The notes beneath the pieces are model-generated. The model was not told where the DNA came from. It did no database searches and was given only the letters and a program-made list of their open reading frames with translations. Of a stretch of 33,203 nucleotides of DNA, positions 1 to 33,203 are shown piece after piece. The stretch is from NCBI GenBank assembly GCA_003554865.1, contig PWHJ01000220.1, positions 1-33,203 of the forward strand, written 5' to 3'. Position 1 is the first letter of the stretch. Each line of letters opens with the position of its first letter. This DNA comes from Bacteroidota bacterium (GTDB lineage Bacteria; Bacteroidota; Bacteroidia; Bacteroidales; PUMT01). A program made the translations under genes and the position numbers.

Positions 1-15
1 TGTTTTGGATTACAC

Positions 16-46
16 TGTTAATATACTAATATTCTGTATATTAACA
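16..46. repeat. 11-bp perfect inverted repeat, 9-nt spacer
   Basis: The arms TGTTAATATAC (16-26) and GTATATTAACA (36-46) are exact reverse complements around a 9-nt spacer. It lies about 65 bp past the 3' end of the minus-strand gene ending at 113, in a very AT-rich stretch. It could be an operator-like dyad for a gene left of the window or an AT-rich hairpin. No T-run terminator tail is obvious. The symmetry is seen directly; the role is unknown. Confidence 0.45.
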
Positions 47-112
47 TAAGTACCATGCTGCTTTTTTTATCTTTTTTTGCTGTTTTTTAGCATATTAATT
101 TAGTGCGAAACT

Positions 113-1450
113 TTAGTAAATAATTTTTTTCTTTTTTAAAAAATCCTGAACTACATCGGTGAGGTCCGGCTTTCCAATTTCCTGCATTTCATAGTTGACC
201 TTTACACTGGGTTTGTTGATCTTAATTATTCTGTTAATATCAAGTGGGGTTGCAATTACAACAAGATCACATTGGGTATTTTCAATGGTAGCTTCAAGAT
301 CTTTAATCTGCTGGGGGCTGTAACCCATTGAGGGAAGGACGGGGCCAAGGTCAGGATATTGCTCATAGGTTTCCTTGATTTTTCCAACTGCGTATGGGCG
401 CGGGTCAACAAGCCCGGACGCTCCATGTTTTAATGCAGTAATGCTGCCGTAACCGTACTTAACCTCCCCGTGGGTAACCGTTGGACCTTCTTCAATTACA
501 AGTACTTGTTTGTCCTTTATCATTTCGGGATTATCAACGAAAGTTGGAGAGCATGCGTCTATAACAGTAGCGCCGGGGGCTGATTCCGCAACGTTTTTAC
601 GCACCAGCTGAAGATCCTTAAGATCTGCGCTTTCAATTTTGTTAATTACAACCGCATCGGCGATCCGCAATGTGGTTTCCCCCGGATAGTAATTATGTTC
701 GTGGCCTGCACGCTGGGGATCTGCCATTGTAATCATAAGATCAGGCCTGATAAAGGGAAAATCATTATTCCCCCCGTCCCATAATATTACATCGCAATCT
801 TCTTTCTCGGCTTCACGAAGTATAGCTTCATAGTCTATACCTGAATATATAACAGTGTCGCGGATTACATGAGGTTCGTACTCTTCCATTTCTTCAATTG
901 TGCATTCATGTTTTTCCATATCTTCTATGGTGGCAAATCGCTGAACGGCTTGCTTAACCAGATTACCGTAAGGCATGGGATGGCGTATTGCCACAGTTTT
1001 TATGCCCAATGTTTTCAAAATGGAGGTGATTCTCCTGGATGCTTCACTTTTACCCCCTCCGGTTCTGACTGCACCGGTTGCGATAACAGGTTTTACAGAG
1101 TTCAGCATGGTGGAACTCATGCCGAGAAGTTTAAAATCTGCGCCGGCAGCATTTACCAGTGCCGCCAGGTTCATCACCTTGTTATATGCTATATCGCTGT
1201 AAGAAAAGACGCATTCATCAACCTTGTGTTCTTTGATAAGATCTGTAAGCTTATCTTCGGAGTAAACCGGAATCCCTTCCGGATAAAGATCCCCTGCCAG
1301 TTCGGAAGGGTACTTCCTGTCGTCTATGTCTGGAATTTGAGCAGCAGTGAAGGCTACGACCTTATAATCAGAATTGTCGCGGAAGCAGGTGTTGAAATTG
1401 TGAAAATCCCTGCCGGCGGCGCCCATAATAATTACTTTTTTTGGTTGCAT
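113..1450 (-). CDS. Cyclic 2,3-diphosphoglycerate synthase family P-loop protein
   Basis: The 445-residue product resembles the cyclic 2,3-diphosphoglycerate synthetase (CpgS) family, described biochemically in thermophilic methanogens, where the enzyme cyclises 2,3-diphosphoglycerate using ATP. Many bacterial homologues are simply called GTPases and their substrate is not known. Visible features are an N-terminal Rossmann-like start (VIIMGAAGRDFHNFN, residues 6-20), a P-loop GAVRTGGGKS at residues 126-135, and a central DVILWDGGNNDFPF segment typical of the family. The length fits the family (about 440-460). No signal peptide or membrane segment is visible, so it is probably cytosolic. It is transcribed alone, divergent from the AcpH-like gene, with a possible -7 box at 1512-1519. 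Family assignment is fairly sure; the bacterial reaction is not. Confidence 0.85.
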   Translation of the reverse strand: MQPKKVIIMGAAGRDFHNFNTCFRDNSDYKVVAFTAAQIPDIDDRKYPSELAGDLYPEGIPVYSEDKLTDLIKEHKVDECVFSYSDIAYNKVMNLAALVNAAGADFKLLGMSSTMLNSVKPVIATGAVRTGGGKSEASRRITSILKTLGIKTVAIRHPMPYGNLVKQAVQRFATIEDMEKHECTIEEMEEYEPHVIRDTVIYSGIDYEAILREAEKEDCDVILWDGGNNDFPFIRPDLMITMADPQRAGHEHNYYPGETTLRIADAVVINKIESADLKDLQLVRKNVAESAPGATVIDACSPTFVDNPEMIKDKQVLVIEEGPTVTHGEVKYGYGSITALKHGASGLVDPRPYAVGKIKETYEQYPDLGPVLPSMGYSPQQIKDLEATIENTQCDLVVIATPLDINRIIKINKPSVKVNYEMQEIGKPDLTDVVQDFLKKKKIIY

Positions 1451-1511
1451 ATAAATTCTTCTTTGAAAATTGTATTAATAGTTTTGTTTGTTGTTCACAT
1501 GAGTATATATG

Positions 1512-1519
1512 CAAATATA
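1512..1519 (-). promoter_or_regulatory. Candidate -7 box TATATTTG for the CpgS-family gene
   Basis: On the minus strand TATATTTG matches the Bacteroidota housekeeping -7 consensus TAnnTTTG, about 60 bp before the start codon at 1450. No clear TTTG -33 element is found at 19 nt upstream, so the call rests on one box in AT-rich DNA. Confidence 0.3.
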
Positions 1520-1586
1520 TATTAATTAAATTTTTATCTGTAAGAGATTGCAAAAATTGTTGTTTGTTGACTCTTAAGGTTTAACC

Positions 1587-1599
1587 GGGAAATTTTCCC
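1587..1599. repeat. Short dyad GGGAAA-T-TTTCCC in divergent intergenic region
   Basis: A perfect 6-bp inverted repeat with a single central base lies in the 233-bp gap between the two divergent genes (starts at 1450 and 1684). It could be an operator, but a dyad this short also arises by chance. Otherwise I see only AT-rich DNA in this gap and no small ORF worth calling. Confidence 0.2.
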
Positions 1600-1683
1600 T
1601 AACACCCTAAAAACGTGGCAAACTTGTAAATTTTTAAATATTTAATGCTTAATTTTATAGAAGGATTTTTTTTTAAAAGGTAA

Positions 1684-2298
1684 ATGAATTTTTTAGCTCA
1701 CATATATTTATCAGGCGACTCCGATGAGGTTAAAGTTGGTAATTTTATTGGCGATTATGTAAAGGGGAATAATTATACTAAATATCCCGAAGAGGTTAAA
1801 AAGGGAATAATATTGCACCGTGAGATTGATTATTTTACTGATCGCCATCCTGTTTTCCACCGCAGCAAAAGACATTTGCAAAAGCGCTACAACTGGTATT
1901 CCGGAGTAATTGTAGATATATTCTATGACCATTTTCTTGCCAGTGAATGGGAAAATTTTTCAAAGCATCCTTTGCCGCAATTTGTGGTTAATATGTATGA
2001 AGCACTTGTTGCAAATTATTTTCTCCTGCCAAAAGAAATAAAAGCCTTTCTCCCTTTTTTTATTATAAACAACTGGCTTGAGTCTTATAAAAGTGTTGAA
2101 GGAATTACCACGGTATTGAAGAGGATGACAAAACGAACTTCCCTCCCGTCTGAAACATCTTTTGCTATATCGCAGTTGCGTAAAAAGTATAATGTTTTCA
2201 GGGATGATTTTTACAGCTTTTTCCCTGATATAATAAAATATGTTGAAAGCGGACCGGGTATTTCAGTGTCAAAAGATCATTTGCGAGGCAATATTTGA
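1684..2298 (+). CDS. acpH: Acyl carrier protein phosphodiesterase (AcpH/DUF479 family)
   Basis: The 204-residue product matches the AcpH family, metal-dependent HD-like enzymes that in E. coli hydrolyse 4'-phosphopantetheine from holo-ACP. The diagnostic start MNFLAHIYLSG is followed by GNFIGDYVKG (about residues 20-29) and the metal-binding-type stretch LHREIDYFTDRHP (about residues 44-56), then VDIFYDHFLASEW (about residues 79-91). Length is close to the E. coli enzyme (about 193). The ATG at 1684 is preceded by AAAAGG four bases upstream, a plausible ribosome binding site. It converges on rodA, with only 11 bp between the two stop codons. Activity on ACP has been shown only for some relatives, so the substrate here is inferred. 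Confidence 0.85.
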   Translation: MNFLAHIYLSGDSDEVKVGNFIGDYVKGNNYTKYPEEVKKGIILHREIDYFTDRHPVFHRSKRHLQKRYNWYSGVIVDIFYDHFLASEWENFSKHPLPQFVVNMYEALVANYFLLPKEIKAFLPFFIINNWLESYKSVEGITTVLKRMTKRTSLPSETSFAISQLRKKYNVFRDDFYSFFPDIIKYVESGPGISVSKDHLRGNI

Positions 2299-2309
2299 GA
2301 TTTCCCCGT

Positions 2310-3731
2310 TTATTTCATAACAGTCGTTCTCCCGGCGTCCATTTTGAGAAAAATGAAGAGAATCAAAGTATAAGACCATAGTGAAGACCCCCCGTAACTG
2401 ACAAAGGGCAGGGGAAGACCGACCACAGGCACAATACCAATTGTCATGCCTATATTAATGGCAAAATGGTAGAAAATAACAGACAAAAGAGAGTATCCGA
2501 AAACGCGGCTGAACACTGAACGTTGCCTTTCGGCCAGGTAGAGAATTCTCAATAAAAATATAACAAACAGGATAATTATAAAGGAAGAACCTAAAAACCC
2601 CCATTCTTCTCCTATTGTGCAAAAAATGAAATCAGTGCTTTGTTCAGGCACAAAATTGAATCTGGTCTGGGTCCCCTGCAAAAAGCCCTTGCCTGTCAAC
2701 CCTCCTGAACCGATAGCAATTTTTGACTGGTTTATGTTGTATCCTTCTCCCAATGGGTCGCTTTCAATGCCGAGTATTGTATTTATCCTTGTTTGATGGT
2801 GCGGCTGAAGCACATTATCGAATATATAGTCGACCGATTGAGTATAAAGTATTGCCCCGCCTGTGATCAGAAGTACCGGGATAATATATTTTAAACGGTA
2901 AAGCAGCGAGACAGCTGTAAAGGGCAGTGCCGAAATACCGGCAGCAATAAGAAGCAGGTATTCAGTTTTTATTTGAAGACTTAGCAGATCGTTTGCAACC
3001 CATAAAGAAACGAGAATACCACCGAAAATAAGCAGTGCGGTAATCAGTGATTTTGTGCTCCGGCTTAAAGCCCAATAAGCTAAAGCGCCTCCCGCAAGAA
3101 TGATAAGAATCAAAATCAGCTCATCAAGCAAAAGGGCAAGGACAAATAACCCCAGGGCCATAAACATAGCTAAAATGATTTTTGGTGACAATCCCTCTCT
3201 GAATAAAGCAAGAAAAAATGCTAAAAATACTGTTGCCGACCCTACATCGGGCTGCAGCAGAATCAGTATAATGGGAAGGAAGATTAATCCGCCCATTTTT
3301 AAAAGATTGCGATTATTGTTTATTTTATCCCCGTGAGTGCTTAAAAAGCGTGCCAGAACCAAAGATGTGCTCAATTTGGCAAACTCAGAGGGCTGGATCT
3401 GAAAAAATCCCAGGTTGAACCATGACTTTGAGCTGTTAACTTCAATTCCCAGAAAGAGAACTGCTATGAGGAGCAAAATGGATAGAGCGTAGAACAAATA
3501 AGAGAACACATAGAAGAATCTTGTGTCAACGGATATTGAGACCAAAGCCAGCAAAAACGCAGCAATTATCCACACCATCTGTTTTCCGTAACGATGCCCG
3601 AAATCAAAGACGCTTTGGTGGGTTTCATCATGAACTGACGAATAAATGCTTATCCAGCCTATCAATACAAGCAGCAAGTAAATGAAAACAGTAGCCCAGT
3701 CGATATTTTTGGAAAAGTTTTTTCTAATCAT
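2310..3731 (-). CDS. rodA: Rod shape-determining protein RodA (SEDS peptidoglycan glycosyltransferase)
   Basis: RodA polymerises lipid II into glycan strands in the inner membrane as partner of PBP2 during elongation. The 473-residue protein shows SEDS landmarks: WFNLGFFQIQPSEFAKL (104-120), QPDVGSA (160-166), PLGEGYNINQSKIAIGSGG (326-344), PEQSTDFIF (362-370) and a C-terminal PFVSYGGSS. It is about 100 residues longer than E. coli RodA (370). The excess lies between QPDVG and the PLGEGY motif, where several extra hydrophobic segments occur (about residues 183-300); larger RodA proteins are usual in Bacteroidota. Its ATG overlaps the mrdA stop codon (ATGA), so translation is probably coupled. 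It is the last gene of the elongation operon. Confidence 0.96.
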   Translation of the reverse strand: MIRKNFSKNIDWATVFIYLLLVLIGWISIYSSVHDETHQSVFDFGHRYGKQMVWIIAAFLLALVSISVDTRFFYVFSYLFYALSILLLIAVLFLGIEVNSSKSWFNLGFFQIQPSEFAKLSTSLVLARFLSTHGDKINNNRNLLKMGGLIFLPIILILLQPDVGSATVFLAFFLALFREGLSPKIILAMFMALGLFVLALLLDELILILIILAGGALAYWALSRSTKSLITALLIFGGILVSLWVANDLLSLQIKTEYLLLIAAGISALPFTAVSLLYRLKYIIPVLLITGGAILYTQSVDYIFDNVLQPHHQTRINTILGIESDPLGEGYNINQSKIAIGSGGLTGKGFLQGTQTRFNFVPEQSTDFIFCTIGEEWGFLGSSFIIILFVIFLLRILYLAERQRSVFSRVFGYSLLSVIFYHFAINIGMTIGIVPVVGLPLPFVSYGGSSLWSYTLILFIFLKMDAGRTTVMK

Positions 3732-5548
3732 TGGTTAATAAAGTCAGCGTTGAGAATATGATTTTCCAGCCAATGCCTGTTAACCTCCCCGGTCATGTAT
3801 TTTTCAATCATTAGGCTTGCAATTGGAGCAGCCCATGTGGCACCGTAGCCGGCATTTTCAACATAAACGGTTATGGCTATTCGGGGGTCCTCTTTTGGTG
3901 CAAAAGCAACAAAAACCGAATGATTTTCCCCGTGTGGATTTTGAACCGTACCTGTTTTACCGCAAATTGTTATTGATTGCATTTCAGCCATTCTTCCCGT
4001 GCCACCTTCAGGTCCGTTTACCACCCCTTCCATGCCTTCAATTATATATTCAAACCAGGTAGAATCGATTGTTGTGTGATTTTTAGATGTAAAATCTTCG
4101 GATATGGAATCCCCGTTCTTTATTTCTTTTACTATGTGCGGGGTGTAGTAGTAGCCCCGGTTTGCAATTGCCGCAGTCATATTGGCCATCTGCAGGGGGG
4201 TTGCTGAAAGTTCACCCTGGCCGACACCCAGTGATACAACCTGCAGTGAACGCCATCTGTTCTCTCCGTAAAAACGGTCAAAATAAGATGTTTCAGGAAC
4301 ATCACCTCTTTGCTCATTGGGAAAGTCGCTGTTGAGCCTGTCTCCCAATCCGAAAGAGGTAACATGATCTCTCCACACGTTAAATCCGTTGGTTACCGAA
4401 CCGTATTGAGGATGGTCCAGAATTTTACGGTACAGGTCGCTAAAATAAGTGTTGCATGAGTATTGAATTGCCTCGACAATGTTTACCGGCGATTTATGAT
4501 GCCGGCAGCGAATTGTAAGGCTCCCGACAGTGTAGCTGCCGGGGCAGTAAAGCTGGTTGTCGGGTGAAACTATATTCTCATGCAGCCCCACAAGACCATT
4601 CATAATTTTAAAAGCCGACCCCGGGGGATAGTTTGCCATAATTGCGCGGTTAAAAAGTGGATTAAGAGTGTCTGTATCCAGTTTTCGATAGTTGGCACTT
4701 CTCTCTCGCCCGACCAGAAGAGAGGGGTCGTATGTGGGTGTAGAAACCATTGATAGTATCTCACCAGTTGCCGGTTCGATAGCAACTATGCTCCCTGTTT
4801 TGTTTTCCATCAATTTTTCACCGTATTCCTGTAAATTTGCATCGATGGTTGTAACAAGGTCGGATCCTACTGTGGGAGAGACATCGTATCTTCCCTCCTG
4901 ATATGGACCTTTTGTCTGCCCGTGGACGTCAACCATAAGTACATTGACGCCTTTTTCTCCTTTCAGCTCTTTTTCATAAGACCTCTCTATTCCTGTTACG
5001 CCGATGTAATCGCCCATTGAATATTCGTTGTCGTTATTCAGGGAGCGCTCGTCAATTTCTCCTACATATCCGAGTACATGGGCGGCAATATCTCTGTGGT
5101 AATTTCTCAAAGTTCGCGGCTGGACATAAAATCCGGGGAATTTATAAAGTTTTTCCTGTAGAACCGCATAAGTTTCCGCAGAGACCTGCTTAAGGAAGGC
5201 AGAAGAGCGGAACCGCGAATAATCCTTAGCCTCAGCCAGTTTTTTCTCAAGATACTCCCTGCTTATATCCAGTATATTGCAAAACTCTGTTGTGTCAAAA
5301 TCGGAGAGCTGATTAGGCGTTACCATTATGTCATAAGAAGGCTTGTTGGAGACGATCAGCTCCATGTTCCTGTCATAAATCAGTCCACGTGAGGGATATT
5401 GGGTAACATGCCTTAAAGCGTTGCTGCTGGCACTCAATTTGTACGAAGGGTCCATAATCTGCAACGAAAACAATTTGGCAAGAAAAACCAGTGCTGTAAT
5501 GATAATTACTGCACCTATGATATATTTTCTTTCCGAGTATAGTTCCAT
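3728..5548 (-). CDS. mrdA: Penicillin-binding protein 2 (elongation-specific transpeptidase)
   Basis: This 606-residue class B PBP cross-links peptidoglycan in the elongasome with RodA. One N-terminal transmembrane anchor (about residues 9-30) is followed by the dimerisation domain (SRGLIYDRN near 53-61) and the transpeptidase domain with all three active-site motifs: SAFK (Ser311, Lys314), SCN (364-366) and KTGT (531-534). Length is normal (E. coli PBP2 is 633). The start ATG at 5548 lies one base after the mreD stop, and the stop overlaps the rodA start. The order mreD-mrdA-rodA is standard in Bacteroidota. No irregularity was seen. Confidence 0.97.
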   Translation of the reverse strand: MELYSERKYIIGAVIIITALVFLAKLFSLQIMDPSYKLSASSNALRHVTQYPSRGLIYDRNMELIVSNKPSYDIMVTPNQLSDFDTTEFCNILDISREYLEKKLAEAKDYSRFRSSAFLKQVSAETYAVLQEKLYKFPGFYVQPRTLRNYHRDIAAHVLGYVGEIDERSLNNDNEYSMGDYIGVTGIERSYEKELKGEKGVNVLMVDVHGQTKGPYQEGRYDVSPTVGSDLVTTIDANLQEYGEKLMENKTGSIVAIEPATGEILSMVSTPTYDPSLLVGRERSANYRKLDTDTLNPLFNRAIMANYPPGSAFKIMNGLVGLHENIVSPDNQLYCPGSYTVGSLTIRCRHHKSPVNIVEAIQYSCNTYFSDLYRKILDHPQYGSVTNGFNVWRDHVTSFGLGDRLNSDFPNEQRGDVPETSYFDRFYGENRWRSLQVVSLGVGQGELSATPLQMANMTAAIANRGYYYTPHIVKEIKNGDSISEDFTSKNHTTIDSTWFEYIIEGMEGVVNGPEGGTGRMAEMQSITICGKTGTVQNPHGENHSVFVAFAPKEDPRIAITVYVENAGYGATWAAPIASLMIEKYMTGEVNRHWLENHILNADFINQ

Positions 5549-5549
5549 C

Positions 5550-6056
5550 TCAACGTCTGTAAATAAAATACTGACTCAATACAACCAGAAAAACCGAAAA
5601 AGCCGAGCTGAGCACGACCCTCCACAAAGTAAAGAAGAAATCATAAAAGTGAAAAACCTCCAGATAAAACAAAAAAAGGTGATGTATAAAAATTAAAACA
5701 GATGCATATTTGAAAAACCAGCCAGGTCCGTAATAATATACACGAGGGTAAGTGCCCGGGTCGTATCCGCCGCGCGGGGCTAAATAATTAAGAACATAGG
5801 GTCGAAGAAAGGCCATTAAAACGGTCGCCGAAGAGTGAAGCCCGGGTGTTTTAGAAAAAATATCAATCGTTAAGCCCAGAGTAAATGCCGCAAATAATAA
5901 AAACCACCTGGCAGTTTCAAAAGGGAGCAGCAAAATGAAAAGTACATAAAGGTATGGATTTATAAATCCGCTGAGTTGAATATTGTTCAGCAAAAAAACC
6001 TGCAAAAAAACCAGTACGGCAAAACGCAATATGTTTCTAGGTAGAACTTCAATCAT
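5550..6056 (-). CDS. mreD: Rod shape-determining protein MreD
   Basis: MreD is the small integral-membrane part of the MreBCD elongasome scaffold. From the ATG at 6056 the product is 168 residues (MIEVLPRNILRF...) with about five hydrophobic segments, among them the conserved NPYLYVLFILLLPFE. The reading frame stays open to an ATG at 6080 (176 residues). I prefer 6056 because Bacteroidota MreD proteins usually begin with a short M-x(4-6)-RN-I-RF sequence and because it leaves only an 8-bp overlap with the end of mreC, a typical coupling geometry. It is flanked by mreC and mrdA in one operon. Family identity is clear from context and hydropathy; sequence conservation in this family is low. Confidence 0.92.
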   Translation of the reverse strand: MIEVLPRNILRFAVLVFLQVFLLNNIQLSGFINPYLYVLFILLLPFETARWFLLFAAFTLGLTIDIFSKTPGLHSSATVLMAFLRPYVLNYLAPRGGYDPGTYPRVYYYGPGWFFKYASVLIFIHHLFLFYLEVFHFYDFFFTLWRVVLSSAFSVFLVVLSQYFIYRR

Positions 6057-6876
6057 ATCTCTCGGTGTTTTCCAGTTCAATTTGCTCCTGTTGGAAATGG
6101 TTGCGAATTACATATACATAACTGAGATTTTGAAAATTGGTTGACAATTCAACAGTGGCCTTATAAAAGTTTCCCCCGGTAATTTTGTAATCCTCGATAG
6201 TGCCTATTTTGATCCCTGCCGGGAAAATGGCCGAGTAACCGCTTGTAACCACCTGGTTGTCCCTGCTTACTTCAGCGTGATGGGGGATGTCAATTAGCGA
6301 TACTCTGCGGGAATCTTTCCCTTCCCAAAAGAGAGAGCCGAAATAACCGCTTTCTTCAATTTTGGCGCTCAATCGCAAATTTATATTCAAAACCGGGATG
6401 ATTGTTGAAAAATTTTGGGATATGCCCGTTATTATACCCACTACTCCATTGGAGGAGACCACTCCCATTTCCTTTTCTATTCCATGTATCCGGCCTTTGT
6501 TAATAGTTATGAAATTATGCTGTTTGTTTGTGGAATTGTTTACCACTTTTGCAGGGATATACTCGTATTGTTTGTTGTAGGCTGAATCAAACTCTTTTTC
6601 TACAGGAACTTCAGTTGTTTTATACGAATCTATAAGCTGATTTCTCAGCCTGGTGTTCTCTTCAAGCAGTTCCTTGTTTGTTTCCCTCAGCGACAAATAT
6701 TCCCTGAGTGTGTATATCCTGGTGTTTAAAACCCCCTTAATGCTTCTTGTTGTGTTTGCTATAACTGTTCTGTGATAATTGTTGTGCTGAAACAGTAAGG
6801 TAAGTGAAATTAACTGTATCAGAACAAACAAAAAGACAAAGTGGTGTCTTGTTATAAACCTGAATAAATTCCGCAT
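6049..6876 (-). CDS. mreC: Rod shape-determining protein MreC
   Basis: MreC is a bitopic scaffold protein linking cytosolic MreB to periplasmic PBP2. The 275-residue product has one N-terminal membrane helix (about residues 14-30, HFVFLFVLIQLISLTLLF region), a coiled-coil-like stretch (about 58-85, rich in E, L, N and R) and the MreC beta domain with VVSSNGVVGIITGISQNFS and the conserved Y-G-x-LFWEGKD-type region. Length matches homologues (about 270-290). It is 28 bp downstream of mreB and overlaps mreD. MreC and MreB are expected to be co-transcribed. No unusual features. Confidence 0.95.
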   Translation of the reverse strand: MRNLFRFITRHHFVFLFVLIQLISLTLLFQHNNYHRTVIANTTRSIKGVLNTRIYTLREYLSLRETNKELLEENTRLRNQLIDSYKTTEVPVEKEFDSAYNKQYEYIPAKVVNNSTNKQHNFITINKGRIHGIEKEMGVVSSNGVVGIITGISQNFSTIIPVLNINLRLSAKIEESGYFGSLFWEGKDSRRVSLIDIPHHAEVSRDNQVVTSGYSAIFPAGIKIGTIEDYKITGGNFYKATVELSTNFQNLSYVYVIRNHFQQEQIELENTERYD

Positions 6877-6904
6877 TTTAAAATTGCCTGATTTTACTAT
6901 TCTA

Positions 6905-7927
6905 CTATCTCATCAGGAATGAAAAGTTTTCAACATTTTTAAGAGCAATGGCTGTTCCTCTTGCTACTGCATGCATCGGGTCTTCGGCAATGTGAACAGG
7001 GATATCAATTTTTTGAGACAAACGTTTTCCGATGCCGCGTAAAAGTGCGCCGCCGCCGGCAATGTTTATTCCCTTGTTTACAATGTCAGCATATAACTCC
7101 GGGGGAGTTTGTTCAAGTACTGTTAAAATTGCCGACTCAATTTTTAATATAGACTTATCCAGACAATGAGCTATTTCCTGGTAGGAAACAGGCATTTCTA
7201 CAGGCATGGCTGTCATAATGTTCGGGCCGCGAACGATATAATCATCCGGAGGACTTGATATATCGGGCAGGGCAGAACCTACGTTCAGTTTTATGTTCTC
7301 TGCCGTTCTTTCGCCGATTTTCATATTGTGTTGCTGCCTCATGTATGATTGTATCTCGCTGGTAAAACCGTCGCCGGCAACGCGGATTGATTTGTTGCAG
7401 ACAATGCCCCCAAGTGCGATAACTGCAATTTCAGTAGTTCCGCCGCCAATATCGACTATCATATTACCGTCGGGAGCTTCAACATCGATTCCGATCCCAA
7501 TTGCAGCAGCCATAGGCTCGAAAATCAGGAATACGTCCCTGCCGCCTGCATGTTCCGAAGAGTCTCTGACCGCGCGGACTTCGACTTCGGTGCTGCCGGA
7601 GGGGATGCAGACAACCATACGCAGGGAGGGGGAAAATAGTTTCGGTTTGCTGTTTATCATCTTTATCATTCCCCTTATCATAAGTTCGGCTGCATTAAAG
7701 TCGGCTATGACTCCGTCACGTAAAGGGCGTATTGTTTTAATGTTTTCATGTGTTTTACCATGCATCTGCCTTGCCTTTTCCCCAACGGCGATCATTTTGC
7801 TGGTTTTCTGGTCAATTGCTACAATTGAAGGTTCATCAACTACTACCTTGTCGTTATTGATAATAATTGTGTTGGCTGTTCCCAGATCTATGGCCAATTC
7901 CTGTGTAAAAAAAGATGAGAATCCCAT
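6905..7927 (-). CDS. mreB: Rod shape-determining protein MreB (actin homologue)
   Basis: MreB forms ATP-dependent membrane-associated filaments that orient cell-wall elongation. The 340-residue protein shows the actin-fold signatures: phosphate-1 loop AIDLGTANT (about residues 12-20), phosphate-2 loop DIGGGTTEIA, and the adenosine motif INIAGGGALLRG near the C-terminus. An N-terminal FSSFF stretch resembles the amphipathic membrane-binding segment of other MreBs. Length is typical (about 340-347). It starts 32 bp after the purH stop and is followed by mreC, mreD, mrdA and rodA on the same strand. No separate promoter was found between purH and mreB, so read-through from the purH promoter is likely. 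Confidence 0.97.
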   Translation of the reverse strand: MGFSSFFTQELAIDLGTANTIIINNDKVVVDEPSIVAIDQKTSKMIAVGEKARQMHGKTHENIKTIRPLRDGVIADFNAAELMIRGMIKMINSKPKLFSPSLRMVVCIPSGSTEVEVRAVRDSSEHAGGRDVFLIFEPMAAAIGIGIDVEAPDGNMIVDIGGGTTEIAVIALGGIVCNKSIRVAGDGFTSEIQSYMRQQHNMKIGERTAENIKLNVGSALPDISSPPDDYIVRGPNIMTAMPVEMPVSYQEIAHCLDKSILKIESAILTVLEQTPPELYADIVNKGINIAGGGALLRGIGKRLSQKIDIPVHIAEDPMHAVARGTAIALKNVENFSFLMR

Positions 7928-7959
7928 TTTAAATTTTTAAATTAAGTTGATTTAGCAGT

Positions 7960-9486
7960 TTAATGTTTGAAATGACGTATTCCTGTAAATACCATTTTCA
8001 TTTTGTTTTTGTTGCAATAATCTATCGAATCTTTGTCCCTTACAGAACCACCTGGCTGTATTACAGCCGTAATTCCCGCTTTGCCTGCAATTTCAACAGA
8101 ATCAGCAAAAGGGAAAAAAGCATCAGATGCCATAACCGCTCCATTCAGATCAAATCCCAGTGCTTTTGCCTTTTCTATTGCTTGCTTAAGTGCATCCACC
8201 CGTGAAGTTTGCCCAACGCCCCCTGCGATGAGCTGCTTGTTTGCAGCAAGTATTATTGCGTTGGATCTGGAATGTTTTACAATTTTATTGGCAAATTCGA
8301 GATCCTGAAACTCCCGGTCAGTCGGAGAAAGTGTGGTAACAACCTCCGTCTCCTGTGTTGCTTCCGTTTTTTTGTCTCTTTCCTGAACAAGTAAACCGTT
8401 CAAGACTGATCTTACTTGCTCATCGGGTAAATTTAACTCTTTTTTCAGGAGAATTATGCGGTTTTTCTTTTCTCTTAATATATTTAACGCATTTTCATCA
8501 TAAAAAGGTGCAATTATTACCTCGAAAAAAAGTTTATTTATTTCAGTTGCCGTTGCTTGATCAACGGTGGCGTTTGTTACCAGGATTCCCCCAAATGCTG
8601 AAACCGGATCACCTGCAAAGGCATCTTTCCATGCCTCGGTAAGATTTGGCCGCGATGCCACACCACAGGCATTGTTGTGTTTTATTACAGCAAATGTTTG
8701 CTTTTTGAATTCAGAAATAAGGGATATAGCGGCATCTATGTCCAGCAAATTGTTATATGATATTTCTTTTCCGTGGAGCTGATCGAATGCTTCATTGAGG
8801 TTGCCGTAAAAAAATGCTTTTTGGTGCGGGTTTTCGCCGTACCGCATTTTCCTTCCGCTTGAGTGGCTTGCCTTGAATGCCGGAATTTCCAATTCTGAAT
8901 TAAAATAATTGAAAATAGCAGTATCGTAATGGGAGCTTATATTAAAAGCCTCGGCAGCAAACTCTTTGCGCTGCTGAAGTGTTGTTTCCCCGTTATGTTT
9001 TGTCAGCATCTCCATCAGTTTGCTATATTGTTTACTTGATGAAACAACAAGGGTATCTTCAAAATTTTTTGCCGCTGCTCTAATAAGTGAAATTCCGCCT
9101 ATGTCGATTTTTTCTGTTATCTCCTTTTTTGAAGCACCGGATTTAACTGTATCTTCAAAAGGATAGAGGTCTACTATAACAAGGTCAATTTTAGTAATGT
9201 TAAATTCTTTTATATGGTTTTGGTCTTCTTTATTGTCGCTTCTCGACAGAATTCCCCCGAATATTTTGGGATGAAGTGTTTTAACGCGACCTCCGAGAAT
9301 TGAAGGATATCCTGTAAGTGTTTCAGCCGGGCTGACTTCAATGCCATTTTTTTTGATATGCTCTGCAGTACCTCCCGTTGAAATAATTTGGACTGAAAGG
9401 TTATTAAGCTCGGTAGTTATCTCATTGATACCGCTTTTATCATAAACCGAAATGAAAGCGGTGGAGATCTTTTTTAATTTATTCAT
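7960..9486 (-). CDS. purH: Bifunctional AICAR formyltransferase/IMP cyclohydrolase PurH
   Basis: PurH catalyses the last two steps of de novo IMP synthesis. The 508-residue product has an N-terminal MGS-like IMP cyclohydrolase domain (SVYDKSGI, ISTGGTAEHIKKNG, GRVKTLHPKIFGGIL) and a C-terminal AICAR transformylase domain with RYGENPHQKAFFYG, the catalytic-type VIKHNNACGVAS motif and SDAFFPFADSV. The frame is open further upstream to an ATG at 9546, but I choose 9486: it gives the usual MNKLKKISTAFISVYDKSG start, and a good -7 box (9511-9518) lies inside the longer version. It heads the elongation operon, an arrangement common in Bacteroidota. Confidence 0.97.
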   Translation of the reverse strand: MNKLKKISTAFISVYDKSGINEITTELNNLSVQIISTGGTAEHIKKNGIEVSPAETLTGYPSILGGRVKTLHPKIFGGILSRSDNKEDQNHIKEFNITKIDLVIVDLYPFEDTVKSGASKKEITEKIDIGGISLIRAAAKNFEDTLVVSSSKQYSKLMEMLTKHNGETTLQQRKEFAAEAFNISSHYDTAIFNYFNSELEIPAFKASHSSGRKMRYGENPHQKAFFYGNLNEAFDQLHGKEISYNNLLDIDAAISLISEFKKQTFAVIKHNNACGVASRPNLTEAWKDAFAGDPVSAFGGILVTNATVDQATATEINKLFFEVIIAPFYDENALNILREKKNRIILLKKELNLPDEQVRSVLNGLLVQERDKKTEATQETEVVTTLSPTDREFQDLEFANKIVKHSRSNAIILAANKQLIAGGVGQTSRVDALKQAIEKAKALGFDLNGAVMASDAFFPFADSVEIAGKAGITAVIQPGGSVRDKDSIDYCNKNKMKMVFTGIRHFKH

Positions 9487-9510
9487 AATCAGCTCATTGT
9501 TTGATAATTG

Positions 9511-9518
9511 CAAAGTTA
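9511..9518 (-). promoter_or_regulatory. Candidate purH-mre operon -7 box TAACTTTG
   Basis: TAACTTTG on the minus strand matches TAnnTTTG exactly and lies 25-32 bp before the preferred purH start at 9486, giving a leader of roughly 20 nt. The -33 region is T-rich without a clean TTTG. It supports the shorter PurH start and would drive purH together with the mre genes. Confidence 0.45.
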
Positions 9519-9593
9519 TTAAAAAGTTGGCTAAAAAAAATTGCATATGCGCTAAAATGGGCGAAAAACAATAAAATTTAAAATATTTTGATT

Positions 9594-9601
9594 TATATTT
9601 G
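9594..9601 (+). promoter_or_regulatory. Candidate -7 box TATATTTG for the FtsX-type permease
   Basis: TATATTTG matches TAnnTTTG and ends 13 bp before the ATG at 9615, which would leave a very short leader. No good -33 element is seen. It lies about 80 bp from the opposing purH box, so the two divergent promoters share one intergenic segment. Confidence 0.28.
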
Positions 9602-9614
9602 AAGTTGTCTAGCT

Positions 9615-10883
9615 ATGATATCAAAAGCGATCATATTTATCAAGCTCTTCAAAGAGAGTCTTTTGTTTGCCTACAGTTCTGTTATGGCAAACAAGCTTCG
9701 TACTTTTTTGTCCTTGCTGGGGATTACTATAGGAATTTTTGCAATAATTTCAGTTTTTACAATAGTTGACTCTCTCGAGCGAAATATAAGAGAAAGCCTT
9801 GCATCCCTTGGTGATGATGTGGTTTATGTGCAGAAGTGGCCATGGGATTTCGATGCTGATTATGAATGGTGGACCTACATGCGCAGGCCGGTGCCCGATT
9901 TGCAGGATTATCAGGAGATAAAACGCCGCTCACAAGGATCATCTTCCGTGGTTTTTTCTGTTTCAACCGGATCGTCTGTTACAACCAATGGTAACACAAT
10001 TAACAGGGCAACAATATGGGCCAACTCACATGAGTTTCCCGATGTAAGGTATATGGAACTTGAACGCGGGAGATATTTTACCCCTTTTGAATCACAAGCC
10101 GGACGTAATTTGGCAGTAATCGGAAGTGAAATAGCCGCTCAGTTGTTCCCGGACACCGATCCCATTGGTAAAGATTTCAGACTAATGGGAAGGTCGGTAA
10201 CAGTAATTGGCGTGGCAGAGCAGGAGGGAACGGATCTTTTCGGAGGAGACAGCCTTGATGAGGTTGTTCTTCTGCCTTTAAATTTCGCACGCAATTTATA
10301 CAATATCAGAAGTGACAGGCTGAATCCTATGATAATGGTGAAAGCAGCACCGGATGTGTCCAACCGTGAGCTGTTAGATGAGCTGCGTATTATAATGCGC
10401 TCTGTAAGGAGCCTTAAACCTGCAGAAGAAGACAATTTTGCTTTGAATCAGGCAACGCTTATAACCCAGAATGTTATTGAGCCGATTTTTGGTATGATCA
10501 ACCTGGGAGGATGGATAATAGGGGGTTTTTCCATTCTTGTTGGAGGATTCGGAATAGCCAATATTATGTTTGTCTCGGTTAAGGAGAGGACTAATATAAT
10601 CGGGATCCAAAAAGCCCTGGGAGCAAAGAATTATTTTATACTGCTGCAGTTTTTGTACGAATCCGTGTTGCTTGCAGTTGCAGGCGGGGTGCTCGGACTG
10701 GCTGTTGTCTTTGCGGGAACGCAAGTAATAACTCATGTTTCGGAATTTACCATAACCTTGACCTTTGGGAATATTTTCCTGGGTTTGTTTGTATCGGCTG
10801 CAATTGGTGTAATTTCTGGATATGCCCCGGCTTATTCGGCTTCGAAGTTAAATCCTGTGGAAGCCATTGCAACAACTTTTTAG
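9615..10883 (+). CDS. MacB/FtsX-type ABC transporter permease
   Basis: The 422-residue product has the architecture of MacB-like permeases: an N-terminal membrane helix (about residues 32-55, motif ANKLRTFLSLLGITIG), a large extracytoplasmic MacB-type core domain (about 60-290), and three C-terminal membrane segments (about 300-415) with the FtsX signature VKERTNIIGIQKALGAKNYFI-like region. These proteins work as mechanotransmission permeases coupled to a separate ATPase, exporting peptides, macrolides or lipoproteins. No ATPase gene is adjacent; the nearest ATPase genes, lptB and the one at 22806, are distant and better explained otherwise. It therefore looks like an orphan permease. It is divergent from purH and converges on rsmA. 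Substrate unknown. Confidence 0.9.
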   Translation: MISKAIIFIKLFKESLLFAYSSVMANKLRTFLSLLGITIGIFAIISVFTIVDSLERNIRESLASLGDDVVYVQKWPWDFDADYEWWTYMRRPVPDLQDYQEIKRRSQGSSSVVFSVSTGSSVTTNGNTINRATIWANSHEFPDVRYMELERGRYFTPFESQAGRNLAVIGSEIAAQLFPDTDPIGKDFRLMGRSVTVIGVAEQEGTDLFGGDSLDEVVLLPLNFARNLYNIRSDRLNPMIMVKAAPDVSNRELLDELRIIMRSVRSLKPAEEDNFALNQATLITQNVIEPIFGMINLGGWIIGGFSILVGGFGIANIMFVSVKERTNIIGIQKALGAKNYFILLQFLYESVLLAVAGGVLGLAVVFAGTQVITHVSEFTITLTFGNIFLGLFVSAAIGVISGYAPAYSASKLNPVEAIATTF

Positions 10884-10889
10884 ATTAGC

Positions 10890-10927
10890 CTATTTTAAGG
10901 ATTCTCATACAGCAATCCGGAAAATAG
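10890..10927. terminator. Bidirectional hairpin terminator between convergent genes
   Basis: The 44-bp gap between two convergent stop codons contains CTATTTT-AA-GGATT, a 10-nt loop, and AATCC-GG-AAAATAG. Twelve base pairs form with one symmetric 2-nt internal mismatch, and the outer arms supply A/U tracts in both directions. The right arm abuts the rsmA stop codon. Position and symmetry support a shared terminator; the tail lacks a long uninterrupted U-run. Confidence 0.6.
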
Positions 10928-11695
10928 CTATTGCCCCTCCAGCAGCCTGGTCAGGTTAACAAAATCTTGAACGCTCAGCTCTTCCGGCCTTTTTTTTAAG
11001 ATCTCCTCCGGGAGATTTTTGTTTTTCAACAGATTTTGCAAAGAGTTGCGCAGGGTTTTGCGGCGCTGGTTAAAGGCGGTCTTGACCACGTTGAAGAAGA
11101 GCTTTTCATTGCATTCAAGTTTTTCAGTTTTGTTTCTTTTAAGCCTGATAACGGCCGACTTGACATTGGGTCTTGGAGTAAAGGCTTTTTCACTGACAGT
11201 GAAAAGGTATTGAATATCGTAGAATGCCTGGAGGAGAACGCTGGTAATTCCGTAAACCTTGTTGCCCGGGGTTTCTGCAATTCTAAGTCCCACCTCTTTT
11301 TGAACCATGCAGACAACTTCCCTGACAATGTTACGGTTCTCGAGGATCTTAAAAAAAATTTGGGAAGAAATATTGTAAGGAAAGTTTCCAACAATCGAAA
11401 CAGGTTGGCTGAATTTGTCGCTTAATGGAAAATCAAGAAAATCGGCATGAAAAATTTTTTTGTCTGTTGAGGGGAATTTAGCCTTCAGATATACAACCGA
11501 TTCACGGTCAATCTCAATAAGATAAGGGTTCAGTTTCTTATCTATGAGAATACCTGTAAGTATACCTGTACCGGGGCCTACTTCAATTATATTTTCAGTT
11601 TCTTTCGGATTGAGGTTTTGAACTATTTTTTCGGCAATATTTTTGTCCCTTAAAAAATGTTGTCCGAGACTTTTTTTGGGAGTTACATATGACAT
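10928..11695 (-). CDS. rsmA: 16S rRNA (adenine1518-N6/adenine1519-N6)-dimethyltransferase
   Basis: RsmA/KsgA dimethylates two adjacent adenines in helix 45 of 16S rRNA late in 30S assembly, using S-adenosylmethionine. The 255-residue product starts MSYVTPKKSLGQHFLRDKN, and the PKKxLGQHFL start is diagnostic. It carries the SAM motif IIEVGPGTGILT and the catalytic motif IV NFPY (the usual form is NLPY). The C-terminal domain ends with a typical RPEELSVQDFVNLTRLL. The frame is open to an ATG at 11734, but 11695 gives the family-standard start. It lies 81 bp after clpX on the same strand and may be co-transcribed. Confidence 0.95.
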   Translation of the reverse strand: MSYVTPKKSLGQHFLRDKNIAEKIVQNLNPKETENIIEVGPGTGILTGILIDKKLNPYLIEIDRESVVYLKAKFPSTDKKIFHADFLDFPLSDKFSQPVSIVGNFPYNISSQIFFKILENRNIVREVVCMVQKEVGLRIAETPGNKVYGITSVLLQAFYDIQYLFTVSEKAFTPRPNVKSAVIRLKRNKTEKLECNEKLFFNVVKTAFNQRRKTLRNSLQNLLKNKNLPEEILKKRPEELSVQDFVNLTRLLEGQ

Positions 11696-11776
11696 TTCAG
11701 GATGATAAAAGTTTGTAAATGACCCCCAATTCACACTTTTTTTAACTATAGGCCGCTGATAAAGAAAAATTTGCTG

Positions 11777-13000
11777 TCAGGCGGCTTTGAGTTTTTCCAG
11801 GTTTAATTTTTCAATTTTTTCCCGTGCAAATTTAAGGTCAATAGTTAACTCTTTAGTTTTGGTCGAGGGTAACTCATACATGGGATCTATCATAATTGCC
11901 TCGCAAATAGAGCGAAGGCCCCTTGCACCAAGGTTAAATTCAATTGCTTTGTCGACAATGTACTCGAGAGCTTCTTCATTAAAACTTAGTTTTATTCCGT
12001 CCATTTTCAGCAATTTAATGTATTGCTTAATAATGGAATTTTTCGGCTCTGTGAGAATTGCCTTAAGTGCATCCCTGTCAAGGGGATTAAGATATGAAAG
12101 TACGGGCAGCCTGCCTATTATCTCTGGTATGAGACCGTAAGATTTCAGATCCTGAGGAGCTATATACTGTAACAAATTATCGCGGTCAATATTTTCGTCT
12201 TGTGCATTAGCCTTGTATCCTACAACTTTTGTGTTCAGTCTTTGTGCAATTTTCTTTTCTATTCCGTCAAAAGCCCCCCCGCATATAAAAAGGATATTTT
12301 TGGTGTTTACAGCGATCATTTTCTGATCCGGATGCTTCCGTCCCCCCTGAGGCGGTACGTTAACAACAGAGCCCTCTAGCAGTTTTAAGAGCCCTTGTTG
12401 AACGCCTTCCCCGCTGACATCTCGTGTAATAGAGGGATTATCGCTTTTACGGGCAATTTTGTCAATTTCATCTATAAAAACAATACCCCTTTCAGCTGCT
12501 TCCAGGTTATAGTCTGCAGCCTGAAGAAGACGTGTCAGTACACTTTCTATATCTTCTCCTACATAGCCGGCCTCTGTCAGAACAGTTGCATCAACTATGG
12601 TGAAGGGCACCTGCAGCATCAGAGCTATCGTGCGGGCAAGAAGAGTTTTGCCGGTTCCGGTTTCTCCTACCAGAATAATATTTGATTTTTCAATGTCAAC
12701 ATCATCTCTGGCATTTTTTTGCTTCTCCTGGGTAAGCCTTTTATAATGATTGTATACAGCTACTGATATATATTTTTTTGCAGCTTCTTGTCCTATGACG
12801 TATTGATCAAGAAAATCCTTTATCTCTGATGGCTTAAGAAGTTTAATGTTTTCAAGGTTAAATTCGCTTTTGCTTTTAACCTCTTCCGTTACGATATTAT
12901 ATGCCTGTTCGGCGCAACTGTCGCATATCTGACCAGATATACCAGCTATCAGCAGTTTGGAATCTTTTTTGTTTTTGCCGCAGAAAGAACACTTTTCCAT
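11777..13000 (-). CDS. clpX: ATP-dependent Clp protease ATP-binding subunit ClpX
   Basis: ClpX is the hexameric AAA+ unfoldase feeding ClpP. The 407-residue product has the N-terminal zinc-binding domain (Cys4, Cys7, Cys26, Cys29), Walker A GETGTGKT (112-119), pore loop GYVG (145-148), Walker B IVFIDE (173-178), and the conserved [14 protein letters not shown]. The loop that carries the ClpP-docking IGF tripeptide in E. coli reads VGY here (260-262). Unlike the common clpP-clpX arrangement, it is separated from clpP by a 626-residue oxidoreductase gene. It has a candidate promoter of its own at 13044-13051. Length is normal for Bacteroidota (about 405-415). Confidence 0.97.
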
Positions 13001-13043
13001 ATTTTCACTCTTTTTCCCGATATATTCTAAAACGAAAACCTTG

Positions 13044-13051
13044 CAAAATTA
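13044..13051 (-). promoter_or_regulatory. Candidate clpX -7 box TAATTTTG
   Basis: TAATTTTG on the minus strand matches TAnnTTTG and lies 44 bp before the clpX start, inside the 103-bp gap after the oxidoreductase gene. The -33 position is weak. It suggests that clpX does not depend only on read-through from the genes upstream. Confidence 0.38.
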
Positions 13052-13103
13052 GTTTACGTCTGGTTAAATTATGAGGTTTTAAAAATTTTTAAAAACGGTT
13101 TTA

Positions 13104-14984
13104 CTAAAATTCCCTTAGCACTTCATGTGCTCCTTTGTGGATCTCATACCAGAATTGCAATGATGCTTCATTTGTGTTTTTTTCAAATTCCCCCAGCCAT
13201 TTGATTAATTCAGGATTGTTGTCCCCCTCTTCCTTTTTCTTTTTTAAAAAATTGAAAACAAAGTCCATATTTCTTCGGGACTCCCAGAATATGGATGCAT
13301 TTCTGCTGTGAATCCTGCTGGCGGTCATTTTAACGGAATTCAAAAATTTTTCTTTTTCACCGAAAAGCTTTCCGACTATTTCGGGCACAAGCTCTTCAGC
13401 CCACGCCCTGTGAAAGCGGCAAAAACCAATATTGTCAATCATTAATTCCTGAAGCATTCTGCGTGCATTTTCACGTCCCAGCTCCCGCGGCTCAATAAAT
13501 TTTTTGCCGTAGTTCATATAATATTTCCCCATTATGCTCATGGGAGACAATACACCCGGAGTCCAGTACTGATTGGGAACCATCCAGCCGTGTCTTGCAA
13601 ATCCGTTGAAAACGAACAGATCAATAATGCGCTTGTTTCTGGCATGCGCAAGTGACCGGGCAAATTTACGCGCACCTTCCCTGAGGTTTATTTTCCCGTT
13701 TTCTTTTATTGCCTCCTCAAGCAGGTTTATTGCCAGTGAAGCATTATGCATCGAATCGTTCACAATATCAAACCTTTCCGGAGTGAACACGGGTTTGTCT
13801 TTAACACCAAGGTCTTCAGGTTCAAGAAGGTTTTCATGGAGACACTCCATAAGCCAGGCTAACACGCCTCCTATGCTTATGGCATCAAAGCCCATGCTGT
13901 CGGCTTCCCGGTTAAGGGCTTCTGCGGCTCGCTGGTCAAAAATACCGCAAAGAGGTCCCATTGTCTGATATGGTTCAAAATCCTTTTTGAATTTTTTGTA
14001 AAATTTTTTACAAACAGCAGCACAGGGCTCACCACAGTTTTTTTGCTGCTTTTGATTTATTGTTTCCTCATTGAATTGTTTAAGGTAATGGTTAACGATA
14101 AACTTTTCGTGAAGGTCGGCACGTTCTTTGTCACTCCAGTATATGGTTCTGTAGTTGAAGGCCAGAATATTATCCTTCACCGTAGTAAAATTTACACCAA
14201 AGGTGCCGCCTGTATTAAATGCCGGGTCATACCTGTATTTGGTGGTGGCTTCTATATCCTTGGCGGCCATTTTCTTTTGGTAATGATCCTGAAACCATGA
14301 ATCTGCAACGCTTCGGTCGCGAAAATCCTCATCAACGAAGGTGCCTCCGAATATTACAGCTGCAATACCGTGTATTTTAAGCATCTTTGTCCCGAAACCG
14401 CCTCTTCCTGCCCACGTGTCTGCTTGTGTCAGTTTCCCTTTGTTAACGGGGGCTGAACCTATAGCACCCAGATCGGTGTAAAGTGAAGCGGGACCTGTAG
14501 CCAGAACCCTGGGATCTTTTTCGTAACGGTGGCCATACATTGAAAGGCAATGCTCCATCAGGGAATAGACTCCCTTTTCACCTTTATACCAAATTTCATT
14601 GAGATTAACCGGGCGCAGCTCCACCTCGATTTCTTCTCCGTGTGATCGGTTTAGGTAGAGGATTGAGGGTGTGCGGGCTTTACCAACTATTGACAGCAGG
14701 TTTATTCCAAGATTGTCAAAAACCAAGCCGGCTCCTCCCATAGAGGAAATGAAAAATCCGTGCCAGCAAGGACTGTAACCTGTGAAGAATAAACGGTTGG
14801 AGCCCGGGAATATACTTCCAGCCAAAAGCCCGGTACCTATGCTTAGGCTGTCATGCTTTCTTGAAAGATGAGCGCCCAGATCGACGGGGCCCCAGAAATT
14901 TCCAAGCTCATAGCGACCAATTTTATAAAAACCGGTTCCGGCATCAACAAATAGTGTCTTCAGATGCGACTTGTTCATTTGCAT
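13104..14984 (-). CDS. Aldehyde ferredoxin oxidoreductase family protein (tungstopterin/Fe4S4)
   Basis: The 626-residue product belongs to the AOR family, which uses a tungsten (or molybdenum) bis-pyranopterin and one [4Fe-4S] cluster to oxidise aldehydes or reduce carboxylic acids with ferredoxin. Visible marks are the N-terminal domain with TWAGRGGFGTKM (190-201), cluster cysteines Cys317, Cys321, Cys325, a distal Cys522 in DNIGFCRF, and the DAISIGG motif (367-373) of the cofactor region. The first three cysteines are spaced Cx3Cx3C rather than the Cx2Cx3C of Pyrococcus AOR. Length is typical (605-630). It lies between clpP (159 bp upstream) and clpX (103 bp downstream) on the same strand. 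No pterin-synthesis or ferredoxin gene is nearby. The aldehyde substrate is unknown. Confidence 0.92.
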   Translation of the reverse strand: MQMNKSHLKTLFVDAGTGFYKIGRYELGNFWGPVDLGAHLSRKHDSLSIGTGLLAGSIFPGSNRLFFTGYSPCWHGFFISSMGGAGLVFDNLGINLLSIVGKARTPSILYLNRSHGEEIEVELRPVNLNEIWYKGEKGVYSLMEHCLSMYGHRYEKDPRVLATGPASLYTDLGAIGSAPVNKGKLTQADTWAGRGGFGTKMLKIHGIAAVIFGGTFVDEDFRDRSVADSWFQDHYQKKMAAKDIEATTKYRYDPAFNTGGTFGVNFTTVKDNILAFNYRTIYWSDKERADLHEKFIVNHYLKQFNEETINQKQQKNCGEPCAAVCKKFYKKFKKDFEPYQTMGPLCGIFDQRAAEALNREADSMGFDAISIGGVLAWLMECLHENLLEPEDLGVKDKPVFTPERFDIVNDSMHNASLAINLLEEAIKENGKINLREGARKFARSLAHARNKRIIDLFVFNGFARHGWMVPNQYWTPGVLSPMSIMGKYYMNYGKKFIEPRELGRENARRMLQELMIDNIGFCRFHRAWAEELVPEIVGKLFGEKEKFLNSVKMTASRIHSRNASIFWESRRNMDFVFNFLKKKKEEGDNNPELIKWLGEFEKNTNEASLQFWYEIHKGAHEVLREF

Positions 14985-15143
14985 TGCTTTAAGATGTTTT
15001 AGTAATACAATTTAAAAACAATTTGCCGATAAAACAATAATAAGATAAGCCGGTATTAAATTACCCGCGAAAGGTGGTTCAATAACTTTGGGAATATCGT
15101 ATGTTTCTTTAAATGAACAGTTAATTTCCCGTTGTAATTAAGA

Positions 15144-15827
15144 TTACTTCTGTTTTTTGGAGTTTCTGGTCAGCACTTCGTCAATCATGCCATATTCTTT
15201 TGCCTCTTCTGCGGACATCCAGAAATCGCGGTCGGCGTCTTTTTCAACTTTTTTGTAGGAAACACCGGTATGATCGGAAATTATTTCGTACAGCTCTTTC
15301 TTAAGCTTTTGTATCTCCCTTACAGTGATTTCAATATCTGCAACAGGACCCTGAGCTCCCCCCATGGGTTGGTGGATCATAATTCTTGAATGCCTCAAGC
15401 CGGAGCGTTTACCTTTTGTGCCGGCACAAAGCAGAACGGCTGACATTGAGGCTGCAACGCCGGTGCATATGGTGGTGATATCTGAACTTATATATTCCAT
15501 TGTGTCATACATGCCCAGTCCGGCATGAACCGATCCCCCCGGGCTGTTTATGTAAATCTGAATATCTTTGGATGGGTCAGATGATTCAAGAAAAAGCAAC
15601 TGGGCCTGGACAATATTGGCAACATAATCATCAATGGGAAGTCCAAGGAATATTATCCTGTCCATCATCAGTCTTGAAAATACATCCATTGTAGCTATGT
15701 TGAGCTGGCGCTCCTCGATAATCGTCGGGGAAATGTAACTGCTTAGAACTTTCTTGTAGCTGTCCAACCGGGATCCGCTTATTCCCTGGGAAGTCGCATA
15801 TTTACGGAATTCATCTTTTGATTGCAT
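15144..15827 (-). CDS. clpP: ATP-dependent Clp protease proteolytic subunit ClpP
   Basis: ClpP forms the tetradecameric serine-protease barrel used with ClpX. The 227-residue product contains the catalytic triad Ser127 (GVAASMSA), His152 (RIMIHQPMGG) and Asp201 (DADRDFWM), plus the ERQLNIATMDVFSRLMMDRI start of the mature fold. About 30 residues precede the usual core, more than the short E. coli propeptide, and may be a propeptide. The gene begins 100 bp after tig. The next gene downstream is not clpX but the oxidoreductase. Identity is certain. Confidence 0.97.
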   Translation of the reverse strand: MQSKDEFRKYATSQGISGSRLDSYKKVLSSYISPTIIEERQLNIATMDVFSRLMMDRIIFLGLPIDDYVANIVQAQLLFLESSDPSKDIQIYINSPGGSVHAGLGMYDTMEYISSDITTICTGVAASMSAVLLCAGTKGKRSGLRHSRIMIHQPMGGAQGPVADIEITVREIQKLKKELYEIISDHTGVSYKKVEKDADRDFWMSAEEAKEYGMIDEVLTRNSKKQK

Positions 15828-15927
15828 TTTATAAAGATTTGGGGTTATTTTGTAAATTTAAGAAATATTATGTATCAACCAATTACACAAACCAAATTAC
15901 AAGCAAATCTCACTTAAGAACGGCTGG

Positions 15928-17286
15928 TTATTTTTCCTGCATTAGATTTGCAAATTCCTCTTCCTTTACTTTTTTGGTGTTCAGTGTTACGGTTTCTTTT
16001 AAAAGTTCAATTATCTTCTCGTGGTATTTTTGCTCATACAGATTTTGCCTTTCTTTATCCTTTTTGAGCAATTCCTGGGCGTAATTGCTCAAATGCTCGT
16101 CACCTATATCAGTCATACCGTATTGACGGAATTGCATACGCAGATGGTATTTGGCCAGCTCTTCAACTTCTTCTTTTTCAACTTTCAGGTTGAACTTTGA
16201 AATAATTTTATCCTGTATTAGCTGCCATCTCAAGTCCTTCTCGAATACAGGGAACTCCTTGTCGATTTGCTCCTGGGCAAGGTTTTTCTCTTTTGATTCA
16301 AGCAGCCAGCGCTTTAGGAAATCTGTAGGAAGATCAAATTTAGTTTTTTCAATCAGCATCTCTCGTGCATCCATGAGAAGTTTCATGTCGCTTTGCCGGC
16401 TGTAGTGAGATGAAATTTCCTCAGCAATTTTTTCCCTGAATTCTTTTTCAGAGGACACAACACCCTCTCCGAAAGCCTTATCGAAAAGCTCCTGGTTTAT
16501 TTCAGCCTTTTGCCACCTTGAGACAGATTCTACGTCAAGACGGAAAAACAGTGGCATATTTTCAATTTTTTCCTTGTCGGTTTTAAGTATTTGCGAAAGT
16601 TCTGTGTCATTGGGATAAGCTTTTCTCAGATCAATTTGCATAGAATCACCCGCAGAGGAGCCTGTTATTTGTTTGCGGATACTCTCGTCCTTGATTACCG
16701 ATACCGAAAGAGTGGAATCCTGCGTATTGATACCGTTTTCCATAGGTTCGCCTTCTTCTGTAAGTTGTGTAAGGCTTGCCTTTATAACATCATTTTCATC
16801 AGCCTTTTCAGCTTCTACAGCTTCGCCAAACCGGCTGGCATAGCTTTCAACATATTTATCCAGCAATTTATCATCGATGTCGATCACGTAATAGGAAAGT
16901 TTGTCTTCTTTTGATAGTTCTGCTTCAAATTCCGGTGCCAGAGCTATATCAAATAAGAATTCAAACTCTTCCTGGTTCTCGAAATCCTGCTTTTCCTGTT
17001 GTTCTTTGTTAGGAAGGGGTTCGCCCAGAATGTTAAGCTTCTCTTCCCTTATATAGTTTGTGATTGATTCAGATACCAGCCTGTTTATTTCCTCAAGGAG
17101 AACAGGTTTGTGATACATACGCTTTATCAGTCCCATAGGCACCATCCCTGGCCTGAAACCGTCCATTTTTGCACTCTTTTTGTATTCCTTCAGCTTTTCG
17201 TTAACCTGTTGCTCATAATCATCTTTATTAATATGCACTTTTAAAATGGCATTCAGGTCATCTTTTTTTTCAGTAGTGATGTCCAT
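15928..17286 (-). CDS. tig: Trigger factor
   Basis: Trigger factor is the ribosome-bound chaperone that meets nascent chains at the exit tunnel. The 452-residue product carries the ribosome-docking signature GFRPGMVP (about residues 42-49). The central domain (about 150-245), where the FKBP-type prolyl isomerase lies in proteobacteria, is poorly recognisable by eye, as is usual in Bacteroidota. The long, charged helical C-terminal region fits the arms of the chaperone. It is the first gene of the minus-strand series tig, clpP, oxidoreductase, clpX. The 255 bp between its start and the tRNA contain only AT-rich sequence with near matches to a -7 box. Confidence 0.94.
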   Translation of the reverse strand: MDITTEKKDDLNAILKVHINKDDYEQQVNEKLKEYKKSAKMDGFRPGMVPMGLIKRMYHKPVLLEEINRLVSESITNYIREEKLNILGEPLPNKEQQEKQDFENQEEFEFLFDIALAPEFEAELSKEDKLSYYVIDIDDKLLDKYVESYASRFGEAVEAEKADENDVIKASLTQLTEEGEPMENGINTQDSTLSVSVIKDESIRKQITGSSAGDSMQIDLRKAYPNDTELSQILKTDKEKIENMPLFFRLDVESVSRWQKAEINQELFDKAFGEGVVSSEKEFREKIAEEISSHYSRQSDMKLLMDAREMLIEKTKFDLPTDFLKRWLLESKEKNLAQEQIDKEFPVFEKDLRWQLIQDKIISKFNLKVEKEEVEELAKYHLRMQFRQYGMTDIGDEHLSNYAQELLKKDKERQNLYEQKYHEKIIELLKETVTLNTKKVKEEEFANLMQEK

Positions 17287-17469
17287 TTGTATAAATTGTA
17301 GTTAGCAAATTAATTATCATCAAACAGCAGCATCTTAAATGCTTCGGTTAAGTGAAAATTGCAGCCGGTAAATCAAAAGAAAGTTATAGAATTCAGCCAA
17401 AGGCCAACTCCCTGATATTGCTGTTTTATACTTAAGGGTCTTTCAATTATGGTGGCTTGTTGCTGCAAA

Positions 17470-17486
17470 TTTGCCAATTAGGCAAA
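17470..17486. repeat. Small hairpin TTTGCC-AATTA-GGCAAA downstream of tRNA-Leu
   Basis: A perfect 6-bp stem with a 5-nt loop lies 56 bp beyond the 3' end of the minus-strand tRNA. It might help to end tRNA transcription or processing, but there is no U-tract after it on the minus strand, so a terminator is only a possibility. Confidence 0.25.
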
Positions 17487-17541
17487 ACCGCTGACACTTA
17501 ATATATAATGAACTCAAGCGATTTGTTTAATGAAATTATTG

Positions 17542-17623
17542 TGCGGATGGAGGGACTCGAACCCCCACGCCGTGAGGCATCAGATCCTAAGTCTGACGCG
17601 TCTACCAATTCCGCCACATCCGC
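17542..17623 (-). tRNA. tRNA-Leu (anticodon UAG)
   Basis: The minus strand folds into a complete class II tRNA. The acceptor stem GCGGAUG pairs with CAUCCGC, with discriminator A at 17542. The anticodon stem is UCAGA/UCUGA around the loop CUUAGGA, giving anticodon UAG (reads CUA and probably other CUN codons). The long variable arm contains GCC/GGC pairing, and the T arm has GGGGG, UUCGAGU and CCCUC. The 3' CCA is not encoded and must be added after transcription. The identity as leucine follows from the anticodon, long variable arm and A73. Confidence 0.97.
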
Positions 17624-17637
17624 CAAAAAATTCAGCA

Positions 17638-17667
17638 CAAAGGTATTTAAAAATTTTAATAATCAAG
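17638..17667 (-). promoter_or_regulatory. Promoter of tRNA-Leu (TTG ... TACCTTTG)
   Basis: On the minus strand CTTG (17664-17667) is followed after 18 nt by TACCTTTG (17638-17645), an exact match to the Bacteroidota -7 consensus TAnnTTTG with a near-consensus -33 element. It places the start of transcription just before the mature tRNA 5' end at 17623. This is the best two-box promoter in the window. Confidence 0.58.
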
Positions 17668-17710
17668 ACTCAAGTGGAGAAAAATTAACAATCTGAAATT
17701 TTCTTCCCGG

Positions 17711-18436
17711 TCAGCGTCTGAGTTCAAAGCTTTGACCAAGATAAACTTTTCTGACCTGTTCGTCCATTGCAAGTTCCTCTGCGCTACCTGATTTAAGAAT
17801 TGTTCCCTCGAAGAGCATATAGGCATGATCCGTTATTGAAAGGGTTTCATGCACGTTGTGATCGGTAATTATTATGCCAATATTTTTTTTCTTAAGGGCC
17901 AAAACTATTTGCTGTATATCTTCAACTGCTATTGGGTCTACACCGGCAAAAGGCTCGTCTAATAAAATAAATTTAGGCTTGAGGGCAAGAGAGCGGGCTA
18001 TTTCGGTTCTTCTTCGTTCTCCCCCTGACAATTGTATTCCCAGGCTTTTCCTTATATGCTGGAGCCCGAATTCTCTGAGTAAAACCTCAAGCCTTTCATT
18101 TTGCTCCTGCTTCGGCATATCTGACATTTCCAGAACAGCTTTTATATTGTCTTCGACGCTGAGTTTCCTGAATACGGAAGGTTCCTGGGGCAGGTAGCCG
18201 ATGCCTCTCTGAGCTCTTTTATATACAGGTTCGTGTGTAATGTCAAGATCGTCCAGGTATACCCTGCCTTCGTTGGGCCTTATAAGCCCGACGATCATGT
18301 AGAAAGATGTTGTTTTGCCGGCGCCGTTCGGACCAAGCAATCCGGCTATTTCTCCTTCTTTTACACTGAAGCTTACTTTGTTAACTACAGTTCGTTTGCG
18401 ATATTTTTTTACAAGGTTTTCTGTTTTAAGGATCAT
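17711..18436 (-). CDS. lptB: LPS export ABC transporter ATP-binding protein LptB
   Basis: LptB is the cytosolic ATPase that, with LptFG, drives lipopolysaccharide extraction from the inner membrane. The 241-residue product has Walker A GPNGAGKT (about residues 35-42), Q-loop region [13 protein letters not shown], signature [15 protein letters not shown] and Walker [13 protein letters not shown], the last two characteristic of LptB rather than other ABC ATPases. Length equals E. coli LptB (241). It is downstream of tatC and kdsD on the same strand, which fits a shared role in LPS and envelope assembly. The permease genes are not in this window. Confidence 0.96.
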
Positions 18437-18480
18437 ATCAATTCAAGCGTTACATTGGCCGGGGAATCATTTTCTCCGGT

Positions 18481-19302
18481 TTAACCGGTTTTTTTGAGAT
18501 CCGTTTTTTCTTCTATTACTATTTTTTTGGATATTCTGATTCCTACCTCGTATAGGAACATTATAGGGAAGGATACCAGTATCTGACTGAACACATCAGG
18601 CGGGGTAATTATTGCCGAGAGAGCAAGAACAATTACCAAAGCATGCCTGCGGTATTTTCTTAAAAATTGCGGTGTTACAAGTCCCAGTTTCGACAGGAAA
18701 AAAATAAGCACCGGCAGTTCAAATATCAATCCTACTGCAAGGGCAATTGAGCTAACCGTTGTAATATATGACAAAAGGTTGATCTGGTTAACCACCTCAT
18801 GACTAACAGAGTAAGAACCAAGAAAGTGTACCGAAAGCGGAATTATAACGAAATAAGCGAACACTATACCGAGTATAAACAGCAAAGATATGTAAAAAAC
18901 GCCTCCCCTGGCGTAACTTCTCTCGTTTGTATAAAGGGCGGGACTTATAAATCTCCACATTTCAAAAACAAGATAGGGAAATGCCAGAATAAGGCCGACA
19001 AACATTGAGACCATTATATGCGTTATAAATTGACCTGCCATGTTTATATTGATAAGCTGAAACGGCTCTGAATTTATACAAAGGGCTCTGATGCCTATCG
19101 TGTTGCCCAGGGCGCATAATGTGCGGTTAGTGAAAAAATCAGGTGTTTTTGGAGCTATAAGTATCTGGTTGAAAATAATGTCCTTGAAAATAAATGCACC
19201 TATGGCAATTACCACAATTGCCAAAATTGAGCGCACCAAATGCCACCGAAGTGCCTCGAGGTGTTCCAGAAAAGTCATTTCCTGCTGTTCGCTAACAGGC
19301 AT
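18481..19302 (-). CDS. tatC: Sec-independent protein translocase subunit TatC
   Basis: TatC is the core membrane receptor for twin-arginine signal peptides. The 273-residue product begins with the conserved cytosolic motif MTFLEHLEALRWHLVRS (about residues 9-25) and contains about six hydrophobic segments, including YLVFEMWRFISPALY-like and ALAVGLIFELPVLIFFLSKLG-like stretches with the conserved FE(L/F)P motif. Length is typical (about 250-290). tatA/tatB are not adjacent. It lies between kdsD (15 bp) and lptB (44 bp), probably one transcript. Confidence 0.95.
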   Translation of the reverse strand: MPVSEQQEMTFLEHLEALRWHLVRSILAIVVIAIGAFIFKDIIFNQILIAPKTPDFFTNRTLCALGNTIGIRALCINSEPFQLININMAGQFITHIMVSMFVGLILAFPYLVFEMWRFISPALYTNERSYARGGVFYISLLFILGIVFAYFVIIPLSVHFLGSYSVSHEVVNQINLLSYITTVSSIALAVGLIFELPVLIFFLSKLGLVTPQFLRKYRRHALVIVLALSAIITPPDVFSQILVSFPIMFLYEVGIRISKKIVIEEKTDLKKTG

Positions 19303-19317
19303 ATCTTTGTTGTTTTA

Positions 19318-20286
19318 TTAAACTATTCCTTCCTTTAAAATATCGTGAATATGAATAATTCCTACGTATTTTCGATTATTTAGAACGAGAAGCTGGGTGA
19401 TATTGTTTTGTTTCATCTTATCAAAAGCGTCCACAGCAAGAGCGTTAATATCTATTGTTTTAGGGTTGGGTGACATTATGTGCTTTGCCGTGAGATTTTC
19501 AAGCGATATATGATTTTCAAGCATGCGACGTAAATCCCCGTCTGTTATTATACCCGTCAATTCTTCGCTATTTTCCATAACCGCGGTAGCACCAAGGCGT
19601 TTTGATGAAATTTCAAAGATTACTTTTTTAATGCTGTCATTAATTTTAACCTTCGGGAGCCTCTCTTCAAGATGGAAGTCACCTACACGCATGTAAAGTT
19701 TTTTGCCCAGATGACCGCCCGGGTGGAACCTTGCAAAATCTTCCTCAGTAAACCCTCTGCATTCAAGGAGGCATACAGCAAGAGCATCTCCGATCACCAT
19801 TTGTGCAGTAGTGCTGGAAGTAGGAGCCAGGTTGTTGGGACAGGCTTCTTTATAAACTGTAGCTTTTAAGACAAGCTGGGCTTTTTTTGCCAGGTATGAA
19901 TCCGTGTCTGATACAACTCCAATTATTGTGTTTCCCATGTTTCGTATAAGGGGTACAAGGACCTTTATTTCAGGTGTGTTTCCGCTTTTGGAAATACAAA
20001 TAAGAATGTCTTCCTGCTTGATAATTCCAAGATCACCGTGAATAGCGTCTGCTGCATGCATGAAAATTGCGGGAGTACCTGTAGAGTTGAGTGTTGCAGT
20101 GATTTTACCTGCAATTATTGCACTTTTGCCGATTCCTGTAATTACTACCCTTCCTTTTCCATTGAAGATCATTTCAACAGCTTTGGCAAAATCATTGTCA
20201 ATGTACTCCGTTAAATTGTGTATAGCGGTTGATTCGTTAATTATTGTTTTTTTTGCAATAGTTTTAATCTCTTCGGGTGACTTCAT
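19318..20286 (-). CDS. kdsD: D-arabinose 5-phosphate isomerase (KpsF/GutQ family)
   Basis: KdsD interconverts ribulose 5-phosphate and arabinose 5-phosphate, the first step to Kdo of the LPS core. The 322-residue product has an N-terminal SIS sugar-isomerase domain with GIGKSAIIAGKIT (51-63), MHAADAIHGDLG (76-87, probable catalytic His83) and the SKSGNTPE phosphosugar motif (99-106), then FHPGGHLGKKL and two CBS domains (about 205-320). Length matches E. coli KdsD (328). It is divergent from recQ and heads kdsD-tatC-lptB. GutQ-like paralogues share the activity, so the symbol rests on context. Confidence 0.94.
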   Translation of the reverse strand: MKSPEEIKTIAKKTIINESTAIHNLTEYIDNDFAKAVEMIFNGKGRVVITGIGKSAIIAGKITATLNSTGTPAIFMHAADAIHGDLGIIKQEDILICISKSGNTPEIKVLVPLIRNMGNTIIGVVSDTDSYLAKKAQLVLKATVYKEACPNNLAPTSSTTAQMVIGDALAVCLLECRGFTEEDFARFHPGGHLGKKLYMRVGDFHLEERLPKVKINDSIKKVIFEISSKRLGATAVMENSEELTGIITDGDLRRMLENHISLENLTAKHIMSPNPKTIDINALAVDAFDKMKQNNITQLLVLNNRKYVGIIHIHDILKEGIV

Positions 20287-20360
20287 ACTTCTGTGGTGAT
20301 AAAAAGTTGCTGTAAATAAATTGTGGGAAAAATAAATTAAAGGATTCTTTTGTTATATGC

Positions 20361-20390
20361 CAAAAGTATGTAAATACATCTGCAAAATTA
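20361..20390 (-). promoter_or_regulatory. Candidate kdsD promoter region with two -7 boxes
   Basis: Two exact TAnnTTTG matches occur on the minus strand upstream of kdsD: TACTTTTG (20361-20368) and TAATTTTG (20383-20390), 75-104 bp before the start. Neither has a TTTG at the ideal 19-nt spacing. The rest of the 248-bp divergent gap to recQ is AT-rich with a TA-repeat near 20440 and no gene. Confidence 0.3.
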
Positions 20391-20534
20391 CAGAATAAAA
20401 ATCGAATTTTAGTTGCATTAATTTGTTTTTCTCAATTATTATATATATATATGTGGCTTTTTTGGTGAGATCGTATATTTCAAGTTTGAAGAAGTGCAGG
20501 TGTAGAATTTTTAAAAAGATACAAGGATAAGAAG

Positions 20535-22730
20535 ATGAATGTAGAGGCAAAAATACCTTTAACGGAATATCTTAGAAATTATTTCGGGTTTACCAGTTTT
20601 AAAGGAAATCAAGAAGAGGTTATAAAAAACGTGTTGTCACGCAATCATACATTTGTGCTGATGCCGACCGGTGGTGGCAAGTCACTTTGTTATCAGCTGC
20701 CTGCAATTATAATGGAGGGTACCGCTATTATTATTTCTCCATTGATTGCCCTTATGAAAAACCAGGTTGATGCAATACGTGCATTCAGCGAAGATGATGG
20801 AGTTGCTCATTTTTTAAACTCTTCTCTTTCAAAAAGCGCCATAGAGAAGGTTAAGGCTGATGTGGTAGGTGGAAAAACCAAAATGCTTTATGTGGCCCCC
20901 GAGTCGTTAACAAAGCTGGATAATATAGAATTTTTAAAACAGGTGAAAATATCTTTTTATGCAATTGACGAAGCTCATTGCATCTCTGAATGGGGCCACG
21001 ACTTCAGACCCGAGTACAGGAGGATCCGTGCTATGGTAAATGAGATTGGTGAAGCTCCTGTAATTGCGCTTACTGCTACGGCCACACCTAAAGTGCAGCA
21101 CGATATTCAGAAAAATCTTGGGATACTGGATGCAGACGTGTTTAAATCATCGTTTAACCGTCCCAACCTGTATTATGAAGTAAGACCAAAGACCAATTCC
21201 GTTAAGCAAATAATTAAGTTTATAAAAAACAATTCCGGTAAATCGGGAATAGTCTATTGTTTGAGCAGGAAAAAAGTTGAGGAGATGGCAGAGACACTCT
21301 CCATTAACGGTATAAAAGCCCTGCCTTACCATGCCGGAATGGACTCGGCGACCCGTACCGGCAATCAGGACAAATTCTTAATGGAGGAGGTTGATGTGAT
21401 TGTCGCTACCATAGCCTTTGGTATGGGTATAGACAAACCCGATATACGTTTTGTAATACATTATGATATTCCCAAAAGTCTCGAGGGGTATTATCAGGAA
21501 ACCGGACGTGCCGGGCGTGACGGAGGAGAGGGAAAATGTATAACATTTTACAGCTACAAGGATATTCAGAAATTAGAGAAATTCATGCAAAACAAGCATG
21601 TTGCTGAGCAGGAGGTAGGCAGGCAATTGTTGTTTGAGACTGTTTCATATGCCGAGTCTGCCGTTTGCAGAAGAAAGCAGTTGCTTCATTATTTCGGGGA
21701 AGATTACAATGAAGATAATTGCGAGGGTTGTGACAATTGTCTCTATCCGAAGACCCAGTTTGAAGGCAAAGACTATGTAACTCTTGTTCTTAATACTGTT
21801 TTGGCGGTGAATGAGAAATTCAAGGCTGACCATATTGCCGATATAATTGCAGGCAATATTACCCAGTCAGTACAGGCATACAAGCATGAAGAGCTTCCGG
21901 TATTTGGCGAAGGAGGTGATAATGATGAAAAGTTCTGGAACGCTGTTATACGACAGGCAATGTTTGCCAAATTGCTCGATAAGGAAATCGAAAATTACGG
22001 ATTGCTTAAAGTAACAGAGGAAGGCTATCGTTTCCTGGATAACCCCAGATCCATTACTTTAACTCAAAATCATGATTACAGTGAATATGGGAATGAAGAG
22101 ATGGAAAAAGACTCTGGTTCCAGAACAAGCACGATTGATCTTGAGTTGCTGGAAATATTGAAAGATTTGAGAAAAAAGGTTGCAAAAAGGAATAATCTTC
22201 CCCCCTTTGTTATATTCCAGGAAGGTTCACTGGAGGATATGGCAATGCAATATCCTGTCAACCTGGAGGAAATGCAGAATATTTCCGGAGTTGGTGCAGG
22301 AAAAGCAAAAAAATTCGGAAAAGATTTTGCCGATTTGATCAAAGCATATGTTGAGGAAAAAGATATTGTTCGCCCTCAGGATATGGTTGTAAAATCGGTA
22401 GTTAACAAGTCCGGAATGAAAGTTTCGATTATTCAGGCAATTGACAGAAAAATGATGCTGGAAGATATTGCGTCAGCTAAAAACCTTGATATCAGCGAGC
22501 TGCTCAGTGAGATTGAAGCTATCGTCAATTCAGGAACCAAAGTTAATCTTGATTACTATATTGATAATGTAATAGATGATGAGCGTCAACAGGAAGTGTA
22601 CGAGTATTTCCGGGAAGAGGCCGAAACAGAGTCTGTTGAGGAAGCACTTCAGGAATTGGGCGAAGAAGATTATACAGAGGAGGATATAAGATTAATGCGC
22701 ATTAAATTTATATCTGAAGTTGGCAATTAA
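20535..22730 (+). CDS. recQ: ATP-dependent DNA helicase RecQ
   Basis: RecQ is a 3'-5' superfamily 2 helicase in recombination and fork repair. The 731-residue product shows Walker A PTGGGKS (44-50), DEAH box (145-148), motif region SEWGHDFRPEYR, ATIAFGMGIDKPDIR, and QETGRAGRDG, then the RecQ zinc-binding cysteines (about residues 378-402, C...CEGCDNC), a winged-helix RQC region, an HRDC domain (about 535-612, with ISGVGAGKAKKFG) and a further acidic C-terminal domain (about 613-731) resembling the helix-turn-helix tail found on many Bacteroidota RecQ proteins. It is longer than E. coli RecQ (609) because of that tail. AAGGA lies about 12 bp before the ATG. Confidence 0.96.
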   Translation: MNVEAKIPLTEYLRNYFGFTSFKGNQEEVIKNVLSRNHTFVLMPTGGGKSLCYQLPAIIMEGTAIIISPLIALMKNQVDAIRAFSEDDGVAHFLNSSLSKSAIEKVKADVVGGKTKMLYVAPESLTKLDNIEFLKQVKISFYAIDEAHCISEWGHDFRPEYRRIRAMVNEIGEAPVIALTATATPKVQHDIQKNLGILDADVFKSSFNRPNLYYEVRPKTNSVKQIIKFIKNNSGKSGIVYCLSRKKVEEMAETLSINGIKALPYHAGMDSATRTGNQDKFLMEEVDVIVATIAFGMGIDKPDIRFVIHYDIPKSLEGYYQETGRAGRDGGEGKCITFYSYKDIQKLEKFMQNKHVAEQEVGRQLLFETVSYAESAVCRRKQLLHYFGEDYNEDNCEGCDNCLYPKTQFEGKDYVTLVLNTVLAVNEKFKADHIADIIAGNITQSVQAYKHEELPVFGEGGDNDEKFWNAVIRQAMFAKLLDKEIENYGLLKVTEEGYRFLDNPRSITLTQNHDYSEYGNEEMEKDSGSRTSTIDLELLEILKDLRKKVAKRNNLPPFVIFQEGSLEDMAMQYPVNLEEMQNISGVGAGKAKKFGKDFADLIKAYVEEKDIVRPQDMVVKSVVNKSGMKVSIIQAIDRKMMLEDIASAKNLDISELLSEIEAIVNSGTKVNLDYYIDNVIDDERQQEVYEYFREEAETESVEEALQELGEEDYTEEDIRLMRIKFISEVGN

Positions 22731-22805
22731 TCGAAAAGAAAATTTACATCTTTGTAACGATCTAAGTGACCCGCTCGTCTTTTGTTATAACAACAAATAC
22801 AATCA

Positions 22806-23699
22806 GTGGAACCTGTTCTAGAAATTTCCGGTATTTCAAAATATTTCGGCAATATATGTGCCGTGGAGGACCTCTCTTTTTCAGTGAGTAAGGGTCAGGT
22901 TTACGGCATTTTGGGCCCAAACGGCAGTGGTAAAACCACTACTCTTGCAATTGCCATGGGGATTATTAAATCCCAAAGAGGAAAATGTGTTTGGTTTTGC
23001 CAAAATACACCGGCAGACAATAGCTGGAAAAAAAATGTAGGCACCCTGATCGAAGTCCCATATTTTTATCCTTACCTTGACCTTGTTGACAATTTGAAAA
23101 TAGTGGCGGAAATAAAACAGGTGCCTTTTGGCGATATTTTTCGTGTTCTTCAGGTTGCCGGCCTCTACGAAAGAAGACATTCCACATACAGAACACTTTC
23201 CCTTGGTATGCAGCAACGTATGGCAATCGCATCTGTTATGCTGGGTGATCCTGATGTGCTTGTGCTCGACGAACCTACTAACGGACTTGATCCTCAGGGT
23301 ATAGCTGATGTAAGAGAAATAATACTAAGTGAAAGAGAAAAGGGAAAGACTATAATTCTTGCCAGCCATATACTTGCTGAGGTTGAAAGAGTTTGTACTC
23401 ATGTTGCGGTATTGAAAAATGGAAGGTTGCTTGCTGACGGACCCGTTGCTCAACTGCTCGGAAGAGATGAAACACTTGTTATTGGAGCAAAGGATAATGA
23501 AAAACTAATGAAGGCACTTTCAATGTCAGAAATGATAAACACCTCAGATTTCCGTGAAGACGGTATTTGGATTAGTTTAAAAGAAGGCTTTACCCCTGAG
23601 CAGCTTAACAGGTACCTTATGGAGCAGGGGATAGCTCTTTCAAAACTGGAGAAGAAAAAGAAAACCCTCGAATCTCAGTTCCTTGAACTGGTGAAATAA
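22806..23699 (+). CDS. ABC transporter ATP-binding protein (ABC-2 type exporter)
   Basis: The 297-residue product is the ATPase of a CcmA/NatA-like exporter. It has Walker A GPNGSGKT (about residues 37-44), a signature reading LSLGMQQR in place of LSGGQ (usual in this subfamily), Walker B VLVLDEPTNGLDPQG and the H-loop ILASHILAEVERVCTH. The final 80 residues form the C-terminal extension typical of ABC-2 ATPases. It begins with GTG at 22806; no suitable ATG is nearby. It is 22 bp upstream of its permease gene. Substrate is unknown. The 75-bp gap after recQ has only a near match to a -7 box. Confidence 0.93.
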   Translation: MEPVLEISGISKYFGNICAVEDLSFSVSKGQVYGILGPNGSGKTTTLAIAMGIIKSQRGKCVWFCQNTPADNSWKKNVGTLIEVPYFYPYLDLVDNLKIVAEIKQVPFGDIFRVLQVAGLYERRHSTYRTLSLGMQQRMAIASVMLGDPDVLVLDEPTNGLDPQGIADVREIILSEREKGKTIILASHILAEVERVCTHVAVLKNGRLLADGPVAQLLGRDETLVIGAKDNEKLMKALSMSEMINTSDFREDGIWISLKEGFTPEQLNRYLMEQGIALSKLEKKKKTLESQFLELVK

Positions 23700-23721
23700 T
23701 TTTTTTAATAATAAACCCTTT

Positions 23722-24549
23722 ATGCAAACAAACCTGGTAAGGATTGAACTTATAAAAATCTTAAAATACAAATCTTTTAAGGTTCTTTTGGGGCTTCACC
23801 TGACATTGTATTTTATATCAGTCTTGATGCTCTCACAGGTAGAGGTTCAGGTTCCAGGTTTTAAAATAGGGAATCTTTTTCTTTTTCCTCATGCATGGCA
23901 TACTTTTGTCTGGGTAGCAGGATGGTTCAACCTCATTCTTGTAATTTTGGTAATAATGGTTACATGTAATGAGTTTGCATTTAAAACTTTTCGCCAGCAG
24001 TTTATAAACGGGCTTAAACGCGATCATTTGTTGGCCGGTAAAGGTTTGGTTATATTGATTTTGGCAGTTTATGCTTTTTTAATGGTGATGCTTACTGGAA
24101 CCTTTTTTGGAATAGTTTCCGGCTCCGGGCCCTCCTTGTCGGGTTTTTTTGAGAATTTTCACATGCTGTTTGTATATTTTTTGCAAACTGTTGCATATAT
24201 GTCACTTGGCTTCTTAATTGCCATATTGATGCGCGGTACCGCTTTATCTATAACAATGTTTTTTTTGCTTCGCCTTCTTATTGAACCGGTTATAAGAGGA
24301 TTTTTTGAGCCCGCCGCAAGACAGTTTTTCCCGGTTAAAACAATTTCAGACCTGACACCATTTCCCGAAGTTTTCTCAATTACATCTGAAAGTGAGGTTA
24401 TGAAAGAAGGTGCTGATGCTCTTACATTTGAGGCAATGGGGCTTGTCTCGCATCAGCTTCCCCTTTATATAAATGTTTTGCTGGCTGCTGCATACACCGC
24501 TCTTTTTATTTTAATTGCCCGCTTCTATCTTCAAAAAGCCGGCCTGTAG
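23722..24549 (+). CDS. ABC-2 type transporter permease
   Basis: The 275-residue product has about six hydrophobic segments (near residues 20-37, 65-85, 105-135, 145-170, 175-195 and 250-270) and a FKTFRQQFINGLKRDHLLAG motif of the type that marks ABC-2 permeases (NEFxxxTxRxxxxNGxxR). It starts 22 bp after the ATPase gene, so the two form a minimal exporter. Substrate unknown: relatives export drugs, lipids, lantibiotics or sodium. It converges on the M16 peptidase gene with 31 bp between stops. Confidence 0.88.
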   Translation: MQTNLVRIELIKILKYKSFKVLLGLHLTLYFISVLMLSQVEVQVPGFKIGNLFLFPHAWHTFVWVAGWFNLILVILVIMVTCNEFAFKTFRQQFINGLKRDHLLAGKGLVILILAVYAFLMVMLTGTFFGIVSGSGPSLSGFFENFHMLFVYFLQTVAYMSLGFLIAILMRGTALSITMFFLLRLLIEPVIRGFFEPAARQFFPVKTISDLTPFPEVFSITSESEVMKEGADALTFEAMGLVSHQLPLYINVLLAAAYTALFILIARFYLQKAGL

Positions 24550-24580
24550 ACATTGTTATCTTAGTATCTTATCCGGGAGG

Positions 24581-26659
24581 TTATTCGATCTTAAAAATTT
24601 CATTTTCAAGACCGGTGTTCATTCTGATCTCAATAACTTCCATGGTAATTGACTGAGGTCCTGCCTGCTCGATTATTTTAAAAGGATATTTAAAAGTGTT
24701 TATAGTTCTGTAATCACTGAAGGTTGTTGTCTGTGTTATTCCTCCCATTGGAGATTCCTGAGTTGCAACTGTGCGAAGTCTTAAACCTGTTTCAGTATCA
24801 AAATAGTCTGTTCTTTCAATACCGGTCTGTGATTTAATGAATATTCTGTAGGCATTTTTGCCATCTACTGTTTCTATACCGTCGAGTTCAACCTCCAGCC
24901 CCATTTCATCAAAATACAATTCGGGGTTGAGCATGAACTGAAGCTTCATTTTTTCAATTTCTTCATCCCCCAGCATCATCTCCCCCTGAGGGGTTTTGAT
25001 TATCCCCTTGTTTCCGTCAAATATTTGTTCCTGAAGTATATTGCCTCCCATGCTCATTGAAAAATAATATTTGTCGGGTGCCTTACGGTGTGTGAGAGTT
25101 TGAATGCTCATTCCCTGCGTGGAGGCCTCCATTTCAACGGTTAAGTCTTCCATTTTTTCAAGTAACTGCCTGCCGCCTGAAGCATCAATGTATTTTTCAA
25201 TGATATTTTCGGCGGTAACACCTTCGGGTATTTCCTGATCTTTCAAATCAAGCGGCCTGCCGAAAGGGTCAAAGAACTCTACCTCTCCTGTGGGGCTGAA
25301 TTTTTCAAGTGTTTCGGCAACTTCCCTGTTTCCTGCGACAATTATATATGTATTGTCCGGAAGCAGATGCTTCTCTGCCATTTTTTTAATTTTTTCTGAG
25401 GATACGGTGTTGAGTCTTTCAAGGTATGTTGCATAATAGTCATCCGGTAATCCATAGCGCTCAATGTTAAGGGCAAAATTTGCCACGGTTCTCGGACTCT
25501 CCAGAGACCGGGCAAAACTGCCTGTCATAAAATTGCGTGTCAGATCAAGAGTTTCATCATCAACCGGCTCGCTCCTCAGGCGTTCCATTTCGTAAAGAAT
25601 TTCTGCGATTGTACTGTCTGTTACCGAATTCCGGACTTCAGTGCGGGCATTGAAGCGTCCTGACAGCCGGTAGGTTGAAATGGAAGATCTGGCACCGTAC
25701 GTATAGCCTTTGTCTTCCCTCAGGTTTTGCATTAGCCTGCCTGAAAAGATCCCTCCGCCAAGAATGTTGTTCATTATACTTGTAGAGATAGCGTCTGGAT
25801 GGCCCGGGGAGAGATCGACCGGGTATGTTACAGAAATTAACGACTGAACGGCACCGGGACGCTCGGCAAATGCAACTCTAATACCTTCAGGGGGGGCGGG
25901 TTTTTGGTATTTGTGGCCGGGGACCTCGGCCGGCTTCCAGTCTCCGAAATATTTTTCCACAAGAGTCTGGGCCTCCTTTACGTCTGTGTCTCCTACAATA
26001 ACCATATAGGATACATTAGGCCTAAAGTAGGTTTCATAATAATCCCTGCATTTTTCAATGGTTATATTATCCAGTGTCTCTTCAGTTACAATTTCTCCGT
26101 AAGGGTGGTCTTTACCGAAAAGCAAAGCGGAGGAGATGTTGTCAACCATTGAGCCTGCATCTGTTCTGACAGTGCTGAGGGCAGACCTGGATTGCCTAAG
26201 GCTGCGCTCCAACTCTTCTTCGGGGAAAGTGGGATTTAGTAAAATGTCTGACATAAGCTCAAGTAGCGGTTTTTTGTGTCTTGTAAGTGAAGAACCGAAC
26301 ATTCCCCGCGAGTGGGTGCTTATTGATGCACCCAGGAAATCTGTTTCTTCGTCAATCTCCCTCTTTGATCTGTTTTCTGTACCGGTTTTCATCAATTCTC
26401 CGGCCATACTTACATATCCCTTGGCTTCTTTTTCCAGCACCCTGTCTATGTCAAGTGTGATCTGGAAGGAAACCACCGGAACGGTGCGATTTTCGACAAC
26501 AATTACCCTTATTCCGTTTTTTGTGGTAAATGTTTCATAATCGCCTATCTGGATTACCGGCGGGGGACCGGGCTGGGGAGGAACGCTTCTGTCAAGCTGG
26601 GCATTTATTGGTAATTGCAGAATTACCAGTGCCAGTGTTATGAAGGTAATTTTTAGCAT
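24581..26659 (-). CDS. M16 peptidase-like protein lacking the zinc site, with extra C-terminal domain
   Basis: The 692-residue protein has a signal peptide (MLKITFITLALVILQLPINA, cut before Gln21), then an M16 N-domain (about 40-200) and C-domain (about 205-430). Aligned by eye with its neighbour, the HFFEH zinc motif is replaced by SMAGE (84-88), so all key residues are lost, while the LREDKGYTYGA substrate-binding motif of the C-domain is kept. This is the pattern of the non-catalytic subunit of M16B heterodimers. Residues about 465-692 form an added domain (AENIIEKYIDASGG... DYFDTETGLRLR) resembling LolA-like lipoprotein-carrier beta folds. It lies 21 bp after the catalytic partner gene. 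Confidence 0.9.
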   Translation of the reverse strand: MLKITFITLALVILQLPINAQLDRSVPPQPGPPPVIQIGDYETFTTKNGIRVIVVENRTVPVVSFQITLDIDRVLEKEAKGYVSMAGELMKTGTENRSKREIDEETDFLGASISTHSRGMFGSSLTRHKKPLLELMSDILLNPTFPEEELERSLRQSRSALSTVRTDAGSMVDNISSALLFGKDHPYGEIVTEETLDNITIEKCRDYYETYFRPNVSYMVIVGDTDVKEAQTLVEKYFGDWKPAEVPGHKYQKPAPPEGIRVAFAERPGAVQSLISVTYPVDLSPGHPDAISTSIMNNILGGGIFSGRLMQNLREDKGYTYGARSSISTYRLSGRFNARTEVRNSVTDSTIAEILYEMERLRSEPVDDETLDLTRNFMTGSFARSLESPRTVANFALNIERYGLPDDYYATYLERLNTVSSEKIKKMAEKHLLPDNTYIIVAGNREVAETLEKFSPTGEVEFFDPFGRPLDLKDQEIPEGVTAENIIEKYIDASGGRQLLEKMEDLTVEMEASTQGMSIQTLTHRKAPDKYYFSMSMGGNILQEQIFDGNKGIIKTPQGEMMLGDEEIEKMKLQFMLNPELYFDEMGLEVELDGIETVDGKNAYRIFIKSQTGIERTDYFDTETGLRLRTVATQESPMGGITQTTTFSDYRTINTFKYPFKIIEQAGPQSITMEVIEIRMNTGLENEIFKIE

Positions 26660-26680
26660 CTCTATGTGATTTTTAAAAGT

Positions 26681-28006
26681 TTATTTTTCCGTTTCCGGCA
26701 GGAAATAAAGGACCACCCTGTTGTCTTCCCTGAAGTATTGATTTGCTGCCCTTAAAATATCTTCCCTTGTTACTTTCATGTAGTTGTCAATTTCAGTGTT
26801 GATGCGGTTTGCATCACCCAAAAGCAGGTGATAGGTGGCCAGGTTGTTGGCGCGGCTTGCAATTGTTGTATTGCTGTTTACAAAATTGTTTTCCATCTGG
26901 TTTCTGAGTTTTTCCATCTCGAATTCAGAGATAAGCTCATTGCGTGCTTTTTCCAGTTCCTCATTTATGGCTTTTTCAAGAACATCCGGGCCGGTGCCGA
27001 GATTGGGAAGTGCAAATATGATTGCAAGCCCCGGGTGTTCCAGTGCCAGGGGCATTGCCTGGACGGCCATAGCAATCTGCTGTTCGTCAACAAGTGAACG
27101 ATGAAGCCTTGAGCTTTGCCCCCTTGATAATAGCGATGCAAGCATGTCAACTGCATAGTAATCCTCTCCCCCTATTTCCGGTATATGATAGGCCTGGAGC
27201 ACAAGGGGAAGCTGAACATTATCGAAAACGGTGTCGCGAACCTCGTGCTTTCTGACTGGCTCTGAAGCAGGGGGGCGGTATATTTCTTCAGTCCCGGCCG
27301 GTATATCGGCAAAATATTTATTTACCAGCTTTTTTGCCTTTTCTGTATCAATGTCGCCGGCAATTGTTAACACCACGTTTTGGGGAACATAGAACCTTTT
27401 GTGGAATTCATGAAATTTGTGGTCCTCGGCATTACGAATATGATCTTCTCTGCCCAGTACATCCCATTGATAAGGGTGATCAGTAAAAGCCCTGCTCACG
27501 GTTTCAATCAAAAGCCTGCCGTATGGAGGGTTGTCCCGTACCTGCTTCATTTCTTCAGTTACAACATCTTTTTGGGTTGCAATACCTGTTGAATCAACAC
27601 TTGCATGAAGAAGGCGTTCCGACTCCAGCCAAAGGCCAAGTTCAAGCTGGTTAGAGGGTAAAAGAACAAAATAGTAAGTTACATCCTGAGATGTATAAGC
27701 ATTCAAAGTGCCGCCGGCTCCTTCCACATACCGGTCGAATTCTCCGCGCTTAATGTTTTTTGTACCCTCAAACATAAGGTGCTCAAAAAAATGTGCAAAC
27801 CCGGTTCTGTCCGGGGCTTCATTTTTTGAACCAACATGATACATCATAGTTACACCAACAACAGGTGTTGTGTTGTCCTGGTGAAGTATAACATGTAACC
27901 CGTTATCAAGTGTGTATTCTACAAAATCGATACGGGTATCCTGTCCCTTTAGAATGCCGCTGCTGACAAGGCACAGGAAGATTACATAAAGCAGGGTTTT
28001 TCTCAT
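26681..28006 (-). CDS. M16 family zinc metallopeptidase (catalytic subunit)
   Basis: The 441-residue product has a signal peptide (about residues 1-21), a DNGLHVILHQDNTTPVVGVT start of the M16 fold and the inverted zinc motif HFFEH (72-76) with the distal glutamate in VVTEEMKQ (about 151-152). The C-terminal half is an M16C-type domain, but the Arg/Tyr pair that binds substrate termini is not kept (LVDEQQIAMAV where the partner has LREDKGYTYGA). The two proteins therefore complement each other and probably form a periplasmic M16B heterodimer degrading peptides. It is the upstream gene of the pair. No promoter box is recognised. Confidence 0.94.
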   Translation of the reverse strand: MRKTLLYVIFLCLVSSGILKGQDTRIDFVEYTLDNGLHVILHQDNTTPVVGVTMMYHVGSKNEAPDRTGFAHFFEHLMFEGTKNIKRGEFDRYVEGAGGTLNAYTSQDVTYYFVLLPSNQLELGLWLESERLLHASVDSTGIATQKDVVTEEMKQVRDNPPYGRLLIETVSRAFTDHPYQWDVLGREDHIRNAEDHKFHEFHKRFYVPQNVVLTIAGDIDTEKAKKLVNKYFADIPAGTEEIYRPPASEPVRKHEVRDTVFDNVQLPLVLQAYHIPEIGGEDYYAVDMLASLLSRGQSSRLHRSLVDEQQIAMAVQAMPLALEHPGLAIIFALPNLGTGPDVLEKAINEELEKARNELISEFEMEKLRNQMENNFVNSNTTIASRANNLATYHLLLGDANRINTEIDNYMKVTREDILRAANQYFREDNRVVLYFLPETEK

Positions 28007-28161
28007 TTTATTAAAGGTTTTATTAGAAGGGTGTTTTTTACATGGCTGTTTAAAAGGAGAGGTGTAACTTACAGCGAATTTAGTTTTGTTAATTGTTGTT
28101 TTTTTAATTTAAAATAAAGTTAAAAAATTTTTGTCAGCGGCAAAAAAATTTAGATAATTTT

Positions 28162-28380
28162 TTAAAGATTTTTATCCGGGCAGATCTATTCCCACTACTG
28201 CGGCTGATTTTTCAGCCACATGTCAAACCTCGCCGGTATAGTGTTATTTCGTTTTATGTGCCTGCTGCAGGTGACTATATGATGGTTTTCTCCTGCTATT
28301 TTAACCAGCTCAACAGGTCTTCCCGGTATCTTCAGTGCATTGTACATCCGGTGGCTTTTGCCGGGGGAGACATTTGTGTC
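28162..28380 (-). pseudogene. Relic of S9 (prolyl oligopeptidase-like) peptidase gene, 3' end only
   Basis: Within a 491-bp stretch without an intact gene, the minus strand from 28380 encodes DTNVSPGKSHRMY, then GRPVELVKIAGENHHIV and FDMWLKNQPQ, matching the extreme C-terminus of acylaminoacyl-peptidase-type S9 enzymes including the catalytic-His region (GENHHI). The frame is then broken: stop at 28195-28197 where the family usually has Trp (TGG to TAG), WE, a second stop at 28186-28188 where Glu is expected (GAG to TAG), then ICPDKNL and a final TAA at 28162-28164, like the usual ELYPDKNL end. Nothing homologous is readable upstream of Asp at 28380, so the body and catalytic Ser and Asp are gone. 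The rest of the gap (28007-28161 and 28381-28497) is AT-rich and holds nothing I recognise. Confidence 0.8.
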
Positions 28381-28497
28381 AGTCTAAAGATAATGTTTTG
28401 TTCAAAATTTTGTACCTCAATAGTGTCGCCCGTTTAGGCCTGGCGGTTGGAAAGTTATAGTATTTGCTTTAATTTCGGATGATTAAATTTCATTGAT

Positions 28498-28950
28498 ATG
28501 AGAGCTGTAATTCAACGAACAAAAAGGGCTGCGGTTAACATTGACCGTTCAGAAAAAACCGCAATAGGAGAGGGTATGCTCGTACTGCTTGGGATAGAAC
28601 ATGAAGATACTGTTGAAGATGCAGTGTGGTTAAGTAAAAAAATTTCCCGGCTTCGTATTTTTGATGATGAAAACGGAGTTATGAACCGCGATATAAGAGA
28701 AGTTAGCGGGCAAGCCCTGGTTGTAAGTCAGTTTACCCTCCATGCCAAAACTAAAAAAGGAAACAGGCCTTCTTATACAAAAGCTGCTCCACCCGGTAAA
28801 GCCGTTCCTCTTTATGAGAAATTTGTCCAGCAACTGACCGAAGATGTCGGAAGAACTGTAGAAACCGGTGAATTCGGGGCAATAATGGATATAGAGATTG
28901 TAAATAGCGGACCTGTAACAATTTTCATAGATACTAAGCAAAAAGAGTAA
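28498..28950 (+). CDS. dtd: D-aminoacyl-tRNA deacylase
   Basis: Dtd removes D-amino acids (and glycine mischarged on tRNA-Ala) from tRNAs. The 150-residue product is full length (E. coli 145) and carries both active-site motifs: SQFTLHA (77-83) and the cross-subunit NSGPVT (136-141, Gly-Pro motif), plus KGNRPSYTKAAPP (87-99). The MRAVIQRTKRAAVNID start is standard. It lies 32 bp before the MFS gene and may share its transcript. It is preceded by the S9 peptidase relic on the other strand. No oddity. Confidence 0.97.
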   Translation: MRAVIQRTKRAAVNIDRSEKTAIGEGMLVLLGIEHEDTVEDAVWLSKKISRLRIFDDENGVMNRDIREVSGQALVVSQFTLHAKTKKGNRPSYTKAAPPGKAVPLYEKFVQQLTEDVGRTVETGEFGAIMDIEIVNSGPVTIFIDTKQKE

Positions 28951-28982
28951 TTAATTATAATCAGATCCTGCTTAATAAAGAG

Positions 28983-30362
28983 ATGTCAGATTATCAATCC
29001 AGCGATCAGGGTAAAAATACTGTGCTTCTTGTTGCTGCAATTGCCTCTTTTCTTACTCCTTATATGGGATCCTCCATTAATCTTGCTTTGCCTTCAATAG
29101 GGGAGGAATTGAAGGTAAGTGCGTTGCTTCTTGGCTGGGTTGCTACTATATATTTGCTTTCTGCGGCCGTATTTTTGGTTCCTTTCGGCCGCCTGGGAGA
29201 CATATACGGAAGAAGAAGGGTTTTTTTAACGGGTATGGTTGTTTTTACATTTTCATCGCTGTTATGCGCCTTTTCCCCCAACATAATCGTACTTTTGGTA
29301 TTAAGAGTCTTTCAGGGTATGGGCAGTGCCATGATATTTGCAACAGGAATTGCCATTTTGACATCGGTTTTTCCTAAAAATGAAAGGGGCCGGGCTATAG
29401 GTATTACGATGACGTCAGTTTACGCGGGCCTGTCTCTTGGTCCGGTAGCCGGGGGATTTCTCACAGAATACTTCGGATGGAGAAGTGTATTTGTTTTTAC
29501 TGTTATTTTTGGAATAGTTGCCATTTATTTTGTTTTAACAAAAATAAAACAGGAGTGGGCTGAAGCTGAAGGTGAGCCTTTTGATTTTGGCGGTGCCGTC
29601 ATTTATGGTTTTTCCCTTTCGTTTATTATATACGGGTTATCAAATTTGCAGTCATGGCAAGGGTTACTTTTTCTCCTTGCCGGACTGATCTTTTTCTTAT
29701 TTTTTATTAAAAGAGAAACCTCTGTTGATTATCCGGTTATAAACGTTAACCTTTTTATATCGAACCGGCTTTTTGCTTTTTCTAACATGGCTGCATTTAT
29801 TCATTATAGTTCCACTTTTGCAGTAACTTTTTTATTGAGTTTTTTTCTTCAGACGGTTAAGGGTTTTTCTGCCCGTGATGCGGGATTGATTATGGTTATA
29901 AAGCCGGTTGTAATGGCAGGAACTGCTTTTCTTTCGGGGAGGATGTCTGACAGGTTTGAGCCAAGGGTACTCTCAACCATAGGTATGGCAATAACTGCAA
30001 CTGCATTATTCTTTTTTGTCTTTCTCGCTCAAATGAGCGTCATGCATATAATGGTAAATTTTGTTTTGCTGGGAGTAGGACTTGGCTTGTTTGTCGCCCC
30101 CAATGCTAATGCAATTATGAGCTCCGTAGAGAAAAAGTATGTGGGTATAGCTTCCGGCTCAATGGGGACTATGAGAGTTATTGGGCAAATGTTTTCTATG
30201 GGCCTGGTTATGCTGGTTTTTTCGGTATATACCGGCGGCCGCGATATTTCAGTCGGCAGCGCCGAAGAGTTCTTAAAAATCGTTCCTGTAGCTTTCACAC
30301 TTTTATCTGCTCTTTGTTTTGCGGGTATTTACGCTTCCTATACAAGAGGTAACATTAGGTAA
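28983..30362 (+). CDS. MFS drug/proton antiporter, DHA2 (14-TM type) family
   Basis: The 459-residue membrane protein has major facilitator motif A (GRLGDIYGRRRVF, about residues 68-80) and an antiporter motif C-like segment (SVYAGLSLGPVAGGFL, about 143-158), with about 14 hydrophobic segments. This fits the EmrB/QacA-like drug:H+ antiporter group. No adjacent membrane-fusion protein or regulator is seen. It follows dtd by 32 bp. The substrate cannot be told from sequence; drug or metabolite efflux is the usual role of relatives. Confidence 0.88.
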   Translation: MSDYQSSDQGKNTVLLVAAIASFLTPYMGSSINLALPSIGEELKVSALLLGWVATIYLLSAAVFLVPFGRLGDIYGRRRVFLTGMVVFTFSSLLCAFSPNIIVLLVLRVFQGMGSAMIFATGIAILTSVFPKNERGRAIGITMTSVYAGLSLGPVAGGFLTEYFGWRSVFVFTVIFGIVAIYFVLTKIKQEWAEAEGEPFDFGGAVIYGFSLSFIIYGLSNLQSWQGLLFLLAGLIFFLFFIKRETSVDYPVINVNLFISNRLFAFSNMAAFIHYSSTFAVTFLLSFFLQTVKGFSARDAGLIMVIKPVVMAGTAFLSGRMSDRFEPRVLSTIGMAITATALFFFVFLAQMSVMHIMVNFVLLGVGLGLFVAPNANAIMSSVEKKYVGIASGSMGTMRVIGQMFSMGLVMLVFSVYTGGRDISVGSAEEFLKIVPVAFTLLSALCFAGIYASYTRGNIR

Positions 30363-30396
30363 ATAAGAGGAAGGAAAAAATTTGGAATGATTTTAT

Positions 30397-30404
30397 TAAT
30401 TTTG
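30397..30404 (+). promoter_or_regulatory. Candidate -7 box TAATTTTG for the DUF4271-hemD cluster
   Basis: TAATTTTG matches TAnnTTTG 31 bp before the ATG at 30436, in the 73-bp gap after the MFS gene. A TTTG lies too close upstream (about 12 nt), so the -33 element is uncertain. Confidence 0.35.
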
Positions 30405-30435
30405 CATAAATGTTATTAAAGATATTCTGTGCTGA

Positions 30436-31446
30436 ATGATGAAGGGTAAGCTCTGCTGGCTGGCTCAATCTTCCATGAATGAAGGATTTATGACAGGCCA
30501 ATCGTTTGAGAAAAGTGATGTAAATGTCTTCCAGCATCATCGGGATGATTTTGAGATTGTGGAAGAGCCTGACACCGCCGAAATTTCAGCGGAGAATTTT
30601 ATATTGGAACCGCCTTTTGTAAACCCCGGTTTTTTCCGTACCCAACAAGAGGAGCCCTCCCATAAGTATTACAGTCCAAAAGATGTTATGACCGGTGAGA
30701 ACATACCCGCCGGTACTGTTTCCGGGGAGGCATATTTAAGCTATATACAAAATGAAGGCGAACCCAGTAAGGCACCAACATATTCATATGGTGGCGGAGA
30801 TCTGATGCTGGGTATTATGATTTTGTCATTTTTGCTTCTTGCAATTGTAAAGTTTTTTTATTCAAATTATTTAAACCCCGTTTTAGCATCATTTTACAGT
30901 TTTAAAAGTTCAAGGGAGCTTTTCAGAAACAAAAATTCCAATATTCAAAACACATTAATTCTATTGAACTTCTTGTTTCCAATAAACGGGGGAATTTTTT
31001 TGGTGCTTGTTTTCGATTATTTCGGTATTGAAGTTTTGCCGGCCGAATTTTCCTTTTTATCAAGATTCTTAATAAAATCTTTTAGCCTTTATCTGCTTTA
31101 TTCATTTATTGTGCTGTTTTTAAGGGTTTTGGGTTATGTTTTCGATAAAAAAGGTCTTTTTTACGAATATGTTCACAACATCTCGCTATTTGCAAAAATT
31201 TATGGTGTTTTGTTGTTCCCCCTTATTGCCGGAATAATTTATGCAAGCCCGGTAATAATACCGGTATTGATTTATACCGCTTTGTTTTTTGCCGGGCTAT
31301 TATACGCAGCAAAACTGGTAAGGGGCTTTAAACTGCTGCAGAATAATGAGTTTTCTGTTTTTTATGTGATTTTGTATCTTTGCATGGTTGAAATTATACC
31401 GGTGATTGTTATGTTCAGATTATTTCAGACATACATTCTGATGTGA
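30436..31446 (+). CDS. DUF4271 domain-containing membrane protein
   Basis: The 336-residue product has a polar N-terminal region of about 120 residues, acidic and proline-rich without a clear domain, followed by about seven or eight hydrophobic segments (first near residues 126-142, LGIMILSFLLLAIVKFF). The C-terminal part, with YLCMVEIIPVIVMFRLF, matches the DUF4271 family, which is found in Bacteroidota directly before hemD. No function is established. The arrangement suggests a link with tetrapyrrole or envelope metabolism, but that is inference from position only. A second Met follows the first, so the exact start may shift by one codon. Confidence 0.85.
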   Translation: MMKGKLCWLAQSSMNEGFMTGQSFEKSDVNVFQHHRDDFEIVEEPDTAEISAENFILEPPFVNPGFFRTQQEEPSHKYYSPKDVMTGENIPAGTVSGEAYLSYIQNEGEPSKAPTYSYGGGDLMLGIMILSFLLLAIVKFFYSNYLNPVLASFYSFKSSRELFRNKNSNIQNTLILLNFLFPINGGIFLVLVFDYFGIEVLPAEFSFLSRFLIKSFSLYLLYSFIVLFLRVLGYVFDKKGLFYEYVHNISLFAKIYGVLLFPLIAGIIYASPVIIPVLIYTALFFAGLLYAAKLVRGFKLLQNNEFSVFYVILYLCMVEIIPVIVMFRLFQTYILM

Positions 31447-31484
31447 TTTTTTAGTTATATTTTTTCAATAAAAACAGCTGAGCC

Positions 31485-32246
31485 TTGAAAATCAAGAAGA
31501 TTCTGGTGTCACAACCCAAGCCTGAGAATGACAAATCTCCTTATTACGAATTGGCGGAAAAAAATAATTTGAAAGTGGATTTCAAGCCTTTCATTAGGGT
31601 TGAGGGTGTTGAAGCCAAGGAATTCAGAAAGAAAAGAATTGACATAACCGAGCATACTGCTGTAATATTTACCAGCCGGACTGCAATAGATCATTTTTTC
31701 AGGTTGTGTGAAGAGCTGAGAATTTCTGTGCCCGATTCAATGAAATATTTTTGTGTTTCCGAATCGGTTGCCCTTTACTTGCAGAAATATATAGTTTACC
31801 GTAAAAGAAAAATATTTTTCGGTAATAATAATTTCAAGAATCTTGTTGAACAGTATATCTTAAAGCATTCTGGAGAAAATTTTCTTTTGCCTTTGTCTGA
31901 TATTCACAAAGCTGAAATTCCCAGAACTTTGGACAAAAACAAGATAAAATACACAAAGGCGATAATGTACAGAACAGTTAGCTGTGATTTGTCTGACCTC
32001 TCAGATGTGAACTATGATATACTGGTTTTTTACAGTCCTTCGGGCATTAAATCACTTTTTCATAATTTTCCTGATTTTAAACAAAACAACACAAAAATCG
32101 CCTGTTTTGGCCCTTCCACCGCCAGAGCGGTTAAAAAAGCCGGGTTAAGGCTCGATATTCATGCTCCGACCACCGAGACCCCTTCCATGACCATGGCACT
32201 TGAAAAGTATATCAGTGAATTCAACAAAAACCAGGGCAAAAAATAA
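31485..32246 (+). CDS. hemD: Uroporphyrinogen-III synthase
   Basis: HemD closes hydroxymethylbilane to uroporphyrinogen III, the precursor of haem, sirohaem and cobalamin. The 253-residue product shows the loosely conserved family marks: KKILVSQPKPE start, AVIFTSRTAIDHFF (about residues 59-72), VFYSPSGIKSLF (about 180-191), IACFGPSTARAVKKAG and the ending HAPTTETPSMTMALEKYI. It begins with TTG at 31485, since no ATG is available before the conserved start. It lies 38 bp after the DUF4271 gene and 161 bp before rnpA. The family diverges strongly, yet context and C-terminal motif agree. Confidence 0.92.
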   Translation: MKIKKILVSQPKPENDKSPYYELAEKNNLKVDFKPFIRVEGVEAKEFRKKRIDITEHTAVIFTSRTAIDHFFRLCEELRISVPDSMKYFCVSESVALYLQKYIVYRKRKIFFGNNNFKNLVEQYILKHSGENFLLPLSDIHKAEIPRTLDKNKIKYTKAIMYRTVSCDLSDLSDVNYDILVFYSPSGIKSLFHNFPDFKQNNTKIACFGPSTARAVKKAGLRLDIHAPTTETPSMTMALEKYISEFNKNQGKK

Positions 32247-32407
32247 ATTATTTTCCTGGCTAATTTTTTTGTAACAGTGATAGCCTTCATTGCTTTAAGT
32301 CTGAATAACCTGCTGTGAGGGATAACAGATTGAACATACACAAAAAACAGCTATAATATGCCCGTGGATTATCTTTTAAAGGCCTGATTAAAGAAGGTTA
32401 AAATTTC

Positions 32408-32797
32408 ATGTATACATTTAAAAAAAAAGAGCGGCTTTGCAGCAGAAAAGTAATAGAAAAATTGTTTTCAACAGGCAATTCGTTTTTTTGTTATCCGTTC
32501 CGGGTAATTTGGTTGGAGACCGAAACAGATTCACCCTATCCTGCGCAAATGGCCGTTAGCGTATCGAGAAAGAAAATCCGTAAAGCAGTAAAAAGAAATC
32601 TTGTCAAAAGACGGGTCAGGGAATCCTACCGTTTACAAAAAGGTTTATTGTATAAAACCTTAAAACAAAACAATAAAAAAATGGTGTTGACCTTCATATA
32701 TACACAATCCAGGGTGCACCAGTACAGGGTAATAGAAAAAGGTGTAAAAGAGGCGGTTATAAGGCTTGCGCGGGAAATTGCCGAAAAACACCAGTGA
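32408..32797 (+). CDS. rnpA: Ribonuclease P protein component
   Basis: RnpA is the basic protein subunit of RNase P, which trims the 5' leader of tRNAs. The 129-residue product starts [14 protein letters not shown] and has the RNR-type motif [14 protein letters not shown] (about residues 58-71) and a strongly basic composition. Length is normal (115-135). In Bacteroidota the gene lies after hemD rather than beside rpmH and dnaA, as here. The stop codon is one base before the yidD start. The 161-bp gap upstream holds no recognised gene or promoter. Confidence 0.95.
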
Positions 32798-32798
32798 A

Positions 32799-33032
32799 AT
32801 GAAGCAATTGATCAAAATATTTTTCACTTACTTTTTTATAGGACTGATTAGATTATATCAGTATTTAATATCTCCGCTTATACCGGCATCGTGCAGGTTT
32901 TATCCAACATGCTCGGCATATGGACTCGGGGCAATAAAAAAACACGGACCGTTAAAAGGGGGATGGCTGACATTAAAAAGAATAAGTCGTTGCCATCCCT
33001 GGGGATCACACGGGCACGACCCCGTTCCATGA
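32799..33032 (+). CDS. yidD: Membrane protein insertion efficiency factor YidD
   Basis: YidD is a small membrane-associated protein assisting YidC-dependent insertion. The 77-residue product has an amphipathic or hydrophobic N-terminus ([17 protein letters not shown]), the diagnostic [20 protein letters not shown] and the ending [13 protein letters not shown], with the three conserved cysteines. I choose ATG at 32799; the frame is open to a TTG at 32766, but that would overlap rnpA by 32 bp and lack conservation. Following rnpA directly is the standard arrangement. Confidence 0.95.
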
Positions 33033-33074
33033 ACAGGTATGCGTGAACTTCATACAGCTATGTGAATAAATACG

Positions 33075-33087
33075 GTTTACTGTAAAC
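33075..33087. repeat. Short dyad GTTTAC-T-GTAAAC
   Basis: A perfect 6-bp inverted repeat around one base lies 43 bp after yidD and about 100 bp before a possible next start codon. It could be an operator or chance; the surrounding DNA is AT-rich. Confidence 0.22.
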
Positions 33088-33183
33088 TTGAAAAAGTAAA
33101 ATAAAAACAAGGAAAAGTGATGTATTTTGTTTATATTTAAGTCGTTACACAAATAACACAAACAAAAAAACACCACTTTTCAG

Positions 33184-33203
33184 ATGAAAAATACAAAGAA
33201 AAA
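33184..33203 (+). CDS. Possible start of a further CDS (cut by window end)
   Basis: An ATG at 33184 opens a frame MKNTKK running off the window. The Lys-rich start would fit a lipoprotein or signal-peptide beginning, but only six codons are visible, so neither the product nor even the reality of the gene can be judged. The 150-bp leader contains the 13-bp dyad and a partial -7 box TATTTTG near 33123. Confidence 0.22.

Follow-up and report, generated by a model that had tools for sequence, protein, structure and literature searches.

The window considered here, meaning the whole 33,203-nucleotide stretch of contig PWHJ01000220.1 that was analyzed, carries two M16-family genes on its minus strand and a divergently oriented dtd gene on its plus strand. 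The first M16 gene (26681–28006) is intact and encodes a peptidase with the motif HFFEH, whereas the second (24581–26659) encodes a family member without the HxxEH motif. The dtd gene (28498–28950), which codes for D-aminoacyl-tRNA deacylase, is likewise intact (Pfam Tyr_Deacylase, E = 2.6e-55). As previously described, the gap between the first M16 gene and dtd measures 491 bp (28007–28497), and within it, at 28162–28380 on the minus strand, lies what appears to be the C-terminal end of a lost S9 peptidase gene, upstream of the M16 genes. Reading across the gap, a spacer of 155 bp (28007–28161, minus strand) separates the M16 gene from the stop codon of this relic, compared with 114–281 bp in seven relatives with an intact gene. 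On the other side of the relic is a putative deletion scar of about 60–66 bp without assignable homology (28381–28446), followed by a segment that likely represents the retained dtd-proximal part of the ancestral dtd–S9 intergenic region (28447–28500, including the three bases of the dtd start codon). Elsewhere in the window, an aldehyde ferredoxin oxidoreductase-like gene (13107–14984; AFOR_N, E = 3.8e-17; AFOR_C, E = 6.3e-16) separates clpX (11780–13000) from clpP (15147–15827), two genes that are usually adjacent.

Translation of the minus strand reproduces the boundaries, the orientation, the PDKNL end and the 73-codon length given in the preliminary description, with 72 codons running from a DTN segment to the natural stop, TAA. 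Two in-frame TAG codons are present at codon 62 (28195–28197) and codon 65 (28186–28188), where Trp and Glu had been expected. This expectation is exact for the genus, as the two congeners examined (G001 and G002) carry TGG and GAG at these positions. Among nine intact copies from the family, Trp is found at the first position in all nine, but the second position is mostly Asn (five copies, versus three with Glu and one with His). The Cys reported near the relic end is located at codon 67 and corresponds to Tyr in eight of the nine copies and to Phe in the other. An additional Tyr-to-Cys change, absent from the preliminary description, occurs at codon 38, where all nine copies have Tyr. A third TAG sits in the scar and is reached by the match to the G001 protein, which extends two codons past the relic. 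Alignment to G001 revealed no indels within the 72 codons, and the DNA aligns without gaps at 154 of 221 identical nucleotides. The letters DTN and HHI are both retained. The relic starts at the Asp of DTN, which we take to be the catalytic Asp of S9 enzymes, and the assignment of catalytic residues in the DTN/HHI region receives loose support from alignment to PDB entry 8wt1, the structure entry nearest to the intact ortholog.

Several searches bear on whether the resemblance to S9 peptidases could arise by chance. The relic yields a best score of 93.6 bits in blastx against ten intact S9 proteins, compared with a best score of 26.6 bits from 1,000 base shuffles of the same 219 bp. In the opposite direction, the S9 protein of G001 searched against the entire host genome matched the relic at 76.4 bits (E = 2.3e-21). 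Matches to the relic at E ≤ 0.01 were found in 21 of 60 genomes (the host being counted in both figures), and the best nine outside the host all come from the same genus or family (G001–G006, G011, G013, and G014). These nine provide the alignment to S9 C-termini that had been proposed as a check, with 57–63% amino acid identity over 71–72 residues, and each matched copy is one unbroken frame of 866–928 codons in which neither stop occurs. Based on these sequence comparisons, we consider the relic to be a homologue of the S9 C-terminal catalytic domain and not a chance similarity.

Curated libraries alone would leave the relic doubtful, and its S9 origin is settled because of the orthologs and their synteny. 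Unlike intact S9 prolyl oligopeptidases (PF00326), to which the orthologs of G001 and G002 align at 152 and 144 bits, the relic has the last 72 codons only and scores 15.9 bits (E = 0.0092), under the Pfam cut-off of 22.6. Searches of NCBIfam and of PDB sequences with the relic gave no match at E ≤ 10. Thus, a reader of the raw sequence could detect a relic that domain libraries scored below cut-off.

An intact S9 gene at the corresponding locus in relatives, which the preliminary description had suggested looking for, was indeed found. Full-length S9 proteins (~865 amino acids) are encoded in 9 of 16 family genomes at E ≤ 1e-80, the host being among the 16. In seven of these nine (G001, G002, G003, G004, G006, G011, and G014), dtd and the first M16 gene flank the gene, which is oriented as the relic is, and in the remaining two (G005 and G013) the gene adjoins dtd on a contig that stops before M16. 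The second M16 gene is also on the contig in six of the seven syntenic genomes, and the contig of G011 terminates inside the first M16 gene. Besides the host, six family genomes have no S9 match at this threshold (G007, G008, G009, G010, G012, and G015). All of these except G007 were left uncounted as losses, since their M16 ortholog or dtd either escaped detection or is at a contig end. In a survey of M16 loci in named genomes, covering the 80 best loci out of at least 586 (contig ends cut many of them), the order dtd, close S9, M16 appears at two loci, L050 and L051, which belong to family genomes already counted (G001 and G006); at L086, L105, and L124, the nearby S9 protein is just 22–32% identical.

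The orthologs of both congeners carry, in this order, the segments GASYGG, DTNVPP, and DHHI, and the intact proteins of relatives are predicted to be secreted, given N-terminal signal-like stretches recognized by eye. The nearest NCBIfam model of the intact ortholog is Dpp5 (NF053518), at 209 bits and far under its cut-off of 900. A second dtd gene occurs in G006 on contig C95 (L148 7024–8612). Beside it, a second S9 gene is truncated by the contig end, and its remaining N-terminal portion is 42–43% identical to that of G001; this arrangement reflects either duplication or bin contamination. The clade probably inhabits soda-lake sediments. In a soda-lake sediment study (PMC6146748), B1Sed10 is used as a dataset label.

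The extent of the missing sequence can be estimated from the dtd side of the gap. Compared with the loci of five relatives, the 54 bases next to dtd match the dtd–S9 leader of G002 at 41 of 54 columns (E = 9e-4), and they align with the G001 leader too. The nucleotide match to the S9 gene begins at about position 28382, and the facing ends of the leader and S9 matches are 66 bp apart here but 2,476 bp apart at the corresponding points in G002. Because the leader has been kept, these distances indicate a net loss of ~2.4 kb that includes the catalytic-Ser segment. This agrees with the earlier claim that the remainder of the gene was deleted, as everything upstream of the DTN codons is missing. 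In G001, GASYGG starts at residue 710, which is 84 residues ahead of the residue corresponding to the start of the relic (794 of 865). The catalytic Ser (GxSxGG), the propeller, and the start codon of a working enzyme are all absent here. Positions 28381–28497 give at most 17.3 bits in blastx against the ten S9 proteins, and the scar has no nucleotide match beyond one or two bases to the five relatives' loci. When 28381–28452 was searched against the host genome for a mobile-element origin, one match other than itself was obtained at E < 1. Scar bases 28401–28426 (26 bp) match host contig C167 (9055–9080) at 88% (E = 0.009).

A truncated gene could also be produced if an intact S9 gene had been collapsed, or a chimeric join introduced, during metagenome assembly or binning. 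The host species is represented here by one metagenome assembly, a draft of 243 contigs (96% complete, 4.3% contaminated), which gives this explanation some footing. However, a misjoin would spare the S9 end itself, yet 18 of the 72 relic codons specify a residue or stop that none of the nine intact family copies has, two of these being the stops. Moreover, the flanking genes are ordered as in the congeners, the sequence on the dtd side of the gap aligns with the leader of a congener, and a search of the host genome with the G001 protein reveals no close copy of the 5′ portion elsewhere. We therefore judge an artefact to be very unlikely.

A dispersed intergenic repeat was also noticed. Its core, CATGTGAAATCGACC, has five exact matches in the host genome (none for a reversed-pattern control), one in G001 located 65 bp upstream of the S9 frame, none in G002, and two neighboring matches upstream of dtd in G010. 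Core matches are located at L040 11868–11882 and L147 94–108 and 158–172, all on the minus strand, and near position 1500 of L182–L186. In four of the five host copies, the core is preceded by an arm, ATTTCACAT, that is complementary to ATGTGAAAT of the core, and the repeat may be a palindromic or MITE-like element of small size.

Signs of decay extend beyond the two stops. The relic breaks 13 of 42 sites that are invariant in the family (codons 1–70), whereas each of the nine intact copies, when left out in turn, breaks none or one of 42–43. The host lineage is an outgroup to G001 and G002 on a fairly long branch (0.21), and G006, which is similarly isolated (0.20), breaks no invariant site. 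Between the relic and G001, 27 of 72 residues differ, and between G001 and G002, 7 do, whereas six flanking proteins are 78% identical between the host and G001 and 84% identical between the two congeners. The binomial probability of 27 or more differences is 0.002 at the 22% divergence of the flanking proteins and 0.013 at 25%. A wider set of 18 intact copies was made up of the nine family copies and nine of the twelve other matching loci, leaving out L021 (whose match is off the offset used) and L023 and L024 (weak matches). Measured against this set, the relic departs from the consensus at 3 of 12 invariant sites, and distant intact copies do so at as many as 3 of 15, so that, judged by these counts, the control with distant copies does not discriminate. 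A branch codon model returned an omega of 0.13 for the relic (likelihood-ratio P = 0.35 against background and P = 0.06 against 1), on a branch that mixes functional and dead time and with synonymous sites that are saturated, so that it speaks neither for nor against neutrality.

Constraint of the kind expected if the stump were still used, whether to encode a small protein or to act as a leader or regulatory element of the M16 genes, would be compatible with this codon test. A mechanical ORF list contains an ATG-started frame of 50 amino acids inside the relic (28195–28347), and the lack of indels would also fit such a use. In addition, four sigma-70-like sites were found in 27900–28600, compared with 1.6 (sd 1.4) for shuffled sequence; all four, however, are on the plus strand and do not point toward M16. 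The promoters of Bacteroidota are of another type than the sigma-70 consensus, and for this reason the scan says little. Over the same interval, a terminator pattern scan found none, and a search of Rfam at E ≤ 1 gave three matches, all far under their gathering scores (the best at 24.1 bits versus 80). The ATG of the short frame is simply the ancestor's internal Met codon (Met in both congeners), the broken invariant sites argue against a conserved product, and M16 and dtd are intact in G007 with no recognizable S9 stretch between them. We regard continued use of the stump as highly improbable.

Still less credible, to the point of being negligible, is the proposal that translation reads through the stops or recodes them, despite the two TAGs standing within an otherwise open frame. 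TAG terminates 5 of the 27 predicted genes of the window and therefore serves as a stop here, and readthrough would have to serve a gene with no start, no signal-like N-terminus, and no catalytic-Ser segment.

With a probability that we put at roughly 95%, the relic would be a non-functional pseudogene fragment of a secreted S9 serine peptidase of ~865 residues, ancestrally encoded between dtd and the M16 pair. The disabling changes of a pseudogene are present (the ~2.4-kb deletion, the pair of nonsense codons, and substitutions at 13 of 42 invariant sites), as is an intact ortholog at the equivalent locus in relatives (seven of nine, the other two being cut by contig ends). The initial reading of this stretch as a decayed S9 peptidase relic is thereby supported. 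We propose that a deletion of ~2.4 kb took away the promoter side of the S9 gene and, with it, the start codon, the signal-like N-terminus, the propeller, and the segment containing the catalytic Ser. Its endpoints presumably left both the dtd leader and the region upstream of M16 untouched. What remained, an untranslated 3′ stump, would then have gathered mutations, and the first point mutation may have come before or after the deletion.

There are 20 places in the host genome that match Peptidase_S9. The stump aside, host matches to the G001 S9 protein are at most 36% identical, and therefore the ortholog appears to have been lost while other S9 proteins remain. The loss was plausibly tolerable because the genome keeps at least 12 other S9 proteins. 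In G007, 243 bp separate M16 from dtd on a single contig (L146 6011–6253, C211). No S9 match above 21.9 bits and no recognizable relic were found in this gap, nor was an S9 ortholog found elsewhere in G007 at E ≤ 1e-80. This genome groups with the S9-bearing G005 and with G009 in a clade of 100% support, within which the G005–G007 pair has 60% support; deeper branching in the sister genus is poorly resolved (37–49%). G007 probably represents a second, independent loss, and two losses are the simplest reading.

Bacterial pseudogene remnants subject to deletional loss have been described in Salmonella (Kuo and Ochman 2010, PMC2916853). Like the pseudogenes treated in that report, the relic is an inactivated, mostly deleted, and degraded fragment in a spacer whose counterpart is intact in sister lineages. 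Its host is an uncultured member of the Bacteroidales instead of Salmonella, and the two cases otherwise show no substantive difference. Our literature search found no publication joining three or more of the terms S9 peptidase, pseudogene, Bacteroidetes, and M16 peptidase.

The relic is therefore a further example of a well-known kind of pseudogene remnant, and the process is ordinary gene loss caught part-way. It offers a clean case of such loss from an uncultured lineage of the Bacteroidales, without changing anything general. Because the M16 genes persist both in the host and in G007, they can do without the S9 gene. The relic suggests that an S9 gene found in synteny with a pair of living M16 genes is dispensable, and that it has probably been lost twice in one family.
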